Assembly: GCF_000970025.1 (NCBI RefSeq)
Contig: NZ_CP009528.1
Location: 2,591,168-2,655,167, forward strand
Source of the DNA: Methanosarcina barkeri MS
Lineage (GTDB): Archaea > Halobacteriota > Methanosarcinia > Methanosarcinales > Methanosarcinaceae
Length of the DNA: 64,000 bases
Reading direction: 5' to 3'
The translations under genes were made by a program, and so were the position numbers. This document shows, piece after piece, positions 1 through 64,000 of the stretch. The number at the start of each line of letters is the position of its first letter. The first letter of the stretch is position 1. The notes beneath the pieces are model-generated. The model saw only the letters and a program-made list of their open reading frames with translations, searched no databases and was not told where the DNA came from.

Positions 1-1041
1 GACCAGATTCGATACCGGCTGGAAAGGAGAATTTACTGCTGCGGGGTCTGTTCCAAGCACGTTAACGGATACTGCGTTATTACAAACCGGAAAGTTGAGC
101 CAGGATGGATTTGCAAGTCTTTTGTGCCAAAAGAAGAATTTATATACCTCGATTCAAGGCCTGGCTCGGAAACATCCCCGGATTTCAGATACCTTTCAGA
201 AACCGGACTCAGAAAAAGCTATTTTGAAGGCGAGGGTCTGGAAGAAAGTAACCCGAAAAATGCAGAGAACTTCTATGAGGAAGGAGTAATTCTTTACAGG
301 CAGGGCAGGCTCAGGCTTGCACTTGAGGCTTTCGATACGGTACTTTCTGAAAACCCCAGGCATTTTCCAGCCCTGTTTCATAAAGGAAATACCCTGTTAA
401 AACTCAAACGCTACGAAGAGGCGCTTGAAACGTTTGAAAGTGCCTTCAGGATAAACCCGGATCATCCAGGGCTCTGGAACAATACCGGGTTTGCACTGGT
501 AAAGCTCGAGCATCTCAGGCAGGCACTTGAAGCTTTTGAGAGGTCTATTTCCCTGAACCCGGTGCAGAAAAATGCCTGGGAAGGGAAGGAAGCTGTGCTT
601 GTTCGGGTGCGCAAGTGCGAAGAGAAACTGAAGGAACTTGAAAGATCCCTGGAAATAAATCCTAAGGATGCAGGTGTCTGGTTTGAAAAAGGTAAATTGC
701 ACTTAAAGCTTGGAGAACTTGAGAAATCCAGAGAGGCTTTTGAAAAAGCCATTGAAGAAAAACCCGAGAATGCAGAGGCCTGGCATCTTAGAGGAAAAGT
801 ACTTTTTGAAACAGGCTCCGAAAAAGAAGCTCTGCACGCTTTTGAAATGGCACTCAGGAAGAAACCTGACTTTCCTGAAGCCTGGTATGAAAAAGGAAAG
901 GTTTTACTGAGGCTTGGCAACCCTAAAGGAGCAGAAAACGCTTTTAAAATCGCGGCTGACCTGTCGGAAAGCAAAGGAGCAAAAGAAAAGGCTGAAACCG
1001 CCCTTGCAAGGGTTAAAAGGTCTGTCTCTGGACAAAAATGA
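1..1041 (+). CDS. TPR-repeat protein with N-terminal cysteine cluster (5' end outside window)
   Basis: The reading frame is open from the first base, so the gene starts upstream of the window; a GTG at 124 is the first start-like codon inside a recognisable region but is probably internal. The first 40 codons carry a cysteine-rich stretch (CCGVC, then C, then WIC) that could be a small zinc-binding module. From about codon 90 to the end come tandem 34-residue tetratricopeptide repeats with the usual A-L-x-x-F-x-x-A-L-x-x-x-P spacing (for example EALETFESAFRINPDHPGLW). TPR arrays are protein-interaction scaffolds; the partner is unknown. The ATPase gene downstream is on the same strand but 390 bp away, so co-transcription is not implied. 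The fold is certain and the specific role unassigned. Confidence 0.85.
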   Translation, partial: DQIRYRLERRIYCCGVCSKHVNGYCVITNRKVEPGWICKSFVPKEEFIYLDSRPGSETSPDFRYLSETGLRKSYFEGEGLEESNPKNAENFYEEGVILYRQGRLRLALEAFDTVLSENPRHFPALFHKGNTLLKLKRYEEALETFESAFRINPDHPGLWNNTGFALVKLEHLRQALEAFERSISLNPVQKNAWEGKEAVLVRVRKCEEKLKELERSLEINPKDAGVWFEKGKLHLKLGELEKSREAFEKAIEEKPENAEAWHLRGKVLFETGSEKEALHAFEMALRKKPDFPEAWYEKGKVLLRLGNPKGAENAFKIAADLSESKGAKEKAETALARVKRSVSGQK

Positions 1042-1432
1042 ATTTTTAAGGAATTAAAAAACTAAGAATTAAAAAACTAATAGAGGATTATTCCTCTTAT
1101 GGATTTTTGCTTCTGGCTCTGTTTTTGGAGTAAAAAATGGAACTCGAAGTTTTAAAACAATCGCTGTCTTCAATGATATCAATCCTGATGAAATTAAAGA
1201 TGAAAGACATACTAACTCTTTTTTGAGAGCTTCTCCCTCAATTTGAAGAGGATACAATATTTTTGAGCCTTTTTCTGAGGAAAGCAAATATCATTATTAA
1301 TTTTTTACATCCAAAGTTCTATATTCTATTATTAATATTAATTACCACCTTGAATATTATATTTAGAACTGGTAGGTCATGGACGCTTTTAAAATTAAAG
1401 CGATTGTCTGATTGACTGGAGATAAAAACTGG
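1042..1432. other. intergenic region before the P-type ATPase
   Basis: AT-rich. A short hairpin (agagga-ttat-tcctct, 1082-1097) lies 40 bases after the TPR stop and could help end that transcript. A 10-codon frame beginning ATG GAC GCT (1379) ends in TGA at 1409-1411, directly before the ATPase reading frame and in the same phase. No other gene is supported. Confidence 0.5.
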
Positions 1433-4093
1433 ATGTATTATGATGAAGCCGCAGATGCGGTTCTAAAAACTCTGAACACGTCCGAAGAAACCGGGCTGAG
1501 TTCGGAAGAAGCGGAAAAACGGTTCGATAAATACGGAAAAAACGAACTTAAAGAAGAAGAAAAGACTTCGGTTGTAAAACTTTTTCTTTCCCAGTTCAAG
1601 AGTTTTCTGATTATAATTTTGATTGCTGCAGCACTGGTTTCCGCTTTTCTCGGAGAGTTTGTTGACGCTTTTGTTATCCTGTTTACAGTAATCCTTGCCG
1701 GCGTGCTCGGTTTTGTTCAGGAGTACAGGGCCGAAGAGTCAATCAAACTCTTGAAATCATTGACAAGCCCCGAAGCCCTGGTTGTAAGGGATGGAAAAGA
1801 GGTAAAAGTCCTCTCTTCCCTGCTTGTCCCGGGTGATATTTTGCTTTTGCAGGCAGGAGACAGGATTCCTGCGGATGCAAGACTGCTTGAGGCACTCTCC
1901 TTGCAGATAGACGAATCCTCCCTTACCGGAGAATCCGTTCCTGTAGAAAAAAGCACCGCGATTTACCCTCCTGAAACCCCGCAGCCTGACAGGAAAAACA
2001 TAGCTTATACCGGAACCTCGGTCACCTACGGCAGGGGAAAAGCCGTTATTACGGCAACAGGTATGAGTACGGCTTTCGGAAAGCTGGCTGGACTTTTAGA
2101 GGATATTGAAAGGGAAAGAACGCCCCTTCAGGAAAAACTTGACCAGTTCGGGCGCTGGCTCGGGACTGCAACCCTTATAGTTGTGGCTTTTGTGGCTATA
2201 CTCGGGATTATCGAGGGTTTTGATCCTTTTGAGATGTTTCTCTGGGGAGTTGCCCTTGCCGTTGCTGCAATTCCGGAAGCTCTTCCTGCGGTTGTGACAG
2301 TCGGGCTTGCTCTTGGTGTCAGAAGAATGGTAAAAAGGCATGCCCTTGTAAGAAAACTGCCGTCTGTAGAAACACTTGGCTCCACCAACATCATCTGTAC
2401 CGACAAGACCGGGACGCTTACCCAGAACAAGATGACTGTTGAAAAGGTGTACGTAAATGGAACTCTCTTAAAAGTTACAGGCGAGGGATACAAACCCACA
2501 GGAGATTTTTTCAACGGAGACAAACCTGTTTCTGAAGATATACACCTTCATAGGCTGCTGGCTACGGGAACCCTCTGTAACGATGCAGGGCTGGTTGAGA
2601 ACGAAGGTGTATGGGATATCACAGGTGACCCTACCGAAGGTGCTCTTGTAGTCGCAGCAGCTAAAGAAGGCATCTGGAAAAACGCCCTTGAAGAGAAACA
2701 TGAGCGTAAAGGGGAAGTTCCTTTTTCTTCCGAGAGGAAGATGATGACTACCCTGAACAGTTCCGAAGATGGGCTGTATGCATATTCAAAAGGAGCTCCT
2801 GAGGTTATTCTTGCTTCCTGTACGAAAATTTTCCTTGAAGGACATGAGGAAGAGCTAACCCCTGAAAGAAAGCAGGAAATCCTGAATGTCGTAAACGACC
2901 TGGCAAACCAGACTCTCAGGGTTATGGGGTTTGCCTACCGCAAGGTTCCGGAAGACATCCTGTATGAAGAAGCCGAAAAAGAGATGGTTTTTTCAGGGCT
3001 CATGGGCATGCGCGATCCTCCAAGAGAAGAAGTAAAGCTTGGAATTGCCACCTGTACCAGTGCAGGAATCCGAACCATAATGATTACAGGCGACCACAAG
3101 ACCACGGCTTTTGCAATCGCAAGGGAACTCGGAATTTTCCGGGAAGGGGACCTTGTCCTTACAGGTACCGAACTGGAAGCCCTTAGCGATAGGGAATTTG
3201 AAGAAATCGTGGAGAAAGTTTCGGTCTACGCAAGGGTTTATCCCGAGCATAAGCTGAGGGTGGTTGAGGCTCTAAAGAAAAAAGGATATATAGTTGCAAT
3301 GACCGGAGACGGGGTAAATGACGCTCCTGCCCTGAAAGCCGCAGATATGGGCATTGCAATGGGGATTACAGGCACGGACGTCAGCAAGGAAGCTTCAAGC
3401 ATGATCCTGACTGATGACAATTTTGCATCCATCGTGTCAGCAGTCGAAGAGGGCCGGAATATCCTGAAAAACATTAAAAACTTTATTGCCTACGGCCTTA
3501 CCTGTCACATTGGTCTGGTTTTCATAGTCCTTGTAGGAGTACTTGCCTGGCATACCCTGCCTGTCATTGCGGTCCAGATCCTCTGGATTAACCTTATAAC
3601 AGACGGACTGCCTCCAATGGCGCTTTCCATGGAAGCTCCTGACAGGGGGCTTATGAAGCAAAAACCAACTAAGGCAAAAGAAGGGCTGGTCTCCAGGAGA
3701 ATGCTTTTAACAAGCCTTGGATTAGGAACTTTGATTGCAGTCCAGTCTATCTGGGTCCTTTACGAGTCCCTCAATAATGGAGTTTCCCTCCCAAAAATCC
3801 AGACTCTGATCTTTACCCTGGTGGTTATTTCCCTGATGTTCAATGCCTTTAACTGGCGTTCTGAGAGGTATTCGGTCTTCTCTCTGGGAATCTTTACTAA
3901 CAGGTCCCTTATATATGCCGTACTGAGCACTGTAATCCTGCAGCTTGCAGCGGTTTACGTGCCTATTATGCAGACGGCTTTCAGGACTGTTCCCCTATCG
4001 CTTTCCGACTGGGCAATGATAATTCCATTGGCCTCGACTACACTTATAGCCATGGAGTTTATGAAGTATCTGGAATGGAGAATTCACAGGTAA
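1433..4093 (+). CDS. P-type Ca2+-transporting-like ATPase (P2 family)
   Basis: A cation pump of about 886 residues that should export Ca2+ (or another cation) across the cytoplasmic membrane at the cost of ATP. The order is that of SERCA/PMR1 pumps: cation ATPase N-domain, TM1-2, actuator domain with TGES (residues 165-168), TM3-4 with the ion-binding PEALP motif, phosphorylation loop DKTGTLT with aspartate 324, nucleotide-binding domain, hinge TGDGVNDAP (D626), then six C-terminal TM helices including NLITDGLPP in TM6. PEALP and the TM6 N-x-x-x-D pattern argue for the Ca2+ type over heavy-metal pumps. ATG 1433 is preferred because GGAG (1418-1421) lies 11 bases upstream; a TTG at 1412 would add seven residues but has no ribosome site. 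Full length, no damage seen. Confidence 0.93.
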   Translation: MYYDEAADAVLKTLNTSEETGLSSEEAEKRFDKYGKNELKEEEKTSVVKLFLSQFKSFLIIILIAAALVSAFLGEFVDAFVILFTVILAGVLGFVQEYRAEESIKLLKSLTSPEALVVRDGKEVKVLSSLLVPGDILLLQAGDRIPADARLLEALSLQIDESSLTGESVPVEKSTAIYPPETPQPDRKNIAYTGTSVTYGRGKAVITATGMSTAFGKLAGLLEDIERERTPLQEKLDQFGRWLGTATLIVVAFVAILGIIEGFDPFEMFLWGVALAVAAIPEALPAVVTVGLALGVRRMVKRHALVRKLPSVETLGSTNIICTDKTGTLTQNKMTVEKVYVNGTLLKVTGEGYKPTGDFFNGDKPVSEDIHLHRLLATGTLCNDAGLVENEGVWDITGDPTEGALVVAAAKEGIWKNALEEKHERKGEVPFSSERKMMTTLNSSEDGLYAYSKGAPEVILASCTKIFLEGHEEELTPERKQEILNVVNDLANQTLRVMGFAYRKVPEDILYEEAEKEMVFSGLMGMRDPPREEVKLGIATCTSAGIRTIMITGDHKTTAFAIARELGIFREGDLVLTGTELEALSDREFEEIVEKVSVYARVYPEHKLRVVEALKKKGYIVAMTGDGVNDAPALKAADMGIAMGITGTDVSKEASSMILTDDNFASIVSAVEEGRNILKNIKNFIAYGLTCHIGLVFIVLVGVLAWHTLPVIAVQILWINLITDGLPPMALSMEAPDRGLMKQKPTKAKEGLVSRRMLLTSLGLGTLIAVQSIWVLYESLNNGVSLPKIQTLIFTLVVISLMFNAFNWRSERYSVFSLGIFTNRSLIYAVLSTVILQLAAVYVPIMQTAFRTVPLSLSDWAMIIPLASTTLIAMEFMKYLEWRIHR

Positions 4094-4462
4094 AATCAAA
4101 AAGAAAAAAGCCAGTAAAACCAATAAATAGGGTTTGTTTTTAAGCATACCCTTTTTCTTTTTCTATTTCTTCTTCTTTTTCTTTTACTTCTTTTTCTTTT
4201 TCTTTCTCTTCTTCTATTTCTTCTTCTTTTTATTTAGATTCCCAGAAATCGAAGACTTTTTTAATTTACTTCAATTTCCAATTGTTCGCTTGTTTGATCA
4301 CAAGCTCTCGTTCGCTCGATCACAAACGCTCGCTTGTTTGATCCACCGCTTTGTCTGGATTTTGTGCATGGATTTTGCTCTTCTGGTTCTTTTTTACAAG
4401 CTGGAGTAAACGAAACACTTGTAGCCGAAAAAAACGGAAATAATAAGTGGTTTTAAATTAAA
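4094..4462. other. pyrimidine-rich intergenic tract
   Basis: After the ATPase stop comes a run of TTTCTTTTTC/TTCTTC low-complexity sequence (about 4139-4240). It gives a Phe-rich frame on the plus strand that is not a credible protein. The tract could serve as a T-rich archaeal transcription terminator for the ATPase. Beyond it, 4285-4345 repeats the words gctcgcttgtttgatca and gctctcgttcgctcgatca. Nothing else is recognised. Confidence 0.45.
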
Positions 4463-4922
4463 GATGGTCAATTTGTATCTGATTGATGTTATATATTTGA
4501 AAATCATATATTTAACTAACCAAGGCAATGTTGTTGGAAATGGAACTTACATAAGTCGTAGAGAAAAAACAAGAAGATATCTTTGCCGCCATTGCGGTAA
4601 AGTATTCAATGATTATACAGGTACCTTTTATCACGATCTTCGTAAAGATGCGCAAACTATTGATTTAGCTCTGAAAATGTCTATGAAAGGAATGAGCATT
4701 GAAGCCATTGCCGATGTTTTAGAGGTAGAATCTGCTAGTGTAAAGCGATGGTTAGCTCGTGCAGCTGAGCAATGCGATAAAGTAAATGACAGTATGATGA
4801 AAGATCTGAATGTACCCAAGATAGAAATGGACGAACAAAACGTATGTGAGTTTCTGGAAAAAATAGTGGAAGAAAGCAAAACCAAGAACATAGGACGACT
4901 CTTGGTTTGCAAAATAGTTTGA
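4463..4922 (+). pseudogene. IS1-like transposase remnant, copy 1 (both ends lost)
   Basis: This is the N-terminal half of the same transposase found at 10104-11244. It opens with the element's end sequence (gatggtcaatttgtatctg, 4463-4481), but compared with copy 2 about 75 bases are missing after the end, which removes the true start codon and the first zinc-ribbon half (CPNKNC in copy 2). What remains is the second half CRHCG, a helix-turn-helix (MSIEAIADVLEVESASVKRWL) and the stretch up to EESKTKNIGR. It stops at TGA 4920-4922, before the catalytic core. The Met at 4464 lies inside the terminal repeat and is an artefact. It is a non-functional relic. Confidence 0.8.
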
Positions 4923-5079
4923 GAATGATGAATTTTTAAAAGCTGTAGATGAATGTATGGCTGAAGCTACCTGCACTGCAACCGAGGTTGCCGAGAAAGT
5001 AGGGTGCAACCCAATACTTACAAAAATAGGTTACTACAACTGGTTGACCAAGGTAAATTATGTAAAAATTAAAAGGTAG
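4921..5079 (+). pseudogene. C-terminal relic of a winged-helix-like protein
   Basis: An open frame without a start follows the IS1-like relic in a different phase and ends at TAG 5077-5079. It reads ENDEFLKAVDECMAEA, then TATEVAEKVGCNP and a short tail. The T-x-x-E-V-A-x-x-V-G-C-N pattern looks like the helix-turn-helix of small archaeal winged-helix proteins. It is probably what remains of a host gene cut by the IS insertion or deletion. Function cannot be given. Confidence 0.4.
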
Positions 5080-5268
5080 AGCATGGGGATTCAGGCCAAA
5101 GGAGGACATTGAATAAAATTGTTTTAACCTCTGAAATATAAAATTTTAAATTTGCTGTTTTGTTGACGTTGAAGGGGATTAGCACTTCTTTTTTCCTCAA
5201 GAGGCTGAAAATAAACACGTAAAAAGACATTATGCCATTCAGTTGTCTGGCACCAAGCCCTGTATTAC

Positions 5269-6012
5269 TTACTTCTTCCTGCACTTCCCCACTCCATAAA
5301 GACAGATCAAGCCTCCCAATAAACTAAAGCCTGGAGTAGAGTTCTCTTTGCTAGAGTCATTTTCACTTGAGCTATTTATGTTTGAAATATTTCCATTATT
5401 GGGTTCAGAATCATTATTTGAATTATTTAGTCTTCCTGTATTTTTTTCTCCAGATATAGGCAAATTTGGTGTTTCAGTAGCAACAGTTGGCACAGGATTA
5501 TCTTCATACACGAATACCACAGGGACTTCCTTAAGCCCCATCTGGCTTGCTTTTGAGTCAAAGATCTTATATATTTCGTCCATAAAAGGCTTTTCAACTT
5601 TCTCACTCTTGTTGATCCCTACCTTTAGAACGCCATCAATGGTTACACCACATCCTGTTACGGGACCATTTGGATAGGAATACCTTGACATTTCATGGTC
5701 AAAATTTGCATTGATTTCTTCCATTATTTTGCTAAGAGTATCAATCCATTGGTCTCTCTCTTCCGAACTTCCAAATGCGGGTATACTTCCATAAGCAGCG
5801 ATAAAATCTGGACCACTTTTCAGTTTATCAAGAGTTTCCGGACCAAAGGTAAGTGGTAAACGTTGTGGAGTGTTATCTGCATTCTCAGAATTATTATTAC
5901 TTGAATTTTCCATAATGCCATCTCCGTTTTGGGAACAAGAACCTGAAACACAGTTCCCTATAATATTTACTAAAACAACACATAATAGAACATATGATAT
6001 TTTTAAGCCCAT
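5269..6012 (-). CDS. surface-anchored protein: protease-prodomain-like module with PGF-CTERM tail
   Basis: A 247-residue exported protein. Residues 1-25 form a signal sequence, with a Cys at 26 (SGSC) that is only a weak lipobox. Residues about 53-175 align with the N-terminal prodomain of the neighbouring protease (6175-7287): both have FGP(E/G)TLD, FIAA-GSIPAF, EER-QW, YPNG, TIDGVLKV and PVVFVY. There is no protease domain after it; instead an Asn/Ser/Glu-rich linker leads to TPGFSLLGG, a hydrophobic helix and KCRKK, the layout of a PGF-CTERM archaeosortase signal. So it is a free prodomain displayed on the cell surface. In bacterial S1 proteases such prodomains act as folding chaperones and tight inhibitors, so this could fold, hold or inhibit the neighbouring enzyme. 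That role is inferred. Same strand as the protease, 162 bp downstream of it. Confidence 0.75.
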   Translation of the reverse strand: MGLKISYVLLCVVLVNIIGNCVSGSCSQNGDGIMENSSNNNSENADNTPQRLPLTFGPETLDKLKSGPDFIAAYGSIPAFGSSEERDQWIDTLSKIMEEINANFDHEMSRYSYPNGPVTGCGVTIDGVLKVGINKSEKVEKPFMDEIYKIFDSKASQMGLKEVPVVFVYEDNPVPTVATETPNLPISGEKNTGRLNNSNNDSEPNNGNISNINSSSENDSSKENSTPGFSLLGGLICLYGVGKCRKK

Positions 6013-6174
6013 GTAGCCTCCTCTTAATTCAATATTTCTTTGAATATGACTAGACTTTATTAAAAATAAAGGAATAGTTAGTATGGCTCAACTTTGAATA
6101 ATGCATAATATGTTATTATGTTGCATCTTTTTTTCAAAAATGAACTGTACTAACAAAATTTTCTAATTGCACGT

Positions 6175-7287
6175 TTATGTTTTAAGAGGATATACACCTA
6201 AATCGTTGTGTATCCCAGAAACTGGAGAAAATATCGAAGTCGAGTAGCCATTTGAAGAATGTGTTCCCACTCCTCCCCAGTGGATTCCCACAATCTTAGC
6301 ACCGGTACCACTTAAAATATATACAGGAGAACCGCTATCTCCACCGTCGCACCTATATGCTGCAATACATTGATTATATAAAGTTCGTCCAACACCGGAA
6401 TTGTACCTGTATGTTCCTGTCTCAGTAACATATCCATTTGTTCTTCCTGTTGCTATACCCGATTTAAAAACCATGTCTCCTACCGCGGGATCTCCATATG
6501 ATACTACATTTCTTGTATGATCAGTATCATAATCATATATCACTGGTCTAACATTAGAACAAGGAACCCATGAAGCGTCTGCACGAGTGTTGCTATATTT
6601 GGCTACTCTTCCTACTAAATTGGCACTCGATGCAGTGGGTTGATATACACTACTCCCAATAAATGGTGCAGCATGCTCAACAATAACAAAACCTTTAGTT
6701 CCACTATCGGTCCTTGCAGCGAAACCAAGAGTTGACGTCACGGAACCACCATTACCATCTGAAACTATTTTTATGCCTCCAATTAAGGGCCTCCATGAGC
6801 TAGTACGACTGGTTGGTACAGGAAAATCTCCATATACAAATACTACTGGAGTATCTTTTACTCCAATTTCTTGTCCATATTTAGAAAATAGATTATAGAT
6901 TTCATTTTCTTTGGTTTTATCCAGTTCTTGTCCTTTTTCGATTACAACCTTAAGAACGCCATCAATAGTATAACCATAAGCTATAACAGAACCATTTGGA
7001 TAGAAATACTTTGATATTTTCTTATCATAATTTTCATTAGCTTTAGTATATGTTTTGTTAAGCTTATCAAGCCACTGTTGCCTCTCTTCCAAAGTTTCGA
7101 AAGCTGGTATACTTCCATGTGCAGCAATAAAATTCGTATCCTTTTTCAGTTCATCAAGAGTTCCTGGACCAAAGGAAAGCTCCTTTTTAGTCGCATTTTC
7201 TTGTGCACTTGCAGCTGGTATTAACGCAATACTAGCTAGTAGCATTACTAATAAAAATATGCCTGTTCTACTTTTATTACACTTCAT
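6175..7287 (-). CDS. secreted trypsin-fold (S1) serine protease with prodomain
   Basis: A 370-residue preproprotein. Residues 1-28 are a signal peptide ending ASA; residues about 35-155 form a prodomain shared with the gene at 5269-6012; residues about 168-370 are the protease. The catalytic triad can be read as His205 (VIVEHA), Asp237 (RADASW) and Ser318 (GDSGSP), followed by IVGIHWGG, the usual strand after the serine loop. This organisation matches the streptogrisin/alpha-lytic group of S1 peptidases. There is no membrane anchor, so the enzyme should be released or loosely wall-bound. Natural substrate unknown. It lies upstream of the prodomain-only gene on the same strand. The leader contains a strong hairpin (7381-7423). 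Confidence 0.88.
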   Translation of the reverse strand: MKCNKSRTGIFLLVMLLASIALIPAASAQENATKKELSFGPGTLDELKKDTNFIAAHGSIPAFETLEERQQWLDKLNKTYTKANENYDKKISKYFYPNGSVIAYGYTIDGVLKVVIEKGQELDKTKENEIYNLFSKYGQEIGVKDTPVVFVYGDFPVPTSRTSSWRPLIGGIKIVSDGNGGSVTSTLGFAARTDSGTKGFVIVEHAAPFIGSSVYQPTASSANLVGRVAKYSNTRADASWVPCSNVRPVIYDYDTDHTRNVVSYGDPAVGDMVFKSGIATGRTNGYVTETGTYRYNSGVGRTLYNQCIAAYRCDGGDSGSPVYILSGTGAKIVGIHWGGVGTHSSNGYSTSIFSPVSGIHNDLGVYPLKT

Positions 7288-7772
7288 ATTTTATACTCCT
7301 ATTTAGCACCTAGGAGGCAGAATCAGGCAAGCTTAAATATTCGCACAGCTAATCATGATAACTGCCTCTCGGGGCTTGTCTTATGGAGTTTGGTTTACCT
7401 GGAAGTACTTTCAAACTCCATAAACTTCTCTTTTTTAACTCCTTATAACTATTCCGGCCAATTTCTCTAACTGTATGATTCTTAAACGAATTTCGGTCTG
7501 GATTACTTTCTAATATTTTTACGGTTTACTAATTTGGCCATAAATTATTTATTTGAGTATATGTCTTAACCCATATTCAAAAATAAGTATAAAAGAAAAT
7601 ATTATCCAATATTAATGTATAAAAGTATTATTTAAGTTGATAAATACTAAATATGGACTTATTTACCTATAAATTATCCAACTTTGCCTATACTGGTGTA
7701 ATTAATTAAAGAGTTCGAAGAATGGGAACTTACTGTTAATTGTGCATGCGCCTGCATAAAACTGTTTTGGCT
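7288..7772. promoter_or_regulatory. leader/promoter region of the S1 protease gene
   Basis: On the minus strand this is the 5' flank of the protease gene. A perfect 12-bp inverted repeat (ttatggagtttg 7381-7392, caaactccataa 7412-7423) lies about 95 bases upstream of the start. Nearer the start, ggaggcag (7310-7317) can pair with ctgcctc (7368-7374) once transcribed. The structures sit where a 5' leader would be, so they may govern expression. They could equally be remains of mobile DNA. No gene is seen in the rest. Confidence 0.35.
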
Positions 7773-7782
7773 AATTGAAATA

Positions 7783-9235
7783 CATGCGTCATCGGTTAAG
7801 CATTAAATTCCCTCTCTTGTATGTGTTTTTTATATTAGTAATATAAATATCTCTGTATCTATGTCTCCTTGTCCCCCACTTACTCTTGAAGACTCTCTTC
7901 GGGAAATGTTTCCCGAAGAGTGGTTAAGGCAAACTGCCAAAGAAACTGGTCTTATAGTACGTGAACGTAAAATTGACCCTGTCATTATCTTTTGGGTTTT
8001 AACTCTCAGTTTTGGTGTACGCTTACAGCGTACACTTGCCAGTTTGAAACGCGAATATGAAACTGAGTCACAAAAAACCATAAGCGATAGCAGCTGGTAC
8101 TATCGTTTCACTCCAGAACTTGTTGAGTTTCTTCACCAGTGTGTAATTCATGGCATGGGAGAGCTTGCAAAAGAACCTGGTAGGAAACTTAGCAAGAAAC
8201 TCGAAACCTTCCAAGATGTTGTCATTCAGGACAGCACAATTGTTCGTCTCCATTCCTCGTTAGCAGACAAGTTTCCTGCAGCAAGATCAAGAACAGTAGC
8301 TGCAGGAGTAAAAGTTGGAGTTATGGTAAGTGCAGTTGCTAACGGACCTAGAACCGTTGCTCTGTACTCTGAAAAAACAGCTGAAATAAAGACATTAAAA
8401 ATAGGTCCCTGGATCAAAGACCGTATTCTCCTTGTTGATCTTGGTTTCTACAAAACTCAAATGTTTGCAAGAGTTGAAGAAAATGGGGGATATTTTGTCT
8501 CAAGGATTAGGAAGAATATAGACCCTATTCTTGTTTCTATTGAAGAGGGACTTTCTAAGACAAAAAGCAAAGAGTTCGCTGGAAAACCTGTTAGTGAATG
8601 TATTAAGCAACTTTCTGGAAAAGATATTGATGCAGTTGTAAAAATAGAATTCAAAAGAAGAGAGTATAAAGGCAAGCAAAAACAGGACGAGATAAATGTA
8701 CGTCTTGTTGCCGTATATAACGATGAGGATGAAAAATACCACATTTACATCACAAATATTCAGAAAGATATTTTGAATGCAAAAGACATTGCAAACTTAT
8801 ATGAGGCAAGATGGGACATAGAACTGTTGTTTAAGGAATTGAAAAGCAAATACTCGCTGGACGTTCTTGAAACAAAGAATGTGCAGGTAATTGAAGCTCT
8901 AATCTGGACAGCAATATTGACACTAATCGTTAGCAGAAGAATATATTCTCTTGTAAGAAAATCAACAACTCATCCTGAAAAAATGGCTAGATATACGCAG
9001 TTACGTTGGAGTACAATATTTGCAGAGAATGCATCAGATTTATTGACAGTAATTCTGCATAGATGTGGAATTCAAAGAACTTTTGAAACGATAATGAGCG
9101 TATATGAAAGTCAAGCATTAGATCCTCATGTAAACAGAGAAAGGTTTAGAGATGAATGGTTTGAGTAATAAATGAAAAATTGGATTCAAAAAGAGTAACA
9201 GAAGAAGGAAATAAATCCTTAACCGATGACCAATG
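7783..9235 (+). mobile_element. complete IS4-type insertion sequence
   Basis: The element is 1453 bp and flanked by a perfect 10-bp direct repeat, aattgaaata (7773-7782 and 9236-9245), read as the target-site duplication. Its ends are imperfect 18-bp inverted repeats: catgcgtcatcggttaag at 7783-7800, and cttaaccgatgaccaatg at 9218-9235 (16 of 18 matching). It holds one uninterrupted transposase gene. Intact ends, gene and target duplication point to a recent and probably still active insertion. Confidence 0.88.
7861..9168 (+). CDS. IS4-family transposase
   Basis: A 435-residue DDE transposase. The catalytic residues are visible: D124 in IQDST, D193 in LLVDLGFY and E321 in the family signature YEARWDIELLFKELK, which fits Y-x2-R-x3-E-x6-K. 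The last part of the protein is the usual basic C-terminal region. The start is ATG 7861, with no strong ribosome site, as is common for transposases. It is complete and fills the element at 7783-9235, so it should cut and paste this element through its 18-bp ends. It is on the plus strand between minus-strand host genes. Confidence 0.92.
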   Translation: MSPCPPLTLEDSLREMFPEEWLRQTAKETGLIVRERKIDPVIIFWVLTLSFGVRLQRTLASLKREYETESQKTISDSSWYYRFTPELVEFLHQCVIHGMGELAKEPGRKLSKKLETFQDVVIQDSTIVRLHSSLADKFPAARSRTVAAGVKVGVMVSAVANGPRTVALYSEKTAEIKTLKIGPWIKDRILLVDLGFYKTQMFARVEENGGYFVSRIRKNIDPILVSIEEGLSKTKSKEFAGKPVSECIKQLSGKDIDAVVKIEFKRREYKGKQKQDEINVRLVAVYNDEDEKYHIYITNIQKDILNAKDIANLYEARWDIELLFKELKSKYSLDVLETKNVQVIEALIWTAILTLIVSRRIYSLVRKSTTHPEKMARYTQLRWSTIFAENASDLLTVILHRCGIQRTFETIMSVYESQALDPHVNRERFRDEWFE

Positions 9236-9382
9236 AATTGAAATATAAAAATATTAGATTTGTCGTTTTGTTGAAGTTTACGGGCTGTATCTCGCCATTG
9301 AAATGAAGGAGGTTTAGCTCTTCTTTTTTCCAAAAATACCGAACTTGCAGATGAAAAATTTTCTGCAATTAAATTTAATATT

Positions 9383-9471
9383 GAGTCTATCCCAAAACCA
9401 TCATAATGTCAAAATGGCAGTTTTAGTGTTGCTGTCCATAGTGGATTAGATAATGTTTTGGGAATAGGCTC
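9383..9471. repeat. 89-bp palindromic MITE-like repeat (gag-ctatcccaaaac family)
   Basis: The left end gagtctatcccaaaac (9383-9398) is matched in inverted orientation by gttttgggaataggctc (9455-9471). The interior is non-coding. Related ends recur at 34788-34942, 35440-35570 and 35586-35703, and a single end occurs near 12888. It is a small non-autonomous mobile element or the stem of a repeated RNA structure. Confidence 0.65.
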
Positions 9472-9502
9472 ATTTGATATCTTAAGACCTCAATAATGAA
9501 AA

Positions 9503-9936
9503 CATTTTCAAAGGATTGTAACCTTAGTTTGACAGTATAAATTAACTTTAGTGAGAAGCTTCAATTTTTGTCAAAAATCAATTGACAGTATTCATAAATT
9601 TCGTTAAATTACCTCTGATTTTCCAGCTTCATAATTACTATAAGGCAAATTAGTAGAGATTTTTGTCCCATTTTAGCACTTTTGGCATCTGACTTTTTGG
9701 ATAGTATCTATATTTCATCTGAGATTCATACTATCTGTCAAATTCTATACCAAAAATTTGGTCAAAAATCATAAAAATAGCTATCAAGAGAAAGAGAATC
9801 ATCTGTCAAATTGAATCGTAAAAAATGGGCAAAAATTTGTTGAAATAATGTTACTTATCATTCCAATGGATATGAAAACAATCTTCCAACATAAAAATCA
9901 AACTGTCAAACTAAGGTTGTAACAAATTTGAAAATC
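9503..9936. repeat. about 430-bp non-coding element with inverted ends
   Basis: aaccttagtttgacagt (9520-9536) recurs inverted as actgtcaaactaaggtt (9902-9918), a perfect 17 bp. The similarity extends outward with gaps to cattttcaaa and tttgaaaatc. The interior contains more copies of ctgtcaaa (near 9740 and 9813) and no credible protein frame. This layout fits a MITE or an internally deleted insertion sequence. No target duplication could be defined with certainty. Confidence 0.6.
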
Positions 9937-10103
9937 TAGTCTTATCCGCAGGTTATTGATTTAACCTAGAAAAAAGATGAAAAGCCATTAAGTGTTTAGC
10001 TTAGTAGTCGTTCACGCTTCAGAAAAAACTGCGAGAAAAGAAACCAAAGCAGAGAACCGCTGCAATAATTCTAGTCCTTAACTTAAGTATTGATAGTCCA
10101 TTT

Positions 10104-11244
10104 TTATCCGATTGATGTTTTAAAACACCTGAATGTCAGCAATTCCTTTAAGGTCCATATTGATTCCACAATTCCTGCCTCTCTTGCAGGTGTATTTTTG
10201 CATTCAACTCCTCTTTCATCCTTGTACCCTAATCCTCCATGACCTCTACAGAAGTTAAAGTGGGTACAATATAACCTCATTTGATACTCTAACCATTCTT
10301 TGGCTTTTGAACCTTAGTTCCCATATTTTAAGCGCATATTAAGCATTATTACAGATATACGCCCTCACGTGATGCCGATTTTGAAATTCAATCAAATAAA
10401 GTATGTGCTTATAGTTTAAGCGCATAATACAACATCGGAGAGCCTTTATGCGCCTAAAAATGCGGAACGTAGGTTTGAAAATCCTATTGTTTTTCTTGAA
10501 ACTCTGTTGTTATCCTGCCTAAAAGTCAGGTTTTGTCTTTCAATTAAAGTTGTTGAGATTTCGCTTTGCTCAATGTCTTTTCCAAAAATAGTCTTCTTCT
10601 CAACTTTCTTAAGTATTCCATTTATTCTTATTTTGACTACCTGTGCATACTTCAAATCATCAGGGGGAAAGATTTTTGGTTTCCTTGGTCTTCCTCTTTT
10701 CCCAGTTCTTGGAAACTCAATCAAAACTCCAAAATGTTTCAAAAGAGCTTCTCTATAAAAGTTCAACCCATCTGTGACAAAAAGAGGGATTTTATCAGAA
10801 AGATGTTTTTTAACTGACTCAACTAACTTATCCGCAACATATTGTTTTCTTGGTCCTATTACAAAGTCAAGTATTAGCCTACAACTTGGTGCAAAAATTT
10901 ACTTTATCGCATTGGTTAGCTGCACGAGCTAACCATCGTTTTACACTGGCAGATTCTACCTCTAAAACATCGGCAGTGGCTTCAATGCTCATACCTTTCA
11001 TAGACATTTTTAAAGCTAAATCAATAGTTTTCTCAGCTTTCCGAAGATTATGATAAAAAGTGTCTGTATGGTCGTTGAATACTTTGCCACACTGGTGACA
11101 AACAGATCTTCTTGTTTTTTCTCCACGACTTATGTAAGTTCCATTTCCAACAACATTGCCCTGGTTAGTAAGACCATAGAGTTTGCAGTTTTTGTTCGGA
11201 CAAGCAACGTCAATGAATCGTGGTTTTGGACCTCGTTTTCCCAT
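10104..11244 (-). pseudogene. IS1-like transposase, internally deleted and interrupted by a MITE
   Basis: Read on the minus strand: ATG 11244, a zinc ribbon (CPNKNC ... CHQCG), an HTH (VESASVKRWL), then the frame is lost after NQCDKVN, where a stretch present in copy 1 is missing. A second frame resumes at RLILDFVIGPRKQYVADKL, passes FVTDGLNFYREAL (catalytic Asp context) and RQDNNRVSRKTIGFS, and is cut by the MITE at 10312-10473. After it the protein continues as KAKEWLEYQMRLYCTHFNF to CFKTSIG and TAA (10104-10106). Zinc ribbon, HTH, catalytic core and RKTIGFS fit IS1-like transposases. Not functional. Confidence 0.8.
10312..10473. repeat. 162-bp MITE with 27-bp inverted ends and 6-bp target duplication
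   Basis: The ends are ccttagttcccatatttt... (10312 on) and, inverted, cctacgttccgcattttt... (from 10473 back); about 20 of 27 positions match and both run into gcgcata. It is flanked by tttgaa at 10306-10311 and 10474-10479. Removing the element plus one tttgaa joins ...GFS to KAKEW... in frame in the transposase around it, which confirms both boundaries. Non-coding. Confidence 0.82.
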
Positions 11245-11361
11245 AGTATAAACATATCATTTTCAAATATATAATATCAATCAGATACAAATTGACCATC
11301 AAATAAATTGCTCCTGAAATAAAATGTTCCTGTAACCATATATAGAACAAAAACAATAGGT

Positions 11362-12240
11362 ATGAACATTATGACCCCAGTAGACAGGGAAAATCCCATT
11401 TGCCCGGAATCCTTCCCGGAATTTATCATAGGCATCGAGCCGCCAGCTAACAGGACGGAAAAAGCGCTCTGGTTTATCTTCCGGGGACGCGAGGTTCTCC
11501 TCAAGCTTAATAAAAACCCCGGAGCAATCCCAAAAATGCTGGACTTTGGAGAGCTAGGGCTTTCGGGAACTAGGGAACAGTATCTCGGAACACTTGAGGG
11601 AACTCACTGCTATTCCGTGGAATTGCCTGAAGATGCACAGGCACCTGAGGGAATGAAATTTGCGGACCTCAGACAGGCGTATACGGAAATGAGTGAGAAG
11701 TGCTTTGCACTTGTGAATAAAGCAGTCCAGATTATGGAGTGGGACAGAACAAACCAGTATTGCAGCCGATGCGGGGCAAAGACCATGCAAAAACCCGGCG
11801 AAAGGGGAAAGGAGTGCCCTGACTGCGGGGAGCTTTTCTATCCGAGAATCTCGCCTGCCGTGATCGTACTTATACGAAAAGAGCATGAGGTTTTAATGGC
11901 AAGGTCCCCGAATTTCATTCCAGGCATGTATGGTTTGATAGCCGGTTTTGTTGAGCCAGGTGAATCAGCCGAAGCTGCGGTAGTCAGAGAAACCAGGGAA
12001 GAAGTGGGAATTAAGGTCAAAAATATCAGTTATTTCGGGACACAGGCTTGGCCGTTTCCTAATTCTCTTATGATAGGGTTTACTGCGGAGTACGATTCCG
12101 GGGAGATACAACCCGATGGATTTGAGATCGAGGATGCCGGATGGTTTTCGGTTGAAAACCTGCCTGGGCTGCCTGGGAAAATAAGCATTGCAAGAAAACT
12201 GATTGACTATTTCCTTAAAGAAGAAGGGCTGGAAGTTTAA
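11362..12240 (+). CDS. nudC: NudC-like NAD(H)/NAD-capped RNA pyrophosphatase (Nudix)
   Basis: A 292-residue cytosolic hydrolase expected to split NADH into NMNH and AMP; NudC homologues also remove NAD caps from RNA. The family layout is complete: an N-terminal domain, a zinc ribbon with C134, C137, C152 and C155, a Nudix box at residues 195-217 (GFVEPGE, then RETREEVGI, fitting G-x5-E-x7-R-E-U-x-E-E-x-G-U), and the NADH-pyrophosphatase signature QAWPFPNS about 14 residues later. The start is ATG 11362; a second in-frame ATG follows at 11371, and neither has a strong ribosome site. It sits alone, next to IS debris on its 5' side. Confidence 0.9.
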   Translation: MNIMTPVDRENPICPESFPEFIIGIEPPANRTEKALWFIFRGREVLLKLNKNPGAIPKMLDFGELGLSGTREQYLGTLEGTHCYSVELPEDAQAPEGMKFADLRQAYTEMSEKCFALVNKAVQIMEWDRTNQYCSRCGAKTMQKPGERGKECPDCGELFYPRISPAVIVLIRKEHEVLMARSPNFIPGMYGLIAGFVEPGESAEAAVVRETREEVGIKVKNISYFGTQAWPFPNSLMIGFTAEYDSGEIQPDGFEIEDAGWFSVENLPGLPGKISIARKLIDYFLKEEGLEV

Positions 12241-12456
12241 AGCCAGATTAAGAATTCAATTTTCAATTCAGAGTTTTATTCTTTCCACTGCACTCTTTTT
12301 AATTCTTTTTATCATTCTCATTATCATTCTCAGGATGTTAATCGGACTTGTCGTGTGCCAGGTTTTTTTCATTCCATAACCTGAGTTCGGAGATACTGTA
12401 TCAATGGTGTTAAGTGTCAATGAAATCTTTGCGAAATACAACGGAGTTAAAATAAA

Positions 12457-12891
12457 ATGATCAAAAAGATTACAAATTTTGTAATACCGTTTGTTATTAC
12501 AACTATTATTTTATTGGTATATTTTTATCTTGTACATGGTTTACCTGTTGCCCAAGAACTGGAAAAAACGAATATCGTATCTGTGCAAATTATGCAGGGA
12601 AACAAAACCATTAATCTCACTGATGATGAAGATATCGAGAAAGCTGTCAATGGTGTAAAAATATTAAGTTTTCGATATGGAGAAGCTAGTGGTGGACCTG
12701 CAGATACGACATGCACATTTTATCAGAGAGACGGTTCCAAAATAGAAATAGGAGCAAACAATGATACTATTTTTAAGAATGACAGGCAGTATGTTGGTGT
12801 GAATGATTCATGTCAGCTTTTTGGAAACTTAATTCAAGGTTTTTTCTTCTCGGAAATACTGCAAATGGGAAACTGTATAATTAACGAATGA
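12457..12891 (+). CDS. small membrane-anchored hypothetical protein
   Basis: A 144-residue protein with one N-terminal membrane helix (residues 8-28) and the rest outside. The soluble part, with IVSVQIMQGNKTINLTDDEDIEKAVNGVK and a following beta-rich segment ending in a Cys, resembles small DUF5301-like domains of Gram-positive surface proteins, but that likeness comes from pattern memory and is weak. A purine-rich ggagttaaaataaa precedes ATG 12457. No operon partner is seen: the next gene is on the other strand. Function unknown. Confidence 0.65.
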   Translation: MIKKITNFVIPFVITTIILLVYFYLVHGLPVAQELEKTNIVSVQIMQGNKTINLTDDEDIEKAVNGVKILSFRYGEASGGPADTTCTFYQRDGSKIEIGANNDTIFKNDRQYVGVNDSCQLFGNLIQGFFFSEILQMGNCIINE

Positions 12892-13100
12892 GCTTATCCC
12901 AAAACTTAATTTAACTGTATTACTTTTTGAGGACGCTTTTTATAAAGAAAAGCACCATGCTATCAATTGTTTATATCAATTGTTTTTAAATATCCCTTAA
13001 TTGATTCCACGACTGTTGTTAATGATATTAATATGATTGTTATTACTAATACTGTTTTAATAGCGATCTACTCTCTCCAAATTCATGGAATAAAAATAAG

Positions 13101-13886
13101 TTAAAAATATGTTTCAATTGTGGCATTCTTTTTTAATTCGCCAGATTCGGCAACAACGACATCCAATTTATTTTTATAAGTACCTTTATCTCCATCGCGT
13201 TCAGTAACATCTGGATAGACTTCAAGGCTAATATCAAATTTTATGTCCTTGTTGATAATGTCCTTACTGTTGATATTATCACTCATTTCAATATAAGTTT
13301 CATATGTGATTACTCGAGACATTGATCGAAAGTATTGATAATCTTCTCCTACTGATGATACTTCACTTGCAATCGGATATAAAATAGGACTGCTTTCATT
13401 AATAGGGTCTTCATTGTTCATCTGTTCCAATACTACAATCTTTGAAAAGGAAATATCTGCAAGCACAGATTCGTTTGTCCTAAATTCTAGCATTGGACCA
13501 TGCTTGGTACTTACAATAGAAGTTGTCCAGTTTCCATTTAGTGATTTATTGTCAAGTGACTCAGTAGTATTTTCAAAATATATTCCTCTTATGTACTTCT
13601 CTGGCGTGTGGAAAACATACTCTTGTAGGAGACTTTTGAAAAAAGACGGTTTTTCCTGAGAAGGTGTGATTGCAAAAACTCCTTCTTTTGTTGCAGGAAT
13701 TGGAACTAAAATTTTAGTTGTTCCCGATACTTCAGTTCCTGAAAGACCATCTATTTTTACCGTATATTCGTAATGTGGCCTTAACTCGTCAGCTCTCCAG
13801 TCTCTTAGATTCATCTCTACAACGTATAGTCCACTTAATACAATCAATAAAAGTATTAATAAGAAATAAGTAATTATCTTTTTCAC
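13101..13886 (-). CDS. membrane-anchored extracytoplasmic hypothetical protein
   Basis: A 261-residue protein with one N-terminal TM helix (residues 3-25, LLLIVLSGLYVV) and a beta-rich extracytoplasmic domain. The text TVKIDGLSGTEVSGTTKILVPIP suggests an immunoglobulin-like or surface-layer-type fold, but no family is recognised. It lies 43 bp downstream of the phospholipase-like gene on the same strand, so both are probably on one transcript and may act together at the cell surface. Confidence 0.7.
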   Translation of the reverse strand: MKKIITYFLLILLLIVLSGLYVVEMNLRDWRADELRPHYEYTVKIDGLSGTEVSGTTKILVPIPATKEGVFAITPSQEKPSFFKSLLQEYVFHTPEKYIRGIYFENTTESLDNKSLNGNWTTSIVSTKHGPMLEFRTNESVLADISFSKIVVLEQMNNEDPINESSPILYPIASEVSSVGEDYQYFRSMSRVITYETYIEMSDNINSKDIINKDIKFDISLEVYPDVTERDGDKGTYKNKLDVVVAESGELKKNATIETYF

Positions 13887-13929
13887 TGTCTCATCATCCT
13901 TAACTGAAAAATGAGAAAAATGAGAAGAT

Positions 13930-14994
13930 TCACCTTCTCATGTATTTAACAAGGCCTATATTATACTTGGCAGATTTTAAGAGAACTCTTTCTGTATTTA
14001 ATTTTACAGTTGCACTGCTTTCCCATGTATTCTCGTTGTAATAAATTTCCATCCACAGTGAACTCAAGTATGCATTTGAATATTCTGCCAAATCTTGTGC
14101 CGCAGCCTCTGGATCTGACACGTAATAATCGTTATTATTATTGCTTACTACAGATTCAAAGTTATAATTGCTGTTCCAATTTGCAGTGACATAATCTTCA
14201 TAGTCATAATGAACCCATTGATTCAGAGTCTGGTTTGTTACCATTCCTGTATGCAGTGGATTTCCGACATCTATCAAGTAGTGGCTAGCATATCCTAACT
14301 CAGTATATGCAGCTGAAAGTTGTCCCCCATCATAATATGCCGCGGCGACACCAGCGTGGCTGTCGCAGTTCACAGCTGCAAGACCGTTGTCTGCCACAGG
14401 ATCATAGTAATGGTTGTATGACTGCCAGATTTGAGGATATGGCCAGGTATCTGGATCATCTGCAGCATTTGATGCTATATCTGCGTAATAATCAGTGATT
14501 CCAACTTTTTTGACAGCAATTCTTGTCATCTTTTGATGAGGAGTTGCAGTCCATTTTACTGAGACCCTGTCGTTTACACCATGTTTATCGTTCAAATATT
14601 CAGCAATTGCTACATCGATTTGTCCTAAGACAATCATATCTTCTTCTGTAATACTATCGGGGTATCTGTTCCAAATATCTTTCATTGACTTTTTCATTTC
14701 ATTCTTTTCTTGTTTAGAAGTATAGCATTCATCAATATATTTCAATAGTGTTTTTTGTTGATCCTTGTCTGCTTCAAGTAAATACCAATAAGGTTTTTCA
14801 GTATCGTATGATTTTATTGTAGTGTCAGGATTAAGATCAAGTTCTGGATTTTGTTCTATCAGTGCTACTTCTACTTCTTGATCGATTTCATCAGTTACAG
14901 CTTCAGCAGTTGCGCCCGAAACAAATACCATACTTAAAATCAGCATCGTCATAAATAGTAAAGCAATTTTTATTCTGTTTCTGGTATTCTTCAT
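13930..14994 (-). CDS. secreted zinc-dependent phospholipase C / S1-P1 nuclease-fold enzyme
   Basis: A 354-residue exported protein with a signal peptide (residues 1-30, ending ATA). The C-terminal half carries the trinuclear-zinc ligands of the phospholipase C/P1 nuclease fold in the right spacing: YDP (D198), SHAG (H213), HYLID (H238, D242), PLH (H248) and HYDYE (H262, E266). H238-x3-D242-x5-H248-x13-H262-x3-E266 matches H118/D122/H128/H142/E146 of the Bacillus cereus enzyme. The N-terminal region (residues 31-140) is an extra domain, possibly a propeptide. The enzyme should hydrolyse a phosphodiester (phospholipid or nucleic acid) outside the cell. Substrate unknown. It is first of a likely two-gene unit with the gene at 13101-13886. 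Confidence 0.8.
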   Translation of the reverse strand: MKNTRNRIKIALLFMTMLILSMVFVSGATAEAVTDEIDQEVEVALIEQNPELDLNPDTTIKSYDTEKPYWYLLEADKDQQKTLLKYIDECYTSKQEKNEMKKSMKDIWNRYPDSITEEDMIVLGQIDVAIAEYLNDKHGVNDRVSVKWTATPHQKMTRIAVKKVGITDYYADIASNAADDPDTWPYPQIWQSYNHYYDPVADNGLAAVNCDSHAGVAAAYYDGGQLSAAYTELGYASHYLIDVGNPLHTGMVTNQTLNQWVHYDYEDYVTANWNSNYNFESVVSNNNNDYYVSDPEAAAQDLAEYSNAYLSSLWMEIYYNENTWESSATVKLNTERVLLKSAKYNIGLVKYMRR

Positions 14995-15500
14995 TTTCTT
15001 ACCTCTTCACTTAATTCTGAGGCAAGGCTACCTAAACTTTATAACTAATTAAAGCAAATAACCATGCCCTTTGGGCATGAGGCGTTCAGTCTTATCTTCC
15101 AGTTTGCCTGAGCACCTCACACATAATAAAAAAATGTAAATTATACTATATAAAAATTTTTGATTTTTTCATAAATATAATAGTTATTTGCCTTTAATTA
15201 AGATACGAATCATTACAAACGTGTTATTTTGTCCCATCCGAACAGGTTGATGGTCAATTTGTATCTGATTGATATTATATTCCACATTCCGTAGTATTTT
15301 TTGAAAATCAATATTTTTCATGATAGCGTTTTTGGAACAGATGCAAATAAGATCACTCCAAATAGATTAGATTCTTGTAGAACAAAACCAGCGATCTTAT
15401 GATATCATGCTGAACTTGCCTATCTTGTATGGAGTAGGCGAGAATCAAAAATATGAAATGCAATAGAGGCAAAAAAATTCAACATGATATTTCAAAAAAT
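14995..15500. other. intergenic region with hairpin and a solitary IS1-like end
   Basis: On the minus strand this is the leader of the phospholipase-like gene. A perfect hairpin catgccc-ttt-gggcatg (15063-15079) lies about 70 bases before the start, flanked by gaggcaaggc (near 15020) and its partial complement gtttgcctgagc (near 15102). From 15248 to 15280 there is one copy of the IS1-like terminal sequence tgatggtcaatttgtatctg with no transposase beside it, a solitary relic. No gene is seen in the remainder. Confidence 0.5.
15248..15280. repeat. solitary terminal sequence of the IS1-like element
   Basis: tgatggtcaatttgtatctg and the next bases match the ends of the two IS1-like relics at 4463 and 11301. 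There is no transposase sequence within 200 bp on either side, so this is a footprint of a third, almost fully deleted copy. Confidence 0.65.
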
Positions 15501-16226
15501 TTAAGATTGCTCTTTCTTTTTCTTCTCAGGCGCCACAGGCTCGGTTAAAAAGAATCCAAACGATGCGAAATCTTTGACATCCATTTTGTGAGACATCTCA
15601 CCTGAAGAGATAGAAGGAGTGATGAACCGGAAAAACTCACTGGCAAACTGCTTGTAGCTGAACCCCTCTGCCTCGATCACCAGTTTCCATTTATTTTCCA
15701 TTGACAGGATACCCATGAAGGAGATCATAAGGTACATTGAGGTAAGAAATGGATCGAGATCTGCACGGATTGTACCATCATCGATACCCTCCTGGATCGC
15801 ATCCCGCAGGATAAGACGGCAGGTTCCATATCCCTTTCCAATCTCTGCGGTACACGGGTTCTCTTTGGAAAAACGCTCAGAACCGTAAAAATGGATCATT
15901 CGAAGATAATCGGGGTATTCCTGTGCATATTGGTAATAGGCCTGACCCATCAGGGCTACCTTGATAATTCCCGGTACCTGTTTTTCCATGCATTCCATGT
16001 ATTTTTCTTTAAGGATCTGGATACCGCGAAGTACAATGGTTGCGAAAAGTGTCTCCTTATTTTTAAAATATAGATAAATGGTAGCCTTATTCAGTTCAAC
16101 CTCGCGGGCGATGTCTTCCATAGAAACATCTTCATAACTTCGAGAAAAAAAGAGACGCTCGGCTGCATCGATAATCTCTGTTTTTCGCTGTTCCTTTTCT
16201 CGTTGCCTTCTATCGGCGATTCCCAT
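15501..16226 (-). CDS. TetR/AcrR-family transcriptional regulator
   Basis: A 241-residue regulator. Residues 15-61 are a TetR DNA-binding domain (IIDAAERLFFSRSYEDVSMEDIA, then the recognition helix LNKATIYLYFKNKETLF). The longer C-terminal part is the ligand-binding and dimer region and identifies no ligand. It is downstream of and on the same strand as the flavodoxin-ferredoxin gene, with 220 bp of repeats between them. The natural reading is that it represses the nearby gene in response to a small molecule. TetR proteins of this kind are mainly bacterial, so the pair may have been acquired. Confidence 0.9.
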   Translation of the reverse strand: MGIADRRQREKEQRKTEIIDAAERLFFSRSYEDVSMEDIAREVELNKATIYLYFKNKETLFATIVLRGIQILKEKYMECMEKQVPGIIKVALMGQAYYQYAQEYPDYLRMIHFYGSERFSKENPCTAEIGKGYGTCRLILRDAIQEGIDDGTIRADLDPFLTSMYLMISFMGILSMENKWKLVIEAEGFSYKQFASEFFRFITPSISSGEMSHKMDVKDFASFGFFLTEPVAPEKKKKEQS

Positions 16227-16244
16227 AGTTCCACTCCACCTGAC

Positions 16245-16305
16245 TTATATTTATAAATTTATATTTATATTTATATTTATATTTATATTTATATTTAAAT
16301 TATGG
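16245..16305. repeat. (ATATTT)n microsatellite upstream of the TetR gene
   Basis: Seven perfect 6-bp units (16261-16302) with ragged edges lie 20-80 bases upstream of the TetR start. On the minus strand it reads AAATAT, so it overlaps where a TATA-type promoter would be. Slippage here would alter promoter spacing. Frames through this tract are low-complexity and not genes. Confidence 0.7.
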
Positions 16306-16363
16306 TTGTTAGTTATATGATTTAAGGAATGAATGTATTCTAATTTTCCACTTTTATCAGTGG

Positions 16364-16455
16364 GATATATTCGAAATATATTCGAGATGTATTCGAGATA
16401 TATTCGAGATATATTTGAGATATATTCTGGATATATTCGGAATATATTCATTCGA
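16364..16455. repeat. tandem gatatattcga repeats between TetR and flavodoxin genes
   Basis: About seven degenerate 12-13 bp copies of gatatattcgag run from 16364 into the 3' end of the flavodoxin-ferredoxin gene (stop near 16448). Each contains the partly palindromic atatattcgaatatat. They could be operator-like binding sites or simply a slipped satellite. A frame reading RIYPEYISN through the block is a by-product. Confidence 0.65.
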
Positions 16456-17251
16456 TAAAACATTCAGGCTCTTTTCGCTGGCTATGTAGCGTATGGAGAC
16501 GCACTGATGCGTCTTTAACCAGCCCGGGTTTCATCGATCTGGCACTTTGCGGGCAGTTTTTGATACACGCACAGCAGGTAATGCATTTTTCTATATCAAT
16601 CAAACGGGAATTTTCTGCATCAACAGCACCAACGGGACATACCTCTGCACAGGTTCCGCACTGTGAACACTCGTCACTGACCGCGATAAAATCAACAGTC
16701 CACAATTTTGTAACTCCTCCATAAGGATAATTGCCAGGCACATGCACATCAGAAACCTGAGAGATTGATGAAACAGATTGTAGTTTTTCACGTATTTTCT
16801 GTCCAAATAGTTCTGCATGGTGTAAATCATCTTTATCGGGACGTCCCTCTGCTGTTGGTGTCTCGGAATTTGAGAATGAGTGTTCTCCGATATATGCTGC
16901 ACAGGCAATGGGAATGCACCCACATTTCATTACAATATTTTTTAGTTCGAGCAGTGCATCCTCATATGCTCGATTGCCATAAACCACAACACAAACAGTC
17001 GGTGTATTATGAGCCTGAATTGTATTCAGCCATTCATTTAATAATGCCGGCACTCTCCCCATATATACGGGAACTCCAACAACAAGCAATTCATCTTCCG
17101 ATATCTGCAACGGTTGTTTTCTTGCATCCGGTCTGGTAATATCAATTAATTCCACGGTGCCTTGATTAATACCATGCGCAATGCCCTTAACAACCGCTTT
17201 TGTTGTTCCGGTAGGTGAAAAATAAACTAATTTCGCAGATTCCATTTTCAT
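16448..17251 (-). CDS. EFR1-type flavodoxin / 2[4Fe-4S] ferredoxin fusion
   Basis: A 267-residue electron carrier. Residues 1-155 form a flavodoxin domain with the FMN phosphate loop SPTGTTKA (12-19). Residues about 193-235 carry two [4Fe-4S] sites, CSQCGTCAEVCP and CITCCACIKNCP. The family is found in anaerobes; partners are usually unknown reductive reactions. A second ATG (17245) is possible. Three 18-bp repeats lie 65-115 bp upstream (17316-17366), and a TetR gene follows. The C-terminal tail runs into the repeat tract at 16364-16455, so the last few residues may have been altered by repeat growth. Confidence 0.88.
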   Translation of the reverse strand: MKMESAKLVYFSPTGTTKAVVKGIAHGINQGTVELIDITRPDARKQPLQISEDELLVVGVPVYMGRVPALLNEWLNTIQAHNTPTVCVVVYGNRAYEDALLELKNIVMKCGCIPIACAAYIGEHSFSNSETPTAEGRPDKDDLHHAELFGQKIREKLQSVSSISQVSDVHVPGNYPYGGVTKLWTVDFIAVSDECSQCGTCAEVCPVGAVDAENSRLIDIEKCITCCACIKNCPQSARSMKPGLVKDASVRLHTLHSQRKEPECFIE

Positions 17252-17315
17252 TTCATTTTCTCCATCAGTTGTGTAGGATTCTGCCCGAAGGTAGTCTCAC
17301 TAGAACATTGTAACC

Positions 17316-17366
17316 AATGGTTATATTATAACTCATGGTTGTATTATAACTTTTGGTTATTAACTT
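17316..17366 (-). promoter_or_regulatory. direct-repeat operator/promoter candidate of the flavodoxin-ferredoxin gene
   Basis: Two 18-bp direct repeats, aatggttatattataact (17316-17333) and catggttgtattataact (17334-17351), and a partial third (17352-17366). Each has the dyad ggttatattataac. Their position 65-115 bases upstream of the start, and the TetR gene downstream, make them plausible operators. Inference only. Confidence 0.45.
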
Positions 17367-17580
17367 ACCATCAGTTAGATATCAGATTACACTTAATAAA
17401 AATATTAAATACCTGACGAAGGCTTTGGTACTAATTTTACATAAATCAGAAATCGAATGGAATAGTAGAAATTTCTCGCTTAAATTCTAATTTTGGGGAT
17501 TTCTATACAGCCTTCTTTACTTTAACTAATTCTTAATATGAGCTTATCTTGGAAATCAGAGCTCTATTAACTCCCCTCAA

Positions 17581-17613
17581 CGCCCAAATGCCCACTATGT
17601 GGGCATTTGGGCG
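17581..17613. other. perfect 15-bp inverted repeat with 3-base loop
   Basis: cgcccaaatgcccac (17581-17595), tat, gtgggcatttgggcg (17599-17613). It is much richer in G+C than its surroundings and perfect over 15 bp. There is no T-run after it on either strand. It lies in 730 bp without genes between two divergently transcribed genes. It may be a protein-binding site, an RNA hairpin or the footprint of a mobile element. Confidence 0.7.
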
Positions 17614-17979
17614 GTCACTGACAAAAAAATAGAAGCGACAGCGATAGTAGTGAAAAAATTAGAATAAGAATTAATATGTTTCTCAGACCCGACGGATGTG
17701 TTCGATTTGATAAAAAATTTTGAAAAAATTGAAATAAGCTCATTACCTGTTTGCAAAAAGAAGCAAAAGACAAAAGGATTAAGGAATTAGTCAAGAATCG
17801 ATTTTTATAATTAGCTCTATTTACAATAATGCATAGGTTTCGTAGTAATGCCCGTAATATTTGAAAAATAAAGAAGTTTAATGTTAATTAAAAAGTTCAT
17901 TTTTGACAGAACTTATCATTATTTCCATTTTGATCTCAAACAAACTTATTTACTCTAGAAATAAACATAATGACATAAT

Positions 17980-20322
17980 ATGACCGAAAAAGATGAGAAG
18001 TCAATTAATTCTAATGAAAAAATATCATCTTCTGTTTTTAAAGTAGAAGATAAAATTCTTTGTTCATCAAAATTAGATGATGATATATATACAGCACTCA
18101 GCTCTCTTTCAAGTTTGCAAGCATCCTTAAATAATATGAGTAAAAACTTAAATTCTGAATTAGTCACTGGTTTCTTATCAGTGTCCACCAATCCACTTAA
18201 AGGTCTAAAAGCATCCCTAAATATTCCGAGTCAAATAGCCAAGCCTCAAAATTTAAGGTTATATTCTCCTCATCCAAATGTGAGTTCTTCGCAAAAAACT
18301 GACAAAAAGATTGATTTAGAAGATATTTTAAAAATCTCAAGAAAACATAAAAAAATATTCCTCTTCGATTTTTTCGATCTTAATCAACAGGAAGCAATAA
18401 ACGATTTTTCTAGATCTATTAGTGGAAAGGACTTAGTTCATATAAATGATAACAAATCTAAAGAAGTTATGCAGTTGTCTATAAATCATATTCTGCTGAA
18501 TACAGATTTGCCGAAGAACGTTTCTTCCATCTGTGTTCATTTTGGATATTTTTTCGGGTATCATTTTTCTTTGATATTCGAATGCGATTTGAATGTTGAA
18601 GATCTTTATGAGAAATTTTCGAAGAATGATACTGATAGTCTAATTGAATGCTTTCAACTATTTGAAGATCTGCAAGTTCAAATAGAAGAATCACTACCTG
18701 AACAGTTTCATGGTTTCTTTTATAAAAATGAGTTGAGATTTGAAAAACCTAATTTAAAATTACTTTCTATATATGTTTATGATATTCATGACTATAAATT
18801 CATTTTTGATATTGAATATAATGAAAAATCGATGGCACCTATAGATCGTCCCACATTGAAACAAAAAGTCGAATTTTTTGTAAACTTCTCTTTAAATCAG
18901 GAAGATAAATATAGCGAAAAAGTAGAGTTTAATGCATTGTCTTTACTTAGAATTGAGCCTAAAAAATTATTTACTTTGATAGGTGATAAATTAATATGTT
19001 CCAAATCGAATAATTATTTTGAAGACTTCTTAGGACAACTTCCATCAAATTTTGTTATTTTAGAGTTTAAAGACGATGAACTTTTAAATTTTATTTTCCA
19101 ATTAGTTCCTTTATATTATTTACTTACTATATTTGAAAAAGTACTAATCGATTTATCAAAAGTTAAAATTCCAGAGATTAAAATATCTGAGCTTCCTCAT
19201 TTAGATGAAGAAATATTAAAAGTAAAAAAGGCGGAAGTATTAAAAACAAAAATAATATTGGACGAAATTGTCAGAGACTTATTTCTATATTTACGCGCAT
19301 TTGACTATTTCAGTTCTAATGATTTTAGATTTTCTAATGAAGTAAGTCGAGATCGTATTTCGTTTAAAGGTCAAAAGTGGGATAATGATTCAATTTCAAA
19401 ATTTCTTAGTGATCTCATTATTTATAAAAAGAAAGAAATAGTTAATAAACAGACTCACTTAGAAAAACGAATTTCTGAGATCGATGAATTAATTCAAAAT
19501 GAGTTAAGTATAATAAAAAATAAACCTAAAGTCAACAGTCTTCTAAATGAAATTGAAACCGAATTAATTCTACGAATAAAAAGATGGGAAGGATTGATTC
19601 CACAGGATAAAATTGAAAATTGGTTATTAAATTTCGATACTAAAGAAGAAAGATTAATTGCTTTAAAATTATTGGATAAGTTGACATATGTTTCTAACAA
19701 AAACCTTAAACAACTTATAGATTCTTCCAATAATTTATTACATTCTAAAATCAATTTGGATACGTCTCAAAATTGCTTTTTCTCATGTGTTGGAGATATA
19801 ACAAGCGGATCCACTCATTTAGCTAAACATTTTCAGGAAGAAAGTAGAATTAAAGAAAAATTGTTCAAAAAAACAGAAGAAATTGAATTATTAATAGAAA
19901 AAAATGGTAAAATAGATAAATTGATTTTGATAGATGATTTTATAGGTTCAGGTAATACTTATATAAAATGGTATAAAAAAAATATTCAATTAATAAAAAA
20001 TTGTTCGGAAGTAATCTTAATCGTTTTAATAGCACTAAAAAAAGGGATCAACAAGATCGAACAAAAAACCAATACAAAAGTACTATGCAAATATATTCTT
20101 GATGAAAGTAATCAAGTAATTGATGGAACCTTATTTGATTGTGAAGAAAGGCAAGAAATTAATAGACTAGTAAATAAATATTCATACTTAATTAACTCAG
20201 ATTTTGTTTATGGCTATGATAATTGTCAGCTTCTTTTAGCGTTTGAAGATAATATTCCAAACAACAGTATTGGGATCTTGTGGTGGTCTACAAACTGGAC
20301 ACCTCTTTTTGAAAGAAAATAA
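17980..20322 (+). CDS. large protein with C-terminal PRTase-CE-like (phosphoribosyltransferase-fold) conflict domain
   Basis: A 780-residue soluble protein in strongly AT-rich DNA. The C-terminal third looks like the phosphoribosyltransferase-like domain of prokaryotic conflict systems. A wHTH-like stretch at about 556-620 (ERLIALKLLDKLTYVSNKNLKQL) is followed by a PRPP-loop-type motif LIDDFIGSGNT (D652, D653 to T660), and the protein ends NNSIGILWWSTNWTPLFERK, a tail I associate with that group. Residues 1-550 are not recognised; around 350-500 they become Lys/Glu-rich and helical. There is no obvious partner: the upstream gene is divergent and the next gene 380 bp away. Codon use is more A/T-rich than in the metabolic genes, which suggests horizontal transfer. 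A defence role is inferred from domain type only. Confidence 0.7.
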   Translation: MTEKDEKSINSNEKISSSVFKVEDKILCSSKLDDDIYTALSSLSSLQASLNNMSKNLNSELVTGFLSVSTNPLKGLKASLNIPSQIAKPQNLRLYSPHPNVSSSQKTDKKIDLEDILKISRKHKKIFLFDFFDLNQQEAINDFSRSISGKDLVHINDNKSKEVMQLSINHILLNTDLPKNVSSICVHFGYFFGYHFSLIFECDLNVEDLYEKFSKNDTDSLIECFQLFEDLQVQIEESLPEQFHGFFYKNELRFEKPNLKLLSIYVYDIHDYKFIFDIEYNEKSMAPIDRPTLKQKVEFFVNFSLNQEDKYSEKVEFNALSLLRIEPKKLFTLIGDKLICSKSNNYFEDFLGQLPSNFVILEFKDDELLNFIFQLVPLYYLLTIFEKVLIDLSKVKIPEIKISELPHLDEEILKVKKAEVLKTKIILDEIVRDLFLYLRAFDYFSSNDFRFSNEVSRDRISFKGQKWDNDSISKFLSDLIIYKKKEIVNKQTHLEKRISEIDELIQNELSIIKNKPKVNSLLNEIETELILRIKRWEGLIPQDKIENWLLNFDTKEERLIALKLLDKLTYVSNKNLKQLIDSSNNLLHSKINLDTSQNCFFSCVGDITSGSTHLAKHFQEESRIKEKLFKKTEEIELLIEKNGKIDKLILIDDFIGSGNTYIKWYKKNIQLIKNCSEVILIVLIALKKGINKIEQKTNTKVLCKYILDESNQVIDGTLFDCEERQEINRLVNKYSYLINSDFVYGYDNCQLLLAFEDNIPNNSIGILWWSTNWTPLFERK

Positions 20323-20700
20323 TTGTCTCACTGATATATGTAATGTGAAAAGAACAGATATAATATAACGGAAATAAGTATTAATTATTCAACATCAGTA
20401 AACATTATTAAAAACGACAAATAGATCTCTTAGTATTTTATTACATTTACCCTATATCAAGCGAAGCAATAAGCTTATTCATATATATTTTGGACTAATC
20501 ATGTTTTCAGACGTTTAGAGTAAAAAGTGCGATTTTAGCTTTTGGTAGTCAAATTAATTATAAAAATGAATTTCCATTTTTAGGATTTCATAATTAGTGT
20601 TGCAGTTTAGCTTTTCCGAAAGATTTCTAGTCTGCCTGGGTCGTGAAACTAAAAAAGAAATATATCGTAATGTAGATTGTATTAGGACGAAGGCGTAAAT
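20323..20700. other. intergenic region upstream of the CAT-like gene
   Basis: AT-rich spacer. I see no gene, tRNA or strong inverted repeat. An aggacgaagg sequence just before 20701 may contain the ribosome site of the acetyltransferase gene. Confidence 0.4.
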
Positions 20701-21330
20701 ATGGGAAACAGATACCAAAAAATAGACCTTGAAACATGGAAAAGAAAAGATTATTGCCAAATATACAGGAATGCAGTCCAGCCTCAATATTGTGTGAGTT
20801 TTGAACTTGATGTGACGAATTTTAAAAAGCGCGTTAAAGAAAATAACTTGTCATTTACGCTGGCATTTATATTTGCTGTTACGAAATGCGCAAATGAAAC
20901 AGAGGAATTTCGGTATCGTTTTCTTGATGGCGAAGTTGTGTTATATGAGTCCATTGATACTTCATTTACATATCTGGATAAAGAAACAGAGTTATTTAAG
21001 GTAGTATATGTTCCCATGCAGGACACGATTGAGAAGTTTGTACAATTGGCAACCGTAACGGCAGAAAATCAAAAAGAACATTTTACAGGACCTGTGGAAG
21101 ACGATGTATATCAATTCTCTGCCCTGCCGTGGATAACGTTTACGCATATTTCGCACACGGATTTCGGAAACAGGGAAAAAGCGCAGCCCATATTTGATTG
21201 GGGAAAATATCAGGAAAAAGAAGGCAAACTTATGATGCCGTTTGCAGTTCAGGTTCATCACGCATTTGTTGATGGTATTCATATCGGCAAACTTGCGGAT
21301 AAGCTGCAGAGATACCTGAATGAAGTGTAG
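20701..21330 (+). CDS. chloramphenicol acetyltransferase-like protein (CAT family)
   Basis: A 209-residue protein of the trimeric CAT fold, which moves an acetyl group from acetyl-CoA to a hydroxyl. The catalytic motif HHAFVDG is at residues 186-192 and length is close to the 210-220 of classical CAT. The N-terminus (YQKIDLETWKRKDYCQIY) and PWITFTHI fit the xenobiotic acetyltransferase (CatA) group. Most archaeal members have not been tested and may act on other substrates; resistance should not be assumed. It lies next to the conflict-type gene in an apparently acquired stretch. Start ATG 20701. Confidence 0.87.
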   Translation: MGNRYQKIDLETWKRKDYCQIYRNAVQPQYCVSFELDVTNFKKRVKENNLSFTLAFIFAVTKCANETEEFRYRFLDGEVVLYESIDTSFTYLDKETELFKVVYVPMQDTIEKFVQLATVTAENQKEHFTGPVEDDVYQFSALPWITFTHISHTDFGNREKAQPIFDWGKYQEKEGKLMMPFAVQVHHAFVDGIHIGKLADKLQRYLNEV

Positions 21331-21394
21331 ATTAATCAGTAGCTCAGTGGATTAATAAGTAGTTTAGTAGATTGATAAGTAGTTCACTAATTTT
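21331..21394. repeat. three 20-bp tandem repeats after the CAT-like gene
   Basis: Degenerate units read aatcagtagctcagtggatt, aataagtagtttagtagatt and gataagtagttcactaattt. They begin at the stop codon and end at the MITE at 21395. No function is evident. Confidence 0.5.
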
Positions 21395-21492
21395 GGCTCT
21401 TCGCCGTTCCCTATGGATAAGATGATTTTCAATTCAAGACCGCGGTTTTTATGAGGATATTATGAGGATATCCACACAAAACAACGAAGAGC
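21395..21492. repeat. 98-bp MITE-like inverted repeat (ggctcttcg family), copy 1
   Basis: ggctcttcgccgttccctat (21395 on) is matched in inverted orientation by the end caacgaagagcc (21481-21492) and the bases before it, with scattered mismatches over about 25 bp. It is followed by ctaattttttag, so on the plus strand it could also end transcription after the CAT-like gene. A longer relative is at 35754-35971. Confidence 0.6.
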
Positions 21493-21672
21493 CCTAATTT
21501 TTTAGCCCTTTCTTAACTTCTTCATTAAGAGAAGGTTTGCAATTTTTTCCTTTCGCTAATACCGTAATATAAAGAGGACACCTAAACTTTCCAAATAGCA
21601 TATTATGCACATGAATAAAATACTTTTAAATATAATATATACTTGGCAATTTTAACTATATAAACTATCTCA

Positions 21673-21714
21673 TGAACCCCAATTCATGAACCCCAATTCA
21701 TGAACCCCAATTCT
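21673..21714. repeat. three tandem 14-bp repeats upstream of the first HyuA-like gene
   Basis: The unit catgaaccccaatt is repeated three times without spacers, ending just before tctaaaaaatgaacaggagg and the ribosome site of the next gene. It lies in the expected leader, so copy-number change could affect expression. Confidence 0.7.
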
Positions 21715-21738
21715 AAAAAATGAACAGGAGGCATTTAG

Positions 21739-23661
21739 ATACAATACAGCATGGGTATTGACGCAGGAGGCACCTACACTGATTCGATCATCATTCGGGA
21801 CTCAGATAGCAAAGTGATGGATTCGAACAAGGCGCTTACCACCTATCCTGATCTGCTCACAGGAATTAAAAATTCCATCGACGGGCTGGATGAGAAATAT
21901 TTAAAAGACGTAAAAATGGTTTCGGTCTCAACAACGCTTGCCACAAACACAATCCTTGAAAAAAATGGCTATCCTGTAGGTTTGATCCTTGTAGGAGATT
22001 ATGAAATCCCGGAAAGAAAGGATATTGAATTTTATACTATCGTAAAAGGAGGGCACGACCATCACGGAGCCGAACTGATTTCCCTTGATATGGAAGCTGT
22101 AGAAGCTTTTGTCAGTAAGGTTAAAGATAAAGTTTCAGCCTTTGCAGTCTCTTCCTACTTCAGTATCCGAAACCCTGCTCATGAGCTGGCAGTCAAAGCC
22201 CGCATCCAGGAGCTTACTGGGATGCCTGTGGTCTGTGGGCACGAACTTTCACTTGACCTTGGAGCCTACGAGAGAGGGATTACAGCCTACCTGAATGCTC
22301 AGTTGATTCCTATTGCAAACCAGTTTATTCACTCAATCAGGGAAGAAATCTCCAGGCGAGGAATGGATTCGAGGCTGCTGATGCTCAAATGCGACGGTTC
22401 GGTTGTAGGCATTAACGAAGCCCTGGAAAAACCAATCGAGTCTATCTTTTCGGGACCTGCAGCAAGCCTTGTAGGAGCATCCCATCTTTCAGGGCTTGAG
22501 ACATGTGCAGTTATTGATGTAGGCGGGACAAGTACGGATGTTTCCATACTCGAAAACGGTCTTCCTGAACTCTGTGAGGAAGGCGCTGTAGTCGGAGGCT
22601 GGCAGACAAAGGTAAAAGCTATCCGGATGGAAACCTCAGCAATGGGAGGGGACAGCCATGTCTGGATCAAGAACATGAAAATAAATATCGGTCCAAGGCG
22701 AGTTATCCCACTTTGCGTTGCAGCGGTTAAATACCCTGGTTTTCTTGAAGTCCTGAAAAAAGGAAGAATTCCTGGAGCTATGCACCTTGATGAAAATGTG
22801 CAACCTACCAGGTTTTTTGTAAGGACTGGTATTGAACCCTCAGACCTCGGAAAATTTGAAACAGAACTCTTCGACAGGATAGGAGATTTTCCTGTATCGC
22901 TTAACGATATTTTCTGGGAGACCCAGAAAACGCTTTCTCCGGGTTTACTTGATTCGCTCATAAGAAAACGCCTGATCCAGGCAATAGGTTTTACCCCAAC
23001 CGATGCGCTTCATGTGCTCGGGGAATATACAGCCTGGGATCAAGAAGCCTCAAGGGTAGGAGCAAAACTTCTGGAACGATATACCGAAACCGACCATATC
23101 GAGATCTGCAAACAGATAAAACAGGACGTTGCAAGGAATATGGCCTTAAATCTAATATCTTTTATCCAGAAGGATGTGCCGTCTTCCGAAATCGAGAAAA
23201 TCCTGCTTTCCGACAGGTTTACACAGTTCAGGATGAAAATCCCTGTGGTGCTGATAGGAGGCCCTGTAGTCGCATACACCAGAGAGTTGAAACAAATTCT
23301 CAATGCCGACATCATAATCCCGGAGCATGCTGAAGTAGGAAATGCGGTCGGAGCCGTCGTAGGCAAGGGCATAAAAAGAATTGAAATCCTGATCAAAAGC
23401 GCCTACTCAAAAGATAAGAAAAGGCTTGTTCTTCTATTTTCACCTCAGGGCAGGGAAACCTTTGGAAGCTACCCAGCCGCTCTGGAATACGCCGATGCTC
23501 TGGGAAGAAAACTCATCATGGAATACATGACCGAAGCCGGGCTCGACAAAGGGCAGATCCAGATCGAGGTCAGTAGAAAAGATATCTCTCTTAGTGAAGC
23601 AGGGGCAGTACCCCTAGAGACAAAGCTTGTTTTTGTTGGAGTTGGAATGCCAAAAGTTTGA
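21739..23661 (+). CDS. HyuA-type hydantoinase/oxoprolinase-family protein, paralogue 1
   Basis: A protein of about 640 residues with the ASKHA ATPase fold of N-methylhydantoinase A/5-oxoprolinase: phosphate-1 motif GIDAGGTYTD at the N-terminus and phosphate-2 motif DVGGTSTDVS near residue 250, with GGDSHVW between core motifs. The family uses ATP to open cyclic amides or to activate carboxylation substrates; its substrate here is unknown and no HyuB partner is in the window. The start is unusual. GGAGG (21727-21731) sits 7 bases before an in-frame ATA (21739) but 19 bases before the first ATG (21751), and the paralogue at 23906 has residues upstream of that Met. I therefore extend to ATA; ATG 21751 is the conservative start. 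Confidence 0.85.
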   Translation: MQYSMGIDAGGTYTDSIIIRDSDSKVMDSNKALTTYPDLLTGIKNSIDGLDEKYLKDVKMVSVSTTLATNTILEKNGYPVGLILVGDYEIPERKDIEFYTIVKGGHDHHGAELISLDMEAVEAFVSKVKDKVSAFAVSSYFSIRNPAHELAVKARIQELTGMPVVCGHELSLDLGAYERGITAYLNAQLIPIANQFIHSIREEISRRGMDSRLLMLKCDGSVVGINEALEKPIESIFSGPAASLVGASHLSGLETCAVIDVGGTSTDVSILENGLPELCEEGAVVGGWQTKVKAIRMETSAMGGDSHVWIKNMKINIGPRRVIPLCVAAVKYPGFLEVLKKGRIPGAMHLDENVQPTRFFVRTGIEPSDLGKFETELFDRIGDFPVSLNDIFWETQKTLSPGLLDSLIRKRLIQAIGFTPTDALHVLGEYTAWDQEASRVGAKLLERYTETDHIEICKQIKQDVARNMALNLISFIQKDVPSSEIEKILLSDRFTQFRMKIPVVLIGGPVVAYTRELKQILNADIIIPEHAEVGNAVGAVVGKGIKRIEILIKSAYSKDKKRLVLLFSPQGRETFGSYPAALEYADALGRKLIMEYMTEAGLDKGQIQIEVSRKDISLSEAGAVPLETKLVFVGVGMPKV

Positions 23662-23905
23662 GTTTCGAAAATCTCCCGGAATATTTATATTTACCCTCAA
23701 TAGTGCAATAATGCAATAATTAATTCAGTGTTTGGTCTTGAGTCTCTCACCAGCTCCTGATGACCAAACAGAATTGGACGTAATGTCCTGATTTTGCTGT
23801 CAGAACATCAGCAAGTAATTAAAAATGGCATAAAAGGAACAGCATTACAAATGGCAAGGAAAGAGTAACGCAAAAACGTTTGAAAATAAAAGTGGAGATA
23901 TAAAA
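23662..23905. other. spacer between the two HyuA-like genes
   Basis: It contains an 8-bp inverted repeat (gtttggtc 23730-23737, gaccaaac 23762-23769) that would fold in the leader of the second gene. The spacing of 244 bp and this structure suggest the paralogues have separate control. No gene is seen. Confidence 0.4.
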
Positions 23906-25975
23906 ATGGAATGTAGTTCAAAAATGGCATATGATCTGGGCATTGATGCAGGTGGAACTTATACTGACTCGGTTTTAATTAGAAAATCGGATGGAAAAGT
24001 TGTATGCTCAAACAAGGCCCTCACAACCTATCCTGACCCTATCAAAGGAATAGAAAAGTCAATTGACGGACTTGACACTGAAAAGCTAAAGCTCGTGACT
24101 GTAGTTTCGGTTTCAACTACTCTTGCCACCAACACTATCCTTGAAGGAACAGGATATCCTGTTGGGCTCATCCTTATCGGAAATTATGATGTTCCTGAAG
24201 ATTCGGGAATTGAGAACTGGATTATGGTAAAGGGAGGACATGACAGTAATGGCGAGGAAGTCGCAGCCCTTGACCTGCCGGCAGTAGAAAAATTCGTACT
24301 TGAAATAAAAGACAGGGTCTCGGCTTTTGCAGTTTCTTCTTACTTCAGCGTGCGAAATCCGGAGCATGAGCTGCGTGTAAAAACCCTGATCCAGGAATTG
24401 ACAGGGCTGCCTGTTGTATGCGGGCATGAACTGGCACAGTCGCTCGGGGCTTACGAAAGGGGAGTTACTGCCTACCTCAATGCCCAACTCCTGCCTGTGG
24501 CAGAGGGCTTCTTAAAAACGATAGTAACTGAGATCGAAAGAAGAGGCCTCAACCCGAGAATTGCCATGCTCCGCTGCGACGGCTCTGTAGTGAGCATGCA
24601 GGAGGCTATGAAAAAACCCATAGAATCGGTCTTTTCAGGTCCCGCAGCAAGTCTCCTTGGGGCTTCCTATCTGTCCGGGCAAGAGACCTGCGCTGTAATT
24701 GACGTTGGAGGAACAAGCACGGACGTCTCCCTGGTCCATAAAGGACTGCCAGACCTCAGTGAGGCAGGAGCAGTTGTGGGTGGCTGGCAAACAAAAGTAA
24801 GGGCGCTGCGTATGGAAACTTCGGCTATGGGCGGAGACAGTCATATCTGGGTTCAGAGCGGCAATATACACATAGGTCCCAGGCGGGTTATTCCTCTCTG
24901 CAGGGCAGCAGTCCTGTACCCCGATTTTATGAACACTCTGAAAAAGCGCTGGATTCCGGACCGGCTCAAGCTGAACGAACATATTCAGGCAACAAAGTTC
25001 TTTATCCGGACCGAGCAGAAACCTGTCAATTTGAACCGGGAGGAAAAAGAGCTCCTTGCCCTTATACGGGACGAGCCGCGTTCCCTCAAAGATATCTACT
25101 GGGACAGAAATATCCTTCCTCCAAAGAGAGTAATGGATTCTTTAATTCAGAAGCGGCTTGTTCAGGCAATAGGTTTTACCCCAACAGATGCCCTGCATGT
25201 GCTTGGTGAATATACTGAATGGAATGCTGAAGCTTCGGAAATTGGAGCTACTCTGCTTGCAAACTTCATAGGGATTGACAGGACTGAGTTCTGTCTAAAT
25301 GTGAAGCGGCTTTTTGCCAGAAACATGGCCCGAGACCTCATTGCTTTTCTAATGGAAGGAGTAGACAGGACCGAAATTGAAAAAATGCTTGATGGCAATT
25401 TCTTCGCTCGTTTTAAAGTAGATATCCCTGTTGTCCTGCTTGGAGGGCCGGTAAGGGCTTATGTGGATGAACTGAAGAAGCTTATAGATGCCGAAGTCTT
25501 TGCTCCTGAATACTCAGAGGTTGGAAATGCCGTCGGAGCTCTTGCAGGAAAAGGGACAAAACGCATTGAGATTACAGTGCGCACGCTTTACAGTGAGTCC
25601 AAGTATGACCTTAAAACAAAAGGGGTCTTTGTGTACACACCTGTAGGAAGGAGGCATTTCATAATACGGAGTGAAGCCCTGGAGTTTGCTGAGGCGTTTG
25701 GAAGAAAGCTGATTCTTGATTATATGGCCGAATCCGGACTTCTCCCTGACCAGGTTACAGTTAATGTACAAAAAAAGGATATAAAAGTCCATGCAGGTGA
25801 AATTCCGATAGAGACAAGATTTATCTTTGAAGGGATTGCAAATTCTAATGTCTATGAAAAAGCTCTTTCTGGACAGGAGAAAAAAGATGAGGACCTTACA
25901 GAACTAACCAGTCAGGTTCATTCGCTGGATTGTAATTCCTGTGGAGAACTCTCTATCTCTGAAAATAATAAGTGA
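23906..25975 (+). CDS. HyuA-type hydantoinase/oxoprolinase-family protein, paralogue 2
   Basis: A 689-residue paralogue of the preceding gene, alike over almost the whole length. It has the phosphate motifs GIDAGGTYTDS and DVGGTSTDVS, the shared METSAMGGDSH, and the shared QAIGFTPTDALHVLGEYT. It is longer at both ends: eight residues precede the homologous Met, and a C-terminal tail of about 45 residues holds CNSCGEL. ATP-dependent hydantoinase/oxoprolinase chemistry is the family expectation; the true substrate is unknown. The duplication in tandem with divergence suggests two related substrates or a hetero-oligomer. No HyuB gene is adjacent. Confidence 0.88.
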   Translation: MECSSKMAYDLGIDAGGTYTDSVLIRKSDGKVVCSNKALTTYPDPIKGIEKSIDGLDTEKLKLVTVVSVSTTLATNTILEGTGYPVGLILIGNYDVPEDSGIENWIMVKGGHDSNGEEVAALDLPAVEKFVLEIKDRVSAFAVSSYFSVRNPEHELRVKTLIQELTGLPVVCGHELAQSLGAYERGVTAYLNAQLLPVAEGFLKTIVTEIERRGLNPRIAMLRCDGSVVSMQEAMKKPIESVFSGPAASLLGASYLSGQETCAVIDVGGTSTDVSLVHKGLPDLSEAGAVVGGWQTKVRALRMETSAMGGDSHIWVQSGNIHIGPRRVIPLCRAAVLYPDFMNTLKKRWIPDRLKLNEHIQATKFFIRTEQKPVNLNREEKELLALIRDEPRSLKDIYWDRNILPPKRVMDSLIQKRLVQAIGFTPTDALHVLGEYTEWNAEASEIGATLLANFIGIDRTEFCLNVKRLFARNMARDLIAFLMEGVDRTEIEKMLDGNFFARFKVDIPVVLLGGPVRAYVDELKKLIDAEVFAPEYSEVGNAVGALAGKGTKRIEITVRTLYSESKYDLKTKGVFVYTPVGRRHFIIRSEALEFAEAFGRKLILDYMAESGLLPDQVTVNVQKKDIKVHAGEIPIETRFIFEGIANSNVYEKALSGQEKKDEDLTELTSQVHSLDCNSCGELSISENNK

Positions 25976-26284
25976 AAAGGATAAAGTTCATAACTCTGGT
26001 GTACGTTTCAGAAATGAAAGATAGGACTATCAGCCCAATAGTTCAGCTTTCAACAATTAAAAAATTTCCGAATAAATTTGGAAATTTTAGAATGCGTATC
26101 GGTTGCTCATACAATGGAAACCGCATAGCAAATGCATAAATCCCTTAAGGATAGGACTTACGCACTTGAGGAACAAAATCAATTATAGCAAAGACTGTGG
26201 ATTAAAGTCACATTTTAGACAGTTAACGGTCTGATGCTGTTTTGATTCTTCAGTTCAACTGCGTATAGTCCTAAAGGAGTTAAC
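25976..26284. other. intergenic region upstream of pdaD
   Basis: It contains ataggacttacgcacttgag (26153-26172), a word I associate with ends of mobile elements; a shorter version, ataggacttac, appears near 49783. Just before 26285 is aaaggagttaac, a clear ribosome site for pdaD. No gene is seen. Confidence 0.4.
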
Positions 26285-26830
26285 ATGATCCCAAGAAAAG
26301 CATTTTTGACAAAGGGTACCGGGGTACACAAAGACCGATTAGCATCCTTTGAACTTGCGCTAAGGGCTGCAAAAATTGAGAAATTCAATCTTGTAAGTGT
26401 TTCGAGTATTCTGCCCCCGAATTGCAAAGTCGTACCCAGAGAAGAAGGACTTTCAGAGTTAAAACCTGGTGCTATTGTCCATTGTGTACTTGCAAGAAAT
26501 GATACTAACGAGCCTCATCGTTTAATGGCTGCAGCTATAGGAACTGCGGTTCCTGTAAATGAGGACAACTACGGGTACATTTCCGAACATCATTCTTTTG
26601 GAGAAGAAGAAATTATTGCAGGAGAATATGCTGAAGACCTGGCGGCTACAATGCTTGCAACCACCCTTGGCATAGAATTTAACGCAGAAATGGCCTGGCA
26701 TGAGAGGGAGCAGGTCTACAAGGCAAGCGGGCATATCTTTGACACATTCCATATGTGTCAGACCGCAAACGGTGACAAGGATGGAAAATGGACCACAGTT
26801 GTAGCTGCAATGGTTTTCGTTACAACATAA
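26285..26830 (+). CDS. pdaD: pyruvoyl-dependent arginine decarboxylase
   Basis: A 181-residue proenzyme that cleaves itself to form a pyruvoyl cofactor and then converts arginine to agmatine, the first step of polyamine synthesis in methanogens. The cleavage site is VSS-ILPPN: by analogy with the Methanocaldococcus jannaschii enzyme the break falls between Ser40 and Ser41, Ser41 becoming the pyruvoyl group. The conserved LPPNC, GAIVHCVLA and EEEIIAGEYAEDLA follow. The length is typical (about 165-180). A strong AAAGGAG lies 5 bases before ATG 26285. It is a single gene, not in an evident operon. In this family arginine decarboxylase and the less common aspartate forms look alike, but the lineage supports arginine. 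Confidence 0.93.
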   Translation: MIPRKAFLTKGTGVHKDRLASFELALRAAKIEKFNLVSVSSILPPNCKVVPREEGLSELKPGAIVHCVLARNDTNEPHRLMAAAIGTAVPVNEDNYGYISEHHSFGEEEIIAGEYAEDLAATMLATTLGIEFNAEMAWHEREQVYKASGHIFDTFHMCQTANGDKDGKWTTVVAAMVFVTT

Positions 26831-27320
26831 GTCGCAAAATAAAATGAATCAAGGAAGATAAATTAAAAACTTTAAGAAATTAAATTTTTAGAAATTAGGT
26901 TTTAAAATACGATTTTTATTGAGTAAAGGGGAAGGAATTCTGGCTTCCCAAGTCTTATAAAAACGTAGGGTTGGAAAAGACTGCCACCGATCTCTCGAAT
27001 ATTTTTGAGTTTATCGACCACTTGTCTATATTATATTGCCGCTTGAATTATCTCCTTTTCTTAGAGCCTATAAGAAAAGTGGTTACCTACTGTAACTTTT
27101 GCAATATGCAAAACAGGAATGGATACTATGATATTATAGACCTATTGCGACTTTTCAACATGCATTACTGATTATTCAATAAGCTCTAAACTAAAAATGT
27201 TTGGAAAAATATTGTCTTCTTTAAAGGAATTTTGAGCGGTGGCGCGAACATACCCCGTTGCTTGCAGAGGGAGGCGCCAGCGCAACTTTGAGATGCTTAC
27301 TGAAGCCACAGGCTATTCTA
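26831..27320. other. intergenic region with a GC-rich foldable segment
   Basis: Mostly AT-rich with no credible gene. Between 27236 and 27290 the composition jumps to GC-rich, and tggcgc pairs with gcgcca around an internal ttgc/gcaa. It may be a small structured RNA or the footprint of foreign DNA; the minus-strand gene at 27321-27572 ends just beyond it. Confidence 0.35.
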
Positions 27321-27572
27321 TTATTCATGAACGTGATGGTGGGCACTCACACTCGAAGCCGTTATAGATTCACCATCCCCAATAGGCCATAGGGCTACTA
27401 TTTTATCTACGGCCACATGGGTATACTTTCCTTTGTTATTGAGAGTAAGGACATTATCAACACAGGCCTCTATGGTTCCCGTAAAAACATCAGTCCCACC
27501 GCAATAAACGTCTACAGCCTTGTTTAGATAATGACCTGTTATAAAGCATTGATACATGTTCTTTTCCTCCAT
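27321..27572 (-). CDS. small conserved-looking protein with His-rich tail
   Basis: An 83-residue protein. The middle (VDVYCGGTDVFTGTIEACVDNVLTLNNKGKYTHVAVDKIVALWPI) reads like a small beta-barrel of the Lsm/SH3 type: alternating strands around a G-T-I-E-A turn and a closing strand. The C-terminus ends AHHHVHE, which could bind a metal. It has an aggaaaag sequence before its start. It is co-directional with the MC1 gene upstream (48 bp apart), so the two may be co-transcribed. No family name can be given with certainty. Confidence 0.7.
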   Translation of the reverse strand: MEEKNMYQCFITGHYLNKAVDVYCGGTDVFTGTIEACVDNVLTLNNKGKYTHVAVDKIVALWPIGDGESITASSVSAHHHVHE

Positions 27573-27620
27573 TTTCGTTATCCTGAGATCTCTCTATTTT
27601 TCTCTTTGTTTCATTTATAA

Positions 27621-27914
27621 TTACTCGATTGTTTCTGTTTTCTCTTTCGTGACAAAAGGCTTATTTATTTTTTCTGACATCCAGCTAGGCCTATTTTTGG
27701 GAGCTTTAATAGTTTGTTTCCAAGCTTTGTAAACGTGTATCTTCTTTGTTCCACATTCCCTAAGCCTGATAATCTGTGGTTTGGATTTGGTTCCGTCCCC
27801 CCGGTTCGCAGCTTTTAGTGCAGCTTGACGAGGCTGTTTTCCTGTGAAAACTCCGTGCTCATTGCCATTTTCGTCTTGTAAAACAAAATATCTCTTGTCG
27901 GCGATAACAGTCAC
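27621..27914 (-). CDS. non-histone chromosomal protein MC1
   Basis: A 97-residue basic DNA-binding protein. It matches MC1 of Methanosarcina over its whole length: YFVLQDENGNEHGVFTGKQP, RQAALKAANRG, IIRLRE-GTKK, APKNRP-WM and the basic C-terminus. MC1 binds and sharply bends DNA as a monomer and is a chief chromatin protein in Methanosarcinales, so it is the best taxonomic marker in the window. One unusual point is the Cys in LRECGTKK, where an Arg is usual. It is transcribed with the small gene at 27321-27572. Confidence 0.95.
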   Translation of the reverse strand: MTVIADKRYFVLQDENGNEHGVFTGKQPRQAALKAANRGDGTKSKPQIIRLRECGTKKIHVYKAWKQTIKAPKNRPSWMSEKINKPFVTKEKTETIE

Positions 27915-28097
27915 CTCGAAAATCAGTATTTTAAAATTTAGATTTTATAAATTCTGATTTTGTGAAGTTTTTGCTAGTTGTTTTTACAATTTCATATGAT
28001 TGCAGTACTCAACCTTTTACAAAAACTTCACAAAACTGCCTATGGAAACCCTTTGACTTGCCTGATTTGAAAATCAACATGCTGTATACTTTACCTT

Positions 28098-28168
28098 TTT
28101 TACCTCCTTTCATAGACTTTACTCTTTTTTACCTCCTTTCATATACTTTACTGTTTTTTACCTCCTTT
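28098..28168 (-). repeat. three 30-bp tandem repeats each holding an AAAGGAGGT
   Basis: On the minus strand the unit reads AAAGGAGGTAAAAAA followed by AGTAAAGTnTATG, three times, directly after the stop codon of the substrate-binding protein gene. Each unit has a perfect Shine-Dalgarno sequence and two contain an ATG. The last ATG (28113) opens a 34-codon frame to TGA at 28009-28011 (MKGGKKGKVYSMLIF and on), which is a weak candidate small gene. Confidence 0.55.
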
Positions 28169-29690
28169 TATACAGGAATACGCAAATCAGACAAATAATA
28201 CCGGAAGCTATTTCAAAACCAGGCGTATTTGTGTTCTCATCCCCAGAGCTGTTTTGGCCTGGTGTTTGTTCAGATGTCTGCTCGGGTGTCTGTTCAACGT
28301 TTGTTTCACTGTTTTGTTCAGAGTCCTGTACGTCAGGTTCGGACGGCGTTTCAGTCACGGTCTCTGTTACATCACTCGTTACATCGCTTTGATTTTCCGA
28401 AGAAGTACTGACGTTATCGACACTTTCGCTACTGCTACTAGTGCTACTAACGCTGAGACTTCCGGTACTGCTTCCACTACTTTTGTGACTGTTGCCACCA
28501 CTGCTGCCGCCACTGGAACTGCTTTCTTCAACATCTATGACCGCAGTTTGGAAGGATGTTCCGTTTTCATTACTTACTGTTAGATTTGCTGTATAAGTTC
28601 CTGCTGTGGAATAAGTATGTTCTGGACTCTCATCGGTTGAAGTATCTCCGTCTCCGAAGTCCCAATCCCATCCGGTTGCGTTTTGTGAAAGGTCTGTAAA
28701 CTGTACGGTAAGAGGAGTATCACCGCTGGTAACGTCTGTACTGAAATTGCTAACCGGAAGAGAGAAACACTCTGGATGAATCAGCTCTGCAACCATTTCG
28801 ATTGCATCTACAATCCGAGGTCCTCCCCTGCTAATTATATCAGCTTCAACAAGAATGAAATGGTCATTCTTCACGGCTGTGAGGCTCTGCACCTGTGTAT
28901 TTTGTTTGAAATAATCGTACACCGGATTTGAACCGTTCTCATCTAACATGCCTGTTCCGGAGTTGATCATAACATAATCTGGATCTTTGTTGATGAGATT
29001 CTCTATATTGATGGTTCCCCATCCATCAATATTGGAAAATGCATTTTTGCCACCTGCAACACTTATTACCTGATCCTGGTAGGTGTTTTTTCCGGCAACA
29101 TAAATAGGATCATAACTGACTACATGAGCAACCGTTGGTTTAGTACTTGAGGTTGCCACCTTTTCCTTAATTGAATTTATTCTATCACTCATTGAATCAA
29201 CAAGTGAGTTAGCTTTATCCTCTGTACCTGTTGCTTTCCCAACCAGAACAATATCTTTAAGGATTCCTTCAATATCTGTTGGGTTCAAAACCACTACATT
29301 CAGGCCAAGTCCACGCAAATAATCTATTGTTTCATTACCATTTCCAGAATCAGCAATTACAATGTCTGGATTAAGAGCAACTACTTTCTCCGAATTAATT
29401 TCAGTATAACCTCCAACATTGGTTTTCGTAGCTGCTTCAGTAGGATAATTGCTATAATCGGTTACGCCAACTACTTGATCTATCAGACCCAGGGCTCCCA
29501 GAATCTCGGTGTTGGATGGGGATAGCGAAACAATCCTCTGGGGCTGTGAAGGTGCTGACACCTGAACCCCATAATCATCGGTAACCGTAACATTACCATC
29601 AGAAGCAGCAGCATGCCCGACACACCCAAACAATAGTTGAGAAGTTGTAAGCAGTACTAAAAATATATACCAGAATTTACTCTTAAACAT
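28158..29690 (-). CDS. corrinoid/iron-type ABC substrate-binding protein with PKD domain and PGF-CTERM anchor
   Basis: A 510-residue surface protein. Residues 1-23 form a signal with a good lipobox (LLFGC). Residues about 35-300 are a class III periplasmic-binding fold of the BtuF/FepB kind (RIVSLSPSNTEILGALGL, then NPDIVIA). Residues about 312-390 are a PKD domain (FTDLSQNATGWDWDFGDGDTS). A long Ser/Thr/Glu-rich stalk follows, then TPGFEIASG, a hydrophobic helix and KRR, a PGF-CTERM sorting signal. Both a lipid at the N-terminus and an archaeosortase anchor at the C-terminus are unusual. The location next to cbiZ, btuD and btuC makes cobinamide or another corrinoid the likely ligand. The gene is 1.16 kb from cbiZ, so it is probably transcribed on its own. 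Confidence 0.85.
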   Translation of the reverse strand: MFKSKFWYIFLVLLTTSQLLFGCVGHAAASDGNVTVTDDYGVQVSAPSQPQRIVSLSPSNTEILGALGLIDQVVGVTDYSNYPTEAATKTNVGGYTEINSEKVVALNPDIVIADSGNGNETIDYLRGLGLNVVVLNPTDIEGILKDIVLVGKATGTEDKANSLVDSMSDRINSIKEKVATSSTKPTVAHVVSYDPIYVAGKNTYQDQVISVAGGKNAFSNIDGWGTINIENLINKDPDYVMINSGTGMLDENGSNPVYDYFKQNTQVQSLTAVKNDHFILVEADIISRGGPRIVDAIEMVAELIHPECFSLPVSNFSTDVTSGDTPLTVQFTDLSQNATGWDWDFGDGDTSTDESPEHTYSTAGTYTANLTVSNENGTSFQTAVIDVEESSSSGGSSGGNSHKSSGSSTGSLSVSSTSSSSESVDNVSTSSENQSDVTSDVTETVTETPSEPDVQDSEQNSETNVEQTPEQTSEQTPGQNSSGDENTNTPGFEIASGIICLICVFLYKRR

Positions 29691-30852
29691 TTTATATCAT
29701 CTCTGTCGTGTTTTTCTCATATTAAACTAAGAGACAGTGTTCGAATTTTCTGTAAATCCAAAGTCAAGTTTTTATATATTATAAGAAAAAATTGATATTC
29801 CAACCTGGAATTTTTTGCCTAATAATTTCTTGGCCTGGAATTTTACAGAAAAAAACGGTGGATTGCCTTTCTTTTAGCATGTGTATCTGCCGTGGCTGTA
29901 TCCATCAGTGATTTTGTTGGTTTTGCTAGTTCCTGTATGCTTGATGCTAAAACGGTCACTAACAGTACAAAACAAACTGCCAGTAAAATTTAGTATATTT
30001 TTCATTTTTAACATCCAATCTACTCCACAAATTTAGTAAGACCTTTTTGCTTTGCTGTATACCTGTATTCGGTTAACGAATTTTATGCACAACTTCCAGT
30101 GTTATGTGCAATTATTTACTGTTTAATGCCCCTCTAAGAAAAGTGTAAATTGATAAGAAAAATACCGTTTTTTTGAGGGGAAATAAAGCAAGTTTTGTTG
30201 ATTAATTTATGAGAAGCACGTATTATATATGAATATTTCGTTATCTGCAGTCACATTTATAAAAATGATTAAATAACAAAACAAGTTAAATTGAGTTAAT
30301 ATTTGTGGAGTAAGAAACAAAAAAACAGTAAGGAATAAGGAAAGATATTCCTTCATTACGTGGTTGATGATTTCAGAGTTAAGAACTTAATAGCATAAAA
30401 TTATCAGTTAATTAAAAACAAAGGCAATGTACTGAAATTTCTGTAAAACCTTAATTAGACAAAATTATATATTCAATAATGTATAAAATAGGTTTCAAGA
30501 TTCTGTTTTTTATACAATTCAAATTTAGCTCTTATGTTCATTGTTTTTTGACATATTTAATTTTGTTATGGAATAGTGTATCAATACTATGTGTTTTTTG
30601 TAAGAGAATACTGTGTTAATTAGCAGAATCTGTCAAATCAGAAGTAAAAATATGGTTAACTCTGTCAAATCAGAAGTAAAAATATGGTAACTCTGTCAAA
30701 TCAGAAGTAAAAATATGGTTAACTCTGTCAAATCAGAAGTAAAATATGGTGACTCTGTATCATTGATCTTCATCGCAAAAACAGGATACAGAGTTAAAGG
30801 TTAATTATATTTACTAGTTACAATTAGATAATGCCAGGTGAGTATAAATAGG
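29691..30852. other. intergenic region between cbiZ and the substrate-binding protein gene
   Basis: It holds a minus-strand signal-peptide-like fossil (29843-29990, LLAVCFVLLVTVLASS then about 30 residues to TAA, with no start and a TAA just before it), and the tandem repeats at 30630-30754. Between 30137 and 30178 gcccctct and aggggaaa could pair. The 5' flank of the substrate-binding protein gene must lie near 29700. I see no cobalamin riboswitch pattern. Confidence 0.45.
30630..30754. repeat. four tandem 30-32 bp repeats (ctgtcaaatcagaag unit)
   Basis: Units start at 30630, 30662, 30693 and 30725, each ctgtcaaatcagaagtaaaa followed by atatggttaact with small losses. They directly abut one another, so this is a tandem satellite and not a CRISPR array. 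It lies about 100 bp beyond the cbiZ stop. Another ctgt (30755) starts a broken fifth copy. Confidence 0.85.
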
Positions 30853-32013
30853 CTAACAATTTATACCACGTAGAACAAACTCAGATATCGCCTTAGTAAG
30901 ATGCTGGAGAATTGAAGCTTCAACTGATCCAAAGCCGTTCTCTATTAAGGATGCTTTATCAGGACCAAATTCTAAGGATGCTTTATCGGGACCAAATCCT
31001 TCCATGATTATAAAACTTGCAACTTTTTCAGCTTCATTCTGAGGCAGCAATCCCCATTCCACTTCATCAATAATATGAAGGATTGCCGATGTTACTGCAA
31101 CCAGAAAAGGATTTTTTACACAGTTGCGTAAATTCTTTAAAAAGATTTCTTGTGACACTGTATTAATTGCAGATTTTTTCATAAGCTCTTTAGCAATTTG
31201 CCAAAGGTCTTCCTCAGTTACTGAAAAACGGGACAGCCGAACAAGCACATCCATCTGTGATTCTGGTGAGAGTCCTGTTTGGAGACGCAGTGCTTCAGTT
31301 GTTGCGCTAATGACAGACTTTCCGATCAGCTCACCCAGCGTGGAATGTTTCCCTGCATCAGAAATATGTAGTTTTGAATTGGGATCTGTAATAATGGCAA
31401 TCATGTCTGTACCGGACCCGGTTGCAATACCATGTGAGTAGATGCTTCTTGCCATGAGCTGTTGCAGAGCCACTGCTTTTGCTTCTGTTGCAGTCATGAG
31501 CACTTTTCCCATAGCATACTCCGGAAGGTCAGCATTGATGATTAAGATAGTATTGATCGTGCCACCAATAGGTTCATAATTTTCGTTATTCTCATAATAT
31601 GATGCAGGGTCGCCGGCTCTTCCACCATTTTCGTCAATCCCTGCAGTTACTATCGCGCAGACATAAAGGTCCCGGTAAGATATAGGGGCTATGGCTGTAT
31701 TCTGCATATATGCACATGTCATCAGACCGCAAACTGTGTTTGGATCGAGATCGAGAGATTCTGCAACGCTTTCAAGATATGTCTTCACATCCTCGGTAGT
31801 TTGGCACGCTTCACATACGTCTAGTGAAACCTGATGGTTAAATACCGCAGTTAGATCTTCTCGGTAGCCGCCATTTAGCCATGAAGTACTGAACACATTT
31901 CTTTTACCCGGAAGTCGGACTACAAAAGAACGTTCATAACATTCGATTGAATGTTCGTAATGCTCGATTGAATGTTCATAGCATTCTATTGTTTCATTTT
32001 TTAGAGATATCAT
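30853..32013 (-). CDS. cbiZ: adenosylcobinamide amidohydrolase
   Basis: A 386-residue protein whose middle part (about residues 60-250) is a CbiZ domain: FSTSWLNGGYREDLTAVFNHQ, the stretch VCGLMTCAYMQNTAIAP, VTAGIDENGGRAGDP, GTINTILIINADL and SHGIATGSGTD. CbiZ removes the aminopropanol arm of adenosylcobinamide so that archaea can rebuild cobalamin from salvaged corrinoids. The C-terminal 130 residues are a helical extension. ATG 32013 is preferred: on the minus strand GAGG lies 8 bases upstream, whereas the longer frame to 32124 overlaps the repeat tract. Residues 4-25 then show ECYEHSIE-type 8-residue repeats, an odd N-terminus caused by local DNA repetition. Same strand as btuC and btuD. 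Confidence 0.9.
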   Translation of the reverse strand: MISLKNETIECYEHSIEHYEHSIECYERSFVVRLPGKRNVFSTSWLNGGYREDLTAVFNHQVSLDVCEACQTTEDVKTYLESVAESLDLDPNTVCGLMTCAYMQNTAIAPISYRDLYVCAIVTAGIDENGGRAGDPASYYENNENYEPIGGTINTILIINADLPEYAMGKVLMTATEAKAVALQQLMARSIYSHGIATGSGTDMIAIITDPNSKLHISDAGKHSTLGELIGKSVISATTEALRLQTGLSPESQMDVLVRLSRFSVTEEDLWQIAKELMKKSAINTVSQEIFLKNLRNCVKNPFLVAVTSAILHIIDEVEWGLLPQNEAEKVASFIIMEGFGPDKASLEFGPDKASLIENGFGSVEASILQHLTKAISEFVLRGINC

Positions 32014-32123
32014 TGAATTTTCCTCTATCAGTAGTAGTCTAGTGGATGGAACTAACGAAGTAATCCCTGTGAATTGAGGATATTGACACCAAAATCCTAT
32101 AATCACCAGCGACCACAACATCA

Positions 32124-32222
32124 TACCAGATTTATTCTACCAGATTTATTCTACCAGATTTATTCTACCAGATTTATTCTACCAGATTTATTCTACCAGA
32201 TTTTTTCTACCAGATTTTTTCT
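32124..32222. repeat. seven tandem 14-bp repeats (taccagatttattc) upstream of cbiZ
   Basis: Perfect units of taccagatttattc run from 32124; the last two vary to ttttttc. The tract sits between the btuD stop and the cbiZ start and ends about 110 bases before the cbiZ ATG, so it could affect its promoter or translation. It also generates a false N-terminal extension of cbiZ. Confidence 0.85.
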
Positions 32223-32283
32223 AGTACTTTTATGAAAAATACAGATTAGAATGTCAAATAGCCCCACCCTGTGCATTTATTTA

Positions 32284-33552
32284 TTATGATGAGTATTCTT
32301 TCCCCAAACACTGGTCCAGGGCCTCTATACTGGTGACCATGGCTGCTCGGCCATCTGATATCATACGATTAACGATTGCTGCCGCTTCGCCTGCCATGCA
32401 ATTTTCAATATTTTTGGAAAAACAATCTGTTACAAGCAGAATAGGTTTATTACAACATTCAGACACGATACGTAGATTGTCCACATTTTCCTGCTCAAAT
32501 GGCATTGATGTGAATACAACAAGATCTGCTGTGCCTATACTTTCTTCAAGTAATGAGCGTGAAACATCAGTGATTGGAGAAAAAGGAGGTTCAGCAATAC
32601 AGGGAATACCTAATTGAATTGAAGTAGAATAATCAGCGTCATTCATAGAGAGAATACCTGTTCTGACATCACATTCGGCTGCATGAAGAGCAAACATAAT
32701 CTCAGTGCCAGATCCGCCGCCACAAATAAGATGTACCTTTCGACCACCGTTTTTGATGGGTCTTCTATGATAGATAGGAAGCAGGTACAATTTGCCAGTT
32801 GTTGGATGGGTTTTTATCAGTACATCAAGACCAAAGACAACACGGATATTTTCTTGAGTCATTACCTTGTGTGGGGTTCCAACTGCATATACAGTTCCCT
32901 GGTCCAGCATAATAATCTCATCACAGTATTGAGAAGCAAGATTCAGATCATGGATCACACAGATTACTGTTGAACCCTGGCGTGTCAGGCTTTGTAGAAC
33001 AGATAGGATCTCAATCTGGTGATTTATGTCAAGCTGACTGATAGGTTCATCCAGCAGGAGTAAAGGTGTTTCCTGTGCCAGTGCCCGAGCAATCAAGACA
33101 CGTTGCCATTCACCACCGCTAAGCGTTGAGATACTCCTCCCAGAAAGATGTGAAATGCCAGTCAACGCCATTGCTTTCTGGCATGCTTCTCTGTCATGAG
33201 GCTCAGGAGGACGGAGAAGTTTCTGGTACGGGTAGCGCCCCATCATAACAATATCGTCTACGGAAAAATCAAATGTCCGCATGGACTCCTGAGGTACCAC
33301 GCAAAGCATCTTGGCCAGTTCCTTACGCGAATATTTTTCAATTTCCTCTCCTACAATAAGGATATTGCCTGTTGTCGGATTCAAGGTGCGACTCATGCAA
33401 TGGATGAGTGTACTCTTTCCTGAACCATTAGGGCCAATAATACCGACAAACATGCCCTGACCAGCACTAGCACTTATCTTATGCAGGATCTCCGCAGTGC
33501 CTATCTTAACATCAACATCCGTAACGCTGATCACTGATTCTGTTATGTCCAC
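32284..33552 (-). CDS. btuD: corrinoid ABC transporter ATPase with extra C-terminal domain
   Basis: A 422-residue protein. Residues 1-255 are an ABC ATPase of the BtuD/FecE class: Walker A GPNGSGKST (40-48), Q-loop VPQES, signature LSGGEWQR (144-151), Walker B LLLLDEP (164-170) and the switch H201. Residues 262-422 form a second domain (VHLICGGGSGTEIMFAL and so on) with a Rossmann-like G-rich start; it is not part of a usual BtuD and I do not recognise it, although ABC ATPases with such tails occur next to archaeal corrinoid salvage genes. It pairs with the permease BtuC to import cobinamide or B12. Its start overlaps the btuC stop by 10 bp, so the two are translationally coupled. Confidence 0.9.
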   Translation of the reverse strand: MDITESVISVTDVDVKIGTAEILHKISASAGQGMFVGIIGPNGSGKSTLIHCMSRTLNPTTGNILIVGEEIEKYSRKELAKMLCVVPQESMRTFDFSVDDIVMMGRYPYQKLLRPPEPHDREACQKAMALTGISHLSGRSISTLSGGEWQRVLIARALAQETPLLLLDEPISQLDINHQIEILSVLQSLTRQGSTVICVIHDLNLASQYCDEIIMLDQGTVYAVGTPHKVMTQENIRVVFGLDVLIKTHPTTGKLYLLPIYHRRPIKNGGRKVHLICGGGSGTEIMFALHAAECDVRTGILSMNDADYSTSIQLGIPCIAEPPFSPITDVSRSLLEESIGTADLVVFTSMPFEQENVDNLRIVSECCNKPILLVTDCFSKNIENCMAGEAAAIVNRMISDGRAAMVTSIEALDQCLGKEYSS

Positions 33553-34529
33553 ATTCTCCTCCTTATAAGGTAGATAAAAAATGGTGCTCCAAAGAATGCC
33601 GTAATGATACCAACTGGCATGTCATTCATGAATGTCCGAGTTAGAGTATCTGCCCACATCAGGATGATCCCACCTGCAAGGGAGGATATAGGGAGCAAGA
33701 AACGAAACGAAGATCCGGAAATAGATCTGACCATATGAGGAACGATAAGTCCAATAAATCCGATCGAACCTGAAAGTGAGACGGCAATCCCGGTAATAAA
33801 TGACGTAATTGCAAGCAATACAATCTTGATTCGTTCTGTGTTTACACCAAGTGATGATGCTTCGTCATCGCCCAATGAGAGAATATCGAGCTCGCGAACA
33901 GTAAAAAGGAGTATGCCAATAGCTGGAATTATTAAAAGTCCAATACGTACCTTATCCCATGTAGTATTCCACAGACCCCCCATAAGCCAGAACATGATTT
34001 GGTGTAAATCGTTCCCAGACTTATACATAAGGAACGAAAGCATAGCCGAGCAGAATAATGAGACTGCGATCCCTGATAAAAGAAGAGTCTCTACCGCTAC
34101 CTTTCCATTCTGCCGGCATATAATATAAACAATTATGGTAGAGCTGCATGCTCCACAAAATGCTGCAAAAGGAAGTAGAAAACTGTGAAATATTACGAGA
34201 GAAATTGCTGCACCCAGCGCTCCACCTGATGATGTACCGATAACATAAGGGTCGGCTAACGGATTACGAAATAATCCCTGCATTGCTGCTCCTGCTGCTG
34301 CTAACCCTCCACCAACAATAAATGATGTGATAACACGTGGTAGCCTGATTTGAGTAAGGATAAGGGACATCTTTGAGGTTTCCATTACTTGTATTCCACA
34401 AATATTAGAAGGCCCAATAAAAGTACAGACGATGGCGCTAATGACTGCTATTGCGATAAGGATAATTATTAACACCCATCGATATGACGTAACAGATATT
34501 GTCGTATGCAATGCTCTTATATTACCCAT
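33543..34529 (-). CDS. btuC: corrinoid ABC transporter permease (FecCD/BtuC family)
   Basis: A 328-residue membrane protein with about ten TM helices. The family motifs are clear: RLPRVITSFIVGGGLAAAGAAMQGLFRNPLADPYVIG near the N-terminus, the coupling-helix region SLGVN, and GSIGFIGLIVPHMVRS near the C-terminus. It should form the channel through which BtuD drives corrinoid import. It is first of the btuC-btuD unit, with cbiZ 270 bp beyond btuD. Iron-siderophore permeases look the same, but the salvage enzyme cbiZ makes corrinoid the best guess. Start ATG 34529; upstream sequence is AT-rich and shows no cobalamin riboswitch that I can identify. Confidence 0.92.
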   Translation of the reverse strand: MGNIRALHTTISVTSYRWVLIIILIAIAVISAIVCTFIGPSNICGIQVMETSKMSLILTQIRLPRVITSFIVGGGLAAAGAAMQGLFRNPLADPYVIGTSSGGALGAAISLVIFHSFLLPFAAFCGACSSTIIVYIICRQNGKVAVETLLLSGIAVSLFCSAMLSFLMYKSGNDLHQIMFWLMGGLWNTTWDKVRIGLLIIPAIGILLFTVRELDILSLGDDEASSLGVNTERIKIVLLAITSFITGIAVSLSGSIGFIGLIVPHMVRSISGSSFRFLLPISSLAGGIILMWADTLTRTFMNDMPVGIITAFFGAPFFIYLIRRRMWT

Positions 34530-34787
34530 CTCCTGTAGTATTCTTAAATAACCTCTGAAACTGTACAGAACTTTTCTGAACTATACCGGATCACTGTCAA
34601 GAAGGCATACTGAATATTGGCAATAGTAGAGCACTGTCTCAGTCCATCATAAGCAAAGATTCTAGCAATCATTTTTGATCATTTCTTTTTACATCTGAGA
34701 TTTTGCTGTGTCTTTTTTGTCCCTGTCTATGCTTTTTCTCTATTAATATCCAAAAACAGTCATTTGGAGAAAAATTTTCATATGATA
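34530..34787. promoter_or_regulatory. promoter region of btuC
   Basis: Non-coding 5' flank of the btuC-btuD unit on the minus strand. I looked for a cobalamin-box and for strong hairpins and found neither. An archaeal TATA-type element must lie here but cannot be picked out from the AT-rich background. Confidence 0.3.
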
Positions 34788-34942
34788 GGGCTTATCCCAA
34801 AACAATTATGTTTTCAAAATCAGTAAAGTCACATAACCATTTTTTCACTACCTGAAACTCGATTGAGTATTTGGAATATGAGATTTAAAGAGACTTGGAA
34901 TATGAAATTTAAAGAAACAACAGTAAGTTTTGGAATCAATTC
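34788..34942. repeat. MITE-like repeat (gag-ctatcccaaaac family), copy near btuC
   Basis: gggcttatcccaaaac (34788-34803) is matched inverted by gttttggaatcaattc (34926-34942) with a few mismatches. The inside is non-coding. It belongs with the elements at 9383, 35440 and 35586. Confidence 0.55.
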
Positions 34943-35439
34943 GTATGTAGGATGTTGATATATAGCACAAGTTAACTTGAGTTACCACAAATTAACTTTA
35001 CTTGTATAAAAATATTTCTTCCATTTATTGATTAGGAAATATTTTCTTGTACTTTAAGTAAAAAAACAAAATAAATTGTGTTTAATGCTGAGTTATTTAT
35101 TTTTCTGCTTTCCGTATACCTTGCTTCCTGTATATCTTATTACATTAACCAATATACGTGGAAATTCGTTATTTTTTGTTTTTGCCTCACTTTCCGCAAG
35201 TGCGATAAGAAACTATACTATGAATTTCATCACTAAGCTACCTTTTCTATTTGAGGTAATCCTATTGTGACATGGTACAACAAGAAGTTATATCATGGAT
35301 TGCGGAACAACACGCCATTCCACTATTCAGAATGTCTCTACTCTAATGTGCATTTCTGGCAATGGATTTGTGCAAAGCTCAGAGGACAACAAGGTACAAA
35401 ACTGGACCTGACAGTTTCGATCGATTCAGAATAAGGTAT
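34943..35439. other. gene-poor stretch with a possible transposase tail
   Basis: No intact gene. On the plus strand, 35273-35434 reads WYNKKLYHGLRNNTPFHY and on to TAA; W-Y-N-x-x-x-x-H-x-x-L and T-P resemble the C-terminus of integrase-core transposases, but this is weak. A hydrophobic frame at 35076-35270 has no ribosome site and is not supported. Confidence 0.3.
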
Positions 35440-35570
35440 GAGCTCATCCCAAAACCAAGTTTTTTTCTTAAATTAAGAAAAGTTTCAGAACTATTTTCCA
35501 TGATCAGAAACTCATTGATTATTCCTGATTTGAGATTATGAGAAGCAGTTATGAGTTTTGGAATAGGCTC
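35440..35570. repeat. 131-bp MITE-like repeat (gag-ctatcccaaaac family)
   Basis: gagctcatcccaaaac (35440-35455) and the inverted gttttggaataggctc (35555-35570). The ends match those of the 9383-9471 element. The interior also partly folds on itself. Non-coding. Confidence 0.65.
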
Positions 35571-35585
35571 GTATATAGGATTTTA

Positions 35586-35703
35586 ATCCCAAAACTCAAA
35601 ATTGCTTCTCTGAATTCATATTCTGAATAGTTAATCGAGCTTCAGATTGTGGGAAATAACTCTGAAACTTTACCATTCTTGAGAATAAAACTGGTTTTGG
35701 GAT
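35586..35703. repeat. third MITE-like repeat of the same family, adjacent copy
   Basis: atcccaaaactcaaaattgc (35586 on) and the inverted ggttttgggatgaactcat (35692-35710). It starts only 15 bases after the previous copy, and the two share internal words such as gagaagcagtt/aattgcttctc in opposite orientation, so this may be a back-to-back duplication. Confidence 0.55.
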
Positions 35704-35753
35704 GAACTCATGAGATAAAAATCGTTAAGTCAAGTAGTAATAAGTACTTTTAT

Positions 35754-35971
35754 GGCTCTTCGCTGTTTTGTACGGGTTGAAAATAATTATTTAGTTAAAA
35801 AGAATTTAGATCAAATATGAAAACATCAAGCTTGAATATGATTTTCAACAACAACTATTATCATATCTTACTTATACAACTATTATCATATCTTACTTAT
35901 AATACTTCAATATTCATACTTTAATATTCAGGAGCTAAATGTAAGTTGCCCACTCGAAATAGCGAAGATCC
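35754..35971. repeat. 218-bp MITE-like repeat (ggctcttcg family), copy 2
   Basis: ggctcttcgctgttttgtac (35754 on) is matched inverted by the end gcccactcgaaatagcgaag (35948-35967) over about 23 bp. The left end is very close to that of the 98-bp element at 21395. It contains a direct repeat of ctattatcatatcttactta near 35860-35900. Non-coding. Confidence 0.6.
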
Positions 35972-36548
35972 ACTCTTCGTTCTCTGAATTTTTGTAGAAA
36001 AGCTAGTTAGAAACAAAAAAGAGCTGTTAGGAAGAAGTTACAGGAAGCAAAAGAGATTCAGAATAACGACTGATATCAAGTATTTCAAGAGTAAAAGCTG
36101 AAAAAGTTCAGATTCCTCTTTTTCTTTTCAAAAATATCCCGCACTTACAATAGTCCAATCCTTCACAGTATTTGCCTTCTTTCTGGAAATGTGGACATGA
36201 ATTACGGTATTTGCATTTAGTATTTATTATTAAAGATAGTATATGCATTTTTACACCTCCCCACCTATAGTAAATACTCTATCCAAATATTTAAAATGTG
36301 ACTTTATTCTTATTTTCCTGATATCCCAAATATGTAGGTCCCAATTTTCAGGCCTTTAACAATTAGGTAGGGCTACGATTATCATCAGGATGGTTATCTT
36401 GAGGATAGGAGGCCGATTGTTATCCTTTTCATAGTAAGAGCTCCACAGTTATCTTCAAGCTGATTGTCTTGCTGATAAGTATAGAATATTCATAAAAAAG
36501 GATTCAAAAGCTAAACAGACAGAGTCTCAAAAATCAAAAATTTATTTT
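35972..36548. other. intergenic region, no gene recognised
   Basis: AT-rich sequence between the MITE cluster and the broken chaB. On the minus strand a Cys-rich frame around 36120-36260 (CKYRNSCPHFQKEGKYCEGLDYCKCG, broken up) hints at a small zinc-binding protein of the kind encoded in many methanogens, but it has no clear ribosome site. I do not call it a gene. Confidence 0.3.
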
Positions 36549-36765
36549 TTATTCAGTTTTTTTAGAATCTTCTTCATATACTTTCTCCACCACGCTCCAG
36601 ACAACCTTGTGGGCAGTTTCTTCTCTTGTAGTCCCTCTCCGTCATTCGGAAGGTTCTTTATATTCTTCCCAGTATTCTCCCCAGACGCTATTGAAAGCTT
36701 TCCTGTAAATGTCCTGTCCATGTTACAGCAGTTTTCCCTAACCGTTTTTGTGTCTCACTTAAAAC
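36549..36765 (-). pseudogene. broken chaB-family gene
   Basis: On the minus strand one frame reads HGQDIYRKAFNSVWGEYWEE, YKEPSE, a TGA, then RRGTTREETAHKVVWSVVEK and VYEEDSKKTE with TAA at 36549-36551. This is the ChaB core (H-x-Q-x-I-Y-x-x-A-F-N, then R-E-E-T-A-H-K-V-x-W). There are also TAG and TAA codons in the upstream part, and no start. At least three in-frame stops make it a decayed gene. ChaB proteins are small and of uncertain function (once linked to cation transport). Confidence 0.7.
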
Positions 36766-36994
36766 AGAGTAGATATAGAGTTACGAAAAACCAGAATATG
36801 TGTAAAAGAGGTCTTATGCAATTAAATAAATGAAAAATAATAAAATGTAATATAATTTAATATAAAGATTATAATGTTCTATTTTTTCCATACTACAGAT
36901 TTACAAATGCAATGAAAATAACACATTTTCTTCAGATAGCGTTTTAACCGAACACAAATTGTCTATTTTACTGGTTTTTACTTGCGAGTTCATG

Positions 36995-37255
36995 CTAACA
37001 TATGGCCACTGAAGGCTTTTTAATGCTGTTATTCTCCCTGGTATTCCCGGAAGTGATTTCGGTTATTTTGAAATACGGCAACCCTTTGATGGCCAGATGG
37101 GCCATAGCATCTTCAATATCCAGAGAAGGTTCCTTTATTTTGTCCGGGCTTGCTATGGCGTTGAGCAACTCCGCAAGAGCAGGGCTGTTCGAACTCCACG
37201 TGCCATCGCTCCGGGTCTCGGCTTTAAAAATTTGCCATTCGATTTTAACTGACAT
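36995..37255 (-). CDS. small protein of unknown function
   Basis: An 86-residue protein beginning MSVKIEWQIFKAETRSDGTW. ATG 37255 is chosen because GGGGGAG lies 6 bases upstream on the minus strand; the frame extends 15 codons further but without a ribosome site. The rest (LAELLNAIASPDKIKEPSLDIEDAMAHLAIKGLPYFKITEI) suggests an alpha/beta fold with no TM segment. The good ribosome site and ordinary composition support a real gene, even though no family is recognised. Confidence 0.65.
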   Translation of the reverse strand: MSVKIEWQIFKAETRSDGTWSSNSPALAELLNAIASPDKIKEPSLDIEDAMAHLAIKGLPYFKITEITSGNTRENNSIKKPSVAIC

Positions 37256-37962
37256 AGTGCTCCCCCTATCAAATGTGCATTGTCTATTTGGACTGCGCAC
37301 TTAATAAAACAAAAGCTAGTAGTTATCAAATTTAATTATTTTTATAAGCTTTTGCTTATAATGTTATACTAGTCTTATATTGACCTTCTATATATAGCTC
37401 AACTTTCTAACTAAAAATCCAACCTTTTGAGGCGGAATAGAAAGACGGAAAGCGGCTTCTCTATTAAAAAACATGCAATCTTGCATATTCAAATCATGGT
37501 TGAACAGGCTTAGAATGTGTCGAAGAATTATACGGAATCTATGGACAAAACTCATAAACTTAATCGAAAAACAATAGGATTAGTCTGTTAAATATCTAAG
37601 GTGTAAATTTAAGTTATAATTTTTACTGTACTTGATTTTATAGATTAAGTGCTTATCTCATAGGGGAAAGTACTATTTTTTAGGTCAAAGTGTACCTGAA
37701 TTTCGGAAAAATTGCGACATGAGAAAAATTGCGATATGAGAAAAATTACGATATGAGAAAAATTACGATATGAGAAAAATTACGATATGGATTTCAAGTT
37801 AACATTACCAATTATCCAATTGTAAAAATGACTTGAATATTAAGACAGTTTAGGAACTAATTGTTAGGCGTCATCATTGATTATTGATGAATTCTGACTG
37901 CTTTTTAAGCTCGTAATGATTATAAAAATTGATATGTTGCCACTTAATACAGGAAACCTGTT
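37256..37962. other. intergenic region with a 17-bp satellite
   Basis: No gene. It contains five head-to-tail copies of aaaaattgcgatatgag (37707-37790) and AT-rich single-copy sequence on both sides. Confidence 0.5.
37707..37790. repeat. five tandem 17-bp repeats
   Basis: The unit aaaaattgcgatatgag is repeated with one or two base changes (gcgacatgag in the first, tacgatatgag in the later copies). Spacerless; not a CRISPR. No flanking gene within 200 bp. Confidence 0.85.
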
Positions 37963-38165
37963 TTAGCAAACCCGAATTTTAAGCCTCATCGCTTTTACGG
38001 GTCTGGCACTCCTGTTAAAAAACTCTTTTAACTTACTATTTTTCGTTTTTGCTGCTGCCTGAGCAACCTGTGGCAATCCCGATAAGATCATTACACCACT
38101 CTTGCCAAATATATCTGTCAGCACATTCTTAAGAGAATTCCAGCAATTGGGTTTAAACTGATGAT
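37963..38165 (-). pseudogene. IS110-like transposase fragment
   Basis: A minus-strand frame reading SLKNVLTDIFGKSGVMILSGL, then AKTKNSKLKEFF. The L-x-D-I-F-G-x-S-G-x-x-I-L-x-G-L pattern is the start of the second domain of IS110-type transposases. Nothing of the catalytic N-terminus or the last third is present, so it is a short relic. Its Met at 38214 is not a true start. Confidence 0.55.
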
Positions 38166-38267
38166 ATGTGTTATTTAGAAGATTTCTACATAGCTGAAAA
38201 CTCAAATGCTTCAAAAAGAAGCCCGGAAAAAGAGAAAATGTACATAACTAAATTTAGCTATGTGTTT

Positions 38268-38711
38268 TTATATATCTTCGGACTGCCAGAATTTCGATTT
38301 TTTGATGTACGTTTCAATCTTTTCAGCATCCCATACACCTTCCATTCGGGACAAATTAGAAGCACGATCAGCAAATTTTAAGACGACCCCACGTATAGAA
38401 CGCAGATGAGGGAAATACCACCCTGTGTCATCTTCTTTTCTTTCATGTGTGACTTCAAGAATGAGGTCTGCGACATCTTTTCCAAATGTGGCAGCTAACC
38501 TTTCATATGTTGTGTCGGTGTATTCTAACGTGTCATGAAGTAGAGCAGCTGCCTGCAGTTCAAAGTCATTAGGGTAAAGTATTTTGACAATTTCATAAAC
38601 CTGCCAGCAGTGGGCCATAAAATAGTCATTTCCTGCATCATCATATTGCTCAGCATGTGCTTTCGTGCCAAATTCGATTGCTTGCCTAATTGTCATGTTT
38701 ATGTTGTTCAT
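38268..38711 (-). CDS. HD-domain phosphohydrolase, Mesh1/RelA-hydrolase-like
   Basis: A 147-residue single-domain protein. Metal ligands are in the order and spacing of the (p)ppGpp hydrolase half of RelA/SpoT and of Mesh1: H34, H59-D60 (LLHDTLEYT, compare HDVVEDT) and D115 (LKFADRASNL, compare KLADRLHNM). No synthetase domain is present. It may degrade (p)ppGpp or another pyrophosphorylated nucleotide; archaeal substrates are unsettled. GTGAT, complementary to the 16S rRNA end, lies just upstream of ATG 38711; a second Met follows at codon 6. The gene is isolated. Confidence 0.85.
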   Translation of the reverse strand: MNNINMTIRQAIEFGTKAHAEQYDDAGNDYFMAHCWQVYEIVKILYPNDFELQAAALLHDTLEYTDTTYERLAATFGKDVADLILEVTHERKEDDTGWYFPHLRSIRGVVLKFADRASNLSRMEGVWDAEKIETYIKKSKFWQSEDI

Positions 38712-39089
38712 TCATATCACTTTTGCGCTATTAATTAAGGTAATTGGCTCATATATATACCTCTTATTCAATAATCAAACTATCAAAGATCAGAAAATCA
38801 TCACAGACTCTAAATTAGTGTGAAAATTGAATAGTTTGAGAGTTTACATAGAAAGTTTATGTAAACGCTTAACAAAAATAAGTTTATAGAGTTTGTATAT
38901 ATTTTCCAAAATCACCCCAATTCAGTAAAACAGGATTTAAAAAGCATGGTTATGTTAGCTTTGGGAATATTTAAGCTTTCTAAACTTGCTTCTTGGTAAA
39001 GTACATAAGAGTAATTTAAATGAGAAGGAAGAAGAAATTTAGAATAGAGAGTTTGCTTTTAGCAATGCTTTTAGAAATATTACTTCTAT

Positions 39090-39223
39090 GACTCAGTACC
39101 AAAATCCAGTGATAAATGTAAAATTCAAAATCAATAGATTTTGGAACAGAGCCTTCTACGAATCAGTATCAAAATCCAGTTAGGAACATAAAATAAAAAA
39201 TCACTAGATTTTGTAATTGGTCC
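39090..39223. repeat. two diverged tandem copies of an inverted-repeat element
   Basis: gactcagtaccaaaatccagt ... atagattttggaacagagcc (39090-39153) is followed by cagtatcaaaatccagt ... ctagattttgtaattggtc (about 39166-39223). Each copy has inverted ends around 60 bp. A third right end, actagattttggaacagagtc, is at 39430-39450. Together they look like a small MITE and its remnants. Confidence 0.55.
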
Positions 39224-39305
39224 CAATCCTTGAAATACAATTTTTGGATTGAAGTCTTTAGATATCGAATATTGATATCGAATATTGATTTTGATGAAAA
39301 CCTGA

Positions 39306-39398
39306 TTCTTCTTGCTAATTCTTCTTGCTAATTCTTCTTGCTAATTCTTCTTGCTAATTCTTCTTGCTAATTCTTCTTGCTAATTCTTCTTGCTAATT
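39306..39398. repeat. seven tandem 13-bp repeats (ttcttcttgctaa)
   Basis: Perfect head-to-tail copies of ttcttcttgctaa. The tract lies just beyond the stop of the Mrr-like gene (39447, minus strand). Confidence 0.9.
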
Positions 39399-39446
39399 CA
39401 GATTTTCAATCAAGAAATGCAAAAATTACTAGATTTTGGAACAGAG

Positions 39447-39884
39447 TCAAGTATATGCTTCCTTAATGATTTTTGTAAGCTCGTCTCTGTCAATTAAACC
39501 TATACTATTAGCTTTAGCCAATTCAATTGCAGAATTTGTAAAATAGTTATTCGTAACTACCAAACCTTCAGTACATTTGTATAAAGCTTTAGATGCTACA
39601 ACTTCCTGTACTGCTTTATTTGAAACTTTACTTGAATACCGTTTAACTTGAACAGCAATTTTTATCATATCTTTTGATAAAATAAGATCTGCACCTTGAT
39701 CGCCTGTTCTTTTGGTCCCCTTTACTGAATATCCTAAGTTTTCAAAAACAGCCTTCAAAAAGTTTTCAAAATCCTCACCTTCCATCACATCTATCTTAGT
39801 TAATGTTACATTTATATCTCTTGACCCGCTTATTTCGGGTCTCTTAAAGACTCTTAGGAAATACATTGATGAAAACACAATCAT
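39447..39884 (-). CDS. Mrr-like restriction endonuclease-fold protein
   Basis: A 145-residue protein. Residues 34-145 form a PD-(D/E)xK nuclease domain of the Mrr/type IV restriction kind: EGEDFENFLKAVFENLGY helix, then GDQGADLIL (D66) and VQVKRY (Q79, K81), the typical G-x-D ... Q-x-K pair. The first 12 residues are partly hydrophobic and may be a short membrane segment or may not be translated (Met34 is possible). Family members cut modified DNA or take part in DNA maintenance. It is divergent from a methyltransferase gene 48 bp away; that enzyme shows no DNA-methylase motif, so a restriction-modification pair is not supported. Confidence 0.82.
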   Translation of the reverse strand: MIVFSSMYFLRVFKRPEISGSRDINVTLTKIDVMEGEDFENFLKAVFENLGYSVKGTKRTGDQGADLILSKDMIKIAVQVKRYSSKVSNKAVQEVVASKALYKCTEGLVVTNNYFTNSAIELAKANSIGLIDRDELTKIIKEAYT

Positions 39885-39932
39885 TATCGTGATACCACAA
39901 AAGATTTAAGAAATTATCTCTGTGAGGGTTTT

Positions 39933-40685
39933 ATGGTAGAATCACCAATTTTTGAGATATTTGATGGATTGCCCAGACAGGGTCCGGGTAATAACAAGTG
40001 TACTGAAAAAGCCTTTAATTTGCTTTCTCCCCTTCCTGCAGGCACTAAGATCCTTGACATTGGTTGCGGTGTGGGTATGCAGACAATACATCTTGCGAAG
40101 ATCTGCAACGACTGTCACATTACTGCAACTGACATTTACCAGCCTTTTCTGGATAAACTGATGGAAAATGCAGTTAAAGAAGGACTTGATGATAGGATTA
40201 CCACGGTTTGTGCTTCCATGGATGACCTGCCTTTTGAAGCAGGAGAATTCGACATCATCTGGTCAGAGGGCTCTATCTTTGTCATTGGTTTTGAAAAAGG
40301 ACTTAGCTACTGGAAACAGTTTCTGAAAGATGAGGGTTATATAGCACTAACAGAAAGCACATGGTTCACGGATGAACCTTCTTCGGAAGTGCTTCAATTC
40401 TGGCAGGACTGTTATCCTGATATCAAGAGCATACCTGACACTGAAAAAGTTATCATGGCAGCAGGATATGATCTCATTGACCGCTTTAAACTGCCAGCTT
40501 CTACCTGGTACGATTTTTACTCCAATCTGGAAAAAAGAGTTGATGACATCAGTGATAACTATAAAGGAAACACCGATGCAGAAACGATACTTAGTTTTAA
40601 CAGAAAAGAGATAAAGATCTTCAGAGAACACCCAGATGAATATGGTTATACGTTCTTCATTTTACAGAAGAACACAAATAAATGA
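39933..40685 (+). CDS. SAM-dependent class I methyltransferase, small-molecule type
   Basis: A 250-residue methyltransferase. Motif I ILDIGCGVGMQT is at residues 40-51, motif II acidic residue in ATDIYQPFL and motif IV in FDIIWSEGSI. No DPPY or NPPY motif, so DNA adenine or cytosine methylation is unlikely. After the TGA stop the same frame stays open for another 23 codons to a TAA (40755-40757), a hydrophilic tail (VTDEQLNDPETQKEIKAAIKEE) that looks protein-like; the ancestral protein may have been longer. Start ATG 39933, with gtgagggttttatgg before it. Substrate not determined. Confidence 0.85.
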   Translation: MVESPIFEIFDGLPRQGPGNNKCTEKAFNLLSPLPAGTKILDIGCGVGMQTIHLAKICNDCHITATDIYQPFLDKLMENAVKEGLDDRITTVCASMDDLPFEAGEFDIIWSEGSIFVIGFEKGLSYWKQFLKDEGYIALTESTWFTDEPSSEVLQFWQDCYPDIKSIPDTEKVIMAAGYDLIDRFKLPASTWYDFYSNLEKRVDDISDNYKGNTDAETILSFNRKEIKIFREHPDEYGYTFFILQKNTNK

Positions 40686-41536
40686 CCTGTTACTGATGAA
40701 CAATTAAATGATCCAGAAACTCAAAAAGAAATCAAAGCAGCAATCAAAGAAGAATAATATCTAATATCGTATATGTGGTGACTTGCTCATAACAAGCAGG
40801 TCACATCCGAATACAAACCGTTTTTAATTTGATTTTTTGCTCTACTACTCGTCCCCACTTGTGCGATTTGTCAACAGCATTTTTTCCCAGTCTGGCAAGT
40901 TCAATGATTGATTTTTTTCTCTGAGTTTATAAAAAATATTATTAATGAAAGGTCATAATTCTCTAATCTTGTTAGAAAGAAGCATTGAGAGTAAAGTTTT
41001 CCGCCAACACCTTCACCACACCTATTTCATAGTTCAGTTTTTTATCTTTCCTTATGTTAAGGTCTGGTATCAAATGGGTTCGTGGGTTTGAATATCATGC
41101 CTCGCACTAAGTTTTGGGGATATAGGTAACTTGAATTTTTTGTACGCTAGTGCAAGATTTATGCACAACCTCTTATTTTAGAAAGTTGCCTTAACAAATT
41201 CATAGTTCCCTTTTTTTAAAAAGTTGTCCTAGCCAAAAATCACCCTATTTCTATAGAGTCAGTTTAATAAAAAAATCAGATTTTTTGTACGCTGTTTTGT
41301 GAGATTTACACACAACAGTTTTTCAAAAGTTGCCCTACTCAAATTTAATTCTTTTTTATAATTTCTATCTGGATAAAAACAGTATAACTTTTTGTACTCT
41401 AGTGTAAGTTTACGCGTAACCTCTCTTCAAAATTTGCGGAAAATTGAAATTGATTAAATTTAATAAATAAAATAAGACAATTTTTTTAGATTAGTATCTA
41501 AATTAGGGGCATAAATAAATCTAAAATATACAAAAA
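40686..41536. other. intergenic region with three long diverged repeats
   Basis: After the open tail of the methyltransferase (to 40757) there is no gene. Three related segments start near 41136, 41281 and 41388, each tttttgtac(g/t)ct followed by tagtg(c/t)aag-tttac(a/g)c-(c/t)aacctct and ending in aaagttgcc or its variant. They are direct repeats of about 55 bp at unequal spacing. A repeated RNA or mobile-element remnant is possible. Confidence 0.45.
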
Positions 41537-43666
41537 TTAAAGTAGATATTTCTTCTGTATAATAGTGAATATGATGCTTCCAACTACTGTAGCAATAATA
41601 CCACTAATAATCGGATGTTCTAAGATCAATTTCAATATTGTAGAGGAACTAGGCGGTTGAGCTGTATCTTTAGAAGTGCTAATATTACTCCCATTAGAAT
41701 TAACTATAAAATTATTTTCATTACCATGAACTTCTATCGATACTTTATGTTCTTTCGGTATTTGCCCAATTATATATGACAAAATTTGAAACTTCTCTGT
41801 AAAGTCTTTTTCAATTCTCATTAAGTCAATTTTGTTAAGAATGTATTCATTTTCAGGAAAATCTGATACTAGATTTTTCAAGGCGTAAGTAAGATCTTCT
41901 ATGTTTTGGGTCATTTTTTCGGGGCTACTTATTTCCCATTTTTGAACTTCCTTATTGATTGTACAAGCAATCTCTGCTTCAGGAGTTCCAACAGATTCTT
42001 TACATGCAATCTTTGCTTTCTTTTGGATCTCTTCGAGAAGCTCTTTTAGGTTTTTATTTAGAATAGGTAAGCCTTTTTGTAAAGTTATTGTTGCAAAAGG
42101 TGCTGTTTCTTCGGCATCTTTCATGAGTTCTGCAGCACGATCACAGTATTTTCTGTAAAAATTAAGCTCATCTTTTTTTGCCTCGAAGTCTAGATTTTCC
42201 AGCTTCTGAACGGTTTTTAAAGCATTTGCAAGATTTTCAACAGCTTCAAAAAGAGTTTCTTTGCTCTTAGAACCTTTAATCGCATCTTTAGCTTCTGTCA
42301 GATATTTGCCTACCTCTTCTTTTGCTTCTTGTCTTCTGAAAATTATCGAATGAAACGAGCGATAAAAAGGAAGACAAAACTGAGCTGGATTTTCAAATTC
42401 ATTGGATGATTGTTTAGATGCTTTCTCAAAAAAACTAATTGCATTTTCCAGTTTTTCTTTATAACTTTCCTCGTTTTCTGCCCGGGAGGCCTTGAATATG
42501 GAGACTTTTCCAAGAGCATAATTCGCTCGTAAACACACCAAGCTGCTTCGGTCGGAGGTTAATTTAATTAAATCATTCCATGCTTGTTGTTGATCTGGTA
42601 CTTGAGAAACCATGTAACTAAGGACCCAGACCGCAGTAGGCCTCAGATCATTGCTTTCATCAGCAGCAAATTTTATTAATTCATTCCATGGCTGTTGTTT
42701 ATCAGGCAAATCAGAATATATATACCTAAGGATTTGAAAAGCCCAATATTTCACATTATCGTCTTGATCAGTGAGGAGTCTAATTAAGTCATTGTATGCC
42801 TGTTGCTTATCTGGCACGTCAGAAAATACATCCATTAGAACTTTAGCGGGCCACACTTTCACTTCATCGTCTTGATCAGTGAGGAGTCTAATTAAGTCAT
42901 TGTATGCCTGTTGCTTATCTGGCACGTCAGAAAATATAGTCGTAAGAGTTTCAGCGGCGTACGTTCTCACATTACGATCTTGATCAGTGATAAGTCTAAT
43001 TAAGTCATAGTATGCCTGTTGTTTATCTGGCACGTCAGAAAATACATCCATTAGAACTTTAGCGGGCCATGCTTTCACTTCGTCGTTTTGATCAGTGAGG
43101 AGTCTAATTAAGTCATTGTATGCCTGTTGCTTATCTGGCACGTCAGAAAATATAGTTTTAAGAATGTAAGAGGCATATGTTCTTACTTTGCGGTTTTGAT
43201 CAGTGATAAGTCTAATTAAGTCATTGTATGCCTGTTGCTTATCTGGCACGTCAGAAAATACATCCATTAAAACTTTAGCGGGCCAAGATTTCACTTCATC
43301 GTCTTGATCAGTGAGGAGTCTAATTAAGTCATTGTATGCCTGTTGCTTATCTGGCACGTCAGAAAATATAGTCGTAAGAGTTTCAGCGGCGCACGTTCTC
43401 ACATTACGATCTTGATCATTGATAAGTCTAATCAAATCATTGCATATTTTTTGTTTATCTGGCACGTCAGGAAATATAGTTATAAGAGTTTGAGAGGCCC
43501 GCGATTTCATGTCATTGTTCTGATTAATGATAAGCCTAATCAAGTCACTGCATGCCTGTCGCTTATCTGACAATTGTGAAAAGTTAGTTAATTGATCTAA
43601 CGCCTTTATACGTTTTTCTGGATTTTCGCTAAGATATTGAGCATTAATCTCCTCTTGGTCTTTCAA
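41537..43666 (-). CDS. HEAT-repeat protein with coiled coil and C-terminal membrane anchor
   Basis: A 709-residue protein. Residues about 20-390 are ten HEAT-type repeats of 36 residues (VPDKQQAYNDLIRLLTDQ and an adjoining helix). Two versions alternate, one ending WPAKVLMDVFSD and one ending YAAETLTTIFSD, so the true unit is a 72-residue (216-bp) super-repeat with near-identical DNA. Residues 400-650 are predicted coiled coil (KEKLENAISFFEKAS and on). The C-terminus is a Ser/Thr linker and one TM helix (HPIISGIIATVVGSIIFTII) ending KKYLL: a tail anchor with the bulk in the cytoplasm. Partner unknown. No operon neighbour. Confidence 0.85.
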   Translation of the reverse strand: MKDQEEINAQYLSENPEKRIKALDQLTNFSQLSDKRQACSDLIRLIINQNNDMKSRASQTLITIFPDVPDKQKICNDLIRLINDQDRNVRTCAAETLTTIFSDVPDKQQAYNDLIRLLTDQDDEVKSWPAKVLMDVFSDVPDKQQAYNDLIRLITDQNRKVRTYASYILKTIFSDVPDKQQAYNDLIRLLTDQNDEVKAWPAKVLMDVFSDVPDKQQAYYDLIRLITDQDRNVRTYAAETLTTIFSDVPDKQQAYNDLIRLLTDQDDEVKVWPAKVLMDVFSDVPDKQQAYNDLIRLLTDQDDNVKYWAFQILRYIYSDLPDKQQPWNELIKFAADESNDLRPTAVWVLSYMVSQVPDQQQAWNDLIKLTSDRSSLVCLRANYALGKVSIFKASRAENEESYKEKLENAISFFEKASKQSSNEFENPAQFCLPFYRSFHSIIFRRQEAKEEVGKYLTEAKDAIKGSKSKETLFEAVENLANALKTVQKLENLDFEAKKDELNFYRKYCDRAAELMKDAEETAPFATITLQKGLPILNKNLKELLEEIQKKAKIACKESVGTPEAEIACTINKEVQKWEISSPEKMTQNIEDLTYALKNLVSDFPENEYILNKIDLMRIEKDFTEKFQILSYIIGQIPKEHKVSIEVHGNENNFIVNSNGSNISTSKDTAQPPSSSTILKLILEHPIISGIIATVVGSIIFTIIQKKYLL

Positions 43667-43947
43667 CTGCCTGACACCATAAGTCCCGATATAACTTAAT
43701 ACTTAAAACGATTTCTTTTTCTTTTTGGAATTTAATGAGCAATATTTACAAAAAAAGAATTTGAAAAGAATTAAGTTTTTTGTGAAATTCAATTTAATTT
43801 TTCTTCCCTGTACCCAATTTTACAGACTTTTACAATCTCTCTTGATGACGTTTTACTATTTTACTGTAAATTTTACCTTTTTTACTTTTACAGTAAAAAC
43901 ATACGTATTTTTACATTTTTCAGTAAAATGTATACATATTTTTACTT
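43667..43947. other. AT-rich region with dyads, no gene
   Basis: It contains a 11-bp dyad (tttactgtaaa 43860-43870, tttacagtaaa 43887-43897) and a further ttcagtaaaatg. This is the 5' flank of the HEAT gene (minus strand). A plus-strand frame here is low-complexity and not supported. Confidence 0.4.
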
Positions 43948-44229
43948 TTAATTTGAAACCAATGCTTCCCATTTATTCACTCTTTCCAGAACATGGCTGT
44001 TAAAAGTAAATGAGTTATCTGACTTGGCATTCTGCTTCATATAGTGTAAAGTTCCTTTAGAAAATTCTAACTTCTTCCAGTCAACATAAGAAATACTCAG
44101 GATTTTTTGCTTTACGTCATAAGAATTAATTCTCTCAATTTCATATTCAGGCTTAACAAAATCTATTTTTTCCTTCTTGTTTGTGAGATAATGGGCTAAT
44201 TCTCTTACCTTAAGAAAAATAATATAGCT
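43948..44229 (-). pseudogene. fragment resembling the C-terminus of Cas1
   Basis: The minus-strand frame, closed at TAA 43948-43950, reads VRELAHYLTNKKEKIDF, then KPEYEIERINSYDVKQKILS, ISYVDWKKLEFSKGTLHYMK, QNAKSDNSFTFNSHVLERVN and KWEALVSN. The pattern I-S-Y-x-x-x-K-K-L-x-F-S-K-G-T-L-H-Y-x-K-x-N-A-K is what I associate with the last 90 residues of archaeal Cas1 proteins. An in-frame TAG stands just upstream, and the catalytic domain is absent. There is no CRISPR array nearby. The identification rests on motif memory and needs a search. Confidence 0.5.
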
Positions 44230-44299
44230 CCATGTGCTTTTTTTCCCTGGTAACTAACCTTTTTATTCAGCACATTGGAGAACTCATTAACAATCTTTC

Positions 44300-46162
44300 T
44301 TATTCTTCCCTTGCCAGTTTATACAATTCTTGAATCCTCAACTCAACAACGTCCATTGCATCTTCAAAGAGCTGCCTGTCGATTTTGATCCCGAAGTATT
44401 CCTTGAGTTTTTCTTCTGGAGGCATTGTCGAGCCTGCCGAGAGATACGCGACATAGTTTTTGTTAAAAGCATCTGGCTCTTCCCTGTACTGTTTGAAGAG
44501 AGCAAGGGTTATTGCCTTTGAAACCGCGTAGTTGAAGGTATAGTAGTTGCTTGTCAGGTAAATATGGTTGATATAAGTCCATTCTGCGGAATCTTCAGGG
44601 TAATAATCAACTGAGCGGCTCCTGTATTCTTTAGAAAAGTCGGTCCAGATAGCATTAAATTCTGCTCCGCTTACCGTTTCTTTTTCTGCGCAGAGCCGGT
44701 GTGCTTTATATTCGAATTCCGTAATCAAGGGCTGCCTGGTAAAGAAGTTCTGGTAATCATCGATCTGCTGGGAAAGGACTGCAACTGCGGTATCCCTATC
44801 CGAGTTTTCGACAATGTAATCAACAAAGAGCTCTTCATTAAAAGTGGAAGGAATTTCCATTTCGTAGATCGTACCTGTACAGTAAAGATAGTCTACGGAA
44901 TTGCCCATGAGGTAGAAATTAATGGCATGTCCCATCTCGTGGGTTAAAGTTTTCTGGTCTCTGATAAGGCCGTCATAGTTCATAAAGATCAGAGGCGGAG
45001 CTTTCAGTGCGCAGGAATCGGTACAATAACCCCCTGGCTGTTTTCCATGATCAGGGTCAGGATACACATCTATGAAACTGCCAGTTACCATTTTCAAAAA
45101 GATTTCTTTGAAATTAGGGTCCATTCTCGAATAGGATTTCTGAACCTCTCGTAGAGCATCTATGTAAGCATATTTCTTCCCAGGCTGGTTCGTCAGCTGC
45201 AGAATAAGGTCATATGGTTTGAGCACGTTAAGCCCGAGCTTATTCTTTCTGAACTCATTGTAAGCCTCAAAAACCTCTTTCTTCTGCTTGAAAACAGTAT
45301 TCATGTCATCAACCTGAGCATGGGTAAGATAGAGGTTATAAAGGCTGTAGTCATAGAAATCCGTATAATTCAACTCTCTGGCAACAAGGTCATCAAGCTG
45401 GGCTTTTTTGGAATAGAGGGACGCCATGGAATCGGATTCACTAATCAGGTGGTAGAACCTCTTATCATAACAGTTTTTCCTGTTTTCCCGGCTCGGATCT
45501 GTTGATAGTAAAGTACTGTAGGACTGAGAATTGACAGAAAATTTCTCTCCGTTCTCAAGCGTGATTTCTCCCGCCTTTGTAACCGTATTCGTGATTTCGG
45601 AAAGTGCTTCAGTTTCCAGTTTCATGCGCTGGTTTTCAAGTTCTGCAAGATATGCAGCCTGGGCCTCATCCCTTGGCTTGTGCTCTATAAATCTCATATA
45701 GTTAGCTTCAAGATAGGCCCTGTAAGCCTCAAGTCCGGGTTCTTCGGAAAAGAGCCTGTCCCATTCATCCTTCCCGAGCGAGGTCAATTTTACGGTTGCA
45801 AAGGCTGTAGCTTTCTTATATTCAGTAAGCAGATCCTGAACGCTTCCAAGCAGAGAAATAAGAAACGATTCATTCACATTTTTACTGAGTTGAGTGTATG
45901 CATAAGTATACAGAACATCAATCGATTTTGAATAAGCTTTTTCGGTTTCTAGATACTCAAGCATAACAGGCCCTGACAATTTTTCAAATTTCGAGCGGAA
46001 AGTTTCGTTTATCTCTTTTGGCCCATTTTTTAGTCTATCGAGCTCTTTTGAAGCCTCTTCTCTGCTGCTGAAAAGATATGCATCGTTCCATTCTGTTGGA
46101 ACCTTACTGGAATCAAGCACTTCGGAAGTATATTCACTTTCTACGTCATTTTTCAATTTCAT
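44300..46162 (-). CDS. pepF: oligoendopeptidase F (M3B zinc peptidase)
   Basis: A 620-residue cytosolic metallopeptidase that degrades short peptides. The zinc site is HEMGH with H408, E409 and H412 (TLTHEMGHAINFY), and the third ligand Glu lies about 25 residues on in TFNEELFVDYI. The N-terminal helical half (PTEWNDAYLFSSREEASKEL) and length are typical of PepF, about 600 residues. Start ATG 46162. It is not in an operon: downstream lies the cas1-like fragment and upstream a repeat tract. In methanogens the role is probably general peptide turnover. Confidence 0.93.
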   Translation of the reverse strand: MKLKNDVESEYTSEVLDSSKVPTEWNDAYLFSSREEASKELDRLKNGPKEINETFRSKFEKLSGPVMLEYLETEKAYSKSIDVLYTYAYTQLSKNVNESFLISLLGSVQDLLTEYKKATAFATVKLTSLGKDEWDRLFSEEPGLEAYRAYLEANYMRFIEHKPRDEAQAAYLAELENQRMKLETEALSEITNTVTKAGEITLENGEKFSVNSQSYSTLLSTDPSRENRKNCYDKRFYHLISESDSMASLYSKKAQLDDLVARELNYTDFYDYSLYNLYLTHAQVDDMNTVFKQKKEVFEAYNEFRKNKLGLNVLKPYDLILQLTNQPGKKYAYIDALREVQKSYSRMDPNFKEIFLKMVTGSFIDVYPDPDHGKQPGGYCTDSCALKAPPLIFMNYDGLIRDQKTLTHEMGHAINFYLMGNSVDYLYCTGTIYEMEIPSTFNEELFVDYIVENSDRDTAVAVLSQQIDDYQNFFTRQPLITEFEYKAHRLCAEKETVSGAEFNAIWTDFSKEYRSRSVDYYPEDSAEWTYINHIYLTSNYYTFNYAVSKAITLALFKQYREEPDAFNKNYVAYLSAGSTMPPEEKLKEYFGIKIDRQLFEDAMDVVELRIQELYKLAREE

Positions 46163-46238
46163 AAGACCTCTATCCCCTGGTGTAATATCAAAATATTTCT
46201 CTGTTATTATTCTTCTATCAGAGTTGATTTAATGACCA

Positions 46239-46375
46239 TTGATTTTGTTAATCTCATTGATTTCTTTAATCTCGTTGGTTCATTAATCTCATTGATTTCT
46301 TTAATCTCATTGGTTTCATTAATCTCATTGATTTCTTTAATCTCATTGGTTTCATTAATCTCATTGGTTTCATTA
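46239..46375. repeat. satellite of ttaatctcattg(a/g)tttc units
   Basis: Interleaved copies of ttaatctcattgatttc and ttaatctcattggtttc, about nine in all, lie between pepF and the MscS gene. The plus-strand frame through it (LISLISLVSLIS) is a by-product of the repeats. Confidence 0.8.
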
Positions 46376-46458
46376 ATAATAATAGGCTTTATTTCGGTTG
46401 CAACTCGTTTTTATTCCGAAAATCTAAAAATATTTGAGTAAACCTGTCTGTGTAATAG

Positions 46459-46564
46459 GTTTATTCAGTAGCAGGTTTATTCAGTAACAAGTTTATTCGG
46501 TAGCAGATTCATTCAGTAACAGGTTTATTCAGTAACAGGTTTATTCAGTAACAGGTTTATTCAG
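46459..46564. repeat. seven tandem 15-16 bp repeats at the end of the MscS gene
   Basis: Units of gtttattcagtaacag with a few changes; the last unit overlaps the MscS stop codon at 46561, so the repeat reaches into the coding end. Confidence 0.8.
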
Positions 46565-47472
46565 GCTAAAACTCTTTCTTCGTAATTCAGTACACTATCG
46601 ATTTCTTTTTCCGGCACCTGTGCCATTTTTTCAGGAACTTTTTTTGAATCGGTCTGAATATGAACTACACGCTGCGGTAAAGGAATCTCTATGCCATTTT
46701 CTTCCAGAGTCTGTTTTATATCCCATAGAATTCTGGTTTTTATCCCGAACCACTCATTTACAGGCGCCCAGATCCTTACAGTAATATTTACCGAACTGTC
46801 TCCAAGGTCGTTTACAAAAACCGAAGGAGACGGGTTAAGGAGAGCAAAGGGTTCTTTGTCAATAAGGTCTTTGATAAGAAAGATTGCGGCATTAGCATCA
46901 TCACTATAACGAATCCTGATTGTGTGTTCAAACCTTCGGACAGGATGCTCTACAATATTTGTGATATTTGTTGTAAAGACCTGCTGGTTGGGGATGCGAA
47001 CAAGAAGTCCGTCATAGGTCCGTATAAGAGTAGAGATTATTCGGATATCTATGACATAACCCGACACATCACTGATTTGAACCTGGTCCCCTATTTTTAT
47101 GGGCCTTTCGACCATGAGGAAAAACCCCGAAATCAGATTTCCCACAATGTTTTGGCTTGCAAAACCAAGGACAATACCTGCTACTCCTCCTGCCAGCAGG
47201 AACCCTGAAGGATTAATTCCTATTAAACGTAGGTTAGAAAAAAACACAGTAGTAAGTATGCCATAGTAAAGAATTTTGATGATAGTCTCACCCGCATCCT
47301 TACTGACCTTATCTTTGAGAGACCTGCGCAGATAAAGTGAAAGAATTTTGACAAGGAAGGTTGAAAAAGAAAGAATGAGTATAAACTTTAGCACAGACCC
47401 CAGAGTTACGGTACCATCGAAGATAGGCAGGTTGTTGTCAAGGAAATCAAGATCCATAATCAAAATCCCCAC
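46561..47472 (-). CDS. MscS-family mechanosensitive ion channel
   Basis: A 303-residue channel that releases solutes when the membrane is stretched. Three N-terminal TM helices are followed by the pore helix and beta domain: GFLLAGGVAGIVLGFASQNI, NLISGFFLMVERPIKIGDQV, then TLIRTYDGLLVRIPNQQVFTTNITN. The C-terminal part is the cytoplasmic cage. It overlaps the upstream DUF432 gene by 13 bp and is translationally coupled to it, an arrangement also seen in other methanogens. Its stop lies in a 16-bp repeat tract. Confidence 0.92.
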   Translation of the reverse strand: MGILIMDLDFLDNNLPIFDGTVTLGSVLKFILILSFSTFLVKILSLYLRRSLKDKVSKDAGETIIKILYYGILTTVFFSNLRLIGINPSGFLLAGGVAGIVLGFASQNIVGNLISGFFLMVERPIKIGDQVQISDVSGYVIDIRIISTLIRTYDGLLVRIPNQQVFTTNITNIVEHPVRRFEHTIRIRYSDDANAAIFLIKDLIDKEPFALLNPSPSVFVNDLGDSSVNITVRIWAPVNEWFGIKTRILWDIKQTLEENGIEIPLPQRVVHIQTDSKKVPEKMAQVPEKEIDSVLNYEERVLA

Positions 47473-48203
47473 CCCATGTAAAATTTAAGGGGTACAAAAC
47501 CAAGCTTCTGAAGACTATAGACTCCAAAAGCTTCTTTCCTGGATTTAAAATCTTTCAGAGGACTGCTCTTTAGCTCCCCGCTAAGACGCTGCAGCTCAAA
47601 ACCTGTTTCAGCTGTGTTTCTGTTGAGGACGTCCATACGTGCTCGCATAAAAACATCACCAGCATAGTAAAGTTTCATGCCGTATGCACTGAAAACTACT
47701 TTTGAGATCGAAGCCCAATCTGAAGAGGTATTTCGAAGAGTCAGTTCAATAATCCCTTCCTGTAGAGGGTTAGGGGAAGGAGAAATTGAATATATCTGGC
47801 TTTTCCAGTGCTTACAGATAACTCCGTTTGAAACCTCTCCATAAAGAGTAAACTTCTGTCTCACCAGGCTCAGCACATCAAGAAGCTGAAGATTTTTTTC
47901 TCCTTTATCCGCGATAAAAACACCTATCTCTATAGGAAAAGTCAGAAAAATCTTCCTTTTTGCTCCTCCCGCAAGCAACAGGGTTTTCTCAAACTCTATA
48001 AGCAGGTTTGGAGTAATTTCTTTAGGAGTGTTTAAGGGCTCTACCGGATTTATAATCAGACACTTTTCATCTCCAAGAATAATTTTCTCTACATTTTCCG
48101 TTCCGAGCGTCCTTCTGTATATCCACTGCTTTCCGGTGTTTTCCACGGAAATGGCAATTCCTTCCTGTTCAACTGAAAAAGGGGGATTATAACGGCCGTA
48201 CAT
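47460..48203 (-). CDS. DUF432-family protein, partner of the MscS channel
   Basis: A 247-residue soluble protein, beta-rich. It begins MYGRYNPPFSVEQEGIAISV and carries the conserved IFLTFPIEIGVFI and KHWKSQIYSI; I assign it to DUF432 by this pattern and by position just upstream of mscS. The last 13 bases overlap mscS. A gating or assembly role with the channel is likely but untested. Start ATG 48203. No signal peptide or TM helix is seen. Confidence 0.8.
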   Translation of the reverse strand: MYGRYNPPFSVEQEGIAISVENTGKQWIYRRTLGTENVEKIILGDEKCLIINPVEPLNTPKEITPNLLIEFEKTLLLAGGAKRKIFLTFPIEIGVFIADKGEKNLQLLDVLSLVRQKFTLYGEVSNGVICKHWKSQIYSISPSPNPLQEGIIELTLRNTSSDWASISKVVFSAYGMKLYYAGDVFMRARMDVLNRNTAETGFELQRLSGELKSSPLKDFKSRKEAFGVYSLQKLGFVPLKFYMGWGF

Positions 48204-48567
48204 AATATCCCGAAAACTAATACTTTTTAAAGAACTGTTTAAATTTCTTAATATGGATGTATTACATTATAAAAATTTTGCCTTTAAATAACTTTTCTGA
48301 ATCAAAAGAAACACAGATTAAAAGTCAAGAGAGAAAACAAAGGAGAAAAACAAAGGAGAAAAACAAAGGAGAGAAAACAAAGGAAAGATGGAAAGCTGAA
48401 AAAAAGAGAGTTGGAGAAGAAAAGCTGAAAAAAAGAAAGCTGAAGGAAAAGCTGAAAAAAGAGAGTTGGAGAAGAGAAGCAAAAGAAAAGATAAACAGGG
48501 ATAAAAAAGGATAAAAAGCTTAATGGAATAGGAGACAAAAAGAAAAAGCCTCCAGGAAAAAAGAAAG
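48204..48567. other. purine-rich low-complexity intergenic tract
   Basis: From about 48300 to 48540 the plus strand is nearly all A and G (aaagga, gaaaacaaaggag, agagttggagaag repeats). On the minus strand it is CT-rich, giving a T-rich tract after the CorA stop that can act as a terminator. The Lys/Glu-rich frame on the plus strand is not a gene. Confidence 0.5.
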
Positions 48568-49632
48568 TCAAACCCATTTCCGTTTCTTAAAATAGATAAA
48601 CATGCTGACTGCTAGAAGGATCATTGCAAACATTACTGTCGGATAGCCCCAGCGCCAGTTGAGTTCAGGCATGTATTTGAAATTCATTCCGTAAACGCCT
48701 GATATGAAAGTAAGGGGAATGAAAATCGTTGCTATGACCGTCAGGACTTCCATAACTTCATTCATCCTGAAGCTTATGCTGGAGAGATAGATATCAACCA
48801 TTGAAGATAAAATATCCCGGAAATCTTCGACGGTATCTATTACCTGGATGGTATGGTCATAAACATCTCTAAGGTAAACTCTGGTAGTCTCTTTAATAAG
48901 ATCAGACTCAACCCTCTGCAAACCATTTATCAACTCCCGAAGAGGCCAGATGGATTTACGAAGGGTAATCATATCCCTTTTATACTTTTGAATAGTCTTG
49001 AGGGTCTCAGGCCTTGGATGTAATACCAGCCCTTCTTCAAGGTATTCGATTTTATCACCAAAATGCTCAAGGATTAAAAAATAGTTATCGATAACAGCAT
49101 CAATAAGGCCGTAGGCAAGATAATCCACCCCGCTTTTCCGCAGGCGAGAAGCCGGATTTTTAAACCTCTCTCGCACCATGTCAAAAACGTCCCCCTCCCT
49201 TTCCTGAAAGGAGAGGACATAATTAGGGCCGATGATAATGCTTACCTGGTCTACGGTGATCTCTTTATTTTCCTTATCAAAGAAAATCATTTTTAAAACC
49301 GAATAAATATATGAATCATAATCTTCAGTCTTGGGCCGCTGCCGTGTATTGAGTACATCTTCAAGGGTAAGAGGATGGATATTGAAATAGCTTCCGAGCT
49401 TTCCTATGATATCTACCCTATCCAACCCATCCACATTTATCCAGAAATTGAGATCGGACTTGTCTTTAAATTCCAGACACTCTTCAACCTTCTCCAATTT
49501 TCTTTCTACAAGCTTTTCACTGTTATAGGCCAGGACCCGGATTACTACCTTTTCTACCTTCTTTTCTCCAACATGGACAAGTGATCCGGGTGCAAGCCCA
49601 ATTTGTGATCCTCTTCTTCCAGAAGTCACCAT
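48568..49632 (-). CDS. corA: CorA-family Mg2+/Co2+ transporter
   Basis: A 354-residue pentameric ion channel. The GMN signature is at residues 315-317 (VYGMNFKYMPELNW), between TM1 (about 292-312) and TM2 (about 328-346); the C-terminus ends in a basic KKRKWV. The large N-terminal cytoplasmic domain has the expected helix-rich funnel (LEDVLNTRQRPKTEDYDSYIY). It should admit Mg2+ down the electrical gradient. A run of other stress and ion genes surrounds it (two MscS, an MscS-like membrane protein). Start ATG 49632. Confidence 0.94.
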   Translation of the reverse strand: MVTSGRRGSQIGLAPGSLVHVGEKKVEKVVIRVLAYNSEKLVERKLEKVEECLEFKDKSDLNFWINVDGLDRVDIIGKLGSYFNIHPLTLEDVLNTRQRPKTEDYDSYIYSVLKMIFFDKENKEITVDQVSIIIGPNYVLSFQEREGDVFDMVRERFKNPASRLRKSGVDYLAYGLIDAVIDNYFLILEHFGDKIEYLEEGLVLHPRPETLKTIQKYKRDMITLRKSIWPLRELINGLQRVESDLIKETTRVYLRDVYDHTIQVIDTVEDFRDILSSMVDIYLSSISFRMNEVMEVLTVIATIFIPLTFISGVYGMNFKYMPELNWRWGYPTVMFAMILLAVSMFIYFKKRKWV

Positions 49633-49953
49633 GCTTATTTCTCTGCCTCACCTTCTAATAAAAATAGATTATTCAGTAATTAAACTCCATTGATTTAAGT
49701 CTGCGCATGTTTTTTATCTGGATATCCATTTTGAAATTATAACACAGTTTGGAAACACAGTTTGAAGAGTGTTAAAACTTATAGGACTTACATTTAAAAA
49801 AGAGCATTTTAAACGCTTGCAGGCAAATTGCAGATAAATATATGTATTATTCGTTGGATATAATAATAAATTAAATATATAAACGTTTTTCCAAAAATTG
49901 GGGGAACTGGAAAAATCGTCATTTTTAGGACAAAGATATAGGGAGTGGTTAAT
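49633..49953. promoter_or_regulatory. divergent promoter region of corA and the TM-helix protein gene
   Basis: 321 bp between two divergent genes. It carries tggaaacacagtttg twice (near 49750) and ataggacttac near 49783. AT-rich stretches around 49850-49880 could hold the TATA element for the plus-strand gene. Confidence 0.35.
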
Positions 49954-50874
49954 TTGGTTGGAACTGAAATTACGAATAGTTTTATCAATATAATTGATCA
50001 GTTTATTGCATTCATTCCTACTTTAGTGGCGATAATCATACTGATTATCGTAGGAAAAATAGTAGGAACTTTTCTTGGAAAGCTCGGGGCAAGGTTTCTG
50101 GATAAGATCGGACTCGATGACCTTGTCGATAAAACCATCATTGGTGGAATGATAAAACGAGCGCAGATGAGTACAGTAGGTTTTTTTGATGCCGTAATCA
50201 GGTGGTTCATCTACATCGTCTTTGCTATGATCATTCTGGACCTGCTGAACATTGAGGTGGTGAATAATTTCATCAGTATGATCATACTCTATATTCCACT
50301 CATGGTATCCGCTTTCATAGTGCTACTTGTTGGTTTATTGGTAGTGGACTTTATTAGCGACCTGGTAAAAAAAGTACTTATTTCAACAGGAGTAGATGAA
50401 AAATTCGAAGAAACAGCTTTTGGAGCCTCAGTCAAATCTGGAGGACTGACAGTTTCAGGAACCGTATCAGGCCTGATCAGGCTATTTGGATACCTGGTAT
50501 TTCTCGCGGCTGCATCCAATATCCTGCAGTTGACCATGATAACTCAGCTATTTATAGATATTACTCAGTATTTGCCACGCCTTTTTACGGGTATCTTGAT
50601 CCTGATAATCGGACTTCTCTCCATTGATGTGGTCATGGACTATATTTCCAGTGCTTTCAAAGGTATTAGTACAGAAGAGATAGACATCTTTCTTCCTCTT
50701 CTGAGAGGCTTCTTGTATCTGATAGTAATCTTGCTTGCTTTGGATACAATGCTGGTTAATACGAGCATACTCTATCTGTTCTTAGGGCCACTTGCATGGG
50801 GACTTGCAGTTGTGATTGCATTTAAATACGGAGTTAAAGACGCAATTGTTGCGTATGCCAAAGAAAGGAAGTAA
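49954..50874 (+). CDS. multi-pass membrane protein with MscS-like TM-helix repeats
   Basis: A protein of about 306 residues with roughly eight TM helices. It is made of repeating segments such as PTLVAIIILIIVGKIVGTFLGK, PLMVSAFIVLLVGLLVVDFI and PRLFTGILILIIGLLSIDVV, which match the conserved TM helix that precedes the MscS pore in many proteins, but no beta domain follows. The family is found beside mechanosensitive channels. GGGAG (49941-49945) is 8 bases before TTG 49954, the start I prefer; a GTG at 49945 overlaps the ribosome site. The role may be in membrane-tension or ion response, by context only. Confidence 0.8.
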   Translation: MVGTEITNSFINIIDQFIAFIPTLVAIIILIIVGKIVGTFLGKLGARFLDKIGLDDLVDKTIIGGMIKRAQMSTVGFFDAVIRWFIYIVFAMIILDLLNIEVVNNFISMIILYIPLMVSAFIVLLVGLLVVDFISDLVKKVLISTGVDEKFEETAFGASVKSGGLTVSGTVSGLIRLFGYLVFLAAASNILQLTMITQLFIDITQYLPRLFTGILILIIGLLSIDVVMDYISSAFKGISTEEIDIFLPLLRGFLYLIVILLALDTMLVNTSILYLFLGPLAWGLAVVIAFKYGVKDAIVAYAKERK

Positions 50875-51138
50875 CTCCTTTCTTTCATTTATTTAATATT
50901 CAACTTCACTATTTATTAAATAATAAACAGAACCAAAAAAGCCTTAAAGAATATGGAAAAAGAAATTTCTGTTCACGAAACCTCTTTTTTGGTTTACTAA
51001 TTTTTGGAATTCTTTTTTGCTTAAACTGCCTGAAATTCAGGCTGGGATAACTTTCTTTGCCTAACTATACTTTTTTTACAGTTTCCATTTTTCTCTAAAT
51101 CAATATTTATTTAAAGCTTCTTACCAATCAATCATGGC

Positions 51139-52194
51139 ATGGAAACCCTCGATAACAACTCTTCTTTTGTGGAGAATATGTCTTATTTTGATTTAGGCTT
51201 AAAGAAGGCACTTACATGGTTTTCAGATAACTTCGGTACATTTATATTCATACTTTTTATTGGCCTGATCACTGTCATTATTGCACGGAACGTAAATCGT
51301 CTTCTGGAACGCCATTTCACAAAAGTAAGTAGCAAGCTGCATATGGACCCAACATCCTTCAGGGTGTTCAGGCATATTGTGGTCGCATTAATCTATTTTA
51401 TGGGGATTGCCCTTGTTATTTACAGCATTCCCAGTCTTCAAAACCTTTCGGTTGCCCTATTTACCGGGGCAGGGATTGCCGGTATAGTTATTGGTTTTGC
51501 GGCCCAGAGTACACTGAGCAATATAATCGCAGGTATTTCCCTTGCCGTTTTTCAACCTTTCAGGGTAGGAGATCGGCTTAATATTATGAATGAATACGGA
51601 AAAGTTACGGATCTTAATCTCAGGCACACTGTCATTATAACCTGGGATAACAGGCGGCTTATAATCCCAAATTCCATGATCAGCAATGAAGCGATAATTA
51701 ACTGGACTATAGAAGACCCTGCAGTAATCTGGCCAATAGACGTCGGAATAAGCTATGATGCCGACATTGACCAGGCTAGAAAGATCATGATCGAAGAAGC
51801 CCGAAAACATCCCAATGTAATGCCCCCTCAAGAAGTTCAATATAGCGTTGTAAAACCCAGCTTAATCAAATCCGAAACGCTTAAAATGGGATTTATTGAC
51901 CCCCCTGTGCTTCATCCTGTTGATCCGGACTTCAGGGAGAGAGGAGAAGTTAAAGTAAATGTTGTCGAACTGGGGGAGTCTTCCGTAAATCTCCGCATGA
52001 ATGTCTGGTTTAAAGACAGGAGTGTTGCGTACAGTTCAGGATGCGAAATCAGGGAAGCTATTAAAAAGCGTTTTGATAAGGAAGGCATAGAAATTCCGTA
52101 CCCTTACAGGACTATTGTATACAAAACCGATCTTGAAAAAGAAAAGAAGGATACTGGAAAATTATCCCGTACAGAGGGAGATAAAATCGAATAA
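51139..52194 (+). CDS. second MscS-family mechanosensitive ion channel
   Basis: A 351-residue channel. An N-terminal TM region (FIFILFIGLITVIIA and a second helix) leads to the pore motif LFTGAGIAGIVIGFAAQSTL, then IAGISLAVFQPFRVGDRL and TWDNRRLIIPNSMISNEAI, which mark the beta domain. Residues 240-275 form an insertion in the C-terminal cage not seen in the first MscS (46561-47472). Both channels may give different gating thresholds. A highly acidic/basic tail ends the protein. Start ATG 51139 has no strong ribosome site. Confidence 0.92.
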   Translation: METLDNNSSFVENMSYFDLGLKKALTWFSDNFGTFIFILFIGLITVIIARNVNRLLERHFTKVSSKLHMDPTSFRVFRHIVVALIYFMGIALVIYSIPSLQNLSVALFTGAGIAGIVIGFAAQSTLSNIIAGISLAVFQPFRVGDRLNIMNEYGKVTDLNLRHTVIITWDNRRLIIPNSMISNEAIINWTIEDPAVIWPIDVGISYDADIDQARKIMIEEARKHPNVMPPQEVQYSVVKPSLIKSETLKMGFIDPPVLHPVDPDFRERGEVKVNVVELGESSVNLRMNVWFKDRSVAYSSGCEIREAIKKRFDKEGIEIPYPYRTIVYKTDLEKEKKDTGKLSRTEGDKIE

Positions 52195-52278
52195 GCCGTA
52201 AAATGCCGAGTAAAAAATAATGACAGTTAAGGAATTAGTCGGTTGATGAGAAAAGCAAGTAAAAATGAATAAGGAACA

Positions 52279-52418
52279 AACAAGTGAAAAGTGGGTTGAT
52301 AGAAAACGATTGAAAAGTTGACTGATAAAAACAAGTGAAAAATGGGTTGATAGAAAACGATTGAAAAGTTGACTGATAAAAAACAAGTGAAAAGTACTTG
52401 ATAAAAAACAAGTAAAAT
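52279..52418. repeat. two and a half tandem 52-bp repeats
   Basis: acaagtgaaaa(g/a)tgggttg ... gaaaagttgactgataaaaa repeated twice, then a partial copy. The tract lies between the convergent MscS and paaK genes. Non-coding. Confidence 0.8.
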
Positions 52419-52467
52419 ATGGGTTAAATAAAAGAAGAAATTAGGGATGAAAGGTCAAAAGGGGATT

Positions 52468-53775
52468 TCACAGTTCCCTTTCATCAATTACTCTTTTTGT
52501 CTTTTTCATACTGCGGGGAAGTTCTCCGATCTTTACACCCACAACGTCCACGGTTACACCTATAAAGTCCTTGAAGGCTTTTTTGAGAGCTTTTTCGGTT
52601 TTTGCTTTCTTTGAAGGATCTTCTGCGCCTTCGATCTCGACCTTGAAAATCATGCTGTCCCTTCCGTCCTTACGGGTAAGAAGGATCTGGTATTCGCTAC
52701 TTACACCAGGAATCCTCTGGACAAGGTCTTCGATCTGGCCTGGATAAATATTTACAGCCTTGAACTTTATGCGGTCGTCTGACCTGCCAAGTATCCTGTC
52801 AATTCTCGGGAAAGGACAACCGCATTTACAGAGTCCAGGAATTATCCGGGTCAGGTCCCTTGTCCTGTAGCGGATGAGGGGAGCTCCTTCTTTTGTAAGA
52901 GTCGTGATTACAAGTTCTCCAAGCGTGCCGTCAGGAAGCTTCTCGCCCGTAATGGGATCGATTACCTCAAAGAGCAGGTAGTCGGACCAGTAATGCATAC
53001 CCTCATGGAAAGAACAATCAAGGCCGATTCCTGGACCGTAGATCTCGGTCAGCCCGTAAATATCAAAAGTCTCGATTCCCAGCTCAGTTTCGATTCGGCT
53101 GCGCATCTTTTCACTCCAGCGCTCCGAACCTATAATGCCTTTTCTGAGCTGAATCTGGGACTTAAGCCCACGCTTTTCAATTTCTTCGGCAAGCAAAAGC
53201 GCATAAGAAGAAGTGCTTGCAAGGGCTGTGGACTTCAGGTCAACAAACAGTTCGAGCTGTTTTTCGGTATTTCCCGGGCCTGTAGGTATGGCCATTGCTC
53301 CCAGGCGTTCAGCCCCAAGCTGGAACCCTATTCCCGCAGTCCAGAGCCCGTACCCTGGAGTAATCTGGATCCTGTCCTGATTGGTAAGGCCTGCCAGCAT
53401 GTAGCAGCGCATCATCATCTCGGCCCAGACATCCACATCTTTTCGGGTGTAAGGAATAATTATGGGTTTTCCTGTAGTCCCGGACGAGGAATGGATCCTT
53501 ACGACTTCCGAGTCAGGCACGGACTGTAACCCAAGAGGGTAAGCGTCCCTGAGTTCTTCTTTATTCGTAAAGGGAAGAAGTTTCAGGTCATCAAGCGACC
53601 TTATGTCCTCGATATCGACATTTGCTTCCCTGAACTTTTTCTGGTAAAAAGGACTATTTTCAACTACGCGCTTCAGCAGTGCCTTCAATTTTGCAAAGGT
53701 ATCTTCTTCCGAGATTTTGGGATGGTAAAGCTGTACATTGGGATCAAGTTCAGCTTCAGTGGATGCTTCATACAT
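52468..53775 (-). CDS. paaK: phenylacetate-CoA ligase-type acyl-CoA synthetase
   Basis: A 435-residue AMP-forming ligase that activates aryl acids such as phenylacetate to CoA esters. The ATP-binding motif HSSSGTTGKP is near residue 90, DIYGLTEIYGPG marks the adenylate site and the C-terminal lid begins at GRSDDRIKFKAVNIYPGQIEDL. It belongs to the PaaK group of short enzymes. Here it lies 25 bp downstream of iorB in an iorA-iorB-paaK unit, so it should work on the products of, or feed, aryl pyruvate oxidoreductase. In methanogens this couple is thought to make aromatic amino acids from arylacetates. Start ATG 53775. Confidence 0.92.
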   Translation of the reverse strand: MYEASTEAELDPNVQLYHPKISEEDTFAKLKALLKRVVENSPFYQKKFREANVDIEDIRSLDDLKLLPFTNKEELRDAYPLGLQSVPDSEVVRIHSSSGTTGKPIIIPYTRKDVDVWAEMMMRCYMLAGLTNQDRIQITPGYGLWTAGIGFQLGAERLGAMAIPTGPGNTEKQLELFVDLKSTALASTSSYALLLAEEIEKRGLKSQIQLRKGIIGSERWSEKMRSRIETELGIETFDIYGLTEIYGPGIGLDCSFHEGMHYWSDYLLFEVIDPITGEKLPDGTLGELVITTLTKEGAPLIRYRTRDLTRIIPGLCKCGCPFPRIDRILGRSDDRIKFKAVNIYPGQIEDLVQRIPGVSSEYQILLTRKDGRDSMIFKVEIEGAEDPSKKAKTEKALKKAFKDFIGVTVDVVGVKIGELPRSMKKTKRVIDEREL

Positions 53776-53800
53776 GTCATTTCACCTTCTGCTCCCCAGT

Positions 53801-54400
53801 TCAGGTGCCGGAGACAGATCTAATACATTTCCTTGCACGCTCGAATGCGGCATCGTTTACAGCCCTGTATTTTTCAGGGATTTCGGCATCCAGTACTGCC
53901 TTTAGAATTTCTTCCTGAAAAGGTAATACTCGTGCGCCTGCAGCCGCTCCAAGCATTGCAACGTTTGCAGCCCTGTATGTCCCTACCTTGTCTGCAAGTT
54001 CCGTAAAATCGGAGCAGAGAATATCAGGGTAGTATGCACGCAAAAATGAGAGCAAAGCTGCAGGGTCATACTCAGGGCTTCCAGGCGGCCTTGATGCCGG
54101 TGGGATAGCATGGGTATTTACCAGAACCTTTCCGCCCTCCTTAAGAAAAGGCAGGTTTCGTACGGTTTCTGCAGGTTCCAGGCCTAAAAGCAGGTCTGCC
54201 TGTCCAATGGGAATAAGTGACCCGGAAACTTTGTCTCCTATCCTTATATGGCTGCTAACCGAACCTTCCCTTTGAGACATGCCTATGGTTTCGGCAGTGC
54301 TTACGTGGAATCCGGCTTTCATCGCAGCGAGTGCAAGCAAGCGGGAAGCAAGCACAACACCCTGCCCACCAACGCCTACAATAAGAATATCATATTTCAC
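53801..54400 (-). CDS. iorB: indolepyruvate:ferredoxin oxidoreductase, beta subunit
   Basis: A 199-residue protein of the pyruvate-ferredoxin oxidoreductase gamma-domain family (VGVGGQGVVLASRLLA, HVSTAETIGMSQREGSV, AANVAMLGAAAG). With IorA it forms the thiamine-dependent enzyme that turns aryl pyruvates plus CoA to arylacetyl-CoA, CO2 and reduced ferredoxin, or runs in reverse. Its ATG overlaps the iorA stop by 4 bp (ATGA), and it is followed 25 bp later by paaK. This gives a coupled operon. Confidence 0.93.
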   Translation of the reverse strand: MKYDILIVGVGGQGVVLASRLLALAAMKAGFHVSTAETIGMSQREGSVSSHIRIGDKVSGSLIPIGQADLLLGLEPAETVRNLPFLKEGGKVLVNTHAIPPASRPPGSPEYDPAALLSFLRAYYPDILCSDFTELADKVGTYRAANVAMLGAAAGARVLPFQEEILKAVLDAEIPEKYRAVNDAAFERARKCIRSVSGT

Positions 54401-56277
54401 AGCTTTACGCCTCCTATACAGATGGCTTCTGAAGGGCAGATCTGTGCACAGAGCCCGCAGCCGCTGCAGTTGTCCTGTATGACAGGCTTATCCCCATCAA
54501 GGTTAATTACAGGGCAGCCGAGTTCTTTTATACAGAAACCACAGCCTGTGCAGGCTTCAGGATTTATTTTGTAATATTTGTCTGGTTTTGTAATCCCTAC
54601 ACACTTGCCTTTGAAGACCAGAACCGACGGTCCATTGAAATTCATGGCTTCCTTTGCGGCTTTTATGCAGCTCTCAAGGCTGTCCGGGTCTACAGTATTT
54701 ACTATCTTTACGTACTCAACCCCGCAGCTCCGAACTACGTCTGCAATATCAATAGCTTTTGAAACATTTCCGAGTGCGGTTATGCCTACGCCAGGATGGG
54801 GTTGGTGTCCTGTCATTGCAGTTGTACGGTTGTCAAGCACTGCAAGGGTGATGTTAGCTCCGTTATAGACAGCGTTTATCACTGCAGGAATACCTGAGTG
54901 GAAAAAAGTAGAATCACCGATAAAGGCCACCTGTTTTGTCTTCGGGTTCGTATGGTAGAGCCCTCCTGCAAGGCTTATCCCTGCACCCATGCAGAGGCAG
55001 GTATCGACCATGTTAAGGGGATAAGCATTTCCAAGGGTGTAGCAGCCAATGTCCCCTGAGAAAATCGTATCAGTTTGAGACTCTTTTTTAAGCTGTTTTG
55101 CAGCCTGCTTGAAAGCGTAAAAAACGGCTCTGTGCATACAACCGGCACAGAGAGCAGGGGCCCGAATTGGAAGAGGAGGAAGCTTTTCTCTTGAGACGGC
55201 AGGAGAAGCATGAGAAAGGCGTAAACTCTCTCCATACGCTGCAAGTGCGCGGTTGAGGCTGTCAATAACAATATCCACATTGTATTCCCCGCTCACAGGG
55301 AAAAAGCCGTTCTTCTTTCCATAAACATCAACAGGCAGATGTGCTTTTCCTATAAGTTGGAGCGCCTGTTCTTCTAGGTAAGGGTCAAGCTCCTCGGCAA
55401 CGAGCAGCCGGTCAATGCCTTTCAGGAAAGAAAGAGCTGCCTTTTCCGGAAACGGATATACTGTCCCTACCCTGAAGAGTGTAAACAACTCTTCAAAACC
55501 CCTAACAGCTTCGATAGCCTCCTTTACGTAAAGGGCTGAAACGCCTGAAGCAATAATCCCGATTTTTCCCGATCCCGCTACCGAATTGAAGGAAAGCTCG
55601 GAAAAGCGTTCGGAAAGCTTTTCCTGCACACTTTCAAGCCAGGGGTGCCGTTCGGCAGTAAGCTTCGGAAAGATTGTCCAGCGCCTATCCTTTACAAAAC
55701 CCTCCTCAATGGCTTCAACCGGAACAGGTTCTGCAGCTTCGACCACGACATCCCCGCAGCTGTGTGAGACCCGAGTGGTGGTTCTCAGGATAATAGGAAT
55801 TTCGAACTCATGCGAAAGCTCAAAAGCAAGCTTTGTCAGTTCGTAGGCTTCCTGAGGGGTTGCCGGGTCAAGGACAGGAATATTTGCAAAGTGCCCGAAA
55901 GCCCGAGTATCCTGTTCAGTCTGGGAAGAATGAGGCCCGGGATCATCGGCAACGAGCAGGACAAGAGCTCCTTTTACCCCAATATAGCTCAGGCTCATAA
56001 GAGGGTCGGATGCAACGTTTAGCCCTACCTGTTTCATGGTCACAAGCGCTTTTGCCCCGGAATAAGCTGCTCCAGCGGCCGTTTCAAGTGCAACTTTTTC
56101 GTTGCTGGACCACTCGGTATAGATTCCACACCTGTTTGCATACCGGGCAATTGTCTCCAGAGCTTCGGTCGAGGGTGTTCCGGGATACCCTGTAACCACC
56201 TGGACGCCGGCTTCCATAGCTCCAAGTGCAATGGCTTCATTACCCATTAATAACTTTTTATCAGTCAATAAACTCAT
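54397..56277 (-). CDS. iorA: indolepyruvate:ferredoxin oxidoreductase, alpha subunit
   Basis: A 626-residue subunit. The N-terminal half is the pyrimidine-binding domain (GNEAIALGAMEAGVQVVTGYPGTP); the C-terminal half binds thiamine diphosphate (SGDIGCYTLGNAYPLNMVDT). The end holds two [4Fe-4S] motifs, CTGCGFCIKELGCP and CSGCGLCAQICP, as in other IorA proteins. The first cluster has a longer last gap (CIKELGCP), a known variant. It is the first gene of the iorA-iorB-paaK unit. Aryl pyruvate oxidation supplies ferredoxin, or the reverse reaction makes aromatic amino acid precursors in methanogens. Start ATG 56277. Confidence 0.94.
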   Translation of the reverse strand: MSLLTDKKLLMGNEAIALGAMEAGVQVVTGYPGTPSTEALETIARYANRCGIYTEWSSNEKVALETAAGAAYSGAKALVTMKQVGLNVASDPLMSLSYIGVKGALVLLVADDPGPHSSQTEQDTRAFGHFANIPVLDPATPQEAYELTKLAFELSHEFEIPIILRTTTRVSHSCGDVVVEAAEPVPVEAIEEGFVKDRRWTIFPKLTAERHPWLESVQEKLSERFSELSFNSVAGSGKIGIIASGVSALYVKEAIEAVRGFEELFTLFRVGTVYPFPEKAALSFLKGIDRLLVAEELDPYLEEQALQLIGKAHLPVDVYGKKNGFFPVSGEYNVDIVIDSLNRALAAYGESLRLSHASPAVSREKLPPLPIRAPALCAGCMHRAVFYAFKQAAKQLKKESQTDTIFSGDIGCYTLGNAYPLNMVDTCLCMGAGISLAGGLYHTNPKTKQVAFIGDSTFFHSGIPAVINAVYNGANITLAVLDNRTTAMTGHQPHPGVGITALGNVSKAIDIADVVRSCGVEYVKIVNTVDPDSLESCIKAAKEAMNFNGPSVLVFKGKCVGITKPDKYYKINPEACTGCGFCIKELGCPVINLDGDKPVIQDNCSGCGLCAQICPSEAICIGGVKL

Positions 56278-57163
56278 CTCGAATTCAGGGTAATATTTTA
56301 ACAGTTTGATAAATCTAGAAGGAAATAATTAAAGTTGAAAAGAATTTGAATTCTCAAGCTATTTATTAAAGTCATTTTGAGAATCTGAAAATCTATTTTA
56401 AAGTATTTCACCGTGATTTTACGCCACGGGAAAGATGATGTTCATCTATGTACAATGCTGCCTGGAAGAAGTACGTAAAATTTGCATATAAAGTTTTTGT
56501 TTTATGAGCCTTCGTAATTATGGACTCTAATATACCAGAAAAAAGATAGTGACAATAAAACAATTCTAGATAAGTTTACTTCACGTTAAGAATACAGTGG
56601 CATAAGCTTTGAATTGCTTAACCTATCTGTCAATGACTATTAATATTTATATTATGAGATAATAAGAACCCATAGAGGTACATTGACTCATTGAAGCGTA
56701 AGCCTCCCGCAGAAAATATCGAAAAATAGAGTACAAATGGAAACATTTAGAAACATTTAGAAACATTTAGGAATATTTAGGAATATTTAGGAATATTTAG
56801 GAATATTTAGGAATATTTAGGAATATTTCAAAAAATTATCTTTTTTATAGATAGTAGGGTGTGGGGGGTTCATGATAGAGGTTTTATTCAATTTAGAGAG
56901 ATCCCGTTACATACGCTATTTTCCCCACTGCCCATATAATATAATGTTACAGTTCTATTTAAACTTGACTCTTAATAATGAAAAACGGATTTTTTTAGTC
57001 ATTTCTAGTAAATAGTATCCAAACGTTTAACATAGAAAAGAGACTACGAATTTATATCCAGATTTCAAGTCCAAACTGAAAATCCAGACTTATTTGACCC
57101 GAAAAAAATGGATTTCGTAGTAGATCGGAAATTATTTCTACATTTTGCAGCATTGTTAAAGCC
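56278..57163. other. long intergenic region between iorA and a small coiled-coil gene
   Basis: 886 bp without a credible gene. It holds the iorA promoter near 56280-56400 and a perfect decamer satellite at 56741-56830. No tRNA, IS end or conserved RNA pattern was recognised. The plus-strand part near 57130 must hold the promoter of the gene at 57164. Confidence 0.45.
56741..56830. repeat. nine tandem 10-bp repeats (gaatatttag)
   Basis: Three copies of aaacatttag followed by five of gaatatttag and one gaatatttca, all in register. Confidence 0.92.
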
Positions 57164-57406
57164 ATGGATCAAAAAGATAAAACGATAACCAGCTATGACA
57201 AGAGCCGTGAGTTTGGAGCAATGGGACAACTCTTACGGGAACTCCAGGAAGAAGAAATGGAGCAAAACGAAAGCTCTCCTGCAGAAATTCCGGAAGTAAA
57301 GATAGTAAAAAACACAACCGAAATAATGGCAGAGATCAATGCAACATTAAAAGAGATTGCAGAAACGCAGAAGAGCATACTGGAAGAGATTAAAAGGAGT
57401 AAATAA
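57164..57406 (+). CDS. small charged coiled-coil protein
   Basis: An 80-residue hydrophilic protein. Two helical segments (FGAMGQLLRELQEEEMEQ and TTEIMAEINATLKEIAETQKS) with heptad spacing suggest a coiled coil, separated by a Pro-containing linker. It has no signal peptide or TM helix. The start is ATG 57164; upstream is gcagcattgttaaagcc, a weak ribosome site. The composition resembles real Methanosarcina genes more than its AT-rich flanks. No family recognised. Confidence 0.6.
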   Translation: MDQKDKTITSYDKSREFGAMGQLLRELQEEEMEQNESSPAEIPEVKIVKNTTEIMAEINATLKEIAETQKSILEEIKRSK

Positions 57407-57712
57407 CGAAAATACAAGCTTTTTCAACAAGTCTTTTTGAAAAAGCGAACCTTTTTAAAAAAACTGCTTGCCTGCAAGCCTTTTAAAAAAAGGCTTGAGC
57501 GAAAACCCCTTACTACGTGATAAAATACAAGTTTTTTAAAAACGTTTGATAGAAAATATCTAGCCGTGGTGTGGGCAAGCAGCGCAGAGTGAAGGATTAC
57601 AGATCCGGAAAACAATCAATTGTAGACTTACAAAGAAGAATGGAAAATTTGACATGTAATCCTTCCACTTAATTTGTAGTCCTTCCACGATTCAATTCTG
57701 CGAATTATAAAT
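57407..57712. terminator. intergenic region with terminator-like hairpins
   Basis: aagccttttaaaaaaaggctt (57477-57497) is a near-perfect hairpin after the coiled-coil gene, and gaaggattac (57592-57601) is repeated inverted as gtaatccttc (57657-57666), spanning about 75 bp on the 3' side of the flavoprotein gene on the other strand. Neither has a long T-run. A further tagtccttcc follows the second arm. Confidence 0.45.
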
Positions 57713-58132
57713 TCAGATTGACTTCTCCCAACCCTGTCCTAAATCTACCAAGGGTCTGACCTCATAGATTTCAAAGGTAAGTGCAGCATATATCATCTCC
57801 GCGCCTTCCTCACCTACGAACTTTGCGGCTTCATTTCGGATCATATCAAGCAACTCCCCGGACGTCGCACACTCTTTAAGTTTCATATAAACCCTGATGC
57901 CCTTCCACTCCGTGATTGAATCTCCAGGTTCCATGATCGTATACAAGGCATATGGATTTTCTTGGAGGTTTGCAAAGGTGCGGTTATCAGCCGTTGCCGC
58001 GATTACAGTATTTTCATCGATCATTTGAGGTGATCCAAAGACAGCTGAATTTACCTTTCCGTCAGTGCTTGCTGTGCTGAGAACTCCAAGCCTGGGCGAT
58101 TTGTTGAAATAATCTATTAAGTCTGATGACAT
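57713..58132 (-). CDS. pyridoxamine 5'-phosphate oxidase-fold flavoprotein
   Basis: A 139-residue FMN-binding split-barrel protein. The N-terminus (LIDYFNKSPRLGVLSTASTDGKVNSAVFGSP) and TRTFANLQENP-type motif (ATADNRTFANLQENPYALY) mark the PNPOx-like group. Members reduce or bind flavins, F420 or heme, and archaeal ones are mostly uncharacterised. Start ATG 58132, with ggagataaaat before it. No operon partner. Confidence 0.87.
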   Translation of the reverse strand: MSSDLIDYFNKSPRLGVLSTASTDGKVNSAVFGSPQMIDENTVIAATADNRTFANLQENPYALYTIMEPGDSITEWKGIRVYMKLKECATSGELLDMIRNEAAKFVGEEGAEMIYAALTFEIYEVRPLVDLGQGWEKSI

Positions 58133-58315
58133 ATTTTATCTCCTTTGAATTAGTATTGTAACTTATCCTTAAAAAGAAAAGCCGAAAATTGTGAATTTTC
58201 ATTCTTATTTTGAGTTTTATCCCTCGGGTTAATATTATACTGACATTTTTATATAGATCTTTTTATATTGACATTGCAAAGCCGAATGTAAGTGAAAATA
58301 GAATAGAATTCGCGG

Positions 58316-59008
58316 TTACGATAAGCCCGAAACTATATATTTTCTCCCAAACATCACTGCAAATTGATAGAATTTATATATGCAACTAACATCAAAAAAT
58401 CCTGCTTCTTTAAGCCAGTTGATTTGTTGATCTAATGTTGAATCCTTGTCAAGCTTAGTTCTTTCATACCCAGCGAGGATTTCTTCTTCGGACAAACCAC
58501 TATTCTCGACATAATGTTTCCAGATCTTTTTGTTGAGGGTTTCTATGAAAGAAGTTTCTCCATGTACTTGATCGGCATTAATAATAATCCCGTTTTGTTC
58601 AAGAAGAGAGTAACTTTTTTTATAGAGTTTCTGTTTCTCCTCATCTTCCAGATGATGGATAGATAGAGCAGACACTACCATATCATACTTTTCGACGAAA
58701 GAATACTTTGAATAATCTGCTACAATATATTTTACGTTTGAGTTCCCTTTAAACCGGTCTTTTGCTACATCCAGCATCTTCTCCGAGATATCAATAAGGG
58801 TAAATGAGGCATCTGGATATCTTTCCATCAAAAACGCTGATAAAAGTCCTGTTCCAGCCCCTATATCCAGTATTTTTGGATTTTCCATGTTTACGGATGC
58901 CATGGATACCGATACTCTATAAAAATCGTCGAAACAAGGTATAAACTTCTTTCTCTGCTGATCATACTTTTTTGAAATTTCATCAAACTTTTTTTGAATT
59001 TCGCTCAT
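58316..59008 (-). CDS. SAM-dependent class I methyltransferase
   Basis: A 230-residue methyltransferase starting MSEIQKKFDEISKKYDQQRKKF, a typical N-terminus of small-molecule methylases. Motif I ILDIGAGTGLLSAFL is at residues 46-60, the acidic motif II in LIDISEKML, and the post-motif VVSALSIHHL. The ATG at 59008 is chosen because GGAG lies 8 bases upstream on the minus strand; a frame extending to 59050 lacks a ribosome site. Substrate unknown. Confidence 0.88.
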   Translation of the reverse strand: MSEIQKKFDEISKKYDQQRKKFIPCFDDFYRVSVSMASVNMENPKILDIGAGTGLLSAFLMERYPDASFTLIDISEKMLDVAKDRFKGNSNVKYIVADYSKYSFVEKYDMVVSALSIHHLEDEEKQKLYKKSYSLLEQNGIIINADQVHGETSFIETLNKKIWKHYVENSGLSEEEILAGYERTKLDKDSTLDQQINWLKEAGFFDVSCIYKFYQFAVMFGRKYIVSGLS

Positions 59009-59112
59009 TATTTTCTCCAAAATTTTGTATTTTTGCTTAACTTTGTTCAAATCATTAGGCCATAAACTCTACTAATTTTCTATTTATGAAGAACGAATAC
59101 TGGTAAGTCTTT

Positions 59113-59364
59113 CTATAGAAATAGTCCTAAATAATCAAGAAACAGGTACAGACGTTGCCCTAGAAAACCAAGGCCATTGAGTACCATTGCAAGGATGCAG
59201 ATGGAATGAGGAAACTTGTGATATCGTTCATTAGGAAGTTTCTCATCGATCAGTTTGTCAACTTCAAGCTCTCGGAAAACTCCAGCAATGAGACAAAGGC
59301 GACCTAAGAATCTTGTACACTTTATTGAAGATTCAACTCTTCTACTATTGCTTTTATCTGCCAT
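59113..59364 (-). pseudogene. N-terminal fragment of an IS1634-type transposase
   Basis: The 83-residue frame reads RRVESSIKCTRFLGRLCLIAG, VFRELEVDKLIDEKLPNERY, HKFPHSICILAMVLNGLGF and LGQRLYLFLDYL. This is the N-terminal DUF4277 region of IS1634-like transposases (I-D-x-x-L-P, G/S-x-x-x-x-A-M-V-L-N-x-L-G-F, R-L-Y-x-F). The catalytic domain is missing and the frame stops, so it is a relic. Just upstream (59370-59455) a 45-bp direct repeat, agatatggaaattaattata, may mark the end of the deletion. Confidence 0.7.
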
Positions 59365-59557
59365 GAAAGATCAAGAAATAGATATGGAAATTAATTATAT
59401 TAACATATAAGATCAGGAAAAAGATATGAAAATTAATTATATTAACATATATGTTTACTTGCCGAATCTAGGTTATTAACTTTAACATAAACAAAAAATT
59501 ATAGATCCATTTTGGCTAAAATTAAGGATTTCTACAAATCGGTTTTTATATTTGATT

Positions 59558-61198
59558 TTAGGCATTGGTTGCGTAAGTCACATATTTATCGTCTTTCCAA
59601 TGATATAAAATACGTATTTTACTACTATCTACATATGAAGGTAGTATTATTTCATGTGAATTTATATAGCCTATACCAGATTTTTCAATACTCTTTATCG
59701 TTTCATTTTTGTATTCTGGTTCTATGAACTTTTCTATATCTGTTATGTGGGCATAATCAGTCAATATTTTGCGTACATTTCCATCATATACAAATAAAAT
59801 AGGTAGATTTTTAGTATAGTCTACTTCTTCACCTATGGATCTTTCTCCAAAATTTTCATATGGTGGGTTGCTTAATTCAGGAGCACATACGATAGCATAT
59901 TGTGAGAGTTTACTGAATTTAACATAATTAGAATAGTCATAATCATGCATACACCCTGATATCGTAAAAAACGATAATGTAAATCCAATAATCAAAGTAA
60001 TACCCAAAAGTCTTGCAGACAATACTGAAGAATAATATTTTAGAGAGTATAAAACAATTAAAGTAATTACCGGTATCATATACGTGCAATATCGATGGAT
60101 ATACATAATCCCTGGGTTCCAGTTACCCTGTGTGGTTGTTATAGTTACCATGAGAACGATCGTTACCCACAGGAAAATAATTTTATCATCTTTTTTCTTT
60201 ACTCCGATAAATAGTGCTATGACAGCTAGAATAAATAGCACTGGTATATATAAAATCATACCAAAATTAAGATCAGTGAATAAATTAATGAATTTACTAA
60301 TACTCATATTACTAAAGGTAGATACACCAGAACTAACAATTAAATTTGGCACATGGTAATAGATCATATAAAAAATATATGGAACTACTGTAATAGCAGA
60401 ACTTAAAATTAGTTTTTTTAAGTTATTAAAATCAAAATTTGAGTCTCTTAAGCCAAGATATATTAGATATAGTGTAAACATTATAATTGGTGGATTTTGC
60501 AGTGAAGCAATTGATGATAATAGTACAGCTAAATTGTACTTTTTTGCTACAGCAAATGAAATCGCCATTACCACAAATGAATATGAGAAAACCTCTGCAC
60601 CTGTCCAACCGATATACAACACTATCGGATTAACTACTGAAAAAGCAAGCATTATAAGTCTTTGAAGTTTATCCTCAAAACAGTAAGTTATTACCCAAAA
60701 ACTAGCTAGTAAAAGGACAGCATTGGTTATTTGAAGACTTGAAAGCTCATTAATATTAAAAAAATGAAGAATAAAAAGAAAAGGTAAGCTTGCAAGTGAA
60801 TAAGCCCAAAAATGAATTGGGTAATAATTTCCATTGAGAGCTTTAGCATATCCATAATAATCTTGCGTAGGCGGAAAATATATACCACGGCTCTGTTCTA
60901 TAGCTGCCCGCATTGCAATATCAGCTGGCTGCAAATCAAGAGATAAATGATTAAACAACGATATTGTCATAGCAAAATATTCATGACCGTCACCTATTAT
61001 CACTGGTTTGACAGTTTGCATATATAAAAGCATGAGTATTGATAAACAAAAAGGTAAACTGTATTTAGATCTAATAATATTTAATAAATAAAAAAGTATA
61101 ATATTAAGATCTGGATATTTATTCTGCTTTTGTGCATACTTACTGATATTCACGCTATTTTCTCTACTAATAGGAACTTCACTGCTAGTTTTTTTCAT
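59558..61198 (-). CDS. GT-C-fold-like polytopic membrane glycosyltransferase
   Basis: A 546-residue membrane protein with about ten TM helices and a C-terminal soluble domain. The first outside loop has GDGHEYFAMTISLF, an acidic D-x-x-x-Y segment placed as in GT-C enzymes that use polyprenyl-phosphate sugars (ArnT, PMT, arabinosyltransferases). It starts at ATG 61198, after AGGTGGG; this ATG overlaps the stop of the flippase-like gene (ATGA), so the two are translated together. Partners upstream suggest it moves a sugar from a lipid carrier to a target at the outer face. Family assignment is from topology and context. Confidence 0.7.
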   Translation of the reverse strand: MKKTSSEVPISRENSVNISKYAQKQNKYPDLNIILFYLLNIIRSKYSLPFCLSILMLLYMQTVKPVIIGDGHEYFAMTISLFNHLSLDLQPADIAMRAAIEQSRGIYFPPTQDYYGYAKALNGNYYPIHFWAYSLASLPFLFILHFFNINELSSLQITNAVLLLASFWVITYCFEDKLQRLIMLAFSVVNPIVLYIGWTGAEVFSYSFVVMAISFAVAKKYNLAVLLSSIASLQNPPIIMFTLYLIYLGLRDSNFDFNNLKKLILSSAITVVPYIFYMIYYHVPNLIVSSGVSTFSNMSISKFINLFTDLNFGMILYIPVLFILAVIALFIGVKKKDDKIIFLWVTIVLMVTITTTQGNWNPGIMYIHRYCTYMIPVITLIVLYSLKYYSSVLSARLLGITLIIGFTLSFFTISGCMHDYDYSNYVKFSKLSQYAIVCAPELSNPPYENFGERSIGEEVDYTKNLPILFVYDGNVRKILTDYAHITDIEKFIEPEYKNETIKSIEKSGIGYINSHEIILPSYVDSSKIRILYHWKDDKYVTYATNA

Positions 61199-61572
61199 GA
61201 GTCCCACCTACCATATGTTACCCCAATAATAGTTGTCCCAATTAATATGAAAAAAACGCCAATCCATAATCCTTTTCCTAAAGGCTCTTTTAAAAAGACA
61301 TTACTTAATATCATCACGATCGGATAGCTTAAACTCACAAATGGGTATGCATAGCTCACCTGCACGCGTGACAGTACATATAGCCACAGGATAAAACTCA
61401 ATCCGTAAACAAATAGCCCACTCATCACATAGAAATTTTTTATCAAATTAATTATTGTAGTGGCATCTAATACGGATAACTCAAAACCAGATCCGCTCAT
61501 ACCACGTCTCAATAAAATCTGCCCGAGACTTGAAATACAGACGGCAACTATTATGTAGAGTAAATTCTTCAT
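61195..61572 (-). CDS. small four-TM EamA/SMR-like putative flippase subunit
   Basis: A 125-residue protein with four TM helices: the SMR/ArnE fold (ISSLGQILLRRGM in helix 1, VSYAYPFVSLSYPIVMI in helix 3, LGKGLWIGVFFILIGTTII in helix 4). Proteins of this kind include ArnE, which helps flip undecaprenyl-phosphate aminoarabinose. The A of its ATG is the last base of the PHP gene's TGA (TGATG), and its own TGA overlaps the next ATG. It is thus tightly coupled between a PHP enzyme and a GT-C-like protein, which favours sugar-lipid flipping over drug efflux. Confidence 0.78.
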   Translation of the reverse strand: MKNLLYIIVAVCISSLGQILLRRGMSGSGFELSVLDATTIINLIKNFYVMSGLFVYGLSFILWLYVLSRVQVSYAYPFVSLSYPIVMILSNVFLKEPLGKGLWIGVFFILIGTTIIGVTYGRWDS

Positions 61573-62207
61573 CAAATCGTCCTCATCAATTTTAAGGATT
61601 TAGTGAGTGCATGATTTAACACAGAAGACTTTCTTCCAAACACAGTGAGGTCTCTTTTTCTGATCGCATCTACGATATCGCAATTCTCAGTAATAATTCC
61701 TGCATTTCCAATTTCAGATGGAAAATGAGCATCGCTGCCTGCCGTTTTCATTAAATTATATTTATTGGCAAAGTTTTCAGCAATATCATTATATTTTTTT
61801 AAGGTACATCTCGAATTAAAACTCTCAATGCCATCTAAAATCTCGACGTCTTCTGCTTCTGGATGAAAAGCAGACTTTCGTAATGCATCAAAAGGATGTG
61901 GGACAACAGCGAGTCCATTTTGGTTTTTGATTTCGGATACTACTGATTCAAATTTATTGCTCTTGATATCCTCAGATAGAAATAGTCCAATTATTTCACC
62001 TCTATTGGTAGTTATTTCAGAGCCTATTATCACATCAAAAAACCCTGGACTATATTCTTTAGCTTGTAGCGCACCTTTAATCGTATCATGGTCTGTTATA
62101 GCAATACCATCCAGTCCGTATTTAACTGCAGCTTTGACAGCATTTTTAGGGTTTGTGTAGCCACATTTTTTTGAGTAAGACGTATGCACATGTAAATCGT
62201 ATTTCAC
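61572..62207 (-). CDS. PHP-domain phosphoesterase
   Basis: A 211-residue cytosolic metal-dependent phosphoesterase. The PHP metal motifs are HVHTSYSKKCG (residues 6-16), ITDHDTIKGA (near 37-46), VVPHPFDAL and SDAHFPSEIGNAG. The family splits phosphate mono- or diesters of nucleotides and sugars. Position between a UbiA prenyltransferase and a flippase-like protein suggests it could remove a 5-phosphate from a lipid-linked pentose, the step done by another phosphatase in mycobacteria. This role is inferred. Start ATG 62207; 223 bp from the UbiA gene. Confidence 0.85.
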   Translation of the reverse strand: MKYDLHVHTSYSKKCGYTNPKNAVKAAVKYGLDGIAITDHDTIKGALQAKEYSPGFFDVIIGSEITTNRGEIIGLFLSEDIKSNKFESVVSEIKNQNGLAVVPHPFDALRKSAFHPEAEDVEILDGIESFNSRCTLKKYNDIAENFANKYNLMKTAGSDAHFPSEIGNAGIITENCDIVDAIRKRDLTVFGRKSSVLNHALTKSLKLMRTI

Positions 62208-62430
62208 AGAATAAAGCCCCTATAAGGCGAATTAATATTATCCAAGTAGATTTAATCAGGTAAATAAGGTGGCAGGAATAACAATATCATGTCAGTCTCT
62301 CTGCTTTCTTAACTGGTATATCTTTGCAATATTTTTAATGTTTAGTATTTCTGTCTGAAGATAACCTAAATGAACATGAAATCGAATTTTGCCATATATT
62401 TTCTCGGTCTAAATTTTCCAGGTCTAAGTC

Positions 62431-63285
62431 TCATTTTTTTACGTAAATTATTCCTACTGTTGAAATCACCCATAAAATTATGCATGTTAGCATTCCAATA
62501 TCCTTAAACAAAATTTCCGGTTCTCCACCTGCATTTTTAGAATGAACAAGAAAAATATATCTGAATATCCCGTAAATTATTATAGGGATTGTCAGCATCA
62601 TCCAGGTATTATTTGAAAGAAATGTATAAAGAGAATAAGACATTATCAACGCACTCGTAACTATAGTCATCATTTTCTCCAGCAGATCTATTGAAAAATC
62701 ATTTAGAACTTTGCGATGGCTAATTGCACCATTTTCCAATAACATAAGTTCATGCCTTCTTTTGCCAAGTGCAAGAAAAAGCGCGACCAAAAAGGTGCAT
62801 ATAATTAACCAGGAAGAAACGAAAACTTTTATTGCAAAACAGCCTGCAATTGCCCTTATAACAAAACCCATGGAAATAGTAAGGACATCAACAATAGCAA
62901 TATGTTTAAGGAATAATGAGTAGAAAACAATTAATAGAAAATAAGCTAAGGAGACCACAAAAAATTGGACGTTTATTAGGTATGCTCCCACTAATGCCGA
63001 AAAAACCATAAGTGTCGCAAAAATAAAAGCATGTAGTACATGTAATTTTCCTGAAGCGATGGGACGGTTGCGTTTTATAGGATGGATTTTATCTCTTTCT
63101 TTATCCATTATATCATTAAAAATATATTCAGATCCAGACAACATGCAGAAAATAATGAATGAGAAAAATAAAGTAATCCACATATGGACATTGAATAAAT
63201 TTAATGAAAAAATTATCCCTGCAAATAGTACAAAATTCTTGTACCACTGTTTAGGACGCATTGACGTAAGGATCTCATTAAGCAT
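62431..63285 (-). CDS. UbiA-family prenyltransferase, decaprenyl-phosphate phosphoribosyltransferase-like
   Basis: A 284-residue membrane enzyme with about nine TM helices. The N-terminus SMRPKQWYKNFVLFAG and first Asp-rich motif NDIMDKERDKIHPIKRNRPIASG match the DPPR-synthase branch of UbiA, which joins 5-phosphoribose from PRPP to a polyprenyl phosphate, more closely than quinone or digeranylgeranyl branches. The second motif, IAIVDVLTISMGFVIRAIAG, has its Asp in the right place. It would be the first step in making a lipid-linked pentose. Start ATG 63285. First gene of the cluster that runs to 59558. Confidence 0.85.
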   Translation of the reverse strand: MLNEILTSMRPKQWYKNFVLFAGIIFSLNLFNVHMWITLFFSFIIFCMLSGSEYIFNDIMDKERDKIHPIKRNRPIASGKLHVLHAFIFATLMVFSALVGAYLINVQFFVVSLAYFLLIVFYSLFLKHIAIVDVLTISMGFVIRAIAGCFAIKVFVSSWLIICTFLVALFLALGKRRHELMLLENGAISHRKVLNDFSIDLLEKMMTIVTSALIMSYSLYTFLSNNTWMMLTIPIIIYGIFRYIFLVHSKNAGGEPEILFKDIGMLTCIILWVISTVGIIYVKK

Positions 63286-63340
63286 ATTTTCACTCGATAG
63301 CTTTATATTTGGTAACTATTCAGCCATAGCTTTGGTAAAA

Positions 63341-63371
63341 GCAATTTTTCCTCGGAAAGAGGAAAAATTGC
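63341..63371. other. perfect 13-bp hairpin before the IS66-type gene
   Basis: gcaatttttcctc (63341-63353), ggaaa, gaggaaaaattgc (63359-63371). The hairpin lies 29 bases before the transposase start. It could block transcription entering the element, form part of the element end, or be the footprint of another palindrome. Confidence 0.65.
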
Positions 63372-63400
63372 ATATAAAATAACCTTCTTTTTTCAATATC

Positions 63401-64000
63401 ATGCTTACACGTGAAGAGATCCTTGAAATTTATGAAGCTGGTCCTGAAGCAGTTATTTCTGTCATCCAGAGACTTGAGTCTATCATAGAGAAACAAGATT
63501 CTCGGATTGCTGAACTTGAAGAACGTGTAAGGGTTTTAGAGTCTCGTTTGAATCAAAACAGCCAAAATAGCAGTAAACCTCCTTCTACTGATGTTTTTTG
63601 TAACGAAAAACCTAAACCTAAGGGTCTCCGCAAGAGTAGCGGCAAAAAAGTTGGTGGCCAAAAAGGTCATCCTGGAAAGACTCTTGAAATGGTTGAAAAT
63701 CCTGATTAGATCATATGCCATTCTCCTGACTGCTGCGAAAATTGTGGTCATCATCTTGAAAATACTGAAGTTCAGGATTATGAACGCAGACAAGAAATTG
63801 AAATTCCTCCTGTGCAAATCATATATACTGAACATCGTTGTGAAATCAAGAAGTGTCCTCACTGCGGGAAAGTTAACAAAGGTTCTTTTCCAGAGTCTAT
63901 AAAATTCCCGATTCAATATGGGCCTCGTCTTTTAGCCTCGATGCTGTATTTGAGGAACTATCAATTGCTTCCATATGAAAGGACTTGTGATTTAGTAGAG
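63401..64000 (+). CDS. IS66-type transposase with one in-frame TAG (continues beyond window)
   Basis: The frame starts at ATG 63401 with a coiled-coil N-terminus (RIAELEERVRVLESRLNQN), then NSSKPPSTD and GKKVGGQKGHPG, the basic IS66 start. TAG at 63707-63709 interrupts it. The same frame goes on without a break: CHSPDCCENCGHHLENTEVQ, the zinc-finger cysteines (CENCG, CPHCG), then QYGPRLLASMLYLRNYQLLPYERTCDL to the window end, all matching IS66. So only this TAG separates the two parts. In Methanosarcina UAG can be read as pyrrolysine, so the gene may still be whole; otherwise it is a pseudogene. Confidence 0.85.

Follow-up and report, generated by a model that had tools for sequence, protein, structure and literature searches.

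In the archaeon Methanosarcina barkeri MS, a gene directly downstream of a predicted secreted serine protease encodes a free copy of the protease's prodomain, fitted with a putative membrane anchor and devoid of a protease domain. Judging from sequence evidence, we lean, with slightly better than even confidence, towards a role of this protein, P0001, as a membrane-tethered, trans-acting prodomain that would bind the secreted protease, P0002, acting mainly as a surface inhibitor and secondarily as a foldase or holder. Both genes lie within the window, that is, the whole stretch of 64,000 nucleotides that was analysed, and their features are as follows.

6175..7287, minus strand: P0002, predicted precursor of a secreted alpha-lytic-type (S1E-like) serine protease, 370 aa, without anchor
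7204..7287, minus strand: P0002 signal peptide, residues 1-28, assigned by eye from sequence
6808..7188, minus strand: P0002 cis prodomain, residues 34-160 (boundary approximate), from BLASTP and profiles
6178..6792, minus strand: P0002 mature protease domain, residues 166-370, triad H205/D237/S318
6013..6174, minus strand: gap of 162 bp between the P0002 and P0001 genes
5269..6012, minus strand: P0001, free prodomain protein, 247 aa, without protease domain
5941..6012, minus strand: P0001 signal sequence, assigned by eye from sequence
5485..5862, minus strand: P0001 free prodomain, residues 51-176, predicted beta-alpha-beta-beta-alpha-beta
5338..5484, minus strand: P0001 Asn/Ser-rich linker, from sequence
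5272..5337, minus strand: P0001 C-terminal PGF-type anchor (PGF, hydrophobic stretch, RKK), from sequence

The initial annotation had proposed that the P0001 gene matches only the prodomain of the adjacent protease. Gene order adds that it lies downstream of its neighbour and has the same orientation. BLASTP bore the proposal out: residues 42-190 of P0001 align with residues 25-173 of P0002, with 48% of 149 aligned residues identical (E 8e-45), and the similarity, essentially confined to the prodomain, ends about at the start of the mature enzyme. As a prodomain homologue without a protease domain, P0001 has the makeup of a stand-alone propeptide-like protein, and its prodomain was modelled in the arrangement listed above with a pLDDT of 92 and a pTM of 0.85. 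That the same domain is cut exactly at the pro/mature boundary supports an inhibitory role. The gene was also said to carry its own PGF-CTERM anchor, which its sequence supports. P0001 does end in PGF, a hydrophobic stretch and a basic end, and the genome encodes archaeosortase A (ArtA, match of 261 bits), which processes PGF-CTERM proteins, so that P0001 has the features of an archaeosortase A substrate; however, an NCBIfam search at E 1, where HMMER filters readily discard short models, left the PGF-CTERM model unreported and gave only a weak match to MAST_ArtA_sort.

The assignment of the adjacent gene to the S1 proteases held, and could be narrowed to the alpha-lytic type. P0002 consists of a signal peptide, a prodomain and, from R166, a mature domain of alpha-lytic/streptogrisin type, the prodomain lying directly N-terminal of the mature N-terminus, as in S1E. 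Also as in S1E, the Ser/His/Asp triad occurs in order together with a GDSG motif, and H205, D237 and S318 are invariant in 41 relatives. Profile comparisons with the alpha-lytic protease/streptogrisin group gave E values from 1e-14 to 1e-10, and the model of the mature domain superposed on alpha-lytic protease, aligned from its first mature residue, with Z 26.5 and an rmsd of 2.1 over 187 residues. By triad, profile and fold, P0002 is thus a predicted protease with a mature domain of this group. The next fold relative after the alpha-lytic proteases is NARROW LEAF 1, a plant protease, with Z about 18.

Comparison with M. spelaei (G027) gave a dN/dS of 0.25 for the free gene and 0.58 for the protease gene, synonymous changes in the cis prodomain alone being too few for a dN/dS reading. 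The free gene is under purifying selection, as its value indicates, and this adds to the case for an inhibitor.

The surroundings of the pair bear traces of mobile elements. An insertion sequence at 7783-9235 of the window, with a DDE transposase at 7861-9168, is situated upstream of the protease gene, about 0.5 kb from its start. The 10-bp direct repeat AATTGAAATA (7773-7782 and 9236-9245) flanks this element, which M. spelaei lacks at the orthologous site. The region is also flanked by a pair of much alike helix-turn-helix ORFs (4464-4922 and 10879-11244), by appearance fragments of a different family of transposons.

The prodomain returned no family match in Pfam and NCBIfam; 39 prodomains left the Pfam model Pro_Al_protease unmatched at E 0.1, and no sequence link to solved structures was found. 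By fold, the top match of the free domain among solved chains was 4pro_C, the alpha-lytic pro region (Z 5.1, rmsd 2.7 over 75 residues), which lends weak support to an inhibitory role, the score being low and tied with unrelated chains. Lower matches were 3pro_C and 4hlb (Z 4.4), again with low Z and tied with unrelated folds. Alpha-lytic protease (3pro, 4pro) therefore resembles P0002 in its mature fold and in having a prodomain directly before the mature enzyme, whereas its pro region is a weak fold match without detectable sequence similarity to the prodomain described here, and is encoded in cis only, not both in cis and as a free copy. The bacterial protein behind 4hlb (DESPIG_01740, from Desulfovibrio piger) is a solved structure titled alpha-lytic protease prodomain-like; no paper naming it was found in the literature searched.

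Gene order identifies the protease and the free prodomain as a conserved cassette. The M. barkeri MS genome has three such proteases, each directly followed downstream by a free-prodomain gene, and five further prodomain-only genes. Among 30 Methanosarcina genomes, a protease match was found in 13 and a prodomain match in 26, and every genome with the former also has the latter, which supports the proposed function. A single-protein scan of the named genomes gave matches only in M. spelaei and Methanosarcina sp. UBA289. In the order as a whole, the protease occurs in 41 of 185 genomes; its loci, parsed with iterated profiles, yielded 58 protease ORFs, and at 47 of these a same-strand prodomain-only gene lies immediately downstream. 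We estimate the chance of such pairing at well under 1%, given a 4.5-Mb genome with about ten of these genes, and the pair is kept across genera. Of the 11 ORFs without a downstream partner, one runs into a contig end and two are instead preceded by the free gene. At many loci the free gene encodes a tandem double prodomain. At one locus (L139, G125:C35:15000-34000) a 19-kb stretch contains four tandem pairs of protease and free prodomain.

Further families of the phylum have the pair too: of about ten protease loci examined there, four had a downstream free prodomain. These free proteins have no PGF tail and, by eye, mostly carry an N-terminal hydrophobic segment, which is C-terminal in two; retention at the membrane thus seems to have come about repeatedly and in different ways. 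Both this recurrence and the pairing itself, in the order and in the further families, speak for a surface inhibitor. A relation between anchor type and the presence of ArtA was ruled out, as each of the 26 genomes tested gave an ArtA match, including those whose free prodomains are without a PGF tail (one match fell below the curated cut-off).

Phylogenetic analysis places the window's cis clade (support 100/96) and free clade (90/89) as sisters within one clade (100/99), and four further loci show the free domain as sister to the cis domain of its own protease (L131, 100/100; L146, 100/99; L232, 100/96; L231, 99/98). Well-supported branches force at least ten changes between the cis and free states, which implies that the free form was born repeatedly, or that copies were homogenised by gene conversion; either history, with the neighbour's prodomain as source, supports the inhibitor reading. 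Free and cis domains of one locus resemble each other more than they do after shuffling across all loci. Strict partner-specific matching was dropped, however, since the own partner was best in only 8 of 18 cases within single genomes (permutation 125/5000), and this counts against inhibition of the cognate protease.

Exchange between the two copies has also removed the enzyme. At L105 (Methanosarcina sp. UBA289, G012) and L106 (G003) the protease domain is lost and an anchored prodomain gene survives, in which the promoter region, signal peptide and early prodomain of the protease gene are joined to the remaining free prodomain and anchor. In L105 the identity switches from 98% with the cis copy to 96-100% with the free copy, a switch that is less sharp in L106. 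As read from these junctions, recombination between cis and free copies deleted the protease in both genomes, and no protease match was found elsewhere in either. A broken, decayed or deleted protease stands beside an intact partner at 12 loci (L090, L095, L100, L103, L105, L106, the first pair of L139, L145, L150, L153, L155 and L231), and the reverse is seen at two (L093 and L130). The one-sided binomial probability of this asymmetry is about 0.006, for a tally made by eye after the fact in which some draft-genome frameshifts may be errors. It runs in the direction that a cost of losing the free copy in the presence of active enzyme would produce, and to this extent it supports an inhibitor.

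Two loci of genome G163 lack the cis prodomain altogether. In both, an anchored free-prodomain gene precedes a protease gene whose product passes straight from signal peptide to mature enzyme; within its genus, the arrangement was found in G163 only, and its two free proteins share 48% identity. L161 is clean, with a ribosome-binding site, a TTG start, the signal and then ..WSTFRPAIGG, and L156 has a frameshift inside the signal peptide. For these enzymes the prodomain, if needed at all, must come in trans from the membrane-anchored protein, which makes folding in trans plausible and is also consistent with an anchored partner that binds the enzyme. By eye, dockerin-like Asp-rich repeats occur in C-terminal extensions of the proteases of L161, of L136 (G156) and, in part, of L156; these extensions suggest a further means of attaching an enzyme to a surface complex.

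Among intramolecular chaperones, the prodomain of alpha-lytic-type proteases is the textbook case, and such prodomains cover the active site when bound. Based on domain identity, anchoring signals, cassette conservation and recombination products, a scheme can be proposed that predicts binding, inhibition, localisation and a benefit to the producer. By its sequence, P0002 is exported as prodomain plus mature enzyme, without anchor; its cis prodomain would fold the protease and then be removed by cleavage near residues 165/166. Once released, the enzyme may rebind to the anchored free copy, which would cover the active-site face as a prodomain does, thereby inhibiting it at the surface and shielding the producer's membrane and S-layer zone. 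Secondarily, the free copy may fold or hold the enzyme where a cis prodomain is absent. The initial annotation had suggested a surface-held chaperone or immunity-type inhibitor; pairing, anchoring, loss pattern and the G163 loci fit this suggestion, but free copies persist without a protease, as in G003 and G012, so immunity to the own protease cannot explain everything. Intact proteases without an adjacent partner (L092, L097 and three in G115) also count against inhibition, as do fusions of the free prodomain to other modules in the M. barkeri MS genome, namely to HEAT-like repeats and a PGL anchor (L036 2832-4100) and, as a doubled prodomain with a PGF anchor, to a long N-terminal extension (L037 1736-3493).

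Such fusions are what would be expected of a general surface module with a ligand of its own, for example peptides or an S-layer protein, from which the protease merely borrows its domain and whose free forms do not act on the protease. The excess of free copies over proteases in Methanosarcina and their persistence after protease loss fit this as well, yet downstream pairing at 47 of 58 ORFs, the repeated births beside proteases and the trans-only loci would go unexplained, and we regard it as unlikely. A marginally better chance, still low, is given to a membrane-anchored foldase, with the free prodomain as a steric chaperone in trans, comparable to the lipase-specific foldases (Lif), and inhibition as a side effect. 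Membrane-based steric chaperones are known (PMC3352829), and the G163 proteases, with the anchored gene directly upstream, are the case in point; a foldase would nonetheless be redundant at nearly all other loci, where the partner protease carries its own prodomain, which makes the extra copy more likely a surface inhibitor than a second foldase, and the persistence of free copies without protease would again be left without a reason.

That the protease has no anchor and its partner has one could also mean that P0001 is a tether, keeping active protease unblocked near the cell surface for local nutrient release. We consider this improbable, since a prodomain bound over the active site would inhibit what it tethers, and direct anchoring of the enzyme would be simpler. 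Least probable is that the protease gene was duplicated and that its truncated copy is decaying, in spite of the missing enzyme domain and of the recombination that still joins cis and free copies: signal, domain and anchor are intact, the dN/dS is low, and the gene is kept across genera, doubled in many and retained after protease loss. Simple truncation is moreover ruled out by the orthologues and paralogues found, none of which carries a protease domain, G003 and G012 showing the reverse.

Returning to the surface inhibitor, we know of no stand-alone propeptide inhibitor for alpha-lytic-type proteases or in archaea, and a literature search of partial coverage found no paper on such an inhibitor or on such a gene pair. 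Stand-alone propeptide inhibitors are established for subtilases (PMC6993865), and the precedent of SUB1-ProM, a subtilisin propeptide-like protein of Plasmodium and a potent inhibitor, supports our interpretation (PMC6993865). Like P0001, SUB1-ProM is a prodomain without protease domain, and its gene neighbours those of the proteases and points the same way; unlike the predicted inhibitor P0001, it has the subtilase (S8/I9) fold, belongs to a eukaryote, is soluble in the parasitophorous vacuole instead of membrane-anchored, and has had its inhibition measured (PMC6993865). The lipase-specific foldases, membrane-based steric chaperones encoded apart from the exported enzyme, resemble the trans-only loci of G163 (PMC3352829). 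Their target, a lipase, is unrelated, and in the present system, with its putative foldase role, the enzyme has its own prodomain at nearly all loci; an arrangement in which a separate gene would supply the folding domain is seen at L161 but not in the window, as P0002 has its own.

Free copies are common in genomes without such a protease, and some may thus be directed at foreign proteases or have other functions. It is tempting to speculate, although we hold it to be rather doubtful, that methanogens use alpha-lytic-type proteases in close-range competition, with the anchored prodomains as matching immunity and the protease-less keepers holding orphan immunity against neighbours. The natural experiments described here (cis plus trans, trans only, and trans without protease) bear on whether the folding and inhibiting roles of a prodomain can separate, and they involve a domain that gave no match in Pfam or NCBIfam and occurs in many methanogens. 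If our interpretation is true, this would be, to our knowledge, the first case of an alpha-lytic-type prodomain encoded again as a membrane-anchored, trans-acting protein.

Follow-up and report, generated by a model that had tools for sequence, protein, structure and literature searches.

A lone Methanosarcina gene that joins an unrecognised N-terminal region to a PRTase-CE domain, with a possible role in genetic conflict

The gene at 17980..20322 (+ strand) of the window, by which we mean the whole 64,000-nucleotide stretch of Methanosarcina barkeri MS DNA analyzed here, encodes a 780-aa fusion of an N-terminal orphan region with a PRTase-CE domain. At about even odds (probability roughly 0.5), our analysis suggests that the product is a self-contained conflict protein, probably anti-viral or anti-mobile-element, that was acquired by Methanosarcina and in which a lineage-restricted sensor or regulator would be joined to a PRTase effector. 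Support comes from matches to PF24390 and to PADLOC type III-A retron models, an intact PRPP loop, Foldseek comparisons, the settings in which relatives are found, and purifying selection on the core of the N-terminal half. Further support comes from two loci that have the gene alone in common, its presence in 2 of 31 genomes of the genus, and its location in an acquired segment of low GC content. We found no defence or toxicity data for this protein or its close relatives.

The reading frame runs from an ATG at 17980 to a stop at 20322, exactly as the initial annotation had it, and is matched by a homologue (L005:7926-10184) in addition to its place in the list of open reading frames. The gene is as AT-rich as had been claimed (26.7% GC overall and 20% at third codon positions, with neighbors at 38-46% GC). 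Residues 545-779 (19612..20316, + strand) match the Pfam family PRTase-CE (PF24390) over the entire profile (positions 1-253; E 2.1e-43; 149.5 bits, where the curated cut-off is 27 bits), and five PADLOC models of retron III-A PRTases also match the C-terminal part of the protein (E 1.9e-39 to 2e-16). Profiles of salvage PRTases in Pfam and NCBIfam gave marginal scores only (E 0.01-0.2). The LIDDFIGSGNT motif and the NWTPLFERK end that had been noticed are both present in the C-terminal third. A supposed winged-helix-like segment at residues ~540-590, however, turned out to be the helices with which the PRTase-CE profile begins. The PRPP-binding loop motif of type I PRTases, LILIDDFIGSGNT (residues 648-660; 19921..19959, + strand), is intact, with two acidic residues followed by GSG; D652, D653, G656, S657, and G658 are invariant in an eight-sequence alignment and, together with P760 and R779, are invariant across the prophage and archaeal relatives and kept here.

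An AlphaFold model of residues 513-780, built from eight sequences, has a mean pLDDT of 62.7 with a core at 80-91. Its leading Foldseek matches in the PDB are HGPRT, UPRT, and OPRT (prob 0.99-1.00; E 2e-5 and up), with TM-scores that are modest, about 0.5 at best, owing to poor modelling of the last 43 residues. The best match in a viral structure library is a phage protein that is itself named PRTase-CE. Structure prediction had been proposed as a check on the fold, and a different fold for this domain gains no backing from it, because the leading matches in the PDB and in the viral library are PRTases. The assignment of the C-terminal third to PRTase-CE, with a predicted PRTase fold, is thus well supported.

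Relatives of this domain on plasmids and prophages are commonly encoded by the second gene of a cassette, followed by an ORC-CDC6-like ATPase (confirmed by PF24389 in a Rhizobium locus and assigned by alignment elsewhere) and then by a protein of ~320 aa. The first gene varies and may encode a DNA methylase, a dUTPase, a YhcG nuclease, or a SIS/HAD-like protein. We consider this arrangement of variable gene, PRTase-CE, ORC-CDC6-like ATPase, and ~320-aa protein a strong candidate for a multi-gene conflict system. The cassette loci in our set (L039-L044, L062-L066, and L071) are on plasmids, many of them from Klebsiella, and prophages. In archaea, PRTase-CE occurs with a Dcm-like methylase and an ATPase (L009; read from sequence) and with a ParB-like protein and a BglII-type nuclease (L012). 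At a third archaeal locus (L010:1360-3349), which also includes Hypoth_Ymh, it directly precedes a NADAR gene. The NADAR family is linked to reversing ADP-ribosylation, and this neighbor hints at a modified base or nucleotide as the target of the PRTase. Another Methanosarcina (G002) encodes a 1087-aa protein in which PRTase-CE (residues 100-340) is fused to a radical SAM/SPASM region (L061:3289-6552). None of the partner types of these other loci adjoins the window gene. A survey of homologue neighborhoods, suggested at the outset, thus found most PRTase relatives among conflict or restriction genes and not in housekeeping contexts, and this is the main ground on which we call the domain a conflict effector.

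The initial annotation described the N-terminus as unrecognised, and the first ~540 residues indeed have no significant match in Pfam, PHROGs, NCBIfam, or PDB sequences. When profiles of the N-terminus were compared with those of the ORC ATPase, the fourth cassette protein, the Rhizobium upstream protein, and two further PRTase-CE fusions, only the first helices of PRTase-CE matched. The sole other full-length homologue (L005:7926-10184; 752 aa; 52% identity over its length) is in a second Methanosarcina (Methanosarcina sp. STD2_179, G004); L002, L005, and L007 are one genome, so that independent N-terminal sequences number two only. A third relative, from another family of the same order (G050), shows 55% identity over the last 173 residues and is cut by a contig end. 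Searching a public genome collection with the N-terminal region returned one locus, on the same contig as G004. We found no N-terminal homologues in the viral contigs, phages, or plasmids searched, none that was convincing in 238 genomes of the class, and none beyond the incomplete copy in 34 genomes of the family of G050. A weak match in G041 falls within an ordinary gene and was rejected.

Comparison of the two full copies divides the N-terminal half into parts. Residues 1-103 (17980..18288, + strand) are poorly conserved (36% identity with many gaps; dN 0.83) and probably flexible. The best-conserved part, residues 104-290 (18289..18849, + strand; 61% identity), is a candidate sensor or regulator domain with a low-confidence prediction of alpha/beta secondary structure. 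A connecting region (residues 291-364; 18850..19071, + strand; 49% identity) leads to residues 365-514 (19072..19521, + strand; 43% identity), for which a low-confidence model predicts long, coiled-coil-like helices. Both predictions come from the full-length AlphaFold model, made from two sequences only; its pLDDT is 37, and for that reason we set it aside for claims about the N-terminal fold. A resemblance of the helical region to a CorA-like stalk was considered, has no tool support, and was dropped. The whole protein lacks a strong membrane segment, the best 19-residue hydropathy (1.67) being inside the PRTase domain. Estimates of dN/dS between the full copies (Nei-Gojobori with Jukes-Cantor) are ~0.29 for residues 104-290 and ~0.27 for the PRTase domain, and are rough because dS is high. 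Residues 104-290 are nevertheless better conserved than the PRTase domain (61% versus 57% identity) and hence under selection; they are a genuine, selected domain rather than read-through. By analogy with the PRTase systems described below, we infer a sensor role for the N-terminus and a defence function for the protein.

The conservation of residues 104-290 beyond that of the PRTase domain would also fit the reverse division of labor, in which PRTase-CE senses a ligand, such as a nucleotide or alarmone that changes during infection, and switches the activity of an N-terminal effector. PRTase folds can act as nucleotide-binding regulators, and one Foldseek match (5vog) is a hypothetical protein whose structure was solved with ppGpp bound. 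Against this, the PRTase of the relatives is small, encoded separately, and found next to varied partners, as a common effector would be, PRTases are treated as effectors in the literature, and the N-terminus has no recognisable catalytic motif. We regard this alternative as unlikely and retain the PRTase domain as the probable effector of a conflict protein.

Several known systems offer comparisons. Type III-A retrons combine a PRTase effector with a winged-helix protein, and the one member that was phage-tested in the study consulted, Bpu1, gave no protection against the panel used (PMC12548924). The C-terminal domain is homologous to their PRTase (PADLOC PRTase_III-A, E 1.9e-39), whereas neither a reverse transcriptase nor a partner protein nor a recognised msr/msd RNA lies near the window gene. 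In E. coli, a DprA-PRTase pair gives protection against T7 and lambda, and the mode of action of the PRTase in DprA-PRTase systems and retrons is described as unknown (PMC9122126). A review that cites Pu et al. 2025 presents ShosT as both a PRTase and a pyrophosphatase, with a disturbing effect on purine metabolism (PMC12593503). The literature describes the PRTases of ShosTA and of the DprA-PRTase system of P2-like phages as toxins or effectors of defence, a role that the PRTase of the window gene may share, yet the window gene lacks a DprA-like neighbor. With the four-gene bacterial cassette of methylase, PRTase-CE, ORC-CDC6-like ATPase (PF24389), and ~320-aa protein it shares a homologous PRTase-CE subunit, but the other three subunits are missing here and the N-terminus is unlike the ATPase or the fourth protein. 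Within PRTase-CE (PF24390) it is typical in its full profile match, intact motifs, and predicted PRTase fold; however, most members compared are 270-390 aa long and in operons, whereas this protein has ~540 additional N-terminal residues and no operon.

The gene is the single gene of an approximately 3.0-kb acquired segment of 26% GC (17640..20632, with edges placed to within some tens of bases). Near both edges the GC content drops from 34-36% to 26% and the conserved flanks stop. The left edge carries a perfect inverted repeat of 15 nt (17581..17613), probably the terminator hairpin of the upstream region. Two sister genomes (G002 and G021) have the same flanks with 880-890 bp of unrelated DNA between them. 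The flanking TetR, flavodoxin-ferredoxin, and CAT genes are conserved across the genus, and the content between them varies. The claimed CAT-like neighbor does belong to the CAT family (PF00302, E 7.5e-42); it is outside the unit, because sister species without the gene conserve it, as they do the flavodoxin/TetR pair upstream. The interval from flavodoxin-ferredoxin to CAT (window 17252-20700) is a variable site in Methanosarcina, with genes that differ between species. In G023, G014, G008, G003, and G007 it holds, read from sequence, an acyltransferase-like gene, a DEAD-box helicase, a RelBE-like pair with a pentapeptide-repeat protein, a hydrolase, and a catalase. Sister species carry ordinary-looking genes here, and we therefore describe the site as variable and not as a proven defence island. 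Farther along the window, positions 21389-21500 hold a dispersed ~110-bp sequence with ends GGCTCTTCG and CGAAGAGCC, found in many copies of roughly 80-92% identity in Methanosarcina genomes; it has a better predicted fold than shuffled versions of itself (z -2.8) and resembles a small inverted-repeat element. It is followed at 21751-25975 by two tandem similar genes with the look of the hydantoinase/oxoprolinase family (read from sequence).

That the gene is a lone one, as first proposed, is borne out by the second Methanosarcina, in which the DNA on both sides of the L005 copy has nothing in common with that around the window copy but the gene itself. Given the acquired low-GC segment and the absence of flanks common to the two full copies, we conclude that the gene stands alone. 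No conserved small partner gene of the toxin-antitoxin type is beside it (the open reading frames in the gaps are short and chance-like), and none of the nearest genes, encoding a flavodoxin-ferredoxin protein, a TetR regulator, and a CAT-family protein, is DprA-like. PADLOC revealed no clear defence gene among ten other window proteins; a match to MADS "mad3" at 32284-33552 was rejected as the ATPase of an iron-type ABC transporter. A search of 15000-23000 against Rfam, which may not cover all retron RNAs, gave no msr/msd or other match.

Most PRTase-CE relatives compared here have partners, and the protein could be an effector that needs an unlinked one elsewhere in the genome (a reverse transcriptase, methylase, or antitoxin). 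The genome does have four reverse-transcriptase-like genes, but all four RVT_1 matches are >1.5 Mb away in contig coordinates and there is none near the gene; the whole genome has no match to the ORC-CDC6-like ATPase (PF24389), and the homologue's locus shares only the gene. We therefore consider dependence on a distant partner improbable and favor the self-contained conflict protein.

Within the genus the gene is present in 2 of 31 genomes, and PRTase-CE scores above the cut-off in five of the 247 genomes sampled across the phylum; the distribution of the gene is rare and sporadic. This pattern and the low-GC acquired segment argue against a metabolic salvage phosphoribosyltransferase with a regulatory extension, as do the marginal salvage-profile scores and the presence of relatives in restriction and conflict operons. 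Such an enzyme would be consistent with the intact PRPP loop and with the non-defence genes that make up the scanned window neighbors, and we judge it quite unlikely. A cargo gene without current function, for which its rarity, AT-richness, and lack of an operon might be cited, is most improbable in view of a frame open over 780 codons and purifying selection on both halves (dN/dS ~0.27-0.29).

For the self-contained conflict protein, we propose that residues 104-514 would act as sensor or regulator, replacing the separate partner proteins of other PRTase-CE effectors, and that the N-terminal half would hold the C-terminal effector off until triggered. Once released, the effector would act at its intact PRPP loop on PRPP or a nucleotide, transferring or hydrolyzing phosphoribosyl groups, chemistry that may upset the nucleotide pool so that growth stops. 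Both the effector role of the PRTase domain and the nucleotide pool as its target are putative, drawn from the comparisons above. A bolder version, which we advance tentatively and hold to be somewhat doubtful, is a single-protein archaeal immune system that fuses a sensor domain with a new fold to a PRTase effector, one chain doing the work of several retron III-A or methylase/ORC genes.

We found no paper on PRTase effectors in archaea and no earlier description of the stand-alone architecture of this PRTase-CE member. Its front half is known in full from one other genome, and sensing and acting may be combined in one protein. The finding widens the range of domain architectures seen for PRTase-CE and points to an N-terminal domain still to be named. 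A single-gene version of a PRTase effector would let trigger and effector be studied in one protein.
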